DNA of 62,039 bases, taken from positions 1 through 62,039 of the forward strand of contig CAIKLP010000021.1 of the NCBI GenBank assembly GCA_903828245.1. Direction: 5' to 3'. The notes under the pieces were generated by a model. The model ran no database searches and had not been told where the DNA came from. It saw only the letters and a program-made list of their open reading frames with translations. The DNA is from an uncultured bacterium. Lineage in GTDB: Bacteria > Bacteroidota > Bacteroidia > Sphingobacteriales > Sphingobacteriaceae. How positions within the stretch are numbered: position 1 is the stretch's first letter; each line of letters begins with the position of its first letter. Position numbers and translations under genes: made by a program. Shown in pieces: positions 1-62,039 of this stretch.

Positions 1-314
1 CAAGTGCGCATATTTTGCCAGAATATGTAGACGAAACTGCCGAAGGAAGTTCCAAAGATTTTAATCCAGACGAAAGAGATAGTTTATTTGAAGATGCTGC
101 AAGATTAATTGTGATGCACCAACAAGGATCCACTTCACTCATTCAAAGAAAATTAAAATTAGGCTATAACCGTGCCGGTCGAATTATCGATCAGCTAGAA
201 GCCTTTGGCATTGTGGGCCCTTTCGAAGGCTCTAAGGCTAGAGAGGTGCTCATTAAAGACGAATATTCTTTGGAGCAACATATCAATACAATAATTAATA
301 AAAATAAGTCATAA
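1..314 (+). CDS. ftsK: DNA translocase FtsK, C-terminal gamma domain (5' end outside window)
   Basis: This is the last ~100 residues of FtsK, the septal DNA pump that segregates chromosome termini. The visible part is the winged-helix gamma domain, recognised by STSLIQRKLKLGYNRAGRI and QLEAFGIVGPFEG, the segment that in characterised FtsK proteins reads polar KOPS sequences and contacts XerD. The frame is open to the first base of the window, so an in-frame TTG near position 15 is not the true start. Stop at 312-314. The LolA-like gene follows after 23 bp on the same strand, a common neighbour in Bacteroidota. Family call is firm; the motor domain cannot be seen. Confidence 0.93.
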   Translation, partial: SAHILPEYVDETAEGSSKDFNPDERDSLFEDAARLIVMHQQGSTSLIQRKLKLGYNRAGRIIDQLEAFGIVGPFEGSKAREVLIKDEYSLEQHINTIINKNKS

Positions 315-337
315 AGCTTAATGCTGTTTAACATATC

Positions 338-985
338 ATGAGAAAGTGTAGTCTTTTAATAATTGCTTTAATTTTTTTACAAATAAATGTTTCCATTGCG
401 CAAGTCGACAAAAAAGCTAACGCAATTTTAGCTGGGGTGAGTGCGAAATACAAAAGTTATAAATCTATTACCGTAGATTTTGCTTATACACTAGAAAATC
501 CTGCTGCAAAAATTAAAGAAACCCAAACCGGAAATTTAATTTTATCGGGAGCAAAATATAGATTAAATATAGCAGGTCAAGAAGTTATTTGTGATGGTAA
601 AACGACTTGGACCTATATGAAAGAAGCTAAAGAAGTACAAGTAAATTCGGTAGATGCGAACGAGGAGGGGATAAAACCAGCCGAAATTTTTACCATGTAC
701 GATAAAGGTTTCTTAATCAAATTTGTAAACGAAAGCAACGCTGGTGCAAAAGTGTTGCAAAATTTAGAACTTACGCCAACCGATAAATCAAAAGCTTTTT
801 TTAAAATAAAATTAAGTGTCGATAAAGCATCAAAGCAATTAGTGAAGAGTATTATTTTTGATAAAAATGGCAACAGGTACACCTATGCTATTAAGAGTTT
901 CAAAGCCAATACTCCAACAACCGCGGGTACTTTTACCTTTGATCCCAAAAAATATCCAGGCATAGAATTAGTAGATTTAAGATAG
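338..985 (+). CDS. LolA-like outer-membrane lipoprotein carrier protein
   Basis: A 215-residue secreted protein of the LolA/LolB-like fold, which shuttles lipoproteins through the periplasm to the outer membrane. Residues 1-21 form a signal peptide (basic start, long hydrophobic core, cleavage near SIA-Q). The mature part shows the family pattern: an early helix (ANAILAGVSAKYKSYKSI), then beta strands with a TGNLILSGAKYRL-type segment and a DGKTTWTYM segment. Length fits LolA. It follows ftsK by 23 bp and precedes a small unknown gene by 20 bp, so co-transcription is likely. Bacteroidota LolA proteins are divergent, so the exact cargo is inferred from the family. Confidence 0.8.
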   Translation: MRKCSLLIIALIFLQINVSIAQVDKKANAILAGVSAKYKSYKSITVDFAYTLENPAAKIKETQTGNLILSGAKYRLNIAGQEVICDGKTTWTYMKEAKEVQVNSVDANEEGIKPAEIFTMYDKGFLIKFVNESNAGAKVLQNLELTPTDKSKAFFKIKLSVDKASKQLVKSIIFDKNGNRYTYAIKSFKANTPTTAGTFTFDPKKYPGIELVDLR

Positions 986-1005
986 TTTAAGCAAGCAGCA
1001 AACAG

Positions 1006-1275
1006 ATGAAAGCAAATCAATCCACACTCGATAAAATAGAAGATTTATTCAAAGCATTAGGTTATAAAGTTCGCTACGAAAGAGGAAATTTTAAACCTGG
1101 CTCTTGTGTGCTTTTAGCATCTAAAGTGGTGGTGGTAAATAAATTTGCAACCACCGATGTGAAAGTGGCTGCCTTAGCAGAAATTATTGCGCAGTTAACT
1201 TTAGACTTGAGTAATCTCGAAGAAGCACAAGTAAAATTTTTAAACGCCATTCAACAAGAAAGCTTCGCATCGTGA
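1006..1275 (+). CDS. conserved small protein, function unknown
   Basis: An 89-residue soluble protein without signal peptide or membrane segment. I do not recognise a named domain. It begins with a charged helix (LDKIEDLFKALGYKVRYERG), has a central beta-rich part with CVLLASKVVVVNK, and ends in a predicted helix. Its stop overlaps the GTG start of the downstream PhnP-like hydrolase by 4 bp (GTGA), which argues for translational coupling and a real gene. Position between the LolA-like gene and the hydrolase suggests an accessory role to the latter, but this is context only. Confidence 0.7.
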   Translation: MKANQSTLDKIEDLFKALGYKVRYERGNFKPGSCVLLASKVVVVNKFATTDVKVAALAEIIAQLTLDLSNLEEAQVKFLNAIQQESFAS

Positions 1276-2042
1276 AAGTAACATTCCTTGGTACGGGTAC
1301 TTCTCAAGGCGTTCCAGTGATCGCTTGTCAATGTGTAGTTTGTACTTCCCAAGATCAACGCGATAGCCGCTTACGCAGTTCGGTGATGTTTGAGTTGCAC
1401 GACAAAGTTATGGTGATTGATGCTGGTCCCGATTTTAGGTATCAAATGTTAAGGGCAAAAGTTACCCAATTAGATGCCATCCTATTTACCCACGAGCACA
1501 AAGACCACGTTGCTGGTTTAGACGACATCAGGGCTTTTAACTTTAAGCACGATAGGGAAATAGACCTTTATGCCGAGCGCAGGGTTCAGCAAGCTTTAAA
1601 AAACGAATTTGCTTATATTTTTTCTGACCTTCAATACCCAGGTTTGCCGCGGGTAATTTTAAATGATATTGATGGAAGTACCTTACATATTCAAGGTATT
1701 GCAGTCACACCCATTCAAACCATGCATTATAAATTGCCGGTCTTTGGTTTTCGCATAAAAGATTTTACTTATATCACCGATGCTAAAACTATTTCTGCCG
1801 AAGAAAAAGAAAAAATAAAAGGATCTAAAGTACTTGTCTTAAATGCCCTTCGAAAAGAAGAGCACCTTTCGCACCTCACCTTTGACGAAGCAATAGCCTT
1901 AGCCTTGGAATTAGATTGCGAACAAACCTATTTTACTCATATTAGCCATCAATTAGGAACACAACAAGCTATTGAAATAGAATTGGCAAAGTATCATGGT
2001 CGCATCGCCTTGGCTTACGATGGTTTGGTTGTGGAATTGTAA
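1272..2042 (+). CDS. PhnP-like MBL-fold metallohydrolase
   Basis: A 256-residue cytoplasmic metallo-beta-lactamase-fold hydrolase. The HxHxDH metal motif is THEHKDH (His74, His76, Asp78, His79). The N-terminus GTGTSQGVP followed by C19-x-C21-x2-C24 matches the structural zinc site of the PhnP subgroup, and a late THISHQLG segment supplies further histidines. PhnP is a cyclic phosphodiesterase, but most homologs outside phn operons have unknown substrates and no phn gene is present here. The GTG start at 1272 overlaps the preceding gene by 4 bp. Fold and metal site are firm; substrate is unknown. Confidence 0.85.
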   Translation: MKVTFLGTGTSQGVPVIACQCVVCTSQDQRDSRLRSSVMFELHDKVMVIDAGPDFRYQMLRAKVTQLDAILFTHEHKDHVAGLDDIRAFNFKHDREIDLYAERRVQQALKNEFAYIFSDLQYPGLPRVILNDIDGSTLHIQGIAVTPIQTMHYKLPVFGFRIKDFTYITDAKTISAEEKEKIKGSKVLVLNALRKEEHLSHLTFDEAIALALELDCEQTYFTHISHQLGTQQAIEIELAKYHGRIALAYDGLVVEL

Positions 2043-2141
2043 AAATACTATCCTAAAACGCTAAAAATATTGCTTTTTTGATTCGAAAAGCGAACTTAAA
2101 ATTCTGTAAATAAGCTGTATCGTACTTTTTTCAAGTTTTTC

Positions 2142-2171
2142 TTGTTATAAAAGTCAAATTCTCTATATTTG
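2142..2171 (+). promoter_or_regulatory. Bacteroidota-type promoter of the tRNA pair
   Basis: TTG at 2142-2144, a 19-nt spacer and TATATTTG (a perfect TAnnTTTG) at 2164-2171. Predicted transcription starts about 13 nt before the tRNA-Gly gene. Element type and spacing match the known housekeeping promoter of this phylum. Confidence 0.75.
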
Positions 2172-2187
2172 CAGTCCACAATCACAA

Positions 2188-2263
<76 letters not shown>

Positions 2264-2271
2264 AATTAAAC

Positions 2272-2295
2272 CCCTCTTCGGAGGGAATTTTTTTT
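2272..2295 (+). terminator. intrinsic terminator after tRNA-Gly
   Basis: Five-base-pair stem CCCTC/GAGGG closed by a stable C(TTCG)G tetraloop, then AA and eight T. It lies between the two tRNA genes, so tRNA-Leu may depend on readthrough or on its own promoter. Confidence 0.75.
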
Positions 2296-2327
2296 GAATA
2301 CGTTTACCAATTTTGATTCGTCAAAAT

Positions 2328-2416
2328 GCCTGGGTGGTGGAACTGGTAGACACGCAGGACTTAAAATCCTGTGACCCTTATCGGTCGTGCGGGTTCGATT
2401 CCCGCCCCAGGTACCA
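2328..2416 (+). tRNA. tRNA-Leu, anticodon UAA
   Basis: A class II tRNA with a long variable arm. Acceptor stem GCCTGGG/CCCAGGT (first pair G-U), anticodon stem CAGGA/TCCTG with loop CTTAAAA (anticodon TAA at 2362-2364), variable arm around TGACCCTTATCGGTCG, T loop TTCGATT, discriminator A at 2413 and encoded CCA at 2414-2416. Confidence 0.96.
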
Positions 2417-2451
2417 AAAGCCAATTAGCAAGCCCGCTAATTGGCTTTTTT
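2417..2451 (+). terminator. intrinsic terminator after tRNA-Leu
   Basis: A perfect 13-bp stem AAAGCCAATTAGC / GCTAATTGGCTTT with a 6-nt loop (AAGCCC), running into T residues, immediately after the encoded CCA. Confidence 0.85.
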
Positions 2452-2507
2452 GCTTTCTGCGCAAACCTTTGGGTTAAATCCATGTTAAGTTAATATGAAA
2501 ACTAAAA

Positions 2508-2542
2508 AAACTTTTATTATTTAAAAAGTTTCCATAGTTTTA
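2508..2542 (+). promoter_or_regulatory. candidate promoter and operator of the TetR efflux operon
   Basis: Dyad AAACTTTT-N8-AAAAGTTT at 2508-2531, with perfect 8-bp arms, followed by a -7-like TAGTTTTA at 2535-2542, nine bases before the regulator's ATG. The dyad would cover the -33 region, the usual place for a TetR-family operator. The -7 box lacks the final G of the consensus. Autorepression is inferred from position. Confidence 0.5.
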
Positions 2543-2550
2543 CAGCCGAT

Positions 2551-3162
2551 ATGGAATTACAACATAGAATTTTACATAAAGCAGACGAGCTTTTTCGCAC
2601 TTATGGCATCAGGAGTGTCACCATGGACGATATTGCCAAAGCATTGGGTATTTCTAAAAAAACACTCTATCAATCCTATTCAGACAAAGATTTATTAATC
2701 CAAGAAACAGTCGAGATGACCATTTCAAATCATTATTCAGGCATTCAATGTTGTAAAGGTGTTGCTGCAGAAAATGCCATTCATGAGCAATTTGCCATCA
2801 ACGAATTACTGGGTAAAATGATGCATGGAATTAATCCAATCATGTTTTATGATTTACAAAAATATTACCCTAGTATCTGGAATAAATTTTCGGAGTTCAG
2901 GAATACAAAAATACTAGCCTCTATTCAAGATAATATTTCGAGGGGCATAGAAGAAGGCTTGTACAGAAATGATTTTGATGTTGTGGTGCATTCTAAAATG
3001 CGATTAGCTGAAATTGATAATTGTTTTAAATACGACATTTTTCCACCTGCCAACTTTTCCATTGTGCAAGTAATGAAGCAATCGACCGAAATGTTTATGT
3101 ATGGCATGGTTACCCTAAAAGGATTTAAACTCATCAATCAATATAAAAATATAACAGAATAA
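2551..3162 (+). CDS. TetR/AcrR-family transcriptional regulator
   Basis: A 203-residue regulator. Residues 5-55 form the TetR helix-turn-helix: RILHKADELFRTYGIRSVT, then MDDIAKALGISKKTLYQSY with the recognition helix at KKTLYQSYSDKDLL. The rest is an all-helical ligand-binding domain with no recognised ligand type. It is the first gene of a four-gene efflux operon, 10 bp upstream of the TolC-like gene, so it most likely represses the operon and itself. A 24-bp dyad lies just upstream. Regulation by an exported toxic compound is inferred. Confidence 0.9.
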   Translation: MELQHRILHKADELFRTYGIRSVTMDDIAKALGISKKTLYQSYSDKDLLIQETVEMTISNHYSGIQCCKGVAAENAIHEQFAINELLGKMMHGINPIMFYDLQKYYPSIWNKFSEFRNTKILASIQDNISRGIEEGLYRNDFDVVVHSKMRLAEIDNCFKYDIFPPANFSIVQVMKQSTEMFMYGMVTLKGFKLINQYKNITE

Positions 3163-3172
3163 TAAATATAAA

Positions 3173-4564
3173 ATGAATCATAAAATTAAATTAGTTGGAT
3201 TATTGCTGTTGTTGAGTAATACAATGTATGCGCAAACAAACACTTCATTCGAATTCAGTTTGCAACAAGCCATTGATTATGCAATGCAAAATCAAAATGC
3301 GGTAAAAAACGCAAAATTAGACAAGCAAATTTCTGAACAAAAAATCAAAGAGACCATTGCGATAGGTTTGCCACAAGTGAACGGAAAGGCTACTGCACAA
3401 AAGTTCTTAGACATTCCTACTCAAGTTATCCCGAATTTTATTTCACCTTCTGTTTATGGTGTTTTAATCGATAACAATGTAAAAGATGGGAATGGGAATC
3501 CTATAAAAATGCCTGCAGGTGGTTATAATAATATTGAAGCAAAATTCGGAACTACTTTTAACATGAGTTATGGTGTGGATGTGTCTCAATTAATTTTTGA
3601 TGGAAGTTATTTAGTGGGTTTACAGGCTACAAATGTATATAAAGATTTAACCGTAAAAGCATTAGAAAGAACCCAAAACGAAGCAAGGGTTGCGGTAACA
3701 AAAGCTTATTATGCTGTTTTAGTCGTGCAAAAATCAAGAGAATTATTAGATGCAAATGTAACGCGTTTAAAAAAGACTTTAGACGATACCAAAGCCTATT
3801 ACGAAAATGGTTTTGCAGAAAAAATTGATGTTGATCGTTTAACAGTAATCTATAATAATATTGTCACAGAGCGCGAAAATTTAGAAAGAGTTTATATTAT
3901 CACTGCTAATGTATTGAAGTTTCAAATGGGAATGCCCATTGAGTCGGGGCTTATTTTAACAGATAAATTAGAAGAGGTGTTAGCCTTAGAAACAATGCCT
4001 TTAGAGGCAGCCAATGTGCAAGCCCGTGTAGAATATCAATTGGTAAAAACGCAAATGCGTTTAATGGAATTAGATTATAAGCGTAATATTTTTTCTAGGA
4101 TGCCTACTGTTGCTGCTTTTGGAACATTTTCTAAAAATGCACAAAACAACGATTATGCTAAATTAACCGATAAATTATTTCCTACTTCTATCGTAGGCTT
4201 AAGTATAACGATTCCATTGGTTGGATCTGGTAAAAAGTTTTATCAAACCAATCAGGCAAAATTGGTGTACGAGAAATCTAAAAATGATTTAAAAAACTTA
4301 GAGAACGCACTCTCTTTAGAATCTAAATCGGCACAAACCAATTTTAAAAATAGTAGTGGTCAATTAAAAAACCAATCTAAAAATATGGAATTGGCTACCG
4401 AAGTATTACGTGTAGCTAAAATCAAATACAACCAAGGTGTTGGTTCTAGCTTAGAAGTGGTATCGGCCGAAACTGCACTAAAAGAAGCAGAAAACAATTA
4501 CATCGCTGCATTATATAATGCACTGATTGCAAAAGTAGAATTAGATAAAACATACGGAAAATAA
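3173..4564 (+). CDS. TolC-family outer-membrane efflux protein
   Basis: A 463-residue outer-membrane channel component. A signal peptide (cleavage near MYA-Q) is followed by the two OEP repeats: long heptad-rich helices such as QAIDYAMQNQNAVKNAKLDK and, in the second half, KSKNDLKNLENALSLESKS and AKIKYNQGVGSSLEVVSAET. The last motif is typical of this family near the C-terminus. It sits between the TetR gene and the adaptor gene, completing a tripartite exporter. A glycine-rich, PxGGYNN-containing stretch around residues 105-125 is an exposed loop candidate. Confidence 0.92.
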   Translation: MNHKIKLVGLLLLLSNTMYAQTNTSFEFSLQQAIDYAMQNQNAVKNAKLDKQISEQKIKETIAIGLPQVNGKATAQKFLDIPTQVIPNFISPSVYGVLIDNNVKDGNGNPIKMPAGGYNNIEAKFGTTFNMSYGVDVSQLIFDGSYLVGLQATNVYKDLTVKALERTQNEARVAVTKAYYAVLVVQKSRELLDANVTRLKKTLDDTKAYYENGFAEKIDVDRLTVIYNNIVTERENLERVYIITANVLKFQMGMPIESGLILTDKLEEVLALETMPLEAANVQARVEYQLVKTQMRLMELDYKRNIFSRMPTVAAFGTFSKNAQNNDYAKLTDKLFPTSIVGLSITIPLVGSGKKFYQTNQAKLVYEKSKNDLKNLENALSLESKSAQTNFKNSSGQLKNQSKNMELATEVLRVAKIKYNQGVGSSLEVVSAETALKEAENNYIAALYNALIAKVELDKTYGK

Positions 4565-4594
4565 TCTCAAGATAAAAAATACGCAAATAATCAT

Positions 4595-5713
4595 ATGAAA
4601 AAAATAATCATCATCCTCTTCGTTTTAGCTGTAGCAGTAGTTTCATGTAATAAATCTGGAACTGATTCGAAGAAAACGGAATTGGCCTCTTTGAAAAAAC
4701 AACAAGCCGAATTAGCATCTAAAATTCTTAAGATAGAAGAAGCATTGGCCAAAGAGAATCCAGAAGAAAATAAAAAAATGCATTTTGTAGAATTACAAAA
4801 AGCAAGCAAAGGAACTTTTACACATTATGTAGAAGTTCAGGGTAAAGTTGAATCGGAGCAGAATGTAAATATTTTACCACGTGCTATGGGCCCTATCACG
4901 AATGTATATGTAGAGCCAGGAACAATTGTACGTAAAGGACAATTATTAGCTACCATAGACGATGCCATTATTCGTAAATCTATTGATGAATTGCAAAATC
5001 GCTTAGACTTGGCAACGGTTGTTTATAACAAACAAAAGAATTTATGGGATCAAAAGATTGGTACCGAAATTCAATTTTTACAAGCTAAAAATAATAAAGA
5101 TGCTTTAGAGCGTGCTATGTCGACAGCAAATGAACAGTTGAGTTTGACTAAAATAAAATCACCTATTAATGGCACCGTAGATCAAGTAGATATTAAAGTA
5201 GGAGAGATGGCCAATGCAATGAAACCTGCCATGAGGGTTGTGAATTTGCAACAATTAAAAGTAACTGCCGAATTAGCGGAAAGTTATTTAAAAGCCATTA
5301 AAATTGGTGATAAAGCACGCGTGAGTTTACCCGATTTAAATAAAATGATTGATGCCAAAGTAACTTTTGTGGGTAGAGTAATTAACCCTTCAAGTAGAAC
5401 ATTTAGTATTGATGTTAAAATTGGTAATAGCAACGATTTAAGACCAAACATGATTGCAATGTTGAATATTATCGACTATAAAGCAAAAAATGTTTTCACT
5501 ATTCCAATGAATATTGTTCAAAATGACCAAGCGGGTCAATATATAATGGTTGCTGTAAAAAATGGTGATAAAATTGTTGCTTCTAAAAGAGTCATTAAAA
5601 CTGGTTTAATTTACAAAGGAACAGTAGAAGTTAAAACTGGCTTAACAGAAGGCGAAGAGCTAATTGTAACAGGTTACCAAAATTTAAATGAGGGTGATTT
5701 AATTAAATTATAA
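4595..5713 (+). CDS. RND efflux adaptor (membrane fusion lipoprotein)
   Basis: A 372-residue periplasmic adaptor linking the RND pump to TolC. Lipobox VVSC places the acylated cysteine at residue 18. Residues ~25-60 are a lysine/glutamate-rich coiled coil, an extra N-terminal feature. The lipoyl halves VEPGTIVRKGQLLATID and KIKSPINGTVDQVDIKVGE flank a helical hairpin (~125-175), followed by a beta-barrel domain and a membrane-proximal domain (EVKTGLTEGEELIVTGYQNL). Its stop overlaps the pump's start by one base (TAATG). Family assignment is secure. Confidence 0.93.
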   Translation: MKKIIIILFVLAVAVVSCNKSGTDSKKTELASLKKQQAELASKILKIEEALAKENPEENKKMHFVELQKASKGTFTHYVEVQGKVESEQNVNILPRAMGPITNVYVEPGTIVRKGQLLATIDDAIIRKSIDELQNRLDLATVVYNKQKNLWDQKIGTEIQFLQAKNNKDALERAMSTANEQLSLTKIKSPINGTVDQVDIKVGEMANAMKPAMRVVNLQQLKVTAELAESYLKAIKIGDKARVSLPDLNKMIDAKVTFVGRVINPSSRTFSIDVKIGNSNDLRPNMIAMLNIIDYKAKNVFTIPMNIVQNDQAGQYIMVAVKNGDKIVASKRVIKTGLIYKGTVEVKTGLTEGEELIVTGYQNLNEGDLIKL

Positions 5714-8700
5714 TGAAAGATAAAATAAAAGAATTTGGCCCTTCGAATTGGGCCATCAATAATAAAACAGCTATTTATGTGATCACGGTATTGCTCTCGA
5801 TCATTGGCTATGCTGCTTATCAAAATTTACCAAAAGAGAATTTTCCGGAAATTACCATTCCCAAAATATTTGTGCGTACCATTTATCCAGGTACTTCGCC
5901 ACAAAACATGGAAAATTTGGTAACCAAACAAATTGAAAAGCAATTAAAATCTACGCCAGGTTTGAAAAGAATTACTTCTAATTCTTACCAAGATTTCTCT
6001 TTCATTACCGCCGAATTTAATACCAATATTGATATCAAAGATGCCAAGCAAAGGGTGAAAGATGCAGTAGATAAAGCTAAATCTGATTTACCAAATAATT
6101 TACCCGAAGCTCCAAGCGTAATTGATATTAACTTATCGGAAATGCCAATTTTATATGTGAATATATCTGGTGATTTTGATTTGAAAAAATTAAAAGATTT
6201 TGCCGATATCATGAAAGATAAAATCGAATCCATTAAGCAAATTTCTGGAGTTGATATAGTGGGCGCATTAGAACAAGAGGTTCAAATCAATGTAGATTTG
6301 AATAAGATGAATGCGGCGCAAATTTCATTCAACGATATTGAGCGTGCAATTGGATACGAAAATATTTCGGCATCGGGCGGAACCATCAATATTGATGGTG
6401 TTCGTAGAACCTTAAATATTAAAAAAGAATTTCCAAATGCCTTGGAAATGTCTAATACCATTGTAAAAACACCAACCGGTGGTTCTGTTTATTTAAAAGA
6501 TATTGCCGAAGTAGTGAGTGGTTTTAAAGAGCAAGAAAGTTATGCTAGGTTATATGGTAAAAATGTAATTACCTTAAATGTAAAGAAAAGAAGTGGGGAG
6601 AATTTAATCGAAGCATCCGATAAAATCCGAAGCATCATTGCGGAATTACAAGAGAAAGACTTTCCTAAAGGTTTAGATATTAAAATTACAGGAGATCAAT
6701 CGGCTAAAACCAGAGAAACTTTACACGATTTAATTAATACCATTGTTATTGGATTCGTATTAGTGACCATTATTTTAATGTTCTTTATGGGATTAACCAA
6801 TGCCATATTTGTGGCATTATCGGTTCCATTATCAATGGCTATTGCATTCATTATTATGCCAAGTATTGGTTTTACCATGAACATGATTGTATTGTTCTCT
6901 TTCTTACTGGCATTAGGTATTGTAGTAGACGATGCGATTGTGGTCATAGAGAACACCCATCGAATTTTTGGTAATGGAAAAATGCCAATTAAACAAGCCG
7001 CAAAGCAAGCAACTGGAGAAGTATTCCTACCTGTTTTTTCGGGTACCATGACCACACTTGCGCCCTTTGTACCTTTGGCATTTTGGCCAGGTGTAATTGG
7101 TAAGTTCATGTTTTATTTACCCATTACTTTAATTATAACTTTATTAGCTTCTTTATTGGTTGCTTATATTATCAATCCGGTTTTTGCTGTTGATTTTATG
7201 AAACCGCATAACGAAGATGAAACCCACAAACCGGAGTTTGATAATAAAGTTAAAAAGAATTTAAAATATGTAGGCGGAGCAGCTATTTTAGGCTATCTAA
7301 TCAATTTTGGTTTTGGTAATTTAATTGTGGTGTTAGGCTTGTTTTATTTGCTTCACCATTTTTATTTAGAAAAGAAAATTCGTGATTTTCAAAATAATTC
7401 ATGGCCTAAATTTCAGGAATGGTATACACAAAAATTAATTTGGTGTTTAGCTAGACCCGGAAAAATATTGTTAGGTACCTTAGGCTTATTTGTATTCACC
7501 TTTATATTGATGGCTGTTAGGACACCTAAGTTTGTGTTTTTCCCAACCTCACAACCAAACTTTGTGTATGTATATGTGAGCTTACCAGTTGGTACCGATC
7601 AATCTGCTACCAACGAAGTAATTAAAAAAGTGGAGCAAAAAGTAATCAAAGCCTTAGATGGAAAAGATAATCCAATTGTTGCTTCTGTTATTTCGAATGT
7701 AACCGTTGGGGTAACCGATCCTAGAGACGAAGACCAAGGTAATTATCCAAATAAAGGAAAAGTATCTGTTGCCTTTGTGCCATATGGCGAAAGAAATGGG
7801 GTAAGTACCCAAGATTATTTAGATAAAATTAGGGAAGAAGTAAAAGGTATACCTGGAACAGAAATAGCCGTATCGCAAGAACAAGCTGGTCCGCCAACGG
7901 CAAAACCAATATCAATAGAAATTACCGGTGACGACTTAGATTCTTTAATGGCAACTGCAACTCATTTGAAATCTTATTTAGATAATAAAAATGTACCAGG
8001 TGTAGAAGAGTTGAAATCTGATTTTCAAAATAATAAACCAGAAATTATTTTTGATATTGATAGAGAGCGTGCAAATCGCGAAGGTATTGCAACAGGTCAA
8101 GTGGCTATGGAATTGCGAACCGCTTTGTTTGGTAAAGAAATTTCTAAATTCCGTGATTTAAATGAAGATTACGAAATTAATTTACGCGCTGCAAAAGAGC
8201 AAAGAAATAATTTAGATGTGTTGAGAAACATGCGCGTAACCTACAGAGATATGGCTATGGGTGGCATGATTCGTCAAGTACCGATGTCAGCTTTTGCAGA
8301 TGTTAAATATGTAAATACCTATGGCGGTATTAAACGTAAACAACAAAAAAGAATTATTATTCTTTCTTCAAATGTATTAGGCAACTATACACCAAACGAA
8401 GTGGTTGCCTCGCTTCAAAACGAGATCAATCAATTTAATGCACCAGATGGAGTGAATATTAAAATGGCAGGTGAACAAGAAGAGCAATTAGAAACAGTCA
8501 AGTTTTTAGGTACTGCTTTGATGGTTTCTTTCGGTTTGATTTTATTGATATTAGTAATTCAATTTAATTCCATTAGTAAACCAGCCATTATTCTTACAGA
8601 AATTTTCTTCAGTATTATTGGTGTATTTTTAGGAATCAGTATTTTTAAAATGACCATGTCGGTAGTTATGATGGGTATTGGTATTGTGGCCCTAGCCGGC

Positions 8701-9072
8701 ATTGTGGTAAGGAATGGCATCTTGCTGGTCGAGTTTGCCGATCTCAAAATGGAAGAGGGCATGTCTACCTACGATGCGATTTTAACAGCCGGTAGAACGC
8801 GTATGACACCCGTTTTATTAACGGCAGCCGCTACTACTTTAGGTTTAATACCATTAGCAGTTGGTTTGAATATCGACTTTGCTACTTTATTTACCACTTT
8901 CAATCCTCATATATTTTTCGGTGGAGACAGTGTTGCATTCTGGGGACCATTATCATGGACCATGATCTTCGGATTAATTTTTGCAACCTTTCTGACATTA
9001 ATATTAGTTCCAGTAATGTATATTTTAGTTGATAAATTAAAAGTGAGATTAAAAACTGCTCGTTCAAATTAA
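5713..9072 (+). CDS. RND-family efflux permease with extra membrane hairpin
   Basis: A 1,119-residue inner-membrane proton antiporter of the AcrB/HAE type. It opens with the family pattern (NKTAIYVITVLLSIIGYAAY, then PGTSPQNMENLVTKQIE) and carries the TM4 acidic pair in ALGIVVDDAIVVIENTHR. The second half has GIVVRNGILLVEFAD and TAGRTRMTPVLLTA. It is longer than typical AcrB (~1,050). Residues ~517-555 between the two halves add a hydrophobic hairpin (YVGGAAILGYLINFGF, then LIVVLGLFYLLHHFYL), suggesting 14 rather than 12 membrane helices. Substrate unknown; operon and TetR control suggest drug or metabolite export. Confidence 0.93.
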   Translation: MKDKIKEFGPSNWAINNKTAIYVITVLLSIIGYAAYQNLPKENFPEITIPKIFVRTIYPGTSPQNMENLVTKQIEKQLKSTPGLKRITSNSYQDFSFITAEFNTNIDIKDAKQRVKDAVDKAKSDLPNNLPEAPSVIDINLSEMPILYVNISGDFDLKKLKDFADIMKDKIESIKQISGVDIVGALEQEVQINVDLNKMNAAQISFNDIERAIGYENISASGGTINIDGVRRTLNIKKEFPNALEMSNTIVKTPTGGSVYLKDIAEVVSGFKEQESYARLYGKNVITLNVKKRSGENLIEASDKIRSIIAELQEKDFPKGLDIKITGDQSAKTRETLHDLINTIVIGFVLVTIILMFFMGLTNAIFVALSVPLSMAIAFIIMPSIGFTMNMIVLFSFLLALGIVVDDAIVVIENTHRIFGNGKMPIKQAAKQATGEVFLPVFSGTMTTLAPFVPLAFWPGVIGKFMFYLPITLIITLLASLLVAYIINPVFAVDFMKPHNEDETHKPEFDNKVKKNLKYVGGAAILGYLINFGFGNLIVVLGLFYLLHHFYLEKKIRDFQNNSWPKFQEWYTQKLIWCLARPGKILLGTLGLFVFTFILMAVRTPKFVFFPTSQPNFVYVYVSLPVGTDQSATNEVIKKVEQKVIKALDGKDNPIVASVISNVTVGVTDPRDEDQGNYPNKGKVSVAFVPYGERNGVSTQDYLDKIREEVKGIPGTEIAVSQEQAGPPTAKPISIEITGDDLDSLMATATHLKSYLDNKNVPGVEELKSDFQNNKPEIIFDIDRERANREGIATGQVAMELRTALFGKEISKFRDLNEDYEINLRAAKEQRNNLDVLRNMRVTYRDMAMGGMIRQVPMSAFADVKYVNTYGGIKRKQQKRIIILSSNVLGNYTPNEVVASLQNEINQFNAPDGVNIKMAGEQEEQLETVKFLGTALMVSFGLILLILVIQFNSISKPAIILTEIFFSIIGVFLGISIFKMTMSVVMMGIGIVALAGIVVRNGILLVEFADLKMEEGMSTYDAILTAGRTRMTPVLLTAAATTLGLIPLAVGLNIDFATLFTTFNPHIFFGGDSVAFWGPLSWTMIFGLIFATFLTLILVPVMYILVDKLKVRLKTARSN

Positions 9073-9127
9073 GCAGTAAAAAGAAATTGGATGGTTTCCA
9101 ATAATTGTTTTTTTTAGGTTAACAATT

Positions 9128-9160
9128 GCGCTAGGTGAAAACCTGGCGCTTTGTTTTTTT
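9128..9160 (+). terminator. intrinsic terminator of the efflux operon
   Basis: Nine-base-pair stem GCGCTAGGT/ACCTGGCGC (one T-G pair) closed by a GAAA tetraloop, followed by TTTGTTTTTTT. It ends the plus-strand efflux operon just before the convergent GNAT gene. Confidence 0.85.
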
Positions 9161-9659
9161 AAGATACCTTGAGGCCGTAAATGCCCAAGCTGTAGTGCTT
9201 TTGGTCCATGATGGCTATCTCAGGTAAAACGCCATAATTTACGAATCCATTTTTTTGAAAAAATTGTATACTCGGTAAATTATGTTCAAAAATATAAGCG
9301 AGTAGGGTATGGATGTTTCTTTCTTTGGCTGCTGCAATGGCAAATTGCAATATGGTTTTGCCTATTCCTTTAGCTCTAAATTGCTCGTCTATATAAATGG
9401 CTATTTCGATGGTGCCAGCATAAGCTGGTCGGCCATAAAATGATTTGAAACTTAACCAAGCAATTACTTGTTCGTTTTCGATGGCTACCCAAATTGGTCG
9501 GGGTTCTGCAAAGCTATTGAACCAATCTAATTTTTCTGCAACGCTTACGCTTTGCGTATCGGCCGTAACCATTCGAGAAGGAATGGTACTATTGTAAATA
9601 TCTACAATAGCAACTAAATCTTTTATTTCCGCAATTCGAATCTGCATATTACCTATCAA
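9159..9659 (-). CDS. GNAT-family N-acetyltransferase (phosphinothricin-acetyltransferase-like)
   Basis: A 166-residue acetyl-CoA-dependent N-acetyltransferase. The acetyl-CoA loop is RAKGIG at residues 95-100. [17 protein letters not shown] and an [16 protein letters not shown] segment match the Pat/YncA subgroup, which acetylates small amines or amino acids. The first ATG overlaps the nuoD stop by 11 bp; an alternative ATG (MQIRIAE) at 9647 begins just past that stop and may be the true start. It is the last gene of the nuoA-to-nuoD operon, where it has no obvious link to respiration. Substrate unknown. Confidence 0.85.
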
Positions 9660-10818
9660 CTTCTCCTAATACAATATCTATAGAGCCCAGAATAGCAATT
9701 AAATCGGCTATCATAGCGCCTTTAGCTAATTCGGGCAAGACCGATAAATTACTAAAACTTGCCGCTCTTGCTTTGCACCTAAATGGTTTGTCAGATTTTC
9801 CATCTGCTATAAAATAATAACCCAATTCTCCTTTTGGCATTTCGCCTCTGCAATAAAACTCTTGGGCTTTGGGAATTAATTTCTTTGGCAATCTAGCTCT
9901 TGGATCAAATTCTGGACTGCGTTTCAATTCTTTTGTCAGTCTTTCAATACATTGCTCTGCAATTTTTATCGATTCTGCAATTTCCCGCACACGCACATCA
10001 AATCGATCCCAACAATCGCCGGTTGTACCCATTTTTCCTTCTCCAATTGGAATCTCGAAATCCAGTTCGGGGTAAACCGAATAAGCATCTATTCTTCTGA
10101 GGTCGTAATTAATACCAGAACCTCTTAGCATGGGTCCAGAGCAACCGTAATTAATGGCTACATCTAAGGGCAGTACGCCAATGTTTTGTGTTCTGCCAAT
10201 GAATATGCTATTGTTGGTTAAGAGTTCGTCTAACTCGCGCATTTTGGGCTTAAACTGTGTTAGAAATTCGCTACACCTTTGCTCAAATCCAACAGGTAAA
10301 TCGTAAAATAATCCACCTATCCAAATGTAATTATATAAAAGCCTTGCGCCAGAAGCCCATTCTAATAAATTTAATATATGTTCTCTTTCTTTGAAACAAA
10401 AAAAGAAGGGAGTAACGGCGCCAATGTCCATACCATAAGTACCAATGGCAATAAGGTGTGAAGCTATTCTGTTGAGTTCACAAACCAATACCCTAATGTA
10501 TTCTACTCGTTTAGGAATGCTTTGATCGATGCCTAACATTTTTTCGACACCCATTACAAAAACATGATCATTATTCATCGAGGATAAATAATCCATGCGA
10601 TCGACAAATGGAATAATTTGTTGGTAGTTTAATGCCTCGGCATGTTTTTCGAAACAACGATGTAAATAGCCGATATGCGGAATACATTCTTTTACTGTTT
10701 CGCCATCGGTAACCAGTTCGAGTCTCAAAACCCCATGCATAGAAGGGTGTTGAGGCCCCATGTTGAGGATCATCTCCTCATTTTTTAATTTGCTTAGGTC
10801 GGTTTTTAAATTATTCAT
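9649..10818 (-). CDS. nuoD: NADH-quinone oxidoreductase subunit D
   Basis: A 389-residue peripheral-arm subunit of complex I, homologous to the hydrogenase large subunit and lining the quinone site. Diagnostic segments are [20 protein letters not shown] near the N-terminus, [14 protein letters not shown], the R-ASHL-like [20 protein letters not shown], and the C-terminal [11 protein letters not shown] and [15 protein letters not shown]-like tail. Full length for a stand-alone NuoD. Its start overlaps the nuoC stop by 8 bp. Unlike most complex I operons, no nuoE-nuoN follows; the next gene is a GNAT and then a convergent operon. Confidence 0.96.
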
Positions 10819-11326
10819 TTGTTTTTACCTCCCCATTTATTTTTAAACCGCCATAACTTTCGGCAGCTACATAATCTTTTCTTAAAGCATATCCTTCCCA
10901 ATCATCTGGACATAAAATTCTTCTTAAATCTGGATGTCCTTGAAAATAAATGCCTACTAAATCGTATGCTTCTCTTTCGTGCCAATCGGCTGTACGCCAT
11001 ACCTGGCTTACCGTTGGAACAATCGGTAATTGTGTCGTATCTCTTGGATGATCAATAATTACTTTTAATACAATTTGATAGCCAAGGGTAATAGAACTTA
11101 AATGATACACTACCGCAAATTGATTTTTTTCTAATCCTAAATCGACTCCCGATAAACAAGATAAATAATCGAAATAGCAAGTTGGATGGTTGCGGAGTAG
11201 CAAACTTATTTCAGCAATTAAATTTGTTTGAACCACAATAATTCCCTGTAAGCCATTAAAATCGGTGCTTAACACGGCTTGTTCGCCAAAACTTTCTTTA
11301 ATTAAATTACTGATTTTTTCGTTCAT
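10811..11326 (-). CDS. nuoC: NADH-quinone oxidoreductase subunit C
   Basis: A 171-residue 30-kDa subunit of complex I, in the peripheral arm beside NuoD. The family core is visible as [36 protein letters not shown] and [22 protein letters not shown], the last being the signature of the 30-kDa subunit. An upstream in-frame ATG at 11356 would overlap pdxH by 28 bp; the ATG at 11326 starts 2 bp after the pdxH stop and is preferred. nuoC and nuoD are separate genes here, not fused. Confidence 0.95.
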
Positions 11327-11328
11327 GG

Positions 11329-11985
11329 TTAAGGAGCTAATCTTTCTATTTTCCATTTACCTTTTTCCATTAAAACATATTTCACTCGATCGTGTAATCT
11401 GCTTTCTCTGCCTTGCCAAAATTCGATGGCAATAGGATTTAATATATAACCACCCCAATGCGCTGGTTTAGGTATTTTTTTGCCTTCAAATTTTTGTTCG
11501 TAAGCGGTATAGGCTACATCTAATACTTCGCGGTTGGCAATCACTTGACTTTGTGGCGAAACAATAGCGCCCAATTGACTTCCAAATGGTCTTGTTGCAA
11601 AATACGCTTCCGATTCTTCTTTCGAAAGTTTCAAAATCTTTCCTTCTATTCTTACTTGTCTTCCTAATTCGGGCCAGAAAAATACCAAACAAGCCGATGG
11701 ATTTTTGGCAAGTTCTTTTCCTTTTCTACTCAAATAATTACTATAAAACGAAAAGCCATTTTTATCGGCGCCTTTTAATAATACAATACGAGCCGATGGA
11801 ATGCCATCTCTTGTTGCCGTTGCCAATGTCATTGCATTTGGTTCTCGCACCTCGGCGGCCATGGCTTCATCAAACCATTTACCAAAAAAAGAGATAGGAT
11901 TAGCATCTACTGCTGATTCGTTTATTGGAGAAGAACTGTACTCTATGCGTAAGTTCTGCAATGTTTTTTTATCTATTTCACTCAT
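11329..11985 (-). CDS. pdxH: pyridoxamine 5'-phosphate oxidase
   Basis: A 218-residue FMN-dependent oxidase that makes pyridoxal 5'-phosphate from pyridoxamine or pyridoxine phosphate. FMN-binding segments are PSARIVLLKG and FYSNYLSRKGKELAKNP; the substrate-binding C-terminus FWQGRESRLHDR and the ending ERLAP are typical. Length is standard. The gene is coupled to the upstream unknown gene by an ATGA overlap and is followed 2 bp later by nuoC. It is one of four non-respiratory genes inserted between nuoB and nuoC. Confidence 0.96.
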   Translation of the reverse strand: MSEIDKKTLQNLRIEYSSSPINESAVDANPISFFGKWFDEAMAAEVREPNAMTLATATRDGIPSARIVLLKGADKNGFSFYSNYLSRKGKELAKNPSACLVFFWPELGRQVRIEGKILKLSKEESEAYFATRPFGSQLGAIVSPQSQVIANREVLDVAYTAYEQKFEGKKIPKPAHWGGYILNPIAIEFWQGRESRLHDRVKYVLMEKGKWKIERLAP

Positions 11986-12281
11986 GCTTTTTTATATTTA
12001 TTTCTCCAGTATAATTTTTCATTCAACTTTTGCAGAATAAATTCGGCTAAAAGGTATTCGCTATTTTTATTTTCTAAGGCAATTTTAACATCTTTTTCGG
12101 CTACATCTATTCTGTATAATTGGGCATAGAGTAGGGTTTTGTTCTCTTTTAATAAAATGGCCAAATATTGTGCTAAGGCAATGCGTAAATCTTCGTAATT
12201 CATTTCGTTTTTCAATCCGATGGCCATTGTTTCTGGAAACTGGCTATTTAATTGTTCAATTAATTCGGATGAATTTTCCAT
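11982..12281 (-). CDS. small conserved protein, function unknown
   Basis: A 99-residue cytoplasmic, mostly helical, charged protein (for example EDLRIALAQYLAILLKENKT and LLAEFILQKLNEKLYWRNK). I recognise no domain. Its TGA stop and the pdxH ATG overlap as ATGA, and it starts 6 bp after purE, so it is firmly embedded in the operon and probably translated. Possible roles include a small partner protein of a neighbouring enzyme, but nothing in the sequence shows this. Confidence 0.7.
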   Translation of the reverse strand: MENSSELIEQLNSQFPETMAIGLKNEMNYEDLRIALAQYLAILLKENKTLLYAQLYRIDVAEKDVKIALENKNSEYLLAEFILQKLNEKLYWRNKYKKA

Positions 12282-12287
12282 GCATTA

Positions 12288-12794
12288 TTAAAAATTACTT
12301 GGGTATTTATTTTTCATAGCCTGGGCACCTTCTTCTACTTTATGCTTCAATTCTGCTTTATAGGCTGTTAGTGCTTCTGCAATTTTTTCGTCTGCCGTTG
12401 CACAAATTTGTGCGGCAAGTATGCCTGCATTTTTTGCACCATTCAAAGCAACTGTTGCAACTGGAATTCCTGCAGGCATTTGTAAAATTGACAAAACCGA
12501 GTCCCAGCCATCAATCGAATTACTCGATTTAATAGGAACACCAATAACCGGTAGGATACACATAGATGCAATCATGCCTGGTAAATGCGCGGCTCCACCT
12601 GCTCCAGCTATGATTACTTTTATTCCACGCTCTTTTGCAGTATGAGCATATTCGGTCATTCTTTCGGGTGTGCGATGTGCCGAAACAACCGTCATTTCGA
12701 AGCTAACACCTAATTCATTTAAAACACTGGAAGCTTCTTCCATAATGGGTAGATCTGAAGCGCTACCCATGATAATTCCAACTTGAATGCTCAT
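12288..12794 (-). CDS. purE: 5-(carboxyamino)imidazole ribonucleotide mutase
   Basis: A 168-residue class I PurE, which converts N5-CAIR to CAIR in purine synthesis. The nucleotide-binding [12 protein letters not shown] and the active-site SAHRTPERM are present, as are [14 protein letters not shown] and GVPIKSS. Presence of a dedicated purK directly upstream (2 bp gap) fits the two-step bacterial route rather than the one-step animal-type carboxylase. Confidence 0.96.
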
Positions 12795-12796
12795 AT

Positions 12797-13939
12797 TTAT
12801 TTACTAATTACTTTTAATTTTTCTTTTACTTCTTTGGCAATTTGAATGGCCAATGCGCGGTCTTGATTGATTACCGTTACATGTCCCATTTTTCGAAATG
12901 GTTTAGTTATTTTTTTTCCGTATAAATGAATATATACGCCTGGTAAATGTAAGGTTTCTTCTAAACCTTGATAAATGGCTTCGCCTTCGAATCCTTCTTC
13001 GCCCAGTAAATTGATCATGACTGCATTGGCAATACTAGCGGTGTCGCCAAGCGGCTGACCAGTAATGGCTCTGAGGTGTTGATCGAATTGCGAACATACA
13101 TTTCCTTCGATGGTTTGATGCCCGCTATTATGTGGTCTTGGGGCCATTTCATTCACCAATAAATGACCCTCTTTTGTTACAAAAAATTCGATGGCTAATA
13201 AGCCAACTAATTCCAGTGCTTCTGCAATGTTTTCGGCAAGATTAGCTGCTTTTAATTGAATGAAATCGGCAACAGCTGCAGGAGAAATTTGAAATTCAAC
13301 TAAGTTTGCGGTAGGATGAAAATCCATTTCGACGGCAGGAAAAGTTTTGATTTCGCCATTTTCGTTTCGGGCAACAATGATGGCTATTTCTTTTTCGAAA
13401 TCCACCATTTTTTCTACTAAACTAGGTGCTTCGAATGCCGCTGCTAATTGTGCTTGCTCTTTAATAATTAGCACGCCTTTGCCATCATAGCCATCGCGTC
13501 TTAATTTTTGTACATAAGGCAACGACCATTTTAAGTTGCTTAAATCTGCTCGATCCGAAATTAATTTAAAATCGGAAGTAGGAATCTGATGGTCCTTTAA
13601 CCATTGCTTTTGAGCGCCTTTATCTTGTATCAGTTCAATGATACTTGGATCGGGATATACTTTTACACCTTCTGCAACTAATTGCTTGAGCGCGGCTACA
13701 TTCACTTTTTCTATTTCGATCGTGAGTAGGTCTACTGTTTTTCCAAATTGATAAACGGTTTCGTAATCGGCTAAACTACCTACTTCAAATCGATCACAAA
13801 TATTTTTACAAGGAGCATCTTTATCAGGGTCGAGTATGCTCACATTGACATTATAATTCAATGCATTTTGAATCCACATTCGTCCTAATTGACCGCCGCC
13901 TAATATTCCTAATTTTAATGAACCGTAAAAAGTTTTCAT
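12797..13939 (-). CDS. purK: 5-(carboxyamino)imidazole ribonucleotide synthase
   Basis: A 380-residue ATP-grasp enzyme that carboxylates AIR to N5-CAIR with ATP and bicarbonate. It starts with [17 protein letters not shown], typical of PurK, and carries the ATP-grasp segments [31 protein letters not shown] and [17 protein letters not shown]. Its start overlaps the nuoB stop by one base (TAATG), so purine synthesis and complex I are translationally coupled at this junction. Confidence 0.96.
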
Positions 13940-14415
13940 TATCGATCTGCTTGCTTTTCTTTTTTAATTAATGCTTGTAACTCAAGAATACCGCCTATTA
14001 AGGCTTCTGGCCTTGGCGGGCATCCTTGAATGTACACGTCTACTGGAATGATTTGGTCAACACCTTTTACCACATGATAGCCATGTTGCCAGTAAGGACC
14101 GCCACAATTGGAACAAGAACCCATCGATATTACATATCGTGGTTCTGGCATTTGTTCGTATAATTTTTTAATTCTTTCGGCCATTTTAAAAGTAACGGTT
14201 CCCGCTACAATCATCACATCCGATTGACGAGGCGAAGGCCTTGGAAAAACACCCATGCGTTCTAAGTCAAAATTTCCAGATTGCGCATCCATGAATTCAA
14301 TGGCACAACAAGCAAGACCAAAACTCATCGGCCACAAAGAACTTGATCGAGCCCAATTCAAGAGTTCGTCTAGTTTTGTGATCATTACACCGTCTGTTTC
14401 TGCTTTGGCAGTCAT
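13939..14415 (-). CDS. nuoB: NADH-quinone oxidoreductase subunit B
   Basis: A 158-residue complex I subunit that carries iron-sulfur cluster N2, the last electron carrier before quinone. All four ligands are visible: the tandem pair Cys36-Cys37 in [10 protein letters not shown], Cys101 in [12 protein letters not shown] and Cys132 in [11 protein letters not shown]. Length and motifs are standard. It lies 5 bp after nuoA and overlaps purK by one base. Confidence 0.97.
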
Positions 14416-14420
14416 GTTTT

Positions 14421-15029
14421 TTATTCTGATTTTTTAACAATCGTTTTAATTGGTGCTCTGCGAATTGTTGTTGGCGCAGCAGTTACATTACCTGTATTAG
14501 CCGGCGATGCTGCCATTGAAGGCATTTCTTCGTTTAATACAAATGCTTTGACCAAATATTTTTTTGAATTTAAAGCTAAATAATTTGCTAATGGAATAGG
14601 GGTATTGATGCTTGCTATTTGCTGCTTTGAACTCAACCAATTAAGATCACCTTTACGCCATACGTATAATAAACCTAAAAGTAATAAGCCAATAAAAACA
14701 AACATTTCGCTTAAACTAAGGATGCCCCAATGTGGAATATTTGCTAAAAATTGGGGTGCTGCATAAACCGTTGCCCATGGAAAAAGGAAAACTATTTCCA
14801 CATCAAAAATTAAAAACAAGAGGGCGATTACATAAAATCGCATATTGAATTGTATCCAAGAATTGCCTACTGTTTCTTCGCCACATTCGTAGGTTGCATT
14901 TTTAATTGGATTGGGTTTTTTCTTAGACAATAAAGCATTGACGCCATAGCCTGCGAGTATAAACAATACTCCCAATACTAGAAATACCAAGATTTTTCCG
15001 AACTCTGAAATTTGTACCGTATCTTGCAT
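14421..15029 (-). CDS. nuoA: NADH-quinone oxidoreductase subunit A, with long C-terminal tail
   Basis: A complex I membrane subunit with three transmembrane helices. Signature segments are [39 protein letters not shown] and PWATVYA. The start at 15029 ([10 protein letters not shown]) fits the family; an open frame extends upstream to 15167 but into the divergent gene. At 202 residues it is longer than the usual ~120-140: about 70 residues follow the last helix, including an alanine/threonine-rich stretch and a basic end. A TACATTTG box on the minus strand (15040-15033) lies only 3 nt before the ATG. It heads the interrupted nuo operon. Confidence 0.93.
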
Positions 15030-15089
15030 GTTCAAATGTAGCGAAAAATGGCTTAATTGCCTATCATTTGTATAATTTGGTTTTTCACA

Positions 15090-16301
15090 ATGGCGCAAAA
15101 TAATATGGAGTCCTTTGATGCAATAATTTTGGGTGCAGGCGCTTGTGGTCTGATGTGTGCGGTTCAAGCGGGCTATCTTGGCAAAAGGGTGCTTTTATTA
15201 GAAAAAGGACCCGATGCAGGTGCTAAAATTAAGATATCTGGAGGTGGAAGGTGTAATTATACCAATCTTGAAGTTTCGATCGAAAACTTTATTTCAGAAA
15301 ACCCGCATTTTGCAAATTCTACCTTTAGTCAATGGACCGTAGCGGATACCATACAATTTTTCGAACAATTTGGTATTAAAGGCCAGGAAAAAACATTGGG
15401 TCAAATTTTTCCAATCAGTAATAAAGCCACAGATATTGTGAATGTTTTTACTACGCAATTAGCCGAAATGCAAATCCCTATTCAATACCAATTTGAAATG
15501 CTTTCGATTACTAAAATGGCCGATCAACAATTTGAAATTAGTGGAACGGTAAATGGTAAAAAGCAACAATTTTTAGGAAGAAATGTAGTGGTGGCAACTG
15601 GCGGTTTTCCAATTCCTAAAATGGGAGCAACGGGTCTTGCATTTGATATTGCCAAACAATTTGATATTAAAACAACTAAACATGCACCGGCTTTAGTGCC
15701 TTTAGTAATAGGGCTTCAAGACCGTTCTTGGTACGAAAAATTATCTGGGATTAGTGTTTTTGCAAAAGTGAGTAATGAGCGAATTTCATTCGAAGAAAAT
15801 ATTTTATTTACCCATTGGGGTTTAAGCGGCCCGGCTATTTTACAAATTTCTTCTTATTGGAAAGGCGCAGAAAGTTTTGAAATTGATTTATTACCCAATG
15901 TGAATTTAAAAACACTCATTACCAAAGAAAGAAATGAGCAAGGTGGTAAATTACTCTCTACTTTATTGCAATTTTATTTACCCAAAAAACTCGTGGATGC
16001 TTTTGCCGATGAATTGCCTTTGGATATTAAATTGGCTTCTTTGAGTAATGATAGTGTAAATAAAATTCACCAAACCATCAATCATTTTTTAGTAAAACCT
16101 GCGGGAGATAAGGGTTACGAGAAAGCAGAAGTGATGCGCGGGGGAATAGATACCAACGAACTTTCATCTAAAACTTTGGCCAGCAAATTGCATCCCAATT
16201 TATTTTTTGGTGGCGAATGTGTGGATGTTACAGGATGGTTAGGAGGCTACAACTTCCAGTGGGCTTGGGCTTCAGGCTATGTTATAGCGCAAAATATTTA
16301 G
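15090..16301 (+). CDS. HI0933/YhiN-family FAD-dependent flavoprotein
   Basis: A ~400-residue FAD protein of the HI0933/BaiN family. The N-terminal dinucleotide fold is DAIILGAGACGLMCAVQAG, followed by ISGGGRCNYTN, ATGGFPIPKMGATG and the C-terminal FFGGECVDVTGWLGGYNFQW. These motifs define the family, whose physiological substrates are largely unknown. Starts at 15090 or 15105 are both possible (MAQNNM / MESFDA). It is divergent from nuoA, and its 3' end overlaps the convergent helicase gene by 4 bp with no terminator between them. Confidence 0.9.
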   Translation: MAQNNMESFDAIILGAGACGLMCAVQAGYLGKRVLLLEKGPDAGAKIKISGGGRCNYTNLEVSIENFISENPHFANSTFSQWTVADTIQFFEQFGIKGQEKTLGQIFPISNKATDIVNVFTTQLAEMQIPIQYQFEMLSITKMADQQFEISGTVNGKKQQFLGRNVVVATGGFPIPKMGATGLAFDIAKQFDIKTTKHAPALVPLVIGLQDRSWYEKLSGISVFAKVSNERISFEENILFTHWGLSGPAILQISSYWKGAESFEIDLLPNVNLKTLITKERNEQGGKLLSTLLQFYLPKKLVDAFADELPLDIKLASLSNDSVNKIHQTINHFLVKPAGDKGYEKAEVMRGGIDTNELSSKTLASKLHPNLFFGGECVDVTGWLGGYNFQWAWASGYVIAQNI

Positions 16302-17623
16302 CGTTTAAATTTTCTTTTACCGCTCATATTCCCGTCCTCATTCTTTTTACCAGCACCCGTAGATTTTCCAGCAGATTTATTGCCACCATTTCTGATGCCC
16401 CCAAATTTATTGCCACCAGCAGGTTTCGCTTTTTTGCTATCGGCTTTAGGTTTAGTATAAGCCACTACTGTCATGGCATAGGGGTGATCGGTAATGACTG
16501 GAATTTCAATTTTAATGAGTTTTAAAATATCCATTAAATTTGGAATTTCTTCCGTTTCGCAAAAAGAATAAGCCTTTCCACTTTCGCCAGCGCGGCCCGT
16601 ACGGCCAATACGATGCACATAAGTTTCTGGAATATTTGGAATATCGTAATTGATGACATGCGAAAGTTTATCAATATCGATGCCTCTTGCAGCAATATCG
16701 GTCGCTACAAGCACCCTGGTTTGACCAGACTTGAAATTTCTTAAGGCAGCTTCTCTAGCATTTTGAGATTTATCACCATGAATGGCTTGTGCTGTAATGT
16801 TCGATTTAATTAATTCTTTTACAATTTTATCTGCGCCATGTTTTGTTCTAGAAAAAACCAAAGCCGATTGAATTTCTTTATCTTTTAAAATATGATTCAA
16901 TAATTTTTTCTTATCGTTTTTTTCAACATAATAAAGTGATTGTTGAATTTTTTCGACAGTAGAAGAAGTTGGCGTAACCTCTACCGTTGCTGGTTTGTAG
17001 AGTATAGTAGATGCAAGTTTTAAGATATCTGCAGGCATTGTTGCAGAGAATAATAAAGTCTGTCTTTTTTGAGGGATGGTAGCAATAATTTTCTTCACAT
17101 CATTGATGAAACCCATATCGAGCATTCTGTCTGCTTCGTCTAAAACCAAGTATTGTACGTCTTTTAAGTTTACAATTCTTTGATTGATTAAATCTAATAA
17201 TCGACCTGGCGTAGCAATTAATATTTCTACACCTGCTCTAATGGCATTGACTTGTGAAAATTGGTTAACGCCACCAAAAATTACCGTATGATTTGATTTT
17301 AAATTTTTACCGTAATTGGCAATGCTTTCTCCAATTTGCGAGGCTAATTCTCTGGTTGGGGTAAGGATTAAACATTTAATTGGTTTTTTTCCTTTTTCAG
17401 CGTGGGTATGTGAGGCAAGCATTTGTAAAATTGGAATCGTAAATGCAGCTGTTTTACCAGTTCCTGTTTGTGCAATTCCAAATAAATCCCTTTTATCCAA
17501 AATTAATGGAATGGCTTGCGCTTGAATAGGGGTGGGGTGAGTATATCCTTCAGAAGTTAATGCTTTTTGAATTGGTTGAATCAATTGAAGTGATTCAAAT
17601 GTAATCGTTGTGTTTTTTGTCAT
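16298..17623 (-). CDS. DEAD-box ATP-dependent RNA helicase
   Basis: A 441-residue DEAD-box helicase of the RhlE/CsdA type. Visible motifs: Q motif near TFESLQLIQPIQKAL, Walker A AQTGTGKTAAF, PTRELASQ, TPGRLLD, DEAD in VLDEADRMLDMGF, SAT in LLFSATMP, ATDIAARGID and HRIGRTGRAG. The last ~60 residues are a lysine/glycine-rich tail that likely binds RNA. The ATG at 17623 is preferred over a TTG nine bases upstream. A TACCTTTG box (17637-17630, minus) lies 6 nt before this ATG, leaving almost no leader. Roles in ribosome assembly or RNA decay are known for the family. Confidence 0.93.
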   Translation of the reverse strand: MTKNTTITFESLQLIQPIQKALTSEGYTHPTPIQAQAIPLILDKRDLFGIAQTGTGKTAAFTIPILQMLASHTHAEKGKKPIKCLILTPTRELASQIGESIANYGKNLKSNHTVIFGGVNQFSQVNAIRAGVEILIATPGRLLDLINQRIVNLKDVQYLVLDEADRMLDMGFINDVKKIIATIPQKRQTLLFSATMPADILKLASTILYKPATVEVTPTSSTVEKIQQSLYYVEKNDKKKLLNHILKDKEIQSALVFSRTKHGADKIVKELIKSNITAQAIHGDKSQNAREAALRNFKSGQTRVLVATDIAARGIDIDKLSHVINYDIPNIPETYVHRIGRTGRAGESGKAYSFCETEEIPNLMDILKLIKIEIPVITDHPYAMTVVAYTKPKADSKKAKPAGGNKFGGIRNGGNKSAGKSTGAGKKNEDGNMSGKRKFKR

Positions 17624-17661
17624 ATGCCGCAAAGGTACTCCTTTTTTGTTTATTTTTGGGA

Positions 17662-18192
17662 ATGCGAATAATACTATATATCGTCGGCTTTATACTAAGC
17701 TGTTTACTTGGATTTTTGTTGTTTGGTTTGTTTAAACCGGTAATTACTTACGATATCAGCTTGCAAATAAACAGACCCATTGCAAAATGTTGGACTGTTT
17801 ACCAAACAGATTCTCTTAAAAGTAAATGGATGCCTGGATATTTGCGTAGTACTTTGCTTACTGGAACAGCAAATGCTATTGGAAGTAAAAATACCATCTA
17901 TTACCAGTCTGCTGAACAAGTAACTACCATGACTCAAACAATAGATAGTTTAATAAATGAATCTTTGATAGCCTATACCATCGACAACCGTTCGATGCAC
18001 ATTCGGACCCATATTCGATTTACATCATCTCAGGCCAATGCTTGTATCATACAAATACACAATGAGGTAACGGCCAATAATATTTTCTTAAAATCTTTGT
18101 TGACTTTTATGAAATCTAAATTTGAATCTGCCGAACAAGCAAATTACCAAAGTTTAAAAACCTTAATAGAATCTAAAGAAGTTGATGAATAA
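17662..18192 (+). CDS. membrane-anchored SRPBCC-family protein
   Basis: A 176-residue protein with one N-terminal membrane anchor (residues ~2-24, LYIVGFILSCLLGFLLFGL) followed by a polyketide-cyclase/SRPBCC-like domain: ISLQINRPIAKCWTVYQT, WMPGYL and a final long helix (SLLTFMKSKFESAEQANYQS). Such domains bind hydrophobic ligands in a deep pocket. The start at 17662 is chosen because the protein then begins with a normal anchor; an upstream frame to 17608 would overlap the divergent helicase. TATTTTTG at 17651-17658 is 3 nt before the ATG. Ligand unknown. Confidence 0.75.
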   Translation: MRIILYIVGFILSCLLGFLLFGLFKPVITYDISLQINRPIAKCWTVYQTDSLKSKWMPGYLRSTLLTGTANAIGSKNTIYYQSAEQVTTMTQTIDSLINESLIAYTIDNRSMHIRTHIRFTSSQANACIIQIHNEVTANNIFLKSLLTFMKSKFESAEQANYQSLKTLIESKEVDE

Positions 18193-18222
18193 AAAAAAGC
18201 CGGCATTACCGGCTTTTTTTTA
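18191..18222. terminator. bidirectional terminator between SRPBCC and DUF885 genes
   Basis: Stem GCCGG/CCGGC with loop CATTA, flanked by eight A on the left and a long T run on the right, so it can act on both strands between the convergent genes. Confidence 0.85.
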
Positions 18223-19950
18223 TTGCATGAGTTCTGCTATATATTTGACAGGTGCACTGCCAAAACTTAAAAATGTTTCGTGAAATTTCTTTAAATTGAA
18301 TTGTTCTTTCTCTTTGTTTTGGATGGCTTCTCTTAAGTCAACAATCTCGGTGAAACCAGTAAAATAAGAGCAAAGCTGCACCTGTGTTAATGTTGCGCGT
18401 TTCCACTTTCCTTCGGCTTCGGCTTGTTGCTGAAACGCTTCTTTCGTTAATAGATCAATTACGGCTTCTTTTTGCATATTGTTTACTTGAATGCTGTAAT
18501 CAATAATGGTATTGCAAGTACTTCTTAAATTCCATTTATAGTACATTAACCACATGGCAGGATCGTTATTGCCATAGCCGTTTTCTAACATCATTTTTTC
18601 GGTATATACCGCCCAACCCTCTATCATTGCGCCATTGCCCAATATTGATTTAATTAAACTTGGCGATTGATTGGCGTAAACCAATTGGGTATAATGTCCG
18701 GGTATGGCTTCGTGGATATTTAAAATTTGTAAGATGTATTGATTGTATTCTCTTAAATAACTTTCGGCTGTGGCTTCATCCCATCCCGATAAAGAACCCA
18801 CATTATAATAGGTATTTCCATTTTTATCGTAAGGGCCAGGCGAAGAGATAGAAGCGCCGGCTACTCCAGCCATATACGCTGGTTCTTTTCTAACCACCAA
18901 TGGCTTAGAAGGGTCGATATAAATTAGGTTTTTATTTTTAATAAATTCAACTAATATTGGAATTTGTTTGTCGATAGCCGCTTGAAACTCACTAGGCTTC
19001 ACATGTTCAACCGATAATCGGTCTATCATTTTTTTAATAGCAATTAAAGAATCGCTCGGACAAGTTTCTGTTTTAAAATAGCTAGGCCATAATTGTTTGG
19101 TAATGGCATACATTTTTTGATGCAATTCTTTTTTATGGCTTAATGCTTTTTCGTAAATACCTTGGGCAGTATAATTGGATTGAATATCAAAGGCAAATTT
19201 TTCTTCGTATAATTCTTTTCCAATTCTAAAAGATTTTGGTTGCTCATTTTTTAGCTCTTTTAAAAAAGTACAATAAGATTGAATAGCCGAAATAGCATCT
19301 TTAGAAAGGCTTGTAATTTTTTCTTTTTCTTGGGCCGAAATGCTTGATTTTGTTAATGCCTGCACCAAGTCTACCTCGAATACAGATAGGCCTCCTATGT
19401 TTTGATCAATGGCCAATGCAGTGTGTTCTGCGGTTGGATTTTGTATATTTTTTTTTGCCGCTTCGTAATAAGCAGGTACAAATTTTAATCTTTCTTTTAC
19501 TGCTGCTAATCTTTGGTCTAATGGAGCGTAGTTATTATTGATGATTTCGGCAAAACCTTCCGAAACATTATATTGCGCTGGATTCCATTGATACGATTTA
19601 AATTTATTAATACTCCAAATACTCGATTTTAATTGGTTCTCCATTAAATAAAAATCGGTTTTATTTTGATTGTTTAAACTATCTAAATTAAACAATTTAA
19701 GACTATCTAATTGACTTTCTGCAAATGCAATTTCTTTTTTTCTTTGCGCATCATCGGGTATAGTGAGAAGGCTATCATTGTTATGAAAGCCAATGCTACT
19801 AGCCCAGTTGGGGTAAATGGTCCATAAAGAATTGATAAAATTTTCTTTATAGGCATCGAAATTTTGATTTTGAACTATTGCTGTTGATGGTTTTGTTTGT
19901 TTACAGGCAATTAAACTCATTGCAGCAATAACGATCAGTAGTTTTTTCAT
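18220..19950 (-). CDS. DUF885-family lipoprotein, probable metallopeptidase
   Basis: A 576-residue lipoprotein: lipobox LIAC gives acylated Cys16. The rest is the helical DUF885 domain. Near residue 411 it has HEAIPGHYTQ, an HExxPGH variant of a zinc-peptidase motif, and about 30 residues later IEGWAVYTEKM, whose glutamate is a likely third ligand. Family members are related to M32-like carboxypeptidases, though few have been tested. It lies 3 bp downstream of an OPT oligopeptide transporter, so external peptide trimming coupled to uptake is a reasonable inference. Confidence 0.85.
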   Translation of the reverse strand: MKKLLIVIAAMSLIACKQTKPSTAIVQNQNFDAYKENFINSLWTIYPNWASSIGFHNNDSLLTIPDDAQRKKEIAFAESQLDSLKLFNLDSLNNQNKTDFYLMENQLKSSIWSINKFKSYQWNPAQYNVSEGFAEIINNNYAPLDQRLAAVKERLKFVPAYYEAAKKNIQNPTAEHTALAIDQNIGGLSVFEVDLVQALTKSSISAQEKEKITSLSKDAISAIQSYCTFLKELKNEQPKSFRIGKELYEEKFAFDIQSNYTAQGIYEKALSHKKELHQKMYAITKQLWPSYFKTETCPSDSLIAIKKMIDRLSVEHVKPSEFQAAIDKQIPILVEFIKNKNLIYIDPSKPLVVRKEPAYMAGVAGASISSPGPYDKNGNTYYNVGSLSGWDEATAESYLREYNQYILQILNIHEAIPGHYTQLVYANQSPSLIKSILGNGAMIEGWAVYTEKMMLENGYGNNDPAMWLMYYKWNLRSTCNTIIDYSIQVNNMQKEAVIDLLTKEAFQQQAEAEGKWKRATLTQVQLCSYFTGFTEIVDLREAIQNKEKEQFNLKKFHETFLSFGSAPVKYIAELMQ

Positions 19951-19953
19951 AGT

Positions 19954-22041
19954 TTATTTTTTTAAGGCTACTCTCCATAGCGTTGCACCCATTAATATAA
20001 AGGCGCTGGTTCCAATTAAATAATAGTTTTCTTGATTGATATATTGTAAAATAGTAGTTTGTAAATTCAAATTATTGGTAAAATTACTCATGGTATTTAA
20101 TGCATTTTTTAACAATTCATTACTTACTATACTGCTATAATTAACGGTTAACATAGCAATGAGTACACCTGCCAATGCACCGCCAGCAACCAGTCCGGTG
20201 GCAAATAAACTTCCTTTGCCTAGTTCTTCATCTTCGGATGCTTCACCTTTACGTGTTTTCCAAAAAGTAACTCCTTTTTTAATACAACCACCCGCAAAAA
20301 TAGGAAGGGTAGTAGACAATGGCAAGTAAGCACCAACAGCAAATGACAAAGAGTTTACACCACATAATTCCATGGTGATAGAAAGAAACACACCTACCAA
20401 TACAAATTGCCAATCTAAATTATAAGATAAAATTCCTTTGATGAGTGTAGCCATGAGCGTGCCTTGTGGTGCGGGATAAGCATCCGAACCAATAGCATGA
20501 TGAATGCCTTGGTTCAACATAGCAGTTGTGGGAGTGTCTAAAATTTTAACAGTTAAACCTATAAAAATAGAAGAGACAATTGCGCCAATAAACAAGGCTA
20601 TTTGTTGGTATTTGGGAGTTGCCCCAATAAGGTATCCCGTTTTTAAATCTTGCGATGTGGCCCCTGCATTTGCAGCCGCAATACAGATCATGCCGCCAAC
20701 CACTAAAGCCATTGGTTCGTAGACTTTTCCTGTCCAACCGATGGCAATAAAAACTAAACAAGTACCCATTAAAGTAGCAATGGTCATTCCCGAAATTGGA
20801 TTATTCGATGAGCCAATTAATCCAACAATTCTGGAAGAAACGGTCACAAAAAAAGCACCAAATAAAACAACTAATACGCCAATTAATAATTTATTGAATA
20901 GCGAAGTGCCTGGAATTTGTGGTAATAAGGTCATTAAAATGATGAGTCCGATGCTGCCAAATAAAACTATTTTAATGTTTAAATCTTGTTCGGTTCTTTT
21001 TACTTTTTGATAGCTTTCATTGGTTTTGCTACTGGCTATGCTATCTTTAAACGATGCAATAATAGTAGGTATGGTTTTAAATAGTGTGATGAAACCACCC
21101 GCAGCTACAGCACCTGCACCTATCTGACGAATGTATGCTCTGTAAATTGCGCCCGCGGTATCCGAAAAAGTATGCGTCATTGGATTCCAATTACCAGGGC
21201 CACCTGCAGTTGCTAAATCTTTTAAATAACCAAGTTTTACTAATTGCGCAGCCGTGGTGTCCATGGGTACAAGGGTAGCTAATAATGGAATTAAACCAAG
21301 CCAAGCTATTACGCCACCTGCCACTAACACACCTGCTATTTTAAATCCAATAATATAACCCACGCCTAAATATTCGGGGGTAATTTCGCCCGCTATATTT
21401 GCCGATGGAAAAAATTTATTGGTTTGTTTGGTTACAAATTCTGGTGCTTCGGCAATCACATGAAAAACTTTTTGTAAGAAAGCGTAAACAATGGCAAAAC
21501 CTAATCCTTGAAAAGCGGTCTTAGCAAAATCCCCGCCTTTTTCGCCCGCCTTTAAAACCGCTGCACAAGCAGTACCTTCGGGGTATGGTAGGCTTTCGTG
21601 TTCTTTTACAATCAAAGATCTTCTGAGTGGAATCATCATTAATGTGCCTAATATTCCGCCAAAGATGGCCAAGGTTAAAATGCTGATATATCCAAAATAC
21701 ATTTCGCCACTACTGCTGCCATTTTCATTGGCACTTAAAAATAAAAAACCAGGAAGTGTAAATACCACGCCAGCAGCAATAGATTCGCCAGCAGATCCTG
21801 TTGTTTGAATGATATTATTTTCTAAAATGGTGGTATTAAAAAATTTCTTTCCTAGGGTAATAGCAATAACCGCAATTGGAATAGAAGCGGAAACTGTTAG
21901 CCCTGCTTTTAGTGCTAAATATACAGTTGCTGCACCAAAAATAATTCCAAAAATACTACCGAGTAAAATAGACTTTAAGGTAAACTCTGCCATCTTACTT
22001 TCGTCGGGCACAAATGGTTTAAACAGTTTATTTTCTTCCAT
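19954..22041 (-). CDS. OPT-family oligopeptide transporter
   Basis: A 695-residue inner-membrane transporter with about 15 predicted helices, of the OPT superfamily that imports oligopeptides (and in some branches metal chelates). Recognisable segments are ILLGSIFGIIFGAATVYLALKAG near the start, ESLPYPEGTACAAVLKAGE, and NPISGMTIATLMGT with AANAGATSQDLKTGYLIGA further on, all typical of bacterial OPT. It forms an operon with the DUF885 peptidase and is divergent from the POT transporter, with a repeat-rich intergenic region between them. Confidence 0.93.
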   Translation of the reverse strand: MEENKLFKPFVPDESKMAEFTLKSILLGSIFGIIFGAATVYLALKAGLTVSASIPIAVIAITLGKKFFNTTILENNIIQTTGSAGESIAAGVVFTLPGFLFLSANENGSSSGEMYFGYISILTLAIFGGILGTLMMIPLRRSLIVKEHESLPYPEGTACAAVLKAGEKGGDFAKTAFQGLGFAIVYAFLQKVFHVIAEAPEFVTKQTNKFFPSANIAGEITPEYLGVGYIIGFKIAGVLVAGGVIAWLGLIPLLATLVPMDTTAAQLVKLGYLKDLATAGGPGNWNPMTHTFSDTAGAIYRAYIRQIGAGAVAAGGFITLFKTIPTIIASFKDSIASSKTNESYQKVKRTEQDLNIKIVLFGSIGLIILMTLLPQIPGTSLFNKLLIGVLVVLFGAFFVTVSSRIVGLIGSSNNPISGMTIATLMGTCLVFIAIGWTGKVYEPMALVVGGMICIAAANAGATSQDLKTGYLIGATPKYQQIALFIGAIVSSIFIGLTVKILDTPTTAMLNQGIHHAIGSDAYPAPQGTLMATLIKGILSYNLDWQFVLVGVFLSITMELCGVNSLSFAVGAYLPLSTTLPIFAGGCIKKGVTFWKTRKGEASEDEELGKGSLFATGLVAGGALAGVLIAMLTVNYSSIVSNELLKNALNTMSNFTNNLNLQTTILQYINQENYYLIGTSAFILMGATLWRVALKK

Positions 22042-22116
22042 GTATTTTTTTGTTTGTACAAATTATAAAAATAAATATAGCATTTAGATTCAAAAAAATC
22101 CCTAATTAATCTCCGA

Positions 22117-22136
22117 CCAAAGTGTAGATACTTTGG
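22117..22136. promoter_or_regulatory. dyad CCAAAGT-N6-ACTTTGG between OPT and POT genes
   Basis: A perfect 7-bp inverted repeat with 6-bp spacer inside the 260-bp divergent intergenic region, 76 bp from the OPT start and 166 bp from the POT start. Its size fits the operator of a dimeric regulator. No regulator gene is adjacent, so the binding protein is unknown. Confidence 0.5.
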
Positions 22137-22216
22137 ACACATGAACTGGTTTAATTCACAATTTTTAGCTATAAATACTTGTAAATCAGTTAATTTGCGA
22201 TGTGCTTAATTAAAGT

Positions 22217-22274
22217 TTGTAAAAAGGATTTCAAAAAGTATCTTGCAGATTGTAAAAAGTACAAATGAGTACTT
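22217..22274 (+). promoter_or_regulatory. direct repeats and second dyad upstream of the POT gene
   Basis: TTGTAAAAAG occurs at 22217-22226 and again, exactly 33 bp later, at 22250-22259; a near copy TTTCAAAAAG lies between them at 22229-22238. The last copy runs into a perfect dyad AAGTAC-N6-GTACTT at 22257-22274, ending 27 bp before the POT start. I see no exact TAnnTTTG box here. A regulatory role is inferred from structure and position. Confidence 0.45.
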
Positions 22275-22301
22275 AACCATTTTAAATTTAAAAGAAAAAA
22301 T

Positions 22302-23978
22302 ATGAGTAACACCGCAACAAAATCGGCCCATCCTAAAGGACTTTGGGTTTTATTTGGAACAGAAATGTGGGAGCGTTTCAATTTTTATGGAATGCGCGCC
22401 ATTTTAACTTTGTTCTTAGTAAATTCTTTAATGATGAAAGAAGAAGATGCTTCTTTAATTTATGGAGGATTTTTAGGATTATGTTATTTAACCCCAATGC
22501 TTGGTGGTTTTATCGCCGATCGTTTTTTTGGAAACAGAAACTGCATATTACTTGGTGGTTTAATGATGGCTGTTGGACAGTTTTTACTTTTTGCAAGTGC
22601 GAGTGTTTTTGGCACTAATTTACCACTTGCCAATACGTTAATGTGGTCTGCTTTAGGAATCATCATTTTTGGAAATGGTTTTTTCAAACCAAATATTTCG
22701 AGTATGGTGGGTAGTTTATATCCTAAACAAGAAAAAAATAAATTAGATACGGCATTCACTATCTTTTATATGGGTATTAACTTAGGGGCATTCTTAGGTC
22801 AATTAATTTGTCCATTAATTGGTGATGTGAAAGATGCAGCTGGCATTAGAGATATCCATGCTTTTAAATTTGGATTCCTAGCGGCTTCTATTGCAATGTT
22901 AATAGGAACAGCTGTATTTTATTTCTTAAAAAATAAATATGTTGTTACGCCAGATGGCAAACCACTTGGCGGCTTACCTTCAAAAAATGAAAGTTCAGAT
23001 TTCGAAGAAGGGGAATCTCAAAAGGCTGTATTTTCTAATAAAGCATTAATCACTGCGGTAATTGCATTCTTTGTTTTAGGTGCAACCATTCATTTTCAAC
23101 TGGGACAAAATTTAATTTATTCTTTAATTTATTCGAGTGGTTTAACCTTAGCTGGATTAATTATATCGGATACTTCTTTAACCAAAATAGAGCGTGATCG
23201 TATTTTTGTGATTTATATAGTTGCATTCTTTGTGATCTTCTTTTGGGCTGCCTTTGAGCAAGCGGGTTCTTCTTTAACTTTTATTGCCGATAACCAAACC
23301 GATCGTAATTTCTTTGGATGGAATATGCCACCTTCTATGGTGCAAATCTTTAATGGTTTATTTGTGGTTGCCTTTGCGGTTCCATTTAGTATGTTATGGG
23401 ATTATTTAAGAAGTAAAGACAGAGAACCAATTTCGCCAATGAAACAATCTTTTGGTTTAGCATTAATTGCATTGAGTTATTTCATCATAGCGTACAATGT
23501 AAAAGATTTAGGCAATTCGGGCTTATTGGCAATCAAATGGTTAATTTTATTATACTTAATTCAAACAGCTGCCGAATTATGTTTATCGCCAATTGGTTTG
23601 TCTTTAGTAGGTAAATTATCTCCTAAAAGATTTTCGTCATTATTATATGGGGTATTCTTTTTATCGAATGCATCTGGTTATGCATTGGCTGGAACACTCG
23701 GATCTATTATGCCTGCAACCGGCGATAAATTTATCAAAGCACAGGAATTAGGCATCGACTTACAAGGTGTTTTAGATAAAAAAGTGGTACCTACTACCGA
23801 ACAATTAAGCTTATTATCACAGAATCAAATTTCAGATCACAACCCTGTTTTTGCTGGATTTGAGATCCATAATTTATTTGAATTCTTTATGGTGTTTGTT
23901 ATTTTAACCGGATTAGCTGCGATTATTTTATTCGCATTAACACCTAAGTTGAAAAAACTAATGCATGGGGTGAGGTAA
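22302..23978 (+). CDS. POT/PTR2-family proton-dependent peptide transporter
   Basis: A 558-residue di/tripeptide-proton symporter of the POT (PTR2) branch of the major facilitator superfamily. Family motifs are clear: EMWERFNFYGMRAILTLFL in helix 1 (with the ExxERFxYYG-type proton-coupling motif), LTPMLGGFIADRFFGNR and GNGFFKPNISSMVG. The C-terminal half has AAELCLSPIGLSLVGKLSP, the second PTR signature. Twelve or more helices are predicted. It is divergent from the OPT/DUF885 operon and ends at a bidirectional terminator. Confidence 0.95.
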   Translation: MSNTATKSAHPKGLWVLFGTEMWERFNFYGMRAILTLFLVNSLMMKEEDASLIYGGFLGLCYLTPMLGGFIADRFFGNRNCILLGGLMMAVGQFLLFASASVFGTNLPLANTLMWSALGIIIFGNGFFKPNISSMVGSLYPKQEKNKLDTAFTIFYMGINLGAFLGQLICPLIGDVKDAAGIRDIHAFKFGFLAASIAMLIGTAVFYFLKNKYVVTPDGKPLGGLPSKNESSDFEEGESQKAVFSNKALITAVIAFFVLGATIHFQLGQNLIYSLIYSSGLTLAGLIISDTSLTKIERDRIFVIYIVAFFVIFFWAAFEQAGSSLTFIADNQTDRNFFGWNMPPSMVQIFNGLFVVAFAVPFSMLWDYLRSKDREPISPMKQSFGLALIALSYFIIAYNVKDLGNSGLLAIKWLILLYLIQTAAELCLSPIGLSLVGKLSPKRFSSLLYGVFFLSNASGYALAGTLGSIMPATGDKFIKAQELGIDLQGVLDKKVVPTTEQLSLLSQNQISDHNPVFAGFEIHNLFEFFMVFVILTGLAAIILFALTPKLKKLMHGVR

Positions 23979-23994
23979 TTTATTGAATCCTAAT

Positions 23995-24029
23995 AAAAAA
24001 AAGCGAAGAGTGATCTCTTCGCTTTTTTT
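23995..24029. terminator. bidirectional terminator between POT and MFS genes
   Basis: Nine-base-pair stem AGCGAAGAG/CTCTTCGCT with TGAT loop, preceded by an A run and followed by seven T, serving the convergent genes on either side. Confidence 0.88.
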
Positions 24030-24033
24030 ATGC

Positions 24034-25203
24034 TTAGGCAGCAGGTACCCACCAAGCAAAATAACAGATGACCAAACAAGTTCCAATGCCTGTATAAATA
24101 AATAGGGCGTCTGCGCCAAAGCTATACCAAATAAGCCCAGCAGCGCTACTCGAAATTAAGGTAGCGATACTTTGCAAGCTGGTAAAGGTGCCTAATGCAG
24201 TAGCCATTTGAGAGCGAGTAGTTAAATTACTAATCCATGCTTTTCCAATACCTTCGGTAGCTGCGGCGTATATTCCATAAATAAAAAATAAGAAAATAAG
24301 TAAATTATTACCACTAAAAAATGCCATGCCAAAATAGCTTAGGGCAAAAATAAATAAGCCCAATAGAAAAATGATTTTCAATCCAATTTTATCGGCTAAT
24401 ACACCAAGTGGAAAAGAAAAGAAAGCATAAATTAAATTATAAAACATAAATAGCCCTATTACATAACTATCATTCACCCCAAATTCTTTGGCTTTTAATA
24501 ATAAAAAGACATCGGAACTATTTATTAAACTGAAGCCCAGTAGGCCTATCACTAAATTTTTATAATTACTTGAGCTGTTTTTCCAAAAATCAAAAAAGCC
24601 CGATAGCTTTATTTTTTCATGATTATTGACAAAATGATTTTGCTTGCTTTCTTTAATTAATCCGGAACTGAGTATGGCTAATAAGCCAGGTATAAAAGCA
24701 ATTAAAAATAAGTTTTTATAATCGCCGGGATAATAGTGTAAATAGATTAATGCAATGCCTGGTCCCAAGACCGCGCCTAAGGTGTCTAATGAGCGATGAA
24801 AGCCAAAAACTTTTGCTTTATTACCTTCCGTCGATTCGTCGGAGATTAAGGCGTCACGGGCCGCCGTTCTAATTCCTTTGCCTAATCGGTCGAAGCTGCG
24901 CATCAAAAAGACCCAAAAAGGATTGGCAAACAAAACCATTAGGGGTCTTGCAATGCCACTCAAACCATAACCGGCTTGCACGAATGGTACTCTTTTGCCA
25001 ATGTTATCAGACCATTTTCCAAAATAACCTTTACTCAGCCCCGTTAAGGCTTCTGCAAATCCTTCAAACACCCCAATCAAAACAATAGAAAATCCAAGAG
25101 ATTGTAAATACATCGGTAAAACTGGATAGAGCATTTCGCTCGCCATATCAGTAAATAAACTGATGAGCGAGAGTACCCATATGGTTTTAGTAATGTATTT
25201 CAA
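24034..25203 (-). CDS. MFS transporter
   Basis: A 389-residue major facilitator with 12 predicted helices. The N-terminal half shows SLISLFTDMASEMLYPVLPM, ALTGLSKGYFGKWSDNIGKR (the loop 2-3 DxxGR-type motif) and FDRLGKGIRTAARDALISD, a segment typical of a bacterial MFS group near multidrug or sugar-phosphate-like exporters. The second half has VLADKIGLKIIF. Substrate cannot be told from sequence. It lies 6 bp downstream of the DPP IV-like gene, so they are probably co-transcribed, which hints at dipeptide or amino-acid handling. Confidence 0.88.
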   Translation of the reverse strand: MKYITKTIWVLSLISLFTDMASEMLYPVLPMYLQSLGFSIVLIGVFEGFAEALTGLSKGYFGKWSDNIGKRVPFVQAGYGLSGIARPLMVLFANPFWVFLMRSFDRLGKGIRTAARDALISDESTEGNKAKVFGFHRSLDTLGAVLGPGIALIYLHYYPGDYKNLFLIAFIPGLLAILSSGLIKESKQNHFVNNHEKIKLSGFFDFWKNSSSNYKNLVIGLLGFSLINSSDVFLLLKAKEFGVNDSYVIGLFMFYNLIYAFFSFPLGVLADKIGLKIIFLLGLFIFALSYFGMAFFSGNNLLIFLFFIYGIYAAATEGIGKAWISNLTTRSQMATALGTFTSLQSIATLISSSAAGLIWYSFGADALFIYTGIGTCLVICYFAWWVPAA

Positions 25204-25209
25204 TATTGT

Positions 25210-27417
25210 TTAAAGGTTTGTTAAAATAAAATCAGTCATTAAATTATACAGATGCAAGCGGGTTGTACCACCAGCAATCGAATGGTTTTTGTTTGGATAA
25301 TAAGCAGATTCAAATTTCTTATTGGCTTTAATCATGGCGCTTACCATGTCTGCAGCGTTTTGAAAATGTACGTTATCATCTGCTGTACCATGAATGATTA
25401 AAAATTTACCTTTTATTTTATCTACAAAATTGATCGGTGAATTTTCTTCAAAGCCTGCATTGTTTTCTTTTGGCGTATGCAAATATCTTTCGGTATAAAT
25501 AGAATCATAATATTTCCAATTGGTTACTGGAGCAACTGCTATTGCCATTTTAAAAAAGTCTGCGCCTTTGGTTATGGCAAGTGCCGACATGTATCCGCCA
25601 AAACTCCAGCCTTGAATACCAATGCGGCTTGCATCTATATAGCTTTGTGCGCCCAACCATTTAGCCGCATTTATTTGATCTGCTATTTCTAGTTTTCCTA
25701 ATTGTAAAAAAGTACATTTTTTAAATGCCGAACCTCTTGCACCTGTGCCTCTATTATCTACACAAACTACAATATATCCTTTAGCCGCAAGCATTTGATA
25801 CCACATATAGTTTGCAGATCCCCAAGCGTCTGTCACTTGTTGCGAGCCTGGTCCACCATATAAAAACATAAATACCGGATATTTTTTCTTTGCATCAAAA
25901 TCTTTTGGTTTAATCATCCAGGCATTGAGTAAAGTATTATTTTCTGTAGGTATAGTAAGAAATTCTTTCTTGCTGAGCGCAAATTCGTTTAACCTATTTT
26001 TTAGGGTTTGGTTTGTTTCCAACACCCTCATTTCTAATCCAGTTTGGTCGTGTAAGCTAATAAAATTAGGGGTATTGGCATTGGAATAGAAATTGATATA
26101 ATAGGCACAATTGCTACTAAAAGTAGCATTGTTTGTACCAATACTTTTAGATAATTGTTTCATTCCTTTGCCATTAATTCCAATGGAATAAATTTCTCTT
26201 TGCATGGCATTTACCGCGGCAGCTTGAAAATAAATGGTGTTTTCTTTTTCATTCAAACCATAAAAACTAGTGAGATCCCAATTGCCTTTAGTGATTTGGT
26301 TGATGAGCTTACCTTTTAAATCGTATAAATACAAATGATTAAAACCATCTTTTTCAGAACTGATAATAAATTGATTTGAATTTTTTAGAAAATACAAATC
26401 GTCATTTATATCTATATAGGTACTTGATTTTTCGTTTAATATAACAGTCGATTTTCCGGTATTTGCATTAACTAACAGGTAGTCTAAATTATCTTGGTGT
26501 CTGTTTAATCTTAGCACACATAGGGTATTGGGCTGATTGGTCCATTTAATTCTAGGAATATATTGGCTCGAATCGTTGCCAATTGCTACTGGTATGGTTT
26601 GTTGATTTTGAAGGTCATAAATATGCAAACTAATGGTTGCATTCTCTTCTCCTGCTTTTGGGTATTTATATTGATACGATGTAGGATATAATTCTCCATA
26701 TTGTGTCATGCTAAAGCGTTTGACTTGGCTCTCGTTAAATTTATAAAAAGCAATTTTTTTACTATCTGGCGACCAAAAAAATGCACGCGTAAAAGCAAAT
26801 TCTTCTTCATTGACCCAATCGGTTCCGCCGTTAATAATTTGTTCCCAAGCGCCATCATCCGTAATTTTTGTTTCTGCTCGGGTTGCTATATTTCTAATGA
26901 AGAGGTTGTTTTCTCTTGCAAAAGCCACATTTAATCCATCTGGAGAAACAGTAGCAAACTGTTGTTTGCCATAATCAGATAGGTTTTGCAGCGTTTTAGT
27001 GCTTCTGTTGTAGATATAACAAAGTGATTTGGTAGAACGGCGATAGATTCTTTCTGTGGCGTTAGTAATGATAATATACTTTTCGTCATCGCTGAAATAA
27101 TAATCTTCTAATTTAATTTGTACGATTTCGTTGGGTAGTTTTATTTGCAAATCGGCTTCGCTAACAATAGTATCTGTTACTTTTCCAGTAGCATAACTAT
27201 AAGCCAATATATAATTTTGTTTTGTGTTAGGATCGGTATAAAAGCTGCTGTATCTTTTCCCGTCTTTCATGCTTTGCAGTCCATTGATGCTTTTTGCAGC
27301 AAAGTAATTTTTAGCCCAAATGTCTTCGTTACTAAGTGTTTTTTTAGGGCTGTTTTCTTGTGCATGAAGTATAATACTCCAACCTACTATTATGCCTAAC
27401 AAAGCAAATCTTTTCAT
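25210..27417 (-). CDS. S9-family dipeptidyl peptidase IV-like protease
   Basis: A 735-residue secreted serine peptidase. After a signal peptide (cleavage near LHA-Q) comes an eight-bladed beta-propeller-like region (~40-480) containing GTDWVNEEEF, the DPP IV double-glutamate motif that grips the substrate's free N-terminus. The C-terminal alpha/beta-hydrolase domain has GWSFGGY with nucleophile Ser605, an Asp at 680/681 in GTADDNVHF and His712 in NKNHSIAGG. The expected activity is release of Xaa-Pro dipeptides in the periplasm. It sits between an unknown secreted protein (2 bp) and an MFS transporter (6 bp). Confidence 0.95.
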   Translation of the reverse strand: MKRFALLGIIVGWSIILHAQENSPKKTLSNEDIWAKNYFAAKSINGLQSMKDGKRYSSFYTDPNTKQNYILAYSYATGKVTDTIVSEADLQIKLPNEIVQIKLEDYYFSDDEKYIIITNATERIYRRSTKSLCYIYNRSTKTLQNLSDYGKQQFATVSPDGLNVAFARENNLFIRNIATRAETKITDDGAWEQIINGGTDWVNEEEFAFTRAFFWSPDSKKIAFYKFNESQVKRFSMTQYGELYPTSYQYKYPKAGEENATISLHIYDLQNQQTIPVAIGNDSSQYIPRIKWTNQPNTLCVLRLNRHQDNLDYLLVNANTGKSTVILNEKSSTYIDINDDLYFLKNSNQFIISSEKDGFNHLYLYDLKGKLINQITKGNWDLTSFYGLNEKENTIYFQAAAVNAMQREIYSIGINGKGMKQLSKSIGTNNATFSSNCAYYINFYSNANTPNFISLHDQTGLEMRVLETNQTLKNRLNEFALSKKEFLTIPTENNTLLNAWMIKPKDFDAKKKYPVFMFLYGGPGSQQVTDAWGSANYMWYQMLAAKGYIVVCVDNRGTGARGSAFKKCTFLQLGKLEIADQINAAKWLGAQSYIDASRIGIQGWSFGGYMSALAITKGADFFKMAIAVAPVTNWKYYDSIYTERYLHTPKENNAGFEENSPINFVDKIKGKFLIIHGTADDNVHFQNAADMVSAMIKANKKFESAYYPNKNHSIAGGTTRLHLYNLMTDFILTNL

Positions 27418-27419
27418 TT

Positions 27420-28301
27420 TTATTTCTCTAAAGGGTTGTTAAATTTTGCATCTTCCATAGACGCTTCGTTTCTTAAATCTATTTTCTCCATCAATATCCA
27501 TTTACCTCTTCTGTATTTTAAACCATCGTACGAAAGGTCGGGTCCGTATACTTCAAAGTTGCCTTCGCTACGGGCGTTTGGTGCGGCTAAATGATCATAT
27601 ACAATCCATTTTTTATCACTTAAATAACGGAGCATCATCACCGCTTGCGAAGTATATTCAAACACCATGCGGTGCTGCGTTTTGTCTTTTAATTTTATGA
27701 TATCGTCTCCAAAAACAGGACTACCATTTTTTGCAAAACTCAACACATCGATTACTTTTTGTTGGCTATTTTGGTTATGTCCTTTCCATCCTAAAAGCAC
27801 ATATTTTTTATTTTTACTGAACCATCTTTTAGGTGCAATAATGGTATAATAATGAGCGCCATACCAGCTATCATTGGTTAAAGCAGTGTCTTGCGGATTT
27901 TGAATAAATGCCGAATTATCAAACAAGGGGTAAAGCGATAATTTATTTGGATCGTTTTTTTGAATGGCCCCATAATAACGGTAATGGCCATCGTCTGTTC
28001 TTAAATGCCAGGTGAATATTCTGAATTGATTATCGGGTGATCTCATAATGGAGATAGACACCACAGAATCAAACGGAAAGGCAAATGAGTTTGGGAGTTT
28101 TAAGGCCGATACTAAAGTTTTGATAAATATAAAAGTGCAATTCCTTCTGATTAATTCATCTTGGTTATTGACAATTTTATAAGACAAACTTTTTAAAGAG
28201 TCTTGTAAGGTGTAAAATTGCGGATCAAACTTTTGTTTTTCTTGGGCTTCACTTTGTTGAAAAATGAAGAGCAAACAGATGGCTAGCAATAACTTTTTCA
28301 T
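27420..28301 (-). CDS. secreted protein of unknown function
   Basis: A 293-residue protein with a clear signal peptide (LLLAICLLFIFQQSEAQ). I do not recognise a domain. The mature part is rich in aromatic residues and beta-strand-like segments, with FRIFTWHLRTDDGHYRYYG, a WYGAHYYTII stretch and YVLLGWKGHN. These look like repeated strands of a soluble periplasmic protein. It starts the operon with the DPP IV-like peptidase and MFS transporter, 2 bp upstream of the peptidase, so a role in the same peptide pathway is possible. Two cysteines at most, so disulfide cross-linking is not a feature. Confidence 0.75.
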   Translation of the reverse strand: MKKLLLAICLLFIFQQSEAQEKQKFDPQFYTLQDSLKSLSYKIVNNQDELIRRNCTFIFIKTLVSALKLPNSFAFPFDSVVSISIMRSPDNQFRIFTWHLRTDDGHYRYYGAIQKNDPNKLSLYPLFDNSAFIQNPQDTALTNDSWYGAHYYTIIAPKRWFSKNKKYVLLGWKGHNQNSQQKVIDVLSFAKNGSPVFGDDIIKLKDKTQHRMVFEYTSQAVMMLRYLSDKKWIVYDHLAAPNARSEGNFEVYGPDLSYDGLKYRRGKWILMEKIDLRNEASMEDAKFNNPLEK

Positions 28302-28332
28302 CGATTTATAAATTTATTTAAATATAAAAAAT

Positions 28333-28365
28333 AAAAAAAGGCATACCAAGCGATATGCCTTTTTT
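28333..28365 (-). terminator. intrinsic terminator downstream of the thiolase gene
   Basis: Stem of AAAAAAAGGCATA against TATGCCTTTTTT around an 8-nt loop. It lies 17 bp past the thiolase stop on the minus strand and separates that gene from the peptidase operon. Confidence 0.8.
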
Positions 28366-28381
28366 AGCTATTTTTAAAATG

Positions 28382-29560
28382 TTAGCTTAAGCGTTCAATC
28401 ACAATGGCCGAAGCACCGCCGCCGCCATTACAAATTGCCGCAACGCCAATTTTACCATTGTTTTGTTTTAATACAGAAAGTAAAGTGACAATAATTCTAC
28501 ATCCCGAACTACCCAGTGGATGCCCTAAAGCAACTGCACCGCCGTTTACATTTACTTTGGTAGCATCTAGTTTTAAAGCTTGGTTGTTAGCTAAAGCAAC
28601 TACAGAAAAGGCTTCATTAATTTCGTAAAAATCTACTTGATCTGCAGTGATACCAGCATGAGCCAAGGCTCTAGGGATAGCTTTAGCAGGTGCGGTAGTA
28701 AACCATTCTGGCGCTTGTTGCGCATCTGCATAACCTCTTATAATGGCCAATGGTTTTAAACCTAATGCCAATGCTTTTTCTTCCGACATTAACACCATTG
28801 CAGATGCACCATCGTTTAAGGTAGATGCATTTGCGGCGGTTACTGTACCATCTTTTTTAAATACGGGTTTTAATCCAGGAATTTTATCAAATTTTACTGC
28901 TTTAAATTCTTCGTCTTCTGCTACAATCGTAACTGCTCCTGCACGTCCTGGAATTTCGACCGCAACAATTTCTTCTTGGAATAATCCTTTTTCGAATGCA
29001 GCTTGTGCTCTATGGTAACTTTCAATGGCAAAAGCGTCTTGATCTTCTCTGCTAATATTACAGCTGCTCGCACATAATTCGGCTGCATTGCCCATGTGGT
29101 AATCGTTGTATACATCCCACAAACCATCTTTAATTAAACCATCGGTCACTTGTTGATGGCCTAATTTATAACCTTGTCTGGCTTTGTCTAAATAAAAAGG
29201 CACATTACTCATGCTCTCCATTCCACCAGCAACTACCACCTCGTTAATACCCATGGCAATGCTTTGGGCTGCAAGCATCACCGCTTTGGTTCCAGATGCG
29301 CAAACTTTGTTAATCGTGGTACTTGGAATATCTAATAAGCCAGCAAATTTGGCTGCTTGTGTAGCAGGTGCTTGGCCTAAATTCGCAGAAAGCACATTGC
29401 CCATATATATTTCTTGTACTTGTTCATTTGCTATTCCAGCTCGCTTAACCGCTTCTTTGATCGCAATTGCGCCTAATTGAGTGGCCGAAACAGCACTTAA
29501 AGATCCTCCAAAACTACCCATTGGGGTACGAGTGGCAGATACAATGACAACATTTTTCAT
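28382..29560 (-). CDS. acetyl-CoA C-acetyltransferase (thiolase)
   Basis: A 392-residue thiolase that joins or splits acetyl-CoA and acyl-CoA. The acylated nucleophile is Cys87 in NKVCASGTKAV; His347 in ALGHPLGSSG and Cys377 in AICNGGGGAS complete the active site. Length and motifs fit the biosynthetic/acetoacetyl-CoA type, although degradative use cannot be excluded. It is transcribed alone: a terminator follows and a TAAATTTG box lies on the minus strand at 29584-29577, about 16 nt before the start. Confidence 0.95.
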   Translation of the reverse strand: MKNVVIVSATRTPMGSFGGSLSAVSATQLGAIAIKEAVKRAGIANEQVQEIYMGNVLSANLGQAPATQAAKFAGLLDIPSTTINKVCASGTKAVMLAAQSIAMGINEVVVAGGMESMSNVPFYLDKARQGYKLGHQQVTDGLIKDGLWDVYNDYHMGNAAELCASSCNISREDQDAFAIESYHRAQAAFEKGLFQEEIVAVEIPGRAGAVTIVAEDEEFKAVKFDKIPGLKPVFKKDGTVTAANASTLNDGASAMVLMSEEKALALGLKPLAIIRGYADAQQAPEWFTTAPAKAIPRALAHAGITADQVDFYEINEAFSVVALANNQALKLDATKVNVNGGAVALGHPLGSSGCRIIVTLLSVLKQNNGKIGVAAICNGGGGASAIVIERLS

Positions 29561-29662
29561 AGGTTTAGATTTTTAACAAATTTAAGAATTTAATTCATTG
29601 AGCTAAACGAAATTCTTTATTTTATTCAGTAAAAACTATGTTTTTTCTTAATTTCACGGCAC

Positions 29663-31735
29663 ATGACTCCATCTAATAAAAACTACTTCAGGAGCATAGT
29701 CTTCACTAAATACACTTTAGTGGTGCTATGCGTAGCCATCATTGTTTCCGTTTTGCCTAAAGGCAGAACATTTAAATACGAATTTGATAAAGGTAAACCT
29801 TGGATGCATCAAAATTTAAATGCACCATTTGATTTTGCCATCGAAAAATCTAAGGAAGAAATTGACTTGGAGAAAAATAAAATTAATAAAAACGCACTCC
29901 CTTACTTTCAATTAGATCAAACATTAAGTCAAGAAATAAAAACGCAATTTGAAAGAGAATTTTATATACTATGGAAACAAAAGTATTTAAATGAAAATAA
30001 ACAAAGTAAAAATAAATACCTCGCCCTTGTTAAAGAAAAACTGTCTGTTGTTTTAGCCATTGGTATTATGGCTAATGAGCATGCCAGTATTAAAAAAAGC
30101 AATGCCAATGAATTTTATTTGTTAAACGGTAACCAAGCGAGCCTTTCAGAACCTAGCTCGCATTATACCATAGCCAATGCCTATCAAATATTACATCAAC
30201 AATTAAGCGTAATTAAACCTTCAGATACCGCAATTGTATTTTCTGCTTTGCAAAATGCTTTATCCGAAAATTTAATTTATGACGAAATTTTAAGCACTAA
30301 AATAAATAATGATGCCCTAATTAATATTAGCACCTACGAAGGGATGGTTGGCCAAGGCGATTTAATTATTGAAAATGGCACCATGGTTGACGAAGCAAAA
30401 TTTAAGGTGCTCGAATCTTTGAAAAATGAATATGATAGGCGATTAGGAGTATTAGGTAATAAATATTTAGTGGTATTGGGTCAAACACTGCTCGTATCCT
30501 TAATTATCACCTTATTGATGGTATTCTTGTCTATGTTTAGAAAAGACATTTATGCCGATTTGCGTAAAATGTTTTTAATTCTAAGTATTGTAACCGGCAT
30601 GCTGCTGGTGTTGTCTTGGGCTTTGAGGTTAAATTTACCTTCTTTATATTTTATCCCTTATTGTATTGTGCCCATTATTATTAGGGTGATATTTGACACC
30701 CGATTGGCCTTATATATTCATTTATTAGTGGTGGTTTTGGCTGGATTTTTTGTGCCCAACGGATACGAATTTATTTTCTTACAATTAACCGCCGGAATGG
30801 TAGCCATTAATAGTATTAAAAATTTACTCAGACGCTCTCAGTTTTTAATTTCTGCTATTTTAATTTATGCAACCTATGTGATAGGCTACATAGGTATTTC
30901 TATTATTCATGAAGGTTCGTTTATTCCAATTAATTGGGATCATTTATTGTGGTTTTTGGTAAGTGTGATTTTATCTTTAGTGGCTTATCCTGTAATTTAT
31001 GCCTTCGAAAAATTATTTGGAATTACTACAGAAGTCACCTTAATGGAGTATACCAATATCAATAATAAATTATTGAGAGATCTGTCGTATAAAGCACCTG
31101 GTACTTTTCAGCATTCTTTACAAGTAGCTAATTTAGCCGAAGCCGCTATTTTTAAGATTGGCGGAAATGCCCTATTAGTAAGGGCCGGAGCGCTTTACCA
31201 CGATATTGGAAAAATGGAAACGCCCGAATATTTTATTGAAAATCAACAGCGTGGCATCAATCCACACGACGACTTGGCATACGAAGAGAGCGCGAAAATT
31301 ATTATTCGACATGTTTATGCAGGCATAGAAATTGCCACTAAAAATAGGCTACCATCCGAGATCATCGATTTTATTCGCACACACCATGGTAATACCAGGG
31401 TCGATTATTTTTATCAATCTTTCTTAAAAAACTATCCCGAAAAATCAATCAACGAAAATGTTTTTCGTTATCCTGGGCCTATTCCTTTTGCAAAAGAACA
31501 AGCGGTGTTAATGCTTGCTGACAGTGTAGAAGCGGCTTCTAGGAGTTTAAAAGAACCCTCGGAGCAAACGATTAGCGAACTGGTAGAAAGAATAATTGAA
31601 TACAAAATCAATCAACAGCAATTCATTAATAGCGATATTTCTTTTAAAGAAATTTATATCATTAAGCAATTGTTTAAAGAAATGTTGATGAGTATGTACC
31701 ACATAAGAATGGGATACCAAATAGAAAACAGTTAA
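29663..31735 (+). CDS. 7TM-HD domain phosphohydrolase (PgpH-like c-di-AMP phosphodiesterase)
   Basis: A 690-residue membrane enzyme. An N-terminal helix (~15-32) is followed by an extracytoplasmic 7TMR-HDED domain (~40-265), seven membrane helices (~268-450) and a cytoplasmic HD domain. Metal-site residues visible: His484 (TFQHSLQVANLA), His513-Asp514 (LYHDIGKM), His550 (RHVYAG), His574-His575 (THHGN) and Asp620 (MLADSVEAA). This architecture is that of PgpH, which hydrolyses c-di-AMP to pApA and thereby affects osmotic and wall homeostasis. Its 3' end overlaps the convergent YihY gene by 4 bp. Confidence 0.93.
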   Translation: MTPSNKNYFRSIVFTKYTLVVLCVAIIVSVLPKGRTFKYEFDKGKPWMHQNLNAPFDFAIEKSKEEIDLEKNKINKNALPYFQLDQTLSQEIKTQFEREFYILWKQKYLNENKQSKNKYLALVKEKLSVVLAIGIMANEHASIKKSNANEFYLLNGNQASLSEPSSHYTIANAYQILHQQLSVIKPSDTAIVFSALQNALSENLIYDEILSTKINNDALINISTYEGMVGQGDLIIENGTMVDEAKFKVLESLKNEYDRRLGVLGNKYLVVLGQTLLVSLIITLLMVFLSMFRKDIYADLRKMFLILSIVTGMLLVLSWALRLNLPSLYFIPYCIVPIIIRVIFDTRLALYIHLLVVVLAGFFVPNGYEFIFLQLTAGMVAINSIKNLLRRSQFLISAILIYATYVIGYIGISIIHEGSFIPINWDHLLWFLVSVILSLVAYPVIYAFEKLFGITTEVTLMEYTNINNKLLRDLSYKAPGTFQHSLQVANLAEAAIFKIGGNALLVRAGALYHDIGKMETPEYFIENQQRGINPHDDLAYEESAKIIIRHVYAGIEIATKNRLPSEIIDFIRTHHGNTRVDYFYQSFLKNYPEKSINENVFRYPGPIPFAKEQAVLMLADSVEAASRSLKEPSEQTISELVERIIEYKINQQQFINSDISFKEIYIIKQLFKEMLMSMYHIRMGYQIENS

Positions 31736-32697
31736 TTGGTTGTTTCTGTTTTTAGTCTATTGCCTTTTTTAGGTGCTGGTAAATTTCGTTTGATAATATT
31801 AATGCTGGCATTTAATTCAAAACCGATGAGTAAAATCATAGAGTTTAAATAGAGCCAAATCATAATCACAATAAGGGTTCCAATAGAACCGTACAACTTA
31901 TTATAGCTACTAAAATTGTTGACATAATAGGCAAAGCCTAAAGAAGTAATAATTGATAATAAGGTAGCCAATGTCGAACCAGCCGAAACAAATTTAAATT
32001 TTTTCGTTGTTGCGGGTCCAAAATAATATAAGGAAGAAATAATACAAAAAAACAAAGCAATAATGGTAATCCAATTAGTACCTAAAATAGCATAATAGGC
32101 TAATGGTCCTTTAATAATTCCCATTAATTTTAATTTCCTTAATATACTTTCGCCTGTAATAATTAAAGCAACACCAGCGACCAATAATAAGGATAAGCCC
32201 ATGGTTAAATAAGTAGCTACCAGCCTTTGTTTCCAGGGCTTTCGGGTTTCTAAAATTAATGATGCTTTATTGAAATTACGCATCAAAGCCATTACGCCAT
32301 TGGTTGCAAAAAACAAGGCAGTAAGAAATCCAAAAGACAATAAACTGCCGTTTTGATTTTCAATAATATCGGTAATAGTAGATTGAATGGCAAGGAATGC
32401 ATCTTTGGGTAGTACTTGTACGAGAATACTAAAAAGTTCGCCTTTAAAGTTTTTGACAGGGATGTAGGGGATAAGCGTAAATAAAAATATGGTAGCCGGA
32501 AATATGGCTAATAAAAAACTATAAGCTAAAGAAGATGATTTTGCATTTAATTGTTCTTTGCGTATTTCTTTGAAAAAAAATTCTAAAACAGTAAAAAGTG
32601 GTAAGCCGTCAAAGCCAATAGGAATTATCCTTTGACTCCATTCAACTAATTGTTGAAACCAATTAAAACGAAGTAAAAATCGGTATAGCCAGCTCAT
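31732..32697 (-). CDS. YihY/BrkB-family inner-membrane protein
   Basis: A 321-residue integral membrane protein with six predicted helices. Family features are KSSSLAYSFLLAIFPATIFL near the first helix, LFFATNGVMALMRNFNKA, and FVSAGSTLATLLSIITSLGFAYYV followed by NKLYGSIGTLIVIMIWLYLNS. The family was once wrongly called ribonuclease BN; its real function is unsettled. It is the last gene of the five-gene minus-strand operon beginning with the T9SS cargo protein, and starts 2 bp after the thioesterase. Confidence 0.9.
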   Translation of the reverse strand: MSWLYRFLLRFNWFQQLVEWSQRIIPIGFDGLPLFTVLEFFFKEIRKEQLNAKSSSLAYSFLLAIFPATIFLFTLIPYIPVKNFKGELFSILVQVLPKDAFLAIQSTITDIIENQNGSLLSFGFLTALFFATNGVMALMRNFNKASLILETRKPWKQRLVATYLTMGLSLLLVAGVALIITGESILRKLKLMGIIKGPLAYYAILGTNWITIIALFFCIISSLYYFGPATTKKFKFVSAGSTLATLLSIITSLGFAYYVNNFSSYNKLYGSIGTLIVIMIWLYLNSMILLIGFELNASINIIKRNLPAPKKGNRLKTETTN

Positions 32698-32699
32698 TT

Positions 32700-33110
32700 T
32701 TAAATGGTAAAGTTTTCTTTAATTTTAGATAATAAAATTTCGGGGCAATTACATGGGCGCATACTTTCCATATTTACAAATACCAAAGTTGTTTCGCCTA
32801 GGTGAATTAATATGCCGGCTTCATTGGTAATTTCATAATTAAATAAAATGCGTGTTTGCGGAATTTCCTTAATAATTACTTTAATAGTCAATAAATCATC
32901 GTAGTAGGCGGGTTTAATATATTTACTTTTCAATTCTAAAACCGGCATCATAATGCCCGATTCCTCCATCGCTTTATAACTTAGGCCAATGCTACGGAGC
33001 ATATCAACCCTAGCCACTTCAAAATAGGAAGCATAGTTGCCATAATAAACAAAAGCCATTTGGTCTGTTTCGGCATATCTTACCCTTAGTTTAGTTTCAA
33101 AAGTATACAT
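32700..33110 (-). CDS. YbgC/FadM-family acyl-CoA thioesterase
   Basis: A 136-residue hotdog-fold thioesterase. The catalytic aspartate is Asp16 in RYAETDQMAFVYYGNYASYF, the equivalent of the TDxxGxVYHxNY motif; the glycine-valine of the motif is replaced by Ala-Phe. Typical length. The start follows the mltG stop with no gap. In many bacteria YbgC homologs are linked to the envelope, and here too the gene lies among envelope genes. Acyl chain preference unknown. Confidence 0.92.
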   Translation of the reverse strand: MYTFETKLRVRYAETDQMAFVYYGNYASYFEVARVDMLRSIGLSYKAMEESGIMMPVLELKSKYIKPAYYDDLLTIKVIIKEIPQTRILFNYEITNEAGILIHLGETTLVFVNMESMRPCNCPEILLSKIKENFTI

Positions 33111-34139
33111 CTATTTTTTTATTCCCCTATTGTTTAACGCTTGTTGAAATTTTTTGGCATTCATTTGGTGTTCGGTTACATTGCTTGCAAAATTATGTAA
33201 TCCCGAAAAATCTTCTTTTGCACAAAAATAAATATAATTATGTTTTTCGAAATGCAATACAGCATCTATAGCCGCTACAGAAGGCATACAGATGGGTCCT
33301 GGAGGCAATCCATTATATTTGTAAGTATTATATGGAGAGTCTTTTTGCAATAATTTATATAAAACTCTTTTTACCGTAAAATCGCCATTGGCATAAATAA
33401 CGGTTGGGTCTGCTTCTAATTTGATGCCTCTATTTAAACGATTCATATACACGCCGGCAATTCTTACCATCTCTCTGTTGAGGAGGGCTTCTTGATCGAC
33501 AATAGAGGCTAGGATACTTGCTTGCACTGGGCTTAGTCCAATTGCTTTTGCTTGAGCTAATCTTTCGGTATGCCAAAATTTAACATATTCTTTTTGCATT
33601 CTTTCAAAGAATTTTTCTTTCGAAGTATTCCAATACATTTCGTAGGTATTTGGAATAAACATGCAAAAAATTGTTTCTTCATCAAAGCCATATTGTCTTA
33701 CTAAATCTATGCTATCTAGCATATTTAAAAATGCTAAGGAATCTATCTCAAAATTCTTACCGATGTAGCCTGCAAAGTCTGTTTTTAAACGAATGTTTTG
33801 AAAGGTTAATTTAATAGGCTCTTGCTTGCCAGAACGAAGCAATCTTACTAATTCAATATTGCTCAAACCTTTTGTAATCTTGTATTTGCCAGGTTTGATA
33901 TTTTTAAAATTCATTTTGCTAGCAACCCATTTAAATGATTCGGTATTATTTAAAATATGTTGCGCTTTAATAATGGCAACAACATCATCTAAATTACTAC
34001 CAGTAGGGATGTATAAATAACCTTGATCGAATTGCTTGTTCGTATTACTTCGAAATAATTTTAATGAAAAATTAGTAGCGGTACCGAGTAATAAAACCAA
34101 GCAGACAATTAAAATGATATAGATTCTTTTTTTGTTCAT
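33111..34139 (-). CDS. mltG: endolytic murein transglycosylase MltG
   Basis: A 342-residue membrane-anchored lytic transglycosylase that cuts nascent glycan strands in the periplasm and sets their length. A single N-terminal helix (~6-24) is followed by a LysM-like subdomain (TGSNLDDVVAIIKAQHIL) and the YceG domain. The catalytic glutamate is Glu217 in SILASIVDQEALL, followed by VYMNRLNRGIKLEADPTVIY and GLPPGPICMPSVAAIDA. It lies between the heptaheme cytochrome (5 bp) and the thioesterase (0 bp). Confidence 0.95.
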   Translation of the reverse strand: MNKKRIYIILIVCLVLLLGTATNFSLKLFRSNTNKQFDQGYLYIPTGSNLDDVVAIIKAQHILNNTESFKWVASKMNFKNIKPGKYKITKGLSNIELVRLLRSGKQEPIKLTFQNIRLKTDFAGYIGKNFEIDSLAFLNMLDSIDLVRQYGFDEETIFCMFIPNTYEMYWNTSKEKFFERMQKEYVKFWHTERLAQAKAIGLSPVQASILASIVDQEALLNREMVRIAGVYMNRLNRGIKLEADPTVIYANGDFTVKRVLYKLLQKDSPYNTYKYNGLPPGPICMPSVAAIDAVLHFEKHNYIYFCAKEDFSGLHNFASNVTEHQMNAKKFQQALNNRGIKK

Positions 34140-34144
34140 TCTCC

Positions 34145-36139
34145 TTATTTATGCTGCGCAACTTCCTTCATCGCTTGTTTGATTAATTCGTTATTAGGAT
34201 TGTTTTTAATGATTCTTTTCATTAAAACAATGGCCTCGGTCTTTTTATTCATATTAACGAGCAATGCCGATTTATTAATTAAGGCCTGTTCGTAATCGGG
34301 GTCTAGGGCTATCGCTTGGTTATACAATTCCATTGCTTTATTAAAATTGCTATTTAAGGCATAAATGTAGCCCATATTTGACAAAGCAGGTGCAAACTTA
34401 GGGTTTTCTTGTATAATAAACTCAAAGCACTTCTTAGCTTCTATTTGATTGCCCATTTGTAAGGCGGTACTGCCTAATTTATTTTGAAATTCTAAGTAAT
34501 AGGGGCCTGCTTGACAAGCTAATCTGTAAAATATAATGGCCTTTGCCCGATCGCCTAAATTACTATAGGCTTCGCCAATTCTATATAATGTCCAAGGATC
34601 TTTACTATACGTTACTTGATTTTTTTCTGCTAATTGTACCAAAGCCTTAAAGTCTTGTTTTAAAAAGGCTAATCTAACGAGGTTGTTAAATAAGTGTCTT
34701 TCGGAATAATTCCCTTTTTTAGCAAAGTAAAAACTAGCCGAGTCGAGATAAGATTTATTATTTTTAAATTTTTCGAAATAATTTAAATAACCTTCTGCAA
34801 TGGTATGCGCATTTGGCTTTGGGTTATTGATTGCAGCTAATCCAATAAATTCTTTGATCTGTTTTACCGCGTTTTGTTTAATGGGTATTTGTATGCGATG
34901 GTCATGAACAGTTACATGTGGAATGTCTTCAGTACCAGATTTGGGCATATGGCAACTCCAACAATTATCCTCGTTTGTTTTTCTGATACTCAATTTCTCT
35001 GAACATAGCGGCAGGCTTGCATATTTTTGATTGCCATGACAACTTTTGCAGGCATTATTAAATTGGGTATTAGCCGTATTTTTAATGCTGACATGTGGAT
35101 TGTGACAACTGATACAGGTCAACGAGCTCACATTGTTATTGCTCAATTTGCTATTGCTGTATTTCTTAGTATCGGTATTGATTTTTAATCGGGTACTTTC
35201 TACAAAACACTTACTTTGTTTTAATCGATCGGCATGCGATGCCATGATAAAACTTTGTTGGTCGCCTTTGTATCTTGGTAGAAAAACATTGATATAGTCG
35301 GAGAGTTTTTGTCCGGGTTTAAAATCGAAAAAAGATTTACCTTCTGCTAATACTGCATCGCCTTGTAAATGGCAACGCTGACAAACATCTACTTGTAAAT
35401 CGTAAGGTAATTTTTTAGGGTTGACAATGGTATAATCAATCATGGTAGCCGTATCGACCAAATGACCCAATTGTTTTTCTCTTACATGGATGCTACCTGG
35501 CCCGTGGCACCTTTCGCAATCAATACCCTGGGGTATAGAAACGAACTTATTTTTAGAACCGGGCATAATATTAGGATAAGCATTATGACAGCTCATGCAT
35601 TCTAATTCGATGGTTCTACTGAAGCGCGAATTGTGTTTGTTTTCAAAACCAGGCGGCAAATCCCATTGTCCTTTTTGGGTATAAAAGGTGAGGGGCATTT
35701 GAAAAATATAGCCGTTAATTTGAGACAAATGCGAATTGGTATGCATGCCCGAACCAATGATATAGTTTACTTTTTCGAGCCTTTTATGTACGGTATCTTT
35801 TCCAGCTAATCTATATTCAAGAATAAATATTTCCTTATTTTTTAAAATGGGTTGATAATAAAAGTCAAGGAACTTATCGTATACAATGGCATGTGCATTA
35901 AATTTTGCAGCTGTTTTTTGTTCGTTAGCCATGTCAAAACTTTGGCCCATTCCTGTATGGATAAATGTCTCATGAATATTGCTGTGACAGCCTTTGCAGG
36001 TATTCATACCTACATATTTTACAGAATCTGCATGGTTTAAATATACACTGGTATTTTGATTGGTATTACTGTTGGAACTACAATTTATTTCCAGCATGAA
36101 TACAACCAATGCCATAAATAATGGAATAAGCTTATTCAT
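34145..36139 (-). CDS. seven-heme c-type cytochrome with C-terminal TPR domain
   Basis: A 664-residue exported electron-transfer protein. Seven CxxCH heme sites: C48-C51 (CKGCH), C181 (CMSCH), C208 (CERCH), C253 (CQRCH), C342 (CISCH), C364 (CKSCH) and C393 (CWSCH). The N-terminus is hydrophobic and ends in INCSS, a weak lipobox with Cys20. Residues ~500-660 hold about four tetratricopeptide repeats, for example IYALNSNFNKAMELYNQAI. The layout resembles uncharacterised multiheme/TPR cytochromes of Bacteroidota and Planctomycetes. Its start overlaps the T9SS gene by 8 bp. Redox partner unknown. Confidence 0.9.
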   Translation of the reverse strand: MNKLIPLFMALVVFMLEINCSSNSNTNQNTSVYLNHADSVKYVGMNTCKGCHSNIHETFIHTGMGQSFDMANEQKTAAKFNAHAIVYDKFLDFYYQPILKNKEIFILEYRLAGKDTVHKRLEKVNYIIGSGMHTNSHLSQINGYIFQMPLTFYTQKGQWDLPPGFENKHNSRFSRTIELECMSCHNAYPNIMPGSKNKFVSIPQGIDCERCHGPGSIHVREKQLGHLVDTATMIDYTIVNPKKLPYDLQVDVCQRCHLQGDAVLAEGKSFFDFKPGQKLSDYINVFLPRYKGDQQSFIMASHADRLKQSKCFVESTRLKINTDTKKYSNSKLSNNNVSSLTCISCHNPHVSIKNTANTQFNNACKSCHGNQKYASLPLCSEKLSIRKTNEDNCWSCHMPKSGTEDIPHVTVHDHRIQIPIKQNAVKQIKEFIGLAAINNPKPNAHTIAEGYLNYFEKFKNNKSYLDSASFYFAKKGNYSERHLFNNLVRLAFLKQDFKALVQLAEKNQVTYSKDPWTLYRIGEAYSNLGDRAKAIIFYRLACQAGPYYLEFQNKLGSTALQMGNQIEAKKCFEFIIQENPKFAPALSNMGYIYALNSNFNKAMELYNQAIALDPDYEQALINKSALLVNMNKKTEAIVLMKRIIKNNPNNELIKQAMKEVAQHK

Positions 36140-37925
36140 TTTTATAATATTTTAAACTGATGCATTGGCTAGCGTTCTTAGCTTGCAAGCGAATAAAATA
36201 AATACCATTTGGTGCAGATAAAAGTTGTATGCCCTTGTTATTTTTTTCAAAAGCAATGTTGCTGCCCATTAAATTTTTTACCGTAATGTCGTAATCTGCT
36301 AGGCTATGCAAGCCCAAATCGGCTATTTGTAGGTCGCCATTTCCTGGATTTGGAAATAAGCGAAAAGCAGTTTGATGATTGGCTTGTTGCGCAATGCCTG
36401 TGCCTTTAATTGCATCAGAAAAAACGGGTCTAATCATGACCGAACCCTTGATAGCGCTCTGTTGCCAGCCTACCGAGGTTACCTTATAAAACATTTGGTC
36501 ATTATTGACATAATTTCTATCTAAACCCACATTCATCAAGTAATTACTACTTTGAATCCATCCCACATAAAATTCGCCAGAAACAATAAGGGTAGAATCT
36601 AATTCATAATTTACAAAATCATTAATACCAATTTCTTGTTTGGTATTCAAAGATGTTTTTTGATAAAGAATGACTTCGGGTACTAAACTTTTCCAAATGG
36701 TAAGGGTAAATAAATTTTGATGATTGTCTATTTCTTTTTGCGTAAAAAAGAAAGCAATGTCGGTTAATGTATCTGCAACCAGCGCATTAAAATGCATGGC
36801 AAATCGACCATCCGAAGAAGGCGTAATGCCATAGCCATTTTCGGCTGTACCATCGTCGTAGGCAAAGTAATCGCTAAAGATTTGTTCGTGCACTAAGGTG
36901 TCATTTTGTTTGATAAAATCACCGCCTGTGCTACAGGTATACCTGGTTTTTAAAACAAATGGTTTGTTTTGTGTAGGAATAATAATTTTATTTGAACTAA
37001 TACTGTCGGTAGTATGTTCGCCTAATAAATCAAAACCTCGGGTTGCAGAATCTATTTTTTGATTATTATTTTTAAAGCGAGCAGTATATGTAAAGCTGGC
37101 ACTTTTAGTATTCACGAAATTATTTCTAATCGAAACAAAATGATTTTCTGCTAACATCGATTCGTTATATTGATTAAAAGGCACAGCAGAATAGGGTTTG
37201 AGCAGCGAAGTAGCATTCCCAGTTATGGAAACATCGTTTTGAATGGTATCATTAACCGAACTATTGATCGTTATTTTCACATAATCTAGGTTCCAATGGT
37301 CGTCTCCTCCAAATTGGGAGCCCTTATTTTTAAATCTAAATTGAAAACCTTTATATAAATATTTGCTTTCTGTAATAGGAATAGAAATTAATTGAAAAGG
37401 CTTAGAAGTACTGCCTGCAAAGCGTTTTACTTGTTCCCATTTTTGAGTGATTCCGTTTTTAAACTCTAAAAGTAAAGAGTCTTTTACCGCAGGATTTCTG
37501 CCATTGCCTTGGGGTTGAATATAAAATCTTAAATAAATAGAGTCGGCGGCATTGTAATTTAAATTAATGGCTTGCGAAGTAAGCGTATCGCAAATTCCAT
37601 AACTCCCGCTTAAGGTAGTATAGGGTTGTCCATCTTTATTAAAACCATCGAAGGTTGCAACGCCTTTAGAAATGGCATCTTGGCCAAATGAGTTATTGAT
37701 AAAGACAAAACTATCTGTCCAATATTTTGTACTTGGATAAATTTTATCGTAAGAAAAATCATCAAAATAGGGGAGGTTGAGCGTATCTGTTTTTGCTTTA
37801 CTTTTTTGCTGTAGTGATTGGTATTGCGCTTTTAAAATAGGATTGTATGTGAGAGGTGTCACTACCTCTTGCGCAAATAAGCAAGATGGAAAAAGTACGA
37901 TAGCGAATAACAGTTTTTGAAACAT
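36132..37925 (-). CDS. secreted T9SS cargo protein of unknown function
   Basis: A 597-residue protein with signal peptide (LLFAIVLFPSCLFAQ) and a C-terminal type A T9SS sorting domain (~525-597): FRLFPNPGNGDL, then NGIYFIRLQAK and the basic end SLKYYKNE. The central region is beta-rich, with DTLNLPYFDDFSYDKIYPS near the start and DDHWNLDYVKI, typical of lectin-like or jelly-roll surface proteins in this phylum that often carry gliding or adhesion roles. No catalytic motif seen. It heads the operon with the seven-heme cytochrome and mltG. Confidence 0.85.
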   Translation of the reverse strand: MFQKLLFAIVLFPSCLFAQEVVTPLTYNPILKAQYQSLQQKSKAKTDTLNLPYFDDFSYDKIYPSTKYWTDSFVFINNSFGQDAISKGVATFDGFNKDGQPYTTLSGSYGICDTLTSQAINLNYNAADSIYLRFYIQPQGNGRNPAVKDSLLLEFKNGITQKWEQVKRFAGSTSKPFQLISIPITESKYLYKGFQFRFKNKGSQFGGDDHWNLDYVKITINSSVNDTIQNDVSITGNATSLLKPYSAVPFNQYNESMLAENHFVSIRNNFVNTKSASFTYTARFKNNNQKIDSATRGFDLLGEHTTDSISSNKIIIPTQNKPFVLKTRYTCSTGGDFIKQNDTLVHEQIFSDYFAYDDGTAENGYGITPSSDGRFAMHFNALVADTLTDIAFFFTQKEIDNHQNLFTLTIWKSLVPEVILYQKTSLNTKQEIGINDFVNYELDSTLIVSGEFYVGWIQSSNYLMNVGLDRNYVNNDQMFYKVTSVGWQQSAIKGSVMIRPVFSDAIKGTGIAQQANHQTAFRLFPNPGNGDLQIADLGLHSLADYDITVKNLMGSNIAFEKNNKGIQLLSAPNGIYFIRLQAKNASQCISLKYYKNE

Positions 37926-37953
37926 GTTGAATTTTAAAATTTAAAAGCGTCGG

Positions 37954-38721
37954 TTAATCTTCTTTAACATAAATATCGATGGCGCTACCTTGTCCAATTT
38001 TGTTGATAGCGGTATCGGTACTAAACGCTGGACTTTGCTTATATATTTTAGTATTAAAGGTGTCGGTACTATTGCCTTCAAAGATAATTGTCCCTAATCT
38101 TAATTTAGAAGCGTTGAGTACAAATTGGGCTTCTTCAAAATTTAGACCTGTTAAATTAGGAATGTCCACTTTCACATTGCCATATCCGTCGCCTACTAAA
38201 AGGTCTAGTGTAGCGCCTTTTCGAATCGCAAAACCTTTTTGAACGGTTTTACCATTATATACAAGTCCTAAAACAGCATTTTGTGCTAAATCGGGCTTGT
38301 AAATTAATTGTCCAATCTTTATGCCATAACTTTCTAAAATAGAAGTGGCTTCTCTTAAAGAAACATCAATTAAGTCTGGTAATTTTACAATGGGCGGGGT
38401 ATTAGAAACAACCGTTAAATAAATGGTTCTGTTTTCTTTTACCGCTGCACCAGGTTCGGGCTCTTGTTCGTAAACCGTTCCGGCAGGTGCTAAACTGGTA
38501 TAAATGGAATCGATGCTGTATTTAAAGTTTTGTTCGTCTAATAAATCGGTGGCATCCGAAAGTTCAAGGCCTTTTAATACCGGAACTGGTACACTTTGAC
38601 CATGTTTTGTATAAAAGGCTACCCATTTATACGCACCAAATAGCGTGATCACTAAAGCTACCACAATGAGGAGCATTTGCTTACGAAAAGCTTTAGTCTG
38701 TAGGTATTGTATAATTTTCAT
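37954..38721 (-). CDS. membrane-anchored triple PASTA-domain protein
   Basis: A 255-residue protein with a short cytoplasmic start, one membrane helix (~16-34) and three extracytoplasmic PASTA domains (~43-105, 110-177 and 182-254), each beginning with a VPVL/LPDL/IPNL-type strand and containing an EAxxxL helix, for example SDATDLLDEQNFK and EEAQFVLNASKL. PASTA domains bind unlinked peptidoglycan or beta-lactams in kinases and PBPs, but there is neither kinase nor transpeptidase domain here. It is divergent from ddl. A TAAGTTTG box (38737-38730, minus) lies 8 nt before the ATG. Confidence 0.88.
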   Translation of the reverse strand: MKIIQYLQTKAFRKQMLLIVVALVITLFGAYKWVAFYTKHGQSVPVPVLKGLELSDATDLLDEQNFKYSIDSIYTSLAPAGTVYEQEPEPGAAVKENRTIYLTVVSNTPPIVKLPDLIDVSLREATSILESYGIKIGQLIYKPDLAQNAVLGLVYNGKTVQKGFAIRKGATLDLLVGDGYGNVKVDIPNLTGLNFEEAQFVLNASKLRLGTIIFEGNSTDTFNTKIYKQSPAFSTDTAINKIGQGSAIDIYVKED

Positions 38722-38857
38722 TGGATGTTCAAACTTAAGCTAAAATTCAAGAATTAGAAAATCATTTTACCCACTTATTATATTAAATCAGCATTTTTTT
38801 ACAAATTTGATTTATAATTAGAATTGTTGATTGATAACCGCGCATAGAAAAACCAAT

Positions 38858-39841
38858 ATGAAGAAAAAAATAGCATTGTTAGCAGGAGGTTATACCGGCG
38901 AATCTGTTGTGTCTATGAAGAGTGCCGCAATGGTTGCTAATAGCTTAGATAGGAATGTATACGAGGTTTATCAAATACTTATTAATAAAGAAAAGTGGGT
39001 TTATATCGATGAGCAAAAACAAGAATTTACCATCGATAAAAACGATTTTAAAGTGATAGTTCATGGACAAAGACTTCAATTTGATGTAGCCTTTATTTGT
39101 ATTCATGGTAGCCCTGGCGAAGACGGCAAATTACAAGGTTATTTAGATATGATCGGTTTGCCCTATACAACATGCGACGCAATTACTTCTGCCATAACAA
39201 TGAATAAGGCCTATACTAAAAGTGTAATTGCCGATTTAGCCAATGTATCGGTTGCCAAATCGATGCAAGTTTTTGCCAACCGAACGGTAAGCGAAGAAAG
39301 CATTTTATCAAATTTGACATTGCCTTTATTTGTTAAGCCAAATTTTGGAGGAAGCAGCATTGGCATGAGTCGCGTGAATACGCCGACTGAATTGGGACCG
39401 GCCTTACATAAAGCATTTAAAGAAGACGATCAATTAATCATCGAAGAGTTTATTAGCGGTCGAGAATTTACGATAGGGGTTGTGCGAATAGATGGAAAAA
39501 TTTGGGTGCTTCCGGCTACAGAAGTAATATCTTCTAAAGAGTTTTTTGATTTTGAAGCCAAATACACCACAGGCTTAAGCGAAGAAATTACCCCTGGTAG
39601 AATGTCGGATGCCGAAATGGCCAAAGTGCAAGAAATGGCTGCTGCCATTTATGAAAGGCTTAATTGTGCTGGCGTGGTTCGAATCGATTATATCATTAAC
39701 GAAACAGGGCTGATTTATGTATTAGAGATTAATACCGTGCCAGGGCAGTCTGAAAATAGCATTATTCCACAACAAGTGCGCGCAACAGGCATGGATATGA
39801 CTACTTTTTACGGTTTATTGGTTACAGAAGCCCTTAAATAG
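38858..39841 (+). CDS. ddl: D-alanine--D-alanine ligase
   Basis: A 327-residue cytoplasmic ATP-grasp enzyme that joins two D-alanines for peptidoglycan precursors. Motifs: IALLAGGYTGESVVSMKSA at the N-terminus, AFICIHGSPGEDGKLQGYLD, PLFVKPNFGGSSIGMSRV, IIEEFISGREFTIGVV and LEINTVPGQSENSIIP. The start at 38858 (MKKKIALL) is preferred over an ATG nine codons upstream, which would add an atypical basic extension. Divergent from the PASTA protein, an envelope-related neighbour. Its 3' end overlaps the convergent thioesterase by 8 bp. Confidence 0.96.
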   Translation: MKKKIALLAGGYTGESVVSMKSAAMVANSLDRNVYEVYQILINKEKWVYIDEQKQEFTIDKNDFKVIVHGQRLQFDVAFICIHGSPGEDGKLQGYLDMIGLPYTTCDAITSAITMNKAYTKSVIADLANVSVAKSMQVFANRTVSEESILSNLTLPLFVKPNFGGSSIGMSRVNTPTELGPALHKAFKEDDQLIIEEFISGREFTIGVVRIDGKIWVLPATEVISSKEFFDFEAKYTTGLSEEITPGRMSDAEMAKVQEMAAAIYERLNCAGVVRIDYIINETGLIYVLEINTVPGQSENSIIPQQVRATGMDMTTFYGLLVTEALK

Positions 39842-40244
39842 TATAATGCTCGATGATCCAATCGGGAATTGTTTCGGCTCTTCCTGTGTTTACATTCACC
39901 ATCGTATATTCAAACTCGCCATCAGCGCATAATTTGCCTGTTTTTTTATTGGTAATTTCGAATCCAACCGTACAGCCCTTTATCGCTAAATCGGTAATTC
40001 CTGTTTTTACAATAAAATGATCGCCTAAGCCTAAGGGCCTTTTATAGTTTACAAGGGCTTTAGTAATTACCCATCCAAAACCAAGCGAAAGAAACTGCTG
40101 CATTGGGAAACGATAGTTATGCTCCATTTGCTCGTACCTAGCCGCTAAAACATAGTCAAAGTAGCGACTATTGTGCACATGTTGATTCATGTCTATATCG
40201 TCTGGCCTAACCTGTAGTTCTGTTTCAAATTTGCTATATTTCAT
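39834..40244 (-). CDS. hotdog-fold acyl-CoA/acyl-ACP thioesterase
   Basis: A 136-residue thioesterase of the 4HBT/acyl-ACP-thioesterase-like type. The family motif is DDIDMNQHVHNSRYFDYV near residue 15, followed by a central helix and VNYKRPLGLGDHFIVKTGI. A second hotdog gene in this window (32700-33110) belongs to the YbgC branch and is only distantly similar. It is transcribed alone toward ddl and its 3' end overlaps ddl by 8 bp. Substrate unknown. Confidence 0.9.
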   Translation of the reverse strand: MKYSKFETELQVRPDDIDMNQHVHNSRYFDYVLAARYEQMEHNYRFPMQQFLSLGFGWVITKALVNYKRPLGLGDHFIVKTGITDLAIKGCTVGFEITNKKTGKLCADGEFEYTMVNVNTGRAETIPDWIIEHYTI

Positions 40245-40539
40245 GGCTTAATTTTTTACATAGATGAGCAATATTTTGCTAATTATCAACAAATAAATAC
40301 TTAATATTTCATTTCAAGCAAAACTTGAGGTAATAATTAATATTAAATTTATATAATGTTAATAATAAGGTTATTATAATTATATATATAAAGTATAGCT
40401 TTATATAATATAGGGAATTGGATCGCCAGCTTAAGCGTAATATTTTGGCTCCAAAAAAAATATTTTAGCTTAGAAATCGGCTTAAATGATTGATAAATAA
40501 ACTTTATCGTTTTTTTTTGAAATTATCTCTCGAGCCGGC
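40245..40539. other. AT-rich intergenic region with hairpins
   Basis: About 295 bp without a credible gene, between a minus-strand thioesterase and the rpsO promoter. It holds the near-palindrome ATAATAA-GG-TTATTAT (40362-40377) and a 9-bp hairpin TATATAAAG/CTTTATATA with 5-nt loop (40385-40407), then a weak terminator-like hairpin at 40492-40518. The strong AT bias (runs of TATATA) predicts easy melting or curvature. A small RNA or an upstream regulatory region for rpsO are both possible; nothing decides between them. Confidence 0.4.
40492..40518 (+). terminator. orphan terminator-like hairpin upstream of rpsO
   Basis: GATAAA/TTTATC stem with 5-nt loop TAAAC followed by G and nine T. The stem is short and A/T-rich but the T tract is strong. 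No plus-strand gene lies upstream within this intergenic region, so it may end an unannotated small RNA or insulate rpsO. Confidence 0.35.
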
Positions 40540-40570
40540 TTGTCAAATTCCAAATTTTCCTGTATTTTTG
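40540..40570 (+). promoter_or_regulatory. promoter of rpsO
   Basis: TTG at 40540-40542, a 20-nt spacer and TATTTTTG (perfect TAnnTTTG) at 40563-40570. The predicted start near 40574 leaves a leader of about 44 nt. Confidence 0.75.
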
Positions 40571-40617
40571 TTGTCTAATTAAATCAATTGTTTAACCGCT
40601 AAAATATAATTCAAGAA

Positions 40618-40887
40618 ATGTATTTAAGTACTGAAAAGAAGAAAGAAATCTTCGGGTCATTCGGAAAGAGTGAAGCTGATACAGGATCAGCAGAAGGGCA
40701 AATTGCCTTATTTACACACAGAATCAGTCATTTGACTGGTCATTTGAAGAAAAATCGTAAGGACTTTTCTACACAATTATCACTTACTAAATTAGTAGGT
40801 AAGCGCAGGGCTTTATTAAACTACTTAATGAAGAAAGACGTTTTGCGTTACCGTGCCATTGTGAAGAAATTAGAATTAAGAAAATAA
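40618..40887 (+). CDS. rpsO: 30S ribosomal protein S15
   Basis: An 89-residue ribosomal protein that binds 16S rRNA early in small-subunit assembly. Sequence is typical: STEKKKEIFGSFGKSEADTG, ALFTHRISHLTGHLKKNRKD and LVGKRRALLNYLMKKDVLRY. Full family length. It is followed by a strong terminator and then pnp with its own promoter, the widespread rpsO-pnp order but here with clearly separate transcription units. Confidence 0.98.
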   Translation: MYLSTEKKKEIFGSFGKSEADTGSAEGQIALFTHRISHLTGHLKKNRKDFSTQLSLTKLVGKRRALLNYLMKKDVLRYRAIVKKLELRK

Positions 40888-40908
40888 TTTTTCATGTTTT
40901 ATGTTTTA

Positions 40909-40944
40909 AGAGCCGTCTCTGGATTTTTCCAGAACGGCTTTTTT
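40909..40944 (+). terminator. intrinsic terminator after rpsO
   Basis: Composite stem AGCCGT/ACGGCT plus TCTGG/CCAGA with one bulged C and an ATTTTT loop, followed by TTTTT. Confidence 0.88.
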
Positions 40945-40965
40945 CGTTTCTAATTGCCTCTATCA

Positions 40966-40999
40966 TTGAGTGGTATTATCATTTTATTATGTACCTTTG
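40966..40999 (+). promoter_or_regulatory. promoter of pnp
   Basis: TTG at 40966-40968, a 23-nt spacer and TACCTTTG (perfect TAnnTTTG) at 40992-40999. Transcription would start near 41003, which rules out any pnp start codon upstream of that point. Confidence 0.72.
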
Positions 41000-41022
41000 C
41001 TCCGTTTAAAAATAATATATAT

Positions 41023-43176
41023 ATGTCGAAAATTGGAATTACCCATGAGTTTGAAATGGGAGATGGAAAAAAGATTTCCATCGAAACAGGAAAATTAGCT
41101 AAACAAGCCGATGGATCTGTTGTTGTAAAAATGGGAGATACGATGCTCCTAGCTACGGTTGTTTCTTCACAAGATGCAAAAGAAGGTTCAGATTTCTTGC
41201 CTTTATCAGTAGATTACCAAGAAAAATATGCTTCAACAGGTAGAATCCCTGGAGGCTTTCTAAAAAGAGAATCAAGATTGTCAGATTACGAAATTTTAAT
41301 CAGTAGATTAATTGACCGTGCCCTTAGACCTATGTTCCCAGAAGATTACCACGCCGATACGCAAGTAATGGTTTCATTAATTTCTGCGGATAAAAATATC
41401 ATGCCAGATGCATTAGCGGCTTTAGCTGCATCAGCAGCCTTAACCATTAGTGATATTCCTTTTAATGGTCCAATCTCAGAAGTGAGAGTGGCAAGAATTG
41501 ACGGTAAATTAATTGTCAATCCATTAATTTCTGAATTAGCCAATGCAGATATCGAATTAATTGTAGCAGGTAATGCGCAAGATATTTGTATGGTGGAAGG
41601 TGAAATGAATGAAGTGTCGGAAGATGAAATGGCGGAAGCTATTCGTTTTGCTCACGCAGCTATTAAATTACAAGTGCAAGCGCAATTAGATTTATTAGCT
41701 AAAGTGGGTGCAAAAACAAAAAGAACTTACAAGCACGAACCAGAAGCAAACCCAGCTTTAGAAAGTCAAATTAAGGCTTTTGCTTACGATAGAATTTATG
41801 CAGTTGCTAAATCTGCTTTAGGTAAAGACGAGCGTTCGGTTGCTTTCAAAGCAATTCGTAAAGAGTTTGAAGCGACCGTTGCAGAGCAAATGAGCGATTC
41901 GAGTTATGTTTATTTATTGAAAAAATACTACCACGATATCGAAAAAGAAGCGATTCGTGCGATGATCTTAAATGATGCAATTCGTTTAGACGGTAGAACA
42001 AACAAACAAATTCGTCCAATTTGGTCTGAAGTTGGTTATTTACCATCAGCTCATGGTTCGGCAGTATTTACCAGAGGCGAAACACAATCATTAACATCGG
42101 TAACCTTAGGGGCAAAAACAGACGAACAAATGATTGATGGTGCGATGTTCTTTGGATATAACAAATTTATGTTGCATTATAATTTCCCAGGTTTTTCTAC
42201 TGGTGAAGTTCGTCCAAATCGTGGTCCGGGTAGAAGAGAAGTTGGACATGGTAATTTAGCGATGCGTTCGTTAAAGAAAGTATTACCAGGTGACGACATC
42301 AATCCATATGTAATTCGTATTGTTTCTGATATTTTAGAATCTAATGGTTCTTCCTCAATGGCTACCGTTTGTGCGGGTACATTGGCTTTGATGGATGCCG
42401 GTGTGCAAATTAAAGCACCTGTTTCTGGTATCGCCATGGGATTAATTTCAGATCCTATCACTAAAAAATATGCGATTCTTTCAGATATCTTAGGAGATGA
42501 AGATCATTTAGGTGATATGGACTTTAAAGTAACGGGTACTACTAAAGGTATTACGGCTTGTCAAATGGATTTAAAAATTGATGGTCTTTCATACGATATG
42601 TTAGCCGAAGCTTTGAATCAAGCAAAAGAAGGCCGTGCGCATATCTTAGGCGAAATGATGAAAACCTTAGAAAGCCCTCGCGAAGATTATAAATCACATG
42701 CACCTCGTATTGTGCAAATGAGAATTGCGAAAGAATTCATTGGTGCCATTATCGGACCTGGAGGAAAAATCATTCAAGAAATGCAACGCGAAAGTGGTGC
42801 AACCATTAGCATCGAAGAAAAAGACAACATGGGTATCGTGCAAATTTACGCCGATAACAAAGATGCTATTGATGCAGTTTACAATAAAATTAAAGGAATT
42901 ACCGCAACTGCCGAAGTTGGCGAAATTTACGAAGGTAAAGTAAAATCAATTATGCCATTTGGTGCATTTGTTGAAATTATGCCAGGTAAAGATGGTTTAT
43001 TGCATATTTCTGAGATCGATTGGCAACGCTACGAATCAATGGATGGTGTACTTACCGAAGGTCAAATAGTTAAAGTTAAGTTAATTGACATCGATAAGAA
43101 AACAGGTAAGATGAAACTTTCTAGAAAAGTTTTAATCCCTAAACCAGAAAAAACAGAAGATCCAAAATCTGAATAA
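41023..43176 (+). CDS. pnp: polyribonucleotide nucleotidyltransferase (PNPase)
   Basis: A 717-residue phosphorolytic 3'-5' exoribonuclease. Two RNase PH-like domains: the first begins with [21 protein letters not shown] and contains [21 protein letters not shown]; the second contains [20 protein letters not shown]-like sequence and [15 protein letters not shown]. The C-terminal KH domain has [20 protein letters not shown] and the S1 domain [20 protein letters not shown]. The start at 41023 ([10 protein letters not shown]) is set by family alignment and by the promoter at 40966-40999; an open frame back to 40954 crosses that promoter. Confidence 0.97.
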
Positions 43177-43187
43177 TTTTTCAATCA

Positions 43188-43225
43188 AAAAAAATCCCCG
43201 TTAAATTTTAACGGGGATTTTTTTT
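43188..43225. terminator. bidirectional terminator between pnp and yceI-like gene
   Basis: Stem ATCCCCGTTAA/TTAACGGGGAT, 11 bp, flanked by an A run on the left and a T run on the right. Confidence 0.9.
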
Positions 43226-43232
43226 ACTTTTT

Positions 43233-43793
43233 TTATTTCTTTTCGGGTCTTACATATAAGTTGTAACTACCGCTTACTTTTACATTTACAAATTCAGCAA
43301 TTTTTTCTGTAACCACACTTGGTATTTGAATGTTATGGTCTTTACAAGCCACATCAAATTGACTAGCCACAGATATCACACCAGATTTAATACTGATGGT
43401 TCCAGGAATCGTTCTGTCTTTGTCGACCCCATGCATATTGAGTTTGCCTGTTACTGTTACATTGTAGGTACCCTCTTTTTTCCAATCAATGCTTTCATTT
43501 ATTTTTCCTATAAATTTAGCATCTGGAAATTTATCACTTTCGATATAATTCTCATTAAAATGTTCTTGCATTAAAGAGCTTTTAAACGTGAACGATTTAA
43601 CTTGCATCATAAATAAGATATCGTTTTTAGCCGTGGTAATAATAGAGGTGGCATTGGCTGTTTTTGCCTCAATGTCTTCCATTGGGGTAGAAGAAAAAAA
43701 ACGAACATTCATGGCCTTAGATTGATAAACTTCTTGCGCAAAAGTTTGTATTCCAATGAAAGCAAAACTTAATAATAGCGTTAATTTCTTCAT
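43233..43793 (-). CDS. YceI-family secreted lipid-binding protein
   Basis: A 186-residue secreted protein with signal peptide (LTLLLSFAFIGIQTFAQ). The YceI lipocalin-like barrel is recognised from VRFFSSTPMEDIEAKTANA, FNENYIESDKFPDAKFIGKI and VTVTGKLNMHGVDKDRTIPG. YceI proteins bind polyisoprenoid or similar amphiphiles in the periplasm; the physiological role is often unclear. It is transcribed alone toward pnp and ends at a shared terminator. Confidence 0.9.
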   Translation of the reverse strand: MKKLTLLLSFAFIGIQTFAQEVYQSKAMNVRFFSSTPMEDIEAKTANATSIITTAKNDILFMMQVKSFTFKSSLMQEHFNENYIESDKFPDAKFIGKINESIDWKKEGTYNVTVTGKLNMHGVDKDRTIPGTISIKSGVISVASQFDVACKDHNIQIPSVVTEKIAEFVNVKVSGSYNLYVRPEKK

Positions 43794-43881
43794 AATGTTA
43801 CAGATTTAGTTGTTTTAGATAGCCAATATAGCAAAATTCGCAAAGTTTTTTTCTTACTTTTACCTAAGAAAACATCTCAAA

Positions 43882-44535
43882 ATGAAACACCTCATCGCAC
43901 CTTCTATTTTATCGGCAGATTTTGCAAACTTACAATCCGATATCGAAATGATTAATCAATCGGAAGCAGATTGGTTCCATGTTGATGTTATGGATGGGGT
44001 ATTTGTACCAAATATTTCTTTTGGATTTCCAGTTATTACCGCAATTAAACACCATGCAAAAAAACCTTTAGATGTGCATTTAATGATTGTAGATCCTGAT
44101 AGGTATTTACAACAATTTAAAGATGCTGGAGCCGCTATATTAACGGTTCATTTCGAAGCTTGTACGCATTTACATAGAACCATTGCAGCCATTCACGAAT
44201 TAGGAATGAAAGCCGGTGTAGCAATTAATCCGCATACTCCAATTTCTGTATTAGAAGATATCCTTCCTCAAATAGATTTAGTATGTATTATGAGTGTAAA
44301 TCCTGGCTTTGGAGGTCAAAAGTTTATCGAAAACACTTATCAAAAAATTACTAAACTCAGAACTTTAGCTAAACAATTAAATACCGAAGTGCTCATAGAA
44401 ATTGACGGCGGAGTTGGGCATCAGAATGCCTTGGCATTGATTAAAGCGGGCGCAGATGTATTAGTTGCAGGAAATGCCGTATTTGGCGCACAAAATCCAA
44501 TGGAGATGATATCAGAATTGAAAAAAATTCGTTAA
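43882..44535 (+). CDS. rpe: ribulose-phosphate 3-epimerase
   Basis: A 217-residue TIM-barrel enzyme of the pentose phosphate pathway that interconverts ribulose 5-phosphate and xylulose 5-phosphate. Motifs: IAPSILSADFANLQSDI, WFHVDVMDGVFVPNISFG, DVHLMIVDPDRYL, MSVNPGFGGQKFI and EIDGGVGHQNA. These hold the catalytic aspartates and metal-binding residues. The TonB-dependent receptor gene starts only 7 bp downstream, so the two are likely co-transcribed. Confidence 0.97.
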   Translation: MKHLIAPSILSADFANLQSDIEMINQSEADWFHVDVMDGVFVPNISFGFPVITAIKHHAKKPLDVHLMIVDPDRYLQQFKDAGAAILTVHFEACTHLHRTIAAIHELGMKAGVAINPHTPISVLEDILPQIDLVCIMSVNPGFGGQKFIENTYQKITKLRTLAKQLNTEVLIEIDGGVGHQNALALIKAGADVLVAGNAVFGAQNPMEMISELKKIR

Positions 44536-44542
44536 GTATTTC

Positions 44543-46990
44543 ATGTTTCGAAAACTCCCCTTAGTATTGTTATTTGTTTGCCTCGCCAATTTGGGGTTTT
44601 CGCAACGCAGTGCTAATTTATTTGGAACCATTACCGATGAAAAAGGCAAAACCATGCCGCTAGTGAATATTTCAATAGTCGGAACTAATATTGGCACCCA
44701 AACCAACGATTTTGGGCATTACGAACTAAAAGTGCCAGCCGATTCCGCATTTACTTTACAGTTTAATTCTCTAGGATACGAATCACATAAAATTGAATTA
44801 AAGTTAAAACCTGCTCAACAAAAAAAAATCAGTCATCAATTTACACAATCTAGTTTTGCCATTAAACAAGTAGTAGTCAATAGTGATATAGATAGGCGAG
44901 CTGGAATTTCGAAAATAGATGCCAAATTGCTTTCTAGTTTACCATCTGCATCTGGAAATTTTGAAGCCATTTTAAAAACATTACCTGGTGTGCAATCCAA
45001 TAATGAATTGAGTTCGCAGTATAATGTGAGGGGTGGAAATTTCGATGAAAATTTAGTGTATGTAAATGATGTGGAAATTTATCGCCCATTCTTAGTTCGC
45101 TCAGGCCAACAAGAAGGACTGAGTTTCATCAATTCAGACATGGTTAAATCGGTGAGTTTTTCGGCCGGTGGATTTGATGCTAAATACGGAGATAAATTAT
45201 CTTCTGTATTAGATATAACTTATAAAAAACCTGTTGCTTTTGCAGGTAGTGTTTCGGCTGGCTTATTGAATCAATCCATTAACTTAGAAGGAACCAATCG
45301 CAATCGTCGCTTATCTTATTTGTTAGGTTACCGAAAAAAATCAACCAAATATGTATTGGGTTCTTTAGATATAGATGGCGATTACCAGCCTAATTTCTCC
45401 GACCTGCAAACCTATATAAACTATAGCCTTTCGACCGATTGGGAGCTCTCTTTTATGGGAAATTTCAATAGTAATAATTACATCGTGAAGCCACAAAGTA
45501 GAGAAACCACATTTGGTACTTTCAACGAAGTATTGCGTTTGTCTATCTTTTTTCAAGGACAAGAAATTGATCAATACCAAAGTACTTTAGGCGCTTTAAC
45601 GGCTACTTATAATCCATCCGATTCTTTGAAAATAAAATTCATTGCTACAAAATACAATTCCTTTGAACAAGAAACATTTGATATTGAAGGACAATATATT
45701 TTTGATGAAATTGAAAGTAATTTTGGAAAAGAAACCTTTGGACAGGTAAAAGCAAATAGGGGAGTTGGTGCCTACTTAAATCATGCTAGAAATTTTTTGC
45801 GTGCAAATGTTCAATCTATTGAAAACAAAGGACGCTACGTGCATAAGGGTAATTTATTATTATGGGGTTTGCGTTTTCAAAACGAGCAAATAAATGACCA
45901 ATTGAGTGAATGGAATTTAATAGATTCTGCAGGTTATGCACTTTCTAATTCGGCGCAAATGATTGAGTTGAAAGATGTAATTCGCACCAAAATAAAATTA
46001 AATACCAATCGCGTCAATGGGTTTATTCAAAATTCATTTTCGTTTAATTCGGATAAAAGTTTACAATTAACAACGGGAATTAGGGCTACCTATTGGGATT
46101 ATACCAAAGAATTAAATATAAGTCCTAGAATCACCTTGTCATATCATCCAAAATGGAAGCAGGACTGGGTTTTCAGGGCATCTACTGGTTTATATTATCA
46201 ACCGCCATTTTACCGCGAATTAAGAAATTACGATGGCACTTTATCTACCAATGCAGCAGCACAAAAATCTATTCATTATGTTTTAGCAGCCGATAAACAA
46301 TTTATTTCTTTTGGTGGTCGAAAGTTTAAGTTTATATCAGAAATGTATTATAAACAAATGGATCAAATTATTCCTTACGAGGTAGACAATGTTCGTATAC
46401 GATATTATGCAAATGATAAAGCAAAGGCATACGCTAAAGGTATTGATTTTAAAGTGAATGGGGAGTTTGTGAAAGATTTAGAATCGTGGTTTAGTTTGTC
46501 TTTTATGAGTACCCAAGAAGATATTTATAACGACAAAATAAATATCAAGGATGTAAGCGGAATAGATTCTGCTATAATTTATCCAGGTTATATTCCAAGG
46601 CCAACCGATCAACGATTTAATTTTTCGGTGTTCTTTCAAGATAATTTTAAAAATGATCCAAGTTTTAAAGTTCATTTAAATGTGGTTTTTGGCGCAAGAT
46701 TACCATTTGGTCCGCCAGATTTTGCGAGATATAAAGACACCTTGCGCATGCCACCTTATTGGAGAGCTGATGTAGGATTTAGTAAAGAATTTGTAAGCAA
46801 GAAAAATGGCGGAACCGCGCAAATTGGTCCATTTAAATCACTCATGCTTTATGCCGAAGTATTTAACCTCTTTAAACGCTCCAATACCATATCCTATCTA
46901 TGGATAAGGGATGTCAATGCACAACAATATGCGGTGCCAAATTACCTTACTTCTAGGCAAATAAACCTGCGTTTAGTGGGTAAATTTTAA
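44543..46990 (+). CDS. TonB-dependent outer-membrane receptor with carboxypeptidase-like N-terminal domain
   Basis: An 815-residue outer-membrane importer. A signal peptide (LVLLFVCLANLGFSQ) is followed by a carboxypeptidase-regulatory-like domain (~23-105; LFGTITDEKGKTMPLVNISI, LQFNSLGYES), a plug domain (~110-230; LKTLPGVQSNNELSSQYNVR, GGFDAKYGDKLSSVLDI) and a beta barrel ending in phenylalanine (RLVGKF). There is no SusD partner, so it is not a classical glycan-uptake locus; ligand unknown. Linked to rpe by a 7-bp gap, an arrangement with no obvious functional logic. Confidence 0.93.
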   Translation: MFRKLPLVLLFVCLANLGFSQRSANLFGTITDEKGKTMPLVNISIVGTNIGTQTNDFGHYELKVPADSAFTLQFNSLGYESHKIELKLKPAQQKKISHQFTQSSFAIKQVVVNSDIDRRAGISKIDAKLLSSLPSASGNFEAILKTLPGVQSNNELSSQYNVRGGNFDENLVYVNDVEIYRPFLVRSGQQEGLSFINSDMVKSVSFSAGGFDAKYGDKLSSVLDITYKKPVAFAGSVSAGLLNQSINLEGTNRNRRLSYLLGYRKKSTKYVLGSLDIDGDYQPNFSDLQTYINYSLSTDWELSFMGNFNSNNYIVKPQSRETTFGTFNEVLRLSIFFQGQEIDQYQSTLGALTATYNPSDSLKIKFIATKYNSFEQETFDIEGQYIFDEIESNFGKETFGQVKANRGVGAYLNHARNFLRANVQSIENKGRYVHKGNLLLWGLRFQNEQINDQLSEWNLIDSAGYALSNSAQMIELKDVIRTKIKLNTNRVNGFIQNSFSFNSDKSLQLTTGIRATYWDYTKELNISPRITLSYHPKWKQDWVFRASTGLYYQPPFYRELRNYDGTLSTNAAAQKSIHYVLAADKQFISFGGRKFKFISEMYYKQMDQIIPYEVDNVRIRYYANDKAKAYAKGIDFKVNGEFVKDLESWFSLSFMSTQEDIYNDKINIKDVSGIDSAIIYPGYIPRPTDQRFNFSVFFQDNFKNDPSFKVHLNVVFGARLPFGPPDFARYKDTLRMPPYWRADVGFSKEFVSKKNGGTAQIGPFKSLMLYAEVFNLFKRSNTISYLWIRDVNAQQYAVPNYLTSRQINLRLVGKF

Positions 46991-46993
46991 CAC

Positions 46994-47023
46994 TTGTATA
47001 AGAGTTGATAGTTTTTAACTTTG
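46994..47023 (+). promoter_or_regulatory. promoter of the serC-serA-DUF1015 operon
   Basis: TTG at 46994-46996, a 19-nt spacer and TAACTTTG (perfect TAnnTTTG) at 47016-47023, 3 bp after the TonB receptor stop. The predicted start near 47027 leaves a 20-nt leader. Confidence 0.78.
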
Positions 47024-47046
47024 TATGGTATTTTAACCTATAAAAA

Positions 47047-48120
47047 ATGCCACACAAACACAATTTCGGTGCAGGTCCTTGCATCTTACCACAAGAAGTT
47101 TTTGAACAAGCAGCACAAGCCGTATTAAGTTGGGGCGACACGGGTTTGTCTATTTTAGAAATCTCGCATCGCACGCCCGAGTTCGAATCGGTTGTTGCAG
47201 AATCTGTACAATTGATTAAAGAATTGATGCAGGTTCCCGCTGGATACGAAGTAATTTTTGTACAAGGTGGTGCTAGTTTGCAATTTGGTATGTTGCCCAT
47301 GAATTTATTAAACGAAGAAGAGTCGGCAGCTTATTTAGATACGGGTGTTTGGGCCAACAAAGCATGGAAAGAAGCTAAGCTTTTTGGAAATGTAAATGTA
47401 GTAGCATCTTCTAAAGAGTCTAACTATACCTTCATTCCAAAAGATTATCAAATTCCAACAGACGCAAAATATTTTCATTGCACCTCTAATAATACGATTT
47501 ACGGTACACAAATGCAATCCTTTCCAAAATCACCTGTTAGCATGGTGTGTGATATGTCGTCTGACATTTTAAGTAGGGAAATTAATGTAGCAGATTTTGA
47601 TTTAATATATGCTGGAGCACAGAAAAACATTGGTCCTGCAGGGAATACCGTTGTTATTTTAAAATCAGAAATTTTAGGAAAAGTTAACAGAAAAATAACA
47701 TCGATGCTCGATTATCGCATTCATATTGAAGGCGGATCGATGTATAACACACCACCGGTATTTGCTATTTATGTGGCCATGTTAAATTTACGTTGGTTAA
47801 AAAAACAAGGTGGTGTAAAAGAAATGGAAAGAAGAAATGTGGAGAAGGCCAATTTACTTTACTCCGAAATTGATAGAAACCCTATGTTTAAAGGTACTTG
47901 CGCAATAGAAGATCGTTCTAAAATGAATATTTGTTTTGTCATGAATGATGCCTCTTTTGAAAAAGAATTTTTACAAATGGCCGAAGCGGTTGGATGTGTT
48001 GGTTTAAAAGGACATCGAAGTGTGGGTGGATTTAGGGCATCTATGTATAATGCATTGCCATTAGCAAGCGTTCAAGTTTTAGTAGATACCATGAAAAATT
48101 TTGAAGCTTTAAAAAAATAA
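47047..48120 (+). CDS. serC: 3-phosphoserine/phosphohydroxythreonine transaminase
   Basis: A 357-residue PLP enzyme that makes 3-phosphoserine from 3-phosphohydroxypyruvate and glutamate. It opens with [36 protein letters not shown] and HRTPEF are family-typical. The PLP lysine is Lys193 in [12 protein letters not shown]. The C-terminal [18 protein letters not shown] contains phosphate-binding arginines. First gene of the serine operon, 4 bp ahead of serA, with its own well-formed promoter. Confidence 0.97.
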
Positions 48121-48124
48121 GAAG

Positions 48125-49075
48125 ATGAAAATATTAGCGAATGATGGGATTGATCCAATTGGCAAAAAAATGCTCGAAGATGCTGGTTTTACAGTAGATA
48201 CAGAGACAATTCCACAAGATCAATTGCTTTCAAAATTAAATCAATACGATGCCATTACGGTTCGTTCGGCAACCAAAATTCGCAAAGAATTAATTGATGC
48301 TTGTCCTCATTTAAAACTAATTGGTAGAGGTGGAGTGGGGATGGATAACATTGATGTGGACTATGCAAAATCTGTTGGAAAAACAGTGATTAATACACCA
48401 GCGGCATCTTCTATTTCTGTTGCAGAATTAGTATTTGCTCATTTGTTTTCGGGAGTTCGTTTTTTAGCGCAAGCCAACAGGGCTATGCCTTTGAATGGAG
48501 ATTCTCAATTCAATGATTTGAAAAAACAATATGCAAAAGGCCTCGAATTAAAAGGTAAAACCATTGGCATTTTAGGTTTTGGTCGCATTGGAAGAGAAGT
48601 GGCTAAAATTGCATTTGGTTTAGGAATGGATGTACTTGCCTACGATTTATTTGAATTTAATCCTACCGTAGAAATGCGTTTTTCTGGAGACATTACTTTA
48701 CCATTAACTGTTCAAGTGGCTAGTAAGTCCTTATTGCTTCAAAGAGCCGATTTTATTACCTTACATGTGCCAGCAATAGATGGTAAGCCTGTAATAGGTG
48801 CTGCAGAATTTGCCATGATGAAAAAGGGCGCAGCCATTGTGAATTGTGCAAGAGGTGGTGTAATTGATGAAACAGCATTATTAGCTGCCTTAGATAATCA
48901 ACAAATAGCATTTGCTGGATTAGATGTTTTTGATAACGAACCAACACCATCTTCGGCCATTTTAACTCATCCTAAAATTTCTTTAACGCCACATATTGGC
49001 GCTGCAACCAACGAAGCGCAAGAGCGCATTGGGGTGGAGTTAGCGAATTTGATCATTGATTTTTTTAATAAATAA
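48125..49075 (+). CDS. serA: D-3-phosphoglycerate dehydrogenase, short type without ACT domain
   Basis: A 316-residue NAD-dependent 2-hydroxyacid dehydrogenase. Substrate segment LIGRGGVGMDNIDVDYAKS, Rossmann loop GILGFGRIGREVAK, catalytic arginine in NCARGGVIDE, glutamate in DVFDNEP and histidine in TPHIGAAT. Between serC and DUF1015, it is confidently the first-step serine enzyme. It stops right after the substrate/NAD domains and lacks the ACT or ASB domain, so serine feedback of the E. coli kind is not expected. Specificity is inferred from the operon. Confidence 0.93.
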   Translation: MKILANDGIDPIGKKMLEDAGFTVDTETIPQDQLLSKLNQYDAITVRSATKIRKELIDACPHLKLIGRGGVGMDNIDVDYAKSVGKTVINTPAASSISVAELVFAHLFSGVRFLAQANRAMPLNGDSQFNDLKKQYAKGLELKGKTIGILGFGRIGREVAKIAFGLGMDVLAYDLFEFNPTVEMRFSGDITLPLTVQVASKSLLLQRADFITLHVPAIDGKPVIGAAEFAMMKKGAAIVNCARGGVIDETALLAALDNQQIAFAGLDVFDNEPTPSSAILTHPKISLTPHIGAATNEAQERIGVELANLIIDFFNK

Positions 49076-49077
49076 CA

Positions 49078-50310
49078 ATGGCAAATATAAAAGCATTCAA
49101 AGGTATTAGACCCCGAAAAGATTTAGTAGCACAAGTGGTTGCTAAACCTTTTGATACTTTTTATACGCCTGCAGCCAAACAAATTTTAGAAAATAATCCT
49201 ATCTCATTTTTACATACCATAGAACCACTCATTGCTAATCCTTTTCAGCAAGGTTCAAGAGAAGAAATTGTATTCAAAAAAGCAAAAGAGTTTTTTGATG
49301 AATTTTTGGAAGATGGCGTATTGCAAAGTGATGCATCGGATAGTATTTATGCTTATCGCACATTCAATAGGGGCCAATGGCAGCAAGGTATTTGGTGTTT
49401 AACATCAATAGACGATTACTTAAATAATTTCTTAAAAAAGCATGAGCTTACCCGTACCGAAAGAGAAAAAGATTTAATTGAATATTTAGATAATACCGGC
49501 ATCGATGCCAATCCAGTTTTGGTGACTTACCAAGGAAGTTCAAAAATTAAAGAAATATTGAATCAGGTAATGGCTACTTCGCCCGATTTTGATTACCATG
49601 CCAACGATCAGCAACATCAATTATGGCGCATCGATTCAGTGCAAACTAATCAAGAACTTATTTCCGAATTCAAAAAATTTGAGGCTACTTATATTGCCGA
49701 TGGTCATCATCGTGCCGCTGCTGCTGCACTTGCAGGCACACAAAAACGAAAAAATAATTTCAAACACCATGGCCGAGAAGAATATAATTTCTTTAGTACC
49801 ATCTATTTTAGTTTTGAAGAGTTACAAATTTTTGAGTTTCAACGTGTCTTGAAAGATTTAAATGGCTTAACTAACAGCGAATTTCTTGCTAAACTTGCTG
49901 AAAATTTTGAGATAATATTAAGCGATGCAGCAAAGCCAATGCAGGCTCGTGAGTTTAAATTATACCTCGATCATACTTGGTATAAAATAACTCCAAAGCA
50001 ACTAAATACAACACTTACAGAGCCTATAGATTTATTAGATGTGAGTATATTGCAAACGCAAATATTACATCCAATATTAGGAATTGAAAATCCTAGAAGA
50101 GATCCTCGAATTTCTTTTGTGGGTGGGATTGTGCCAATACAAGATATTACCAAAAGTATAGATGCAGGAGAAAGTGCCGCTGCTTTTATTTTATATCCAA
50201 CCTCTATCGAAGAGTTAGTAGCTGTTTCGGATGCAGGATCTGTAATGCCACCCAAATCTACTTGGTTCGAACCTAAAATGCCCTGTGGCTTAGTGGTTCA
50301 TAGTTTGTAA
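49078..50310 (+). CDS. DUF1015-family protein in the serine operon
   Basis: A 410-residue cytoplasmic protein of the DUF1015 family, whose function is not established to my knowledge. Conserved segments: FKGIRPRKDLVAQVVAKPFD at the N-terminus, KHELTRTEREKDLIEYLDNT (~121-140), and ADGHHRAAAALAG-like sequence at 207-220 with D208-G-H-H-R212. A DGHHR motif also occurs in the ParB/sulfiredoxin-like fold, which includes free-serine kinases. It starts 2 bp after serA, so a job in serine or phosphoserine metabolism is likely. No serB is present in the window. Confidence 0.85.
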   Translation: MANIKAFKGIRPRKDLVAQVVAKPFDTFYTPAAKQILENNPISFLHTIEPLIANPFQQGSREEIVFKKAKEFFDEFLEDGVLQSDASDSIYAYRTFNRGQWQQGIWCLTSIDDYLNNFLKKHELTRTEREKDLIEYLDNTGIDANPVLVTYQGSSKIKEILNQVMATSPDFDYHANDQQHQLWRIDSVQTNQELISEFKKFEATYIADGHHRAAAAALAGTQKRKNNFKHHGREEYNFFSTIYFSFEELQIFEFQRVLKDLNGLTNSEFLAKLAENFEIILSDAAKPMQAREFKLYLDHTWYKITPKQLNTTLTEPIDLLDVSILQTQILHPILGIENPRRDPRISFVGGIVPIQDITKSIDAGESAAAFILYPTSIEELVAVSDAGSVMPPKSTWFEPKMPCGLVVHSL

Positions 50311-50317
50311 TATTATT

Positions 50318-50536
50318 TCACTTCCCTTTTAATTCCAAATAAAGTGCTTCTACTTTGGCTCTTGCCCAAGGTGTTTTTCGTAAAAAGGTTAAAGATGATT
50401 TTATGCTAGGATCGTGTTTAAAACAATTGATGCGAATGGCTTCGTCTAAATATTCCCAACCATAATTGGCCACTAAAAATTCGAGTATTTGGGCAAGTGT
50501 AATGCCGTGTAATGGATTGTTAGCTTGACTTTCCAT
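50318..50536 (-). CDS. VF530-family small DNA-binding-like protein
   Basis: A 72-residue protein of the VF530 (DUF2132) family, recognised by the near-invariant [20 protein letters not shown] and [20 protein letters not shown]. Structures of the family suggest a small helical DNA-binding fold; its role is unknown. Its start overlaps the START-like gene by one base, making it the last member of the ABC-exporter operon. Convergent with the DUF1015 gene, 7 bp apart. Confidence 0.92.
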
Positions 50537-50928
50537 TAGGCTTCTTCTTCAAAAAATTCTTCCAATGATGCAAAATAAATATCATTCCAACCATCTATCA
50601 TGTCTTCAAATGCTTCGTCTGGAATATTTGTTTGACTGAGTTCAATAGAAGTGGAGTCGGGTCTTTTGCCTGGGTGTAATTTAAAAGTCACGATAGATTC
50701 TTCGGGTTCGCCCTCGAAATACCAATGTTGAACAATTTTTTTATTTTCTTCAAATTCCAAGTTTTTACCACAAATATCTCCATCAAAAAGAGAGAATTCG
50801 CTGCCTTCTTCGGTACTCATTTGCGCTTCTGCACCAGACCACAACTGAATGGTCATAGGGTTGGTGAGGGCTAAATACACTTGATCTGGACTGGTTGGTA
50901 ATTCGAAATATTTTTTAAATGTTTTCAT
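50536..50928 (-). CDS. START-like/SRPBCC domain protein
   Basis: A 130-residue cytoplasmic protein with an AHSA1/START-like fold: [45 protein letters not shown], and a final helix [20 protein letters not shown]. Such domains bind hydrophobic ligands or act as chaperone-like modules. It is short and very acidic at the C-terminus. The start at 50928 is preferred to one 45 bp upstream, which would overlap the nuclease-like gene. Ligand unknown. Confidence 0.85.
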
Positions 50929-50936
50929 GTGCTTGT

Positions 50937-52331
50937 TTATAAAATAAATTGCTTTCCTTTTTGCGGAATGCAAACTTGGTATTCTTTTTCATTCAATATA
51001 GCTGCTAATTGCTGCATCGATGATTTTTCGCCATGCACCAAAAATACTTTTTTTAATTTACTTGGCGGCGTAGCCATGATAAAATTTAATAAGCCATTTT
51101 GATCGGCATGGGCGCTAAAGAGGTCGGTTTGTTTGATACTCGCAAAGACATAGAGTTCTCGGCCATATATTTTTACCATGGGAATGCCATCGAGTAATTT
51201 CCTGCCTAAAGTTCCTTTGGCACAATAGCCAATAAATAAAATAGTGCAATAATAGTTTTGTAAATTAAAATATAGATGATCTTGAATTCGACCGCCTTCT
51301 AACATACCCGCAGAAGAAATAATAATACAAGGTTCGAAGTAATCCGATATTTGCTTGCTTTCATTTAAGGTCTCTATATAATCTAAAGAATCAAAAGTAA
51401 ATTGATCGCCATTGCTTTGGTAAAAGGCTTGCGCGCTATCATTCAATAAATGATGGTGTTTGCGGTAGATGTCTGTGCCTGCCATTCCCAGCGGGCTATC
51501 GACAAAAACTTTGATTGGCGGAAGTTTTTTAGCCGCAAATATTTTATTGATGCTATAAACCAATGCTTGTGTTCTGCCAATACTAAATGCAGGAATAATT
51601 AAGCGTCCTGGTGTATCGATGCAACTGTGTTTGATATTTTCTATTAATACTTCTTCTACTGTTTTATCTTTTGAGTGTAATCTGCCGCCATAGGTTGATT
51701 CACAAATCATGTAATCAACATCTGGAATAGTTTCTGGATCGGCTAAAATAGGATAGTTGTAACGGCCTATATCTCCCGAAAACACGACTCTTTTAAGGTT
51801 ATCTTCTTCCTGAATTTCTAACAAAATAGCCGCTGCGCCTAATAAATGTCCAGCTGGAATTAAGGTGATACTTAGATTTGCGCGCGCTTCAAATTTTTTG
51901 TGAAATGGAACACAAAAAAAACGATCCATGGTATCCATTACATGTTTATGCAAATAGAGTGGAGCGTGTTTGAATTCATTTTTACCTCGACGGTTTTTTT
52001 TGTTGTCTTTGTTTTTAGCTAAAAAAACATTCACCGAGTCGGTTAATAATATCTGACAAAGATCTGCAGTTGCAGATGTACAAAGGATTTGACCATTGTA
52101 TCCGTTTTTTACTAGCGTAGGTAAATTACCCGAATGATCAATATGGGCATGTGTTAGAATAACTAAATCGATGCTACTGGGTTCAAATGGAAATATTTCG
52201 TTTTCTACACTCGACCTATCTTTTTCGTAATCTAAACCACAATCTATGAGCACGCGGTAACCATCTTGCAATTCGATTAAATGCATGCTACCCGTAACTT
52301 GTTCTGCGGCACCCCAACTGGTAAAATTCAT
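50937..52331 (-). CDS. MBL-fold beta-CASP ribonuclease-like protein
   Basis: A 464-residue cytoplasmic metallo-beta-lactamase protein with the beta-CASP domain of the CPSF73/YSH1-like RNA-processing group. N-terminus NFTSWGAAEQVTGSMHLIEL and the metal motif LTHAHIDHSGNLP (His61, His63, Asp65, His66); later VFSGDIGRY, ESTYGGRLH, SAGMLEGGRIQDHL and FLVHGEKSSM are beta-CASP hallmarks. RNA endo- or exonuclease activity is expected. Starts directly after the ABC exporter stop (adjacent bases). Confidence 0.92.
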   Translation of the reverse strand: MNFTSWGAAEQVTGSMHLIELQDGYRVLIDCGLDYEKDRSSVENEIFPFEPSSIDLVILTHAHIDHSGNLPTLVKNGYNGQILCTSATADLCQILLTDSVNVFLAKNKDNKKNRRGKNEFKHAPLYLHKHVMDTMDRFFCVPFHKKFEARANLSITLIPAGHLLGAAAILLEIQEEDNLKRVVFSGDIGRYNYPILADPETIPDVDYMICESTYGGRLHSKDKTVEEVLIENIKHSCIDTPGRLIIPAFSIGRTQALVYSINKIFAAKKLPPIKVFVDSPLGMAGTDIYRKHHHLLNDSAQAFYQSNGDQFTFDSLDYIETLNESKQISDYFEPCIIISSAGMLEGGRIQDHLYFNLQNYYCTILFIGYCAKGTLGRKLLDGIPMVKIYGRELYVFASIKQTDLFSAHADQNGLLNFIMATPPSKLKKVFLVHGEKSSMQQLAAILNEKEYQVCIPQKGKQFIL

Positions 52332-54140
52332 TTATTGTTTTTCTGTTTGAAGTTGACTTAAGTATTTATATAAACCGCCTTCCGACTGCATAAGCGCTTC
52401 GTGGCTGCCATTCTCTATTACCTTACCGTTATCTATTACAACTATTCTATCGGCCTCTCTAATGGTCGATAATCGATGGGCAATGATAATCGAAGTTCTG
52501 CCCTTCATGAGCTCTTCTAAAGCTTCCTGTACTAATCTTTCTGATTCCGAATCGAGTGAGCTGGTGGCTTCATCTAAAATTAAAATCGCAGGATTTTTCA
52601 GTAATGCCCTTGCAATGGCAATTCGTTGTCTTTGACCACCCGATAATTTCACTCCGCGTTCGCCTACAATGGTTTGATAACCTTCCGGAAATCCCTGAAT
52701 AAATTGATCTGCATTGGCTCTTTGCGCGGCTAAAATAATTTCCGCTTTACTGGCATTAATTTTTCCGTAGGCAATGTTTTCTTCGATGCTTCCACCAAAC
52801 AATAAAACATCTTGCGGAACAATGGCCACTTGATTTCGAATATCTGTTAAAGAATAAGAGCTAGCCGGTTGATTATCGAATAATAAAACACCGGTATCGG
52901 GTTCGTAGAATCGTAGTATCATCGAGGCAATGGTAGATTTTCCAGCACCGCTAGGCCCAACTATCGCAACCCTTTCACCGATTTTAGCTTCAAAAGAAAT
53001 TTCATCTAATACTTTAATTTCTTTTCTAGAAGGATAATTAAAACTTAGTTTTTCGAATTTAAGCGAACCGACAATTTTTTTATCAATTTGATGGGCATCT
53101 TTTACTAAAGGTAAATCTTCGTTTACTTCATTTAGTAATTCGACCACTCTTTCGCTGGCGCCCACAATTTTTTGTAGCTGTGCATAAAGCTCTGCAAAAC
53201 TCCCCATGGCAGCGCCTACAAAAGTTGAATATAAAATAAAGGAAGTGAGTTGACCAACGGTAATTTCGCCAATTTGCACGAGGGTGGCACCATACCAAAC
53301 CACGGCTACAATAGAACCGAACAAACAGAAAATAATAAAGGATGCAAACGCGCCTCTATATTTCGCTCCTTTTAAAGCCAATAAAACAACCTGGTCTACC
53401 GAATTGGCATAGCGATTGGTTTCATAGCTTTCGTTGACAAATGCTTTCACATTGGCGATGCCTTGTAGGGTTTCTTCGACTACTACGTTTGATTCTGCTA
53501 ATTTATCTTGTGCTTTTCTAGATAAGGTTCTGATGAATTTTCCAAAAACAACCGCAACAATAACGAGTACAGGAAATACACTGAGCATCATTAAAGTTAA
53601 TTTACCAGAAACCAAACTGAGGGCAATAATACCGCCAATAAATACGATGATTTGCCTTAACAATTCGGCAATGGTGCCGGTAATACTATCTTGTATTTGC
53701 GCTAAATCTGCCGAAATTCTAGAATTGAGTTCACCCACTCTTCTTTGAGAGAAGAAAGTCATGGGTAGGGTAACCAATTTAAAATAGGTGTCTTTTCTTA
53801 AATCGGCCAAAGACCTTTCCGATACTTCGACAAACCAGATTACCCTAAAAAAGGAAAAGGTAGCTTGAATTAATAATACACTCATCAATATTAGCGCGAT
53901 TTCGTTAATGTTGCCAATGCCTTTCGTTGCGCCATCGATAAGCATTCCCATGGCTTTTGGAAAGGCCAAAGAGGCAACACTCGATAATATGAGAAAGAAA
54001 ATACCAATCAAAAACTTCTTACGATGCGGGTAAAGGTATTTCAATAAAACTTTCACGCTTTTCAACGATTCTTTGTTGATTTTTGCTTTTGGAAGCTCCT
54101 CTTCTGGTGTATTACTGCTGTTTAATCTTGCCCTGGCCAT
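52332..54140 (-). CDS. ABC exporter (fused membrane and ATPase domains)
   Basis: A 602-residue half-transporter of the MsbA/multidrug type. Residues ~35-320 hold six membrane helices (FLIGIFFLILSSVASLAFPK and following); the nucleotide-binding domain has Walker A IVGPSGAGKSTI, Q-loop VAIVPQDVLLFGG, signature LSGGQRQRIAIARALL, Walker B ILILDEATSSLD and the H-loop IIAHRLSTI. It should work as a homodimer exporting lipid or a hydrophobic drug. It heads a four-gene operon with the beta-CASP, START-like and VF530 genes. Confidence 0.95.
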   Translation of the reverse strand: MARARLNSSNTPEEELPKAKINKESLKSVKVLLKYLYPHRKKFLIGIFFLILSSVASLAFPKAMGMLIDGATKGIGNINEIALILMSVLLIQATFSFFRVIWFVEVSERSLADLRKDTYFKLVTLPMTFFSQRRVGELNSRISADLAQIQDSITGTIAELLRQIIVFIGGIIALSLVSGKLTLMMLSVFPVLVIVAVVFGKFIRTLSRKAQDKLAESNVVVEETLQGIANVKAFVNESYETNRYANSVDQVVLLALKGAKYRGAFASFIIFCLFGSIVAVVWYGATLVQIGEITVGQLTSFILYSTFVGAAMGSFAELYAQLQKIVGASERVVELLNEVNEDLPLVKDAHQIDKKIVGSLKFEKLSFNYPSRKEIKVLDEISFEAKIGERVAIVGPSGAGKSTIASMILRFYEPDTGVLLFDNQPASSYSLTDIRNQVAIVPQDVLLFGGSIEENIAYGKINASKAEIILAAQRANADQFIQGFPEGYQTIVGERGVKLSGGQRQRIAIARALLKNPAILILDEATSSLDSESERLVQEALEELMKGRTSIIIAHRLSTIREADRIVVIDNGKVIENGSHEALMQSEGGLYKYLSQLQTEKQ

Positions 54141-54259
54141 ATATTGTATTAAAAACTAAAAATATTCATAAATAAATGAACCAAATGGAGCTTTTTTTGT
54201 TTTTTATTCACATCGGTATAAATACCCTTAAAATAACCCCAAATCAATTTTTTTTAAGT

Positions 54260-54267
54260 TAAATTTG
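54260..54267 (+). promoter_or_regulatory. candidate -7 element of the MbnP-like operon
   Basis: TAAATTTG, a perfect TAnnTTTG, 16 nt before the MbnP-like ATG. I find no TTG at the correct spacing, so the promoter is either weak or activator-dependent. Confidence 0.45.
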
Positions 54268-54283
54268 ATAAAAATAGCAGGTC

Positions 54284-55015
54284 ATGAAACTTCAATTACT
54301 ATTCGTTTTATTGTTTTTTAGTTTGATGGGTTGTACTTGGGAAAACCAAGATTCAACAGGTTCTTTAAAAGTTAATTTTGTGCATACTTTTCAAGATTCT
54401 TCTTTACAGATATTGGAAAGCAATCAATTAATTTATACTACCTCAACTGGGAATAAATTCAATATCAAAAATTTAAAATACTATATTGCTAAATTAACAC
54501 TTTACCAAAATAATGGAGCGAAGTATGATGTGAATATGGTTAAATTAATTAACCCTATGGAACAAAATACTAATTATCAAAATTATACGCTATCAAATAT
54601 TCCAAACGGAAAGTACAGTAAAATTTCTTTTGTGTTTGGTGTGGATTCTGCTAGAAATACTTTCCCTTTTGGTTTACCCAATAACTCCGAAAACAATTCG
54701 ATGGAATGGCCATTTACCCTAGGAGGAGGCTATCATTTTATGATGATGGAAGGCGTGTTTCAAAATTCGAAAAACGATACCGTAGGTTATGCTATTCACT
54801 TAGGCGTTACACCTAATCAATTTTACAACGAATTTCCATTAGATTTAACCGTTAATGGAAACGACCAAAGCTTAGATTTTCAAGTAAACATTGAGCAATG
54901 GTTTAACGGCATTAATAAAATCAATTTGAACGATGGTTATGGTTATATGATGGAAGACCAACAAAAACAATTGTTATTTAAACAAAATGGGGTAAGTGTT
55001 TTTACACTTAAATAA
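54284..55015 (+). CDS. MbnP-like lipoprotein
   Basis: A 243-residue lipoprotein (lipobox LMGC, Cys17) of the MbnP-like family. Typical segments are SLKVNFVHTFQDSS near the mature N-terminus, FNIKNLKYYIAKLTLY, KYSKISFVFGVDSARN and the core SMEWPFTLGGGYHFMMMEG with Trp142 and His151. MbnP partners in methanobactin operons are periplasmic copper binders in which a diheme MbnH oxidises a tryptophan to kynurenine. Here the MbnH-like gene follows by 2 bp. No methanobactin genes are visible, so the metal and role are inferred from the family. Confidence 0.87.
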   Translation: MKLQLLFVLLFFSLMGCTWENQDSTGSLKVNFVHTFQDSSLQILESNQLIYTTSTGNKFNIKNLKYYIAKLTLYQNNGAKYDVNMVKLINPMEQNTNYQNYTLSNIPNGKYSKISFVFGVDSARNTFPFGLPNNSENNSMEWPFTLGGGYHFMMMEGVFQNSKNDTVGYAIHLGVTPNQFYNEFPLDLTVNGNDQSLDFQVNIEQWFNGINKINLNDGYGYMMEDQQKQLLFKQNGVSVFTLK

Positions 55016-55017
55016 GG

Positions 55018-56103
55018 ATGAAAAAGTTTGCTGTAATTGGAATATTGTTATTATCGGCTATGCTAATTATGCAGGCATGCGTGGAGCATACTGCTGCTCC
55101 AGACGATACTTACGATTTTCAAACGCCGGCCTATTTTCCTAAAATTGTTTCGCCAACTAATAATCCTTTAACTAAATCTGGTGTGAGTTTGGGTCGCATG
55201 TTATTTTACGATCCAATTTTATCTCAAGATAGTACCATTAGTTGTTCGAGTTGTCACAACATTGCAAATGCTTTTGCCGAAGATAAAAAGTATAGTGTTG
55301 GGGTGGGAGGTGCTACTGGCGATGTAAATGCCATGGCAATTATCAATTTAGCATGGCAGCAAAAATTCTTTTGGAATGGACGCGCTACCAGCTTAGAAGA
55401 GCAAGCATTAGGGCCCATCAACAATCCGCTCGAAATGCACGAAACCAGCGAAAATGTTGCTGCAAAATTAAGCCGTTCTAAAAGATATGCACCGCTATTT
55501 AAACAAGCATTTGGCAGCGCAACGGTAACGCCTGAAATGATTGCCAAAGCCATTTCGCAATTCGAAAGAATTATTGTTTCGAACCAATCTACTTACGATA
55601 AATTTTACGAAATACAAGAGCGGGCATTTACAGCAGAAGAATATGCTGGCTTTAGAATTTTCTTTACCGAAAGAGGCCAATGTTTTCATTGTCATGGGGC
55701 AAATGGTACTTTGCTTGCCCATAATTTAGATACTATTTTTAGAAATAATGGTTTGCTTACTGATCAAGAAATGATTGGAAAAGGTTTATCTTTTGTAACT
55801 AAAAAAGCAACAGACAATGGAAAGTTTAAGGTACCAACCTTACGTAATATTGAATTGACTGGGCCTTACATGCACGATGGTCGTTTTGCAACATTAGCCG
55901 ATGTAATGGATTTTTATAGTTCGGGAATTAAGCAAAATGCCAATTTGGATATTAATTTTACCAAATCGCCCGAAAGGCTTGAGCAGTATGGTGGTTTGGG
56001 TTTAACAAGCACCGAAAAACAACAAGTTATTGCGTTCTTAAAAACATTAACAGATACTGCTTTTACGCATAATCCTGCTTATCAAAATCCTTTCAAAAAA
56101 TAA
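55018..56103 (+). CDS. diheme cytochrome c peroxidase / MauG-MbnH family protein
   Basis: A 361-residue lipoprotein (lipobox MQAC, Cys21) with two CxxCH heme sites: Cys76-Cys79-His80 (SCSSCHNIANAF) and Cys222-Cys225-His226 (QCFHCHGANG). Other family segments are LGRMLFYDPILSQDSTIS, NGRATSLEEQALGPINNP and GPYMHDGRFATL. The group includes peroxide-reducing CcpA enzymes and the MauG/MbnH enzymes that modify a protein substrate. Pairing with an MbnP-like gene 2 bp upstream favours the latter. It ends one base from the convergent FG-GAP gene. Confidence 0.92.
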   Translation: MKKFAVIGILLLSAMLIMQACVEHTAAPDDTYDFQTPAYFPKIVSPTNNPLTKSGVSLGRMLFYDPILSQDSTISCSSCHNIANAFAEDKKYSVGVGGATGDVNAMAIINLAWQQKFFWNGRATSLEEQALGPINNPLEMHETSENVAAKLSRSKRYAPLFKQAFGSATVTPEMIAKAISQFERIIVSNQSTYDKFYEIQERAFTAEEYAGFRIFFTERGQCFHCHGANGTLLAHNLDTIFRNNGLLTDQEMIGKGLSFVTKKATDNGKFKVPTLRNIELTGPYMHDGRFATLADVMDFYSSGIKQNANLDINFTKSPERLEQYGGLGLTSTEKQQVIAFLKTLTDTAFTHNPAYQNPFKK

Positions 56104-56104
56104 T

Positions 56105-58393
56105 TTACTGCTTAATTATTTTTTCAAATTGATTTCCATCGGCTGTTGTAATTTTTAAAATATAAACGCCATTAGGAATTTCACTTACATTCAATTCGGC
56201 AACAATCGCATCTATATTTTCTTGTAAGATAGATTGACCCAGTTGATTCATCAAGCTACAAGCCTTTATTTTATTGTTGGTTATGCTTTGTAAATGCAGC
56301 AGATGGCTAGTAGGATTGGGGTAACATTTGATAGTAGAATGGCTAAGCTGCGTTTGATTAATACCATCAGGAATAATTTGATTTTTAAATAAAACCAAAC
56401 CGCCCTGAGGATTGCCCGCCATTAATTCTGGCTTATTGTCTCCATCTATATCTGCCATGGTAATGCCAAATCCTCCATTGCTTAAAGTGTATTGGCCTTG
56501 CATCAAATTAATAGAATCTATTACGGCAGGTCCAACCGACATCATTAATTTATCGATATGGTTGAAAATATAAACTTTCCCATTGGCATTTGATACCACT
56601 AATCGTTCTTGGTCGCTGTTAAATATTTTTTGAATAAGGGCTGTTGTTCTTCCACTTGGAAAACCCGAAACGGCTCTCATGTTTATTTTAAAAAGGGAGT
56701 CGCTTATTAATTTAAATTTAGGTTCTGCCGTATTAGAAGTATCCTGCCAGTAATTAATATTGTCAAATCTTTCGCCCGAAATCATAGCCAGTCTTGAGTT
56801 TGGACTCATACTCAAGCTGGTATTTAAAAATGGGGCAGATAAATTGCCCACATCTAAACCAGTTAAATAATTTGATTTGAATGTAAATTGAAATGGATTA
56901 CTAGCACCTGCTGTATTATCGAAATAATAAAAGGTGCCATCATTTGCGCCTGTTATCATATCAATATCGCCGTCTAAATCTACATCCCCAAAAGTTGGTA
57001 CCATGTTGGAGATATTTAAATTTGATAAAGACCATTGGTCTCTACTGATTAGCTCAAATGCAGGGCTGGTAAGGCTTCCCACATTTTTATAAGCAGTTAA
57101 TCCAGATTTATAAGTACCATTTGATTGAAAATATCCGGTGGTACTCACTACAAAATCCATGAGTCCATTTTGGTCAAAGTCAACAAATACCGGATGAGAG
57201 CCTTCGCCTACTTCAATCATTTCTTCTTCTAAAAATGCATTGGTGCTGAGGACAAAATCTGGTGCTGTATCTGTTCCCATGTTCAAATACAATTTACAAT
57301 TTTCGAAATTGTCTGCATTGCCTGTTGTATTAGGAGCGGCAATTAAATCTCTTTTATTATCGTTGTTTACATCAATAAAAAATGCAGCCGGAAAACTCTC
57401 CACTAAAATGGGATCTATTGTTGGATAAAACCTGTAGAATGAAGTAAATATAGGGTTGGTATTACTTTCTGTATTCACTAGTAAATACATATTACTACAG
57501 CCAATATCGCCGATTAAAATATCGTTTTTACCATCACCATTCGAATCAAAAACCAATAAAGTAGAGCCCGAGTGTTTGCCACCAGTTAATTTTTTAGTAA
57601 CTAAATTTTCGAATTCAGATTTTGTATATTCAGGAATATATCGATTGCCTGTAGCACAAGGTCCGCTTTGGTATTGTAGCGACACATTACAATTTTGATA
57701 TGATTCTCTAAACCTTCCCCAGCATCTTTTATGTACGATAAAATTATTGACAGAATCTTTGTTACCATAGGTTTCCATCGACATGTTTTTATACATATAT
57801 ATTCCATCGCCTGCGGTATCGATTCCTAGCTCCATGCTGAGTATATCTACATCGCCATCATCATCTACATCTAAAACAGCTGGAATGTCGGCAGGGCCGC
57901 TATATAACCTGGTAACAAAAGAACCAAAGTCGGCTTGTACATCTCCATTGACTAAACTAAAGGAAATACCATTTAAGGTAGTTGAAGTATTTTTATAAAT
58001 TTTTACACCGCCAGGTATAGCTGTAAATATATCTTCTTTGCCATCGCCATTATAATCGACTAATAGCATCCATTCCGTTAGTTTTTTTGGAAATTTAGTA
58101 GCGTATTGTGGTGCATATTCATAAGCAATTTGTCCAGTGATTCCTTTATTAAGGTAGCAACTAATTTTGCCGCCCTCTCGATCAAAAATGACGATATCTT
58201 TTTTGCCATCAAAATCCAAGTCACATGCCGAAAACTGCGGTACATCAAAGCCTCCAGCAAATGGCAAGCTGATACTTTTATTATTTTGATTAACTGGAAT
58301 CGTATTTGGGTAGGGGATAAAACCTCCTGTGAAATTTTGTGCTAAGGCGATGTCAACTAAAAAACAACAGGCAAAGAATAATATTTTTTTCAT
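56105..58393 (-). CDS. secreted FG-GAP repeat protein with T9SS sorting domain (paralog 2)
   Basis: A 762-residue secreted protein: signal peptide (ILFFACCFLVDIALAQ), a long FG-GAP/VCBS beta-propeller region with at least seven calcium-type loops (DLDFDGKKDI, DYNGDGKEDI, DVDDDGDVDIL, DSNGDGKNDI, DVNNDNKRDL, DVDLDGDIDMI, DIDGDNKPEL), and a type A T9SS domain at the end (IKCYPNPTSHLL ... NGVYILKI). A cysteine module KRCWGRF has Cys224, Cys235, Cys246, with exact C-x10-C-x10-C spacing also found in its neighbour. Surface-exposed; adhesion or ligand-binding role inferred. Confidence 0.88.
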   Translation of the reverse strand: MKKILFFACCFLVDIALAQNFTGGFIPYPNTIPVNQNNKSISLPFAGGFDVPQFSACDLDFDGKKDIVIFDREGGKISCYLNKGITGQIAYEYAPQYATKFPKKLTEWMLLVDYNGDGKEDIFTAIPGGVKIYKNTSTTLNGISFSLVNGDVQADFGSFVTRLYSGPADIPAVLDVDDDGDVDILSMELGIDTAGDGIYMYKNMSMETYGNKDSVNNFIVHKRCWGRFRESYQNCNVSLQYQSGPCATGNRYIPEYTKSEFENLVTKKLTGGKHSGSTLLVFDSNGDGKNDILIGDIGCSNMYLLVNTESNTNPIFTSFYRFYPTIDPILVESFPAAFFIDVNNDNKRDLIAAPNTTGNADNFENCKLYLNMGTDTAPDFVLSTNAFLEEEMIEVGEGSHPVFVDFDQNGLMDFVVSTTGYFQSNGTYKSGLTAYKNVGSLTSPAFELISRDQWSLSNLNISNMVPTFGDVDLDGDIDMITGANDGTFYYFDNTAGASNPFQFTFKSNYLTGLDVGNLSAPFLNTSLSMSPNSRLAMISGERFDNINYWQDTSNTAEPKFKLISDSLFKINMRAVSGFPSGRTTALIQKIFNSDQERLVVSNANGKVYIFNHIDKLMMSVGPAVIDSINLMQGQYTLSNGGFGITMADIDGDNKPELMAGNPQGGLVLFKNQIIPDGINQTQLSHSTIKCYPNPTSHLLHLQSITNNKIKACSLMNQLGQSILQENIDAIVAELNVSEIPNGVYILKITTADGNQFEKIIKQ

Positions 58394-60670
58394 TTATTTT
58401 TTGATAAACTTGGAACTGTAACGGTGTTGATTGGTTTGTATATCTACTACATAAAAACCAGGTACTAAGCTACTACTTTCTAGTTTAATTTGATTGTTTT
58501 GTAGGCTAAATGGAATATCTTTTTTAATACCCATTAAGTCGGTTACCCTCAATAAATTTAATTTTTCATTCCATGGAATGTCAATGTAAAATATTGATTC
58601 ACATGGGTTTGGATAGGATATTAAGGTATTATTTATAATTTGATTGATTCCAACTGGCGCCGAACTAGCATTCCAATAAATGGCCACCCCACCCCTTGGG
58701 GTACCAGTAATTAATTCTGCTTTTCCATCATCATCTATATCCGCTAAATCTATTTTAAAACCGCCATTTGCATAAGAATAAACACCTTGCATCAAATCGA
58801 CCAAATTTGTAATTTTTACATTTGATTGATTGGGGTCGGTGTATAAACTATCTAAGGTGTAAACATAACCATTGGCATCACTAAAAATAAATCGATCTCT
58901 GTCATTCGTAAATAGTTTATTTATACAAACAGAGGCCTTGCCACTAGGATATAAAAATAGCTTGCCTAAGTTGATTTTATATAAGGAATCGGTCGCTAAA
59001 ACATAAGCTGGTAGGCTATTTGACTGCCCTTTTAAAAAATTAATATTATAAAAATTTTCTCCAGAAATTAAATCTTGAATGCCATCTTTATCGAGGTCGT
59101 AGGCGGTAGGGCTGGAGTTATTCCCAATGTCTAAATTGCTAAAGGTATTTGGAATATAATTTAAATTGAATGTTTGTCCAGCACCTGCACTATTATTAAA
59201 ATAATAAAAATTACCATCGCTACTACCTGTTATCATATCGATGTCGCCATCTGCATCTGCATCAAAAAATACGGGCGAAAACTTTTGAATACCAATACTC
59301 GAAAACCCAGCATAATCGCGGGTTTGTAACTCATATTTGGGTATTGTTTTAGTACCAATATTTTGATATAAAGTAAGGCCACTTTTATAGCTGCCATTGC
59401 TTTGGTAATAACCCGTGCTACCGATCATGATATCTATTAAACCATCTTGGTTATAATCGACAAAACTTGGGCAAGCTCCTTCACCAATGTCTATTTGTTC
59501 TTCTGCTAAAAAGCGTGCATTATCAAAAACATAATAAGGTACACTTGCATTTCCACGATTCAAATACAACCAAACATTTTGAAAGTTCTCGCTAGCATTT
59601 GGGGTATTCGGGCAAGCAATGATATCTTTTAATCCATCGTTGTTTACATCCATTAAAAATGCAGCAGGAAAGGTGGCAAAATTAATAGGTAAGTTACTCG
59701 GAAAGTTAGTAACAACTTGATTCATGATGGCATTGGTATTATCGCTACCATTAATGGCCAAATACATTTGGTTACAGCCAGCATCACCAATTAAAACATC
59801 ATTTTTACCATCACCGGTAAAGTCATAAACCAAACAAGTAGAACCCGCATGTCTATTGCTTTTGTTCGCTAAATTAACATTAGCTTGGTATTCAGAAAGG
59901 CTCAATTCTGCTTTGTTACCCGTGCTACAGGGCGTGCCGGCATAATTTAACAGAATGGTACATCCATTATTATCTTCAATAAATCTTCCCCAACATCTTT
60001 TCCAAATAACAAAAGTGTCTATACCTGCAATGCCTGTTTTTTCTACCGTTAAATTTTTAAACCACTCAATTGGTTCGCCTGGTGTGATTGTTGCTGTGCC
60101 AAATCTTAAAATGTCTAAGTCGCCATCTCCATCAACATCGGCTATACTTGGTATATCGTTTGATGGTACGCCTATGGCTATGGTAAATTGCGTAGTACTA
60201 AATAAAATTTGATCTATAATTAATTTAAATTTTAAACCTAAGGAATCTGTTGAAATATTTCGGTAGCATGCAATGCCGCCATTTTTATCACAAAATAAAT
60301 CTTCTTTTCCATCTCCATCATAATCCATCATTAACATCCATTCGCCAATTATAGGGAATCGATTATTATAACGAATATCGTATTGGTAATTTATTTCGTT
60401 TGGTCCTCCAATATTTAGGAAACAGGAAAGTTTGGAGCCTTCTCGATCGTGTACAATGATATCTTTTTTACCATCTAAATTGATATCGCAACTGGCAAAT
60501 TGAGCAGCGTCTATTCCACCGGCAAAAGGGGCTTTAAGTGTTTTGCCATTTTCTATTACCGTTATGGCCGCTTTTTGGGTATCATATGGCTTAAAATCTA
60601 AAATATCCTGTGCATAGCCCGAAAGAGCAAGATTTAAAAGTATAAGGTAAAATCCCAATAATTTTTTCAT
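58394..60670 (-). CDS. secreted FG-GAP repeat protein with T9SS sorting domain (paralog 1)
   Basis: A 758-residue close relative of the following gene, with the same order: signal peptide (FYLILLNLALSGYAQ), FG-GAP loops (DINLDGKKDI, DYDGDGKEDL, DVDGDGDLDIL, DFTGDGKNDVL, DVNNDGLKDI, DYNQDGLIDI, DADADGDIDMI, DLDKDGIQDL), the KRCWGRF module with Cys226, Cys237, Cys248, and a T9SS tail (LISYPNPCESIF ... PGFYVVDIQT). Its stop and the next gene's start are adjacent bases, so a tandem duplication transcribed as one unit is likely. Confidence 0.88.
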   Translation of the reverse strand: MKKLLGFYLILLNLALSGYAQDILDFKPYDTQKAAITVIENGKTLKAPFAGGIDAAQFASCDINLDGKKDIIVHDREGSKLSCFLNIGGPNEINYQYDIRYNNRFPIIGEWMLMMDYDGDGKEDLFCDKNGGIACYRNISTDSLGLKFKLIIDQILFSTTQFTIAIGVPSNDIPSIADVDGDGDLDILRFGTATITPGEPIEWFKNLTVEKTGIAGIDTFVIWKRCWGRFIEDNNGCTILLNYAGTPCSTGNKAELSLSEYQANVNLANKSNRHAGSTCLVYDFTGDGKNDVLIGDAGCNQMYLAINGSDNTNAIMNQVVTNFPSNLPINFATFPAAFLMDVNNDGLKDIIACPNTPNASENFQNVWLYLNRGNASVPYYVFDNARFLAEEQIDIGEGACPSFVDYNQDGLIDIMIGSTGYYQSNGSYKSGLTLYQNIGTKTIPKYELQTRDYAGFSSIGIQKFSPVFFDADADGDIDMITGSSDGNFYYFNNSAGAGQTFNLNYIPNTFSNLDIGNNSSPTAYDLDKDGIQDLISGENFYNINFLKGQSNSLPAYVLATDSLYKINLGKLFLYPSGKASVCINKLFTNDRDRFIFSDANGYVYTLDSLYTDPNQSNVKITNLVDLMQGVYSYANGGFKIDLADIDDDGKAELITGTPRGGVAIYWNASSAPVGINQIINNTLISYPNPCESIFYIDIPWNEKLNLLRVTDLMGIKKDIPFSLQNNQIKLESSSLVPGFYVVDIQTNQHRYSSKFIKK

Positions 60671-60695
60671 TTTTGTCTAATCAATCCCTATAAAT

Positions 60696-61235
60696 ATGCG
60701 AATTATTTTATTATTTCTGATCTCTTTTTGTATAACAATTCAGTTGCAAGCCCAACAAACTGTTTATTTTAACTTATCAGAATTATTTCCAATTCAAGAT
60801 TTTAGTTTAGCTAGACAAACCCATAATGGTCAAACACAATTAAAAATAATTGCGGAATTAAAAGATGCAAGTATTGATAAAAGTATTGAAGGCAAATACG
60901 AGTTTGTGATTAATGGATTTGTAGAAAAAATTGATTTTAAAAATGGCGCTGCTGCTTTACCAGAAGATATGAAAAGTAATGTGTTATTTATTAAACACGA
61001 AACAGCAAACACAGCTAATTATCATTTATATTATATACTAGCTGGCTTTGTAATTCCAATACCTTTGTGGTTACTCATCGTTATTCCCATTGCTATTGTG
61101 GTGATAGCTTTAATTATTAAAAGAATATTGATGATTTTATTGATCCTGTTTTTTGTGCTATTTTTTATGACACAAGGAATTGATTTTTCGGCCTTTATTA
61201 ATTTAATGAGCTCGGCCTATCATTCTTTATTTTAA
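60696..61235 (+). CDS. small membrane protein, function unknown
   Basis: A 179-residue protein not assigned to a known family. A signal peptide (ILLFLISFCITIQLQAQ) is followed by a soluble part of about 85 residues (LKIIAELKDASIDKSIEGKY, YEFVINGFVEKIDF) and two long hydrophobic stretches (~113-139 and ~141-158), ending in a short amphipathic tail. It is divergent from the FG-GAP pair with only 25 bp between starts, and convergent with the Omp85-type gene (6 bp apart). Confidence 0.65.
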   Translation: MRIILLFLISFCITIQLQAQQTVYFNLSELFPIQDFSLARQTHNGQTQLKIIAELKDASIDKSIEGKYEFVINGFVEKIDFKNGAAALPEDMKSNVLFIKHETANTANYHLYYILAGFVIPIPLWLLIVIPIAIVVIALIIKRILMILLILFFVLFFMTQGIDFSAFINLMSSAYHSLF

Positions 61236-61241
61236 AGCATT

Positions 61242-62039
61242 TTAGAATGGATAACCAATTCCAAAATTAAAATTAAAGAAGTTATAATTATTAGCGTCTT
61301 TCCATACATTATTATTGAATTGTTCGATCACCCATCTATTGGCATTTTCGAATCGAGGGTCTCTTAATTTTAAGCCAAGGTCGAATCGGAATAATAGGAA
61401 TCGATAATCTAATCTTAATCCAACACCTGTACCTATAGCCAGCTCTTTATAAAAGGTACTTGGTTTAAAACCTTCTAATTCGTTAGCATTTTTTTGAATG
61501 TCCCAAACATTTCCAAAGTCTAAAAAGCTAGCACCTTTTAATTTTGCGCCAATAAATCTTTCTAAAATATCGAATCGGTATTCTATATTTCCTTCGATTT
61601 TAAAATTACCTGTTTGGTCTAAATTCAAAGAAGAAAGGTCGATATTTCTATAGCCTCCAGGCCCTACAGATCTGGCCCTAAATGCCCTGATACTGTTTGC
61701 ACCACCAGTAAAAAACTGTCTTTCAAAAGGTAATACTTTTGAATTCCAATAAGCAAATCCAACGCCGGTATTAAAACGATAAACGATTTGGCTTCTTGTT
61801 CCAAAATTATTAAAATACCTGGCATCAATTTCTGGTCTGGTAAAATTATAATAGGGGAGATTGAAAAATTCGTATTGGTTTAAATTATTTTTTTGTTCAT
61901 TTAGTAATCGACTTGCCGCATATAAGCCGGTTCCCATTATCTCTAGATTGAATTTAATATAATAATAATTTTTTTTGAATTGATTGAGTTGTTGATTGCT
62001 GATCACCAATGAATAGCGTATACCTAGCGTAATATGTGG
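61242..62039 (-). CDS. Omp85/BamA-TamA-type beta barrel, C-terminal part (5' end outside window)
   Basis: The last ~266 residues of an outer-membrane barrel protein. The frame stays open through the right edge of the window, so an in-frame TTG at 62009 is not the real start. Barrel features: PFERQFFTGGANSIRAFRAR followed by VGPGGYRN, the conserved Omp85 surface loop with its RAFR/RxR signature; EGNIEYRFDIL; LRLDYRFLLFRFDLGLKLRD; and a C-terminal FNFGIGYPF ending in phenylalanine. Without the POTRA domains one cannot say whether it is BamA, TamA or another surface-antigen-family member. Confidence 0.85.
   Translation of the reverse strand, partial: PHITLGIRYSLVISNQQLNQFKKNYYYIKFNLEIMGTGLYAASRLLNEQKNNLNQYEFFNLPYYNFTRPEIDARYFNNFGTRSQIVYRFNTGVGFAYWNSKVLPFERQFFTGGANSIRAFRARSVGPGGYRNIDLSSLNLDQTGNFKIEGNIEYRFDILERFIGAKLKGASFLDFGNVWDIQKNANELEGFKPSTFYKELAIGTGVGLRLDYRFLLFRFDLGLKLRDPRFENANRWVIEQFNNNVWKDANNYNFFNFNFGIGYPF

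Follow-up and report, generated by a model that had tools for sequence, protein, structure and literature searches.

We identified a variant MbnP/MbnH pair in a Bacteroidota contig (CAIKLP010000021.1 of assembly GCA_903828245.1, Sphingobacteriaceae), which was analyzed as a stretch of 62,039 nt on the forward strand (hereafter the window; features lie on the plus strand unless noted). The stand-alone pair is already known; what is new is the branch to which it belongs, where the enzyme has diverged in step with its target and the usual Trp is missing from some members. A gene for a 243-aa MbnP-family lipoprotein of the GGGYH subtype (54284..55015) is followed after 2 bases, on the same strand, by a gene for a 361-aa MbnH-like diheme lipoprotein of the bCcP/MauG superfamily (55018..56103). 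The first product matched the MbnP family PF20243 with 109 bits (3.2e-31, cut-off 27), and the second matched the CCP_MauG family PF03150 with 187 bits (3.1e-55, cut-off 25.6). Cys17 of the MbnP-like protein (54332..54334) is a lipobox cysteine (LMGC) that is invariant in 33 aligned relatives, and the signal peptide of its partner ends in a lipobox-like MQAC (Cys21). Reading frames, Pfam families and lipobox-like ends all bore out the original prediction of a lipoprotein pair 2 bp apart, and the motif SMEWPFTLGGGYHF, Trp142 and Trp206 were found where it had placed them. The two genes form a pair of the MbnP/MbnH type, with both families and both predicted folds represented.

The pair is a variant in that it passes the Pfam and fold tests and falls below the NCBI equivalog cut-offs. 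With TIGR04052 (MbnP_like_WxW) the window MbnP scored 26.9 bits against an equivalog cut-off of 140, which was also missed by two WxW paralogs of the same genome, C10 (42.5 bits) and C8 (35.6 bits). The WxW motif itself is incomplete: the window protein reads MEWPF, with the first Trp present and the second missing. The diheme protein matched TIGR04039 (MbnH) over the full profile length with 276.5 bits, below the hypothetical-equivalog cut-off of 362.85. The predicted fold of the MbnP-like protein (mean pLDDT 77.6, with residues 124–144, including Trp142, below 50) was closest to MbnP of Methylosinus (7L6G; Z 14.4, rmsd 3.5, 199 residues), and the next structure had a Z of only 6.3.

We put the probability at about 0.6 that, by analogy with characterized pairs, the MbnH-like enzyme oxidizes Trp142 and thereby completes a copper site to which His172 and Met140 also contribute. 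We infer the following scheme, which covers the modified residue and its conversion to kynurenine as well as copper binding and the physiological role. The MbnP-like protein would be an envelope lipoprotein with the MbnP fold, and its MauG-like diheme partner, also a lipoprotein, would use peroxide or oxygen equivalents to reach a high-valent diheme state. This state may then oxidize a Trp of the partner, most likely Trp142, to kynurenine, as in MbnP, MopE and CorA. Together with His172, Met140 and perhaps the clade-specific His151, the oxidized residue would make up a copper site, and the mature lipoprotein would take part in copper handling on the cell surface or within the periplasm. Kynurenine-dependent copper proteins have been characterized from methanotrophs, and many members of the family lie elsewhere. 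The interest of the window pair rests on the pattern of Trp retention and loss across its clade, not on missing methanobactin genes.

Candidate copper-site residues of the MbnP-like protein

MbnP reportedly binds one Cu(I) via His, Met and solvent, and this binding is said to require that MbnH oxidize the first Trp of the WxW motif to kynurenine. The MbnP/MbnH pair of Methylosinus trichosporium OB3b (7L6G, 6E1C) resembles the window pair in both folds, in the pairing itself, in the MauG-like heme motifs with their Tyr, and in the Met-x-Trp and His residues. It differs in that the window pair lies outside a methanobactin locus (the MbnB family is absent), has MEWPxxLGGGYH in place of WxW, carries lipobox cysteines in both proteins and shares only 12–14% identity with MbnP. 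A PDB search with the window MbnP as a single sequence gave no match, and a profile of the GGGYH clade recovered no MbnP structure and hit only a lipoprotein, by chance. A mixed profile, for which three GGGYH MbnPs were aligned with fourteen of the WxW type, reached 7L6G.

In that alignment, eight columns were invariant across the two types: Tyr111, Gly119, Met140, Trp142, Gly149, Tyr150, His172 and Gly174. The mixed profile aligned GMAWNW of 7L6G, and the His of its MVHVGS, with Met140, Trp142 and His172, and a pure WxW profile agreed; Trp142 is therefore the counterpart of the first WxW Trp, and the second one has none. Met140 (54701..54703) aligns with the Met two residues before this first Trp, Trp142 (54707..54709) is the candidate kynurenine precursor, although its register against flavobacterial members is ambiguous, and His172 (54797..54799) is a candidate copper ligand. 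Among 60 WxW sequences the matching positions held Met in 58, Trp in all 60 and His in 59. The three positions conserved in MbnP copper proteins are thus all present in the window protein, in which the canonical Met-x-Trp and His setting is intact. Because these residues align with the near-invariant Met, first Trp and His of WxW proteins, Trp142 is the best candidate for modification in the window protein.

MopE and CorA are copper proteins with a kynurenine derived from Trp and a co-transcribed diheme protein (PMC3912023). The MopE/SACCP and CorA/CorB systems of methanotrophs are therefore like the window pair in joining a surface copper protein to a diheme partner; however, their copper is held by kynurenine and two His residues, and they gave no match to the window pair in the searches made.

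Retention, shift and loss of tryptophan in the GGGYH clade

A scan of GTDB contigs, limited by its patterns, found 37 relatives of the window MbnP, and a profile search of 395 genomes, Bacteroidota only, gave nine strong matches including the window; the GGGYH relatives from both searches all belonged to Bacteroidota. The clade-defining GGGYH motif (residues 147–151; 54722..54736) contributes His151, which was present in all 46 distinct members and in none of the 60 WxW sequences. His172 was likewise found in 46/46, Pro143 in 45/46, and Trp206 (54899..54901) in 45/46 with one gap, as against 2/60 for Trp206 in WxW MbnPs. In a tree of 106 MbnPs a single change split the GGGYH from the WxW types (support 86/67, recovered in 90% of bootstrap trees), and a tree of the partner MbnHs showed the same split, again by one change (90/82, 90% of bootstrap trees); these support values are moderate, and both types of tree contain several long branches. 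As both trees divide alike, the MbnP type predicts the MbnH clade in all 103 pairs (46 GGGYH and 57 WxW). Such matching clades would be expected of a specific enzyme-substrate pair, but two tightly linked genes passed on vertically as a unit would produce the same pattern. Bacteroidota WxW pairs, including C8 and C82 of the window genome, share with the window pair the order MbnP then MbnH and the conserved Met, Trp, Gly-Tyr and His; they differ in that both partners form separate clades, the window type having Pro143, GGG, His151 and Trp206 in MbnP and Met106, Arg184 and His224 in MbnH.

The loop before GGGYH varied among the 46 members: 12 had MxWP, 26 WxWP (one of them WxWL), five WxVP and three FxVP. 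MxWP was found in the window genus, its sister genera and the distant lineages L111–L114; Trp142 is present in 12/12 of the window subclade, which spans about four independent lineages. The three FxVP members, without any loop Trp, were L104 (Tenacibaculum aiptasiae), L109 and L110; their remaining Trp residues lie near the N-terminus, at position 206 and at one further C-terminal place. All eight WxVP and FxVP loci have MbnHs that retain both heme motifs, Trp113, Trp119, Glu139 and Tyr300. A count of Trp142 loss in 8/46 members was set aside as alignment-dependent, since a rival alignment gave loss of the loop Trp in only 3/46. Trp142 paired with the second Trp of the flavobacterial WxWP in one alignment and with the first in another, and because of this shifting register we relied on only the three FxVP members.

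These three members, with an intact MbnH and no loop Trp, are the most informative result of the analysis and weigh against extending the MbnP model unchanged to every member of the clade. In them, MbnH may either act on another residue or serve another job. The original proposal that Trp142 is the modified residue gains from the aligned site and from its invariance in the subclade, and loses some ground to the three exceptions. Its conservation among orthologs was upheld in the subclade but varied across the clade, where Trp206 is at least as conserved.

One alternative, which we regard as doubtful, is that the GGGYH clade is a separate MbnP/MbnH system whose target has moved to Trp206, or to different Trp residues in different members, with the site centered on His151 and His172. 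Were this so, loss of the canonical kynurenine position would be tolerated. A related and also unlikely reading is that the diheme protein of the window pair modifies another residue, Trp206 or the flavobacterial Trp two residues before the WP position, the site having been rebuilt on His151 and His172 in a manner closer to CorA and MopE than to MbnP. It draws on the invariance of Trp206 and His151 within the clade and their rarity or absence in WxW MbnPs, on the retention of Trp206 and an intact MbnH in members without a loop Trp, on the distant L111–L113 proteins, in which the only Trp residues of the mature protein are at the loop and 206 positions, and on the use of kynurenine and two His residues by CorA. 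However, Trp206 lies in a predicted short C-terminal helix that has no counterpart in WxW MbnPs, its invariance may be structural, and Trp142 is also invariant in the window subclade, where it stands in a canonical Met-x-Trp setting. The clade offers a natural series: the target Trp is retained in some members, displaced by two residues in others and lost in a few that still have the enzyme. This series makes it directly testable which residues are the targets of MbnH-like enzymes and whether the sites depend on kynurenine.

The MbnH-like partner

The diheme protein has the features of MbnH-like members of the bCcP/MauG superfamily, aligned with 6E1C: two heme-binding motifs (Cys76–His80 and Cys222–His226), Trp119 and Tyr300. 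The first heme motif, CSSCH (residues 76–80; 55243..55257), is invariant, and in the second, CFHCH (residues 222–226; 55681..55695), His224 is invariant among partners of the GGGYH clade. Residues conserved specifically in GGGYH-type partners include, among others, Met106, Arg184, Gly220, His224 and Gly268. Trp119 (55372..55374) has a Trp as its aligned counterpart in 6E1C as well as in the peroxidase 1IQC, and is the presumed inter-heme Trp by analogy with the superfamily. Tyr300 (55915..55917) aligns with a Tyr of 6E1C and is a candidate MauG-type axial ligand.

We judged it quite unlikely that the diheme protein simply removes H2O2 as other bacterial cytochrome c peroxidases do, and that the MbnP-like protein is merely a neighboring metal-binding or structural lipoprotein. 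Such a role would fit the sequence similarity, which extends across the superfamily to peroxidases such as 1IQC, and the persistence of the enzyme in the three clade members without a loop Trp. However, MbnH (6E1C) was both the best PDB match by sequence and the best match of the predicted fold (Z 19.9 over 308 residues), ahead of the best peroxidase (Z 16.6) and MauG (Z 14.7), although the model, with a mean pLDDT of 65.1, is weaker than that of the MbnP-like protein. The alignment of Tyr300 with the Tyr of 6E1C, the nearly universal pairing, the parallel split of the partner trees and the position of all three diheme genes of the genome next to an MbnP also argue against a peroxidase. MauG, which matures tryptophan tryptophylquinone, is a comparable diheme enzyme that oxidizes Trp residues of a partner, but the window protein scored far under the TIGR03791 (MauG) cut-off (180.7 versus 443.85 bits) and its fold match to MauG was weaker than that to MbnH. 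That the pair matures a site for a metal other than copper, or a metal-free redox-active residue, is unlikely: we know of no experimental metal assignment for the GGGYH clade, whose flavobacterial members have another residue at the Met position, but His172 is invariant, Met140, Trp142 and His172 are all present in the window protein, and the characterized relatives bind copper.

Genomic setting

The source genome (1.95 Mb, 99.45% complete) contains four MbnP genes, on the window contig (C21) and on C8, C82 and C10. Its CCP_MauG genes number exactly three, and each of them lies immediately 3' of an MbnP gene. The canonical WxW is found in the paralogs on C8 (MYWTW), C82 (MYWAW) and C10 (MYWSW), and the window protein alone has MEWPFTLGGGYHF. 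The C10 MbnP lacks a diheme partner; a small Cys-rich protein and one of outer-membrane-like type are encoded beside it. Modification of its Trp, if it occurs, would presumably require one of the three enzymes from the other loci to act in trans. At this locus (L008:4973-7109) the neighbors are a 306-aa outer-membrane-like CDxC protein and a 124-aa Cys-motif protein, neither of which matched a Pfam or NCBIfam family. Two loci of a sister genus (L068 and L069) also have no adjacent MbnH and possess the outer-membrane-like protein. At the C82 locus (L010:10889-13833), the MbnP/MbnH pair is immediately followed by two proteins of the YHYH family that carry type IX secretion tails.

No match to the MbnB/TglH/ChrH family (PF05114), which includes the core gene MbnB, was found in the whole genome, in keeping with the earlier remark that no methanobactin gene was visible. 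The stand-alone context noted earlier is not unusual: the pair is known far beyond methanobactin producers (Kenney and Rosenzweig, 2013, PMC3621798), so its occurrence here outside a methanobactin locus is unsurprising. PF20243 was present in 97 of 395 sampled Bacteroidota genomes, nearly every fetched Bacteroidota MbnP adjoins an MbnH, and among about 50 distinct WxW loci all but three had a same-strand MbnH just downstream. The window pair is plausibly a stand-alone maturation pair.

In the window clade the pair stands by itself as a bicistron, with an ABC transporter gene on one side and FG-GAP repeat proteins on the other, and the sister genera have the same pair with the ABC transporter neighbor; no copper-specific gene was seen among the neighbors of the window pair. 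WxW loci commonly have, just upstream, a small protein with a C...P.L.C.GKC-like motif. Vicingus-type GGGYH pairs share the setting of WxW loci, including C10, with a small Cys-rich protein and an outer-membrane-like CDxC protein. Among GGGYH loci, L077, L080 and L083 have the small protein, and L077 and L080 the outer-membrane-like protein as well. That the two types can share one setting supports a shared function.

Additional observations concern the neighboring genes. The small unclassified C...C.GKC.L protein just upstream of MbnP genes across Bacteroidota (L080:2327-3816, L077, L083 and many WxW loci) is a candidate metal-handling family. The Flavobacteriaceae GGGYH pair comes after a choice-of-anchor B protein and an SBBP-type lipoprotein, and in most loci of this family (L079, L084–L106) these genes form a conserved four-gene unit. 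Lipoprotein cysteines of the unit precede acidic runs (CNNDDD, CKKDDD) that are reminiscent of surface-export signals. In the window, TAAATTTG at 54260-54267, 16 bases before the MbnP start, matches the Bacteroidota -7 element TAnnTTTG; no clear -33 element was seen nearby. Convergent with the pair, two tandem FG-GAP repeat proteins are encoded at 56105-60670 on the minus strand, each approximately 760 aa long and equipped with a sorting tail for type IX secretion.
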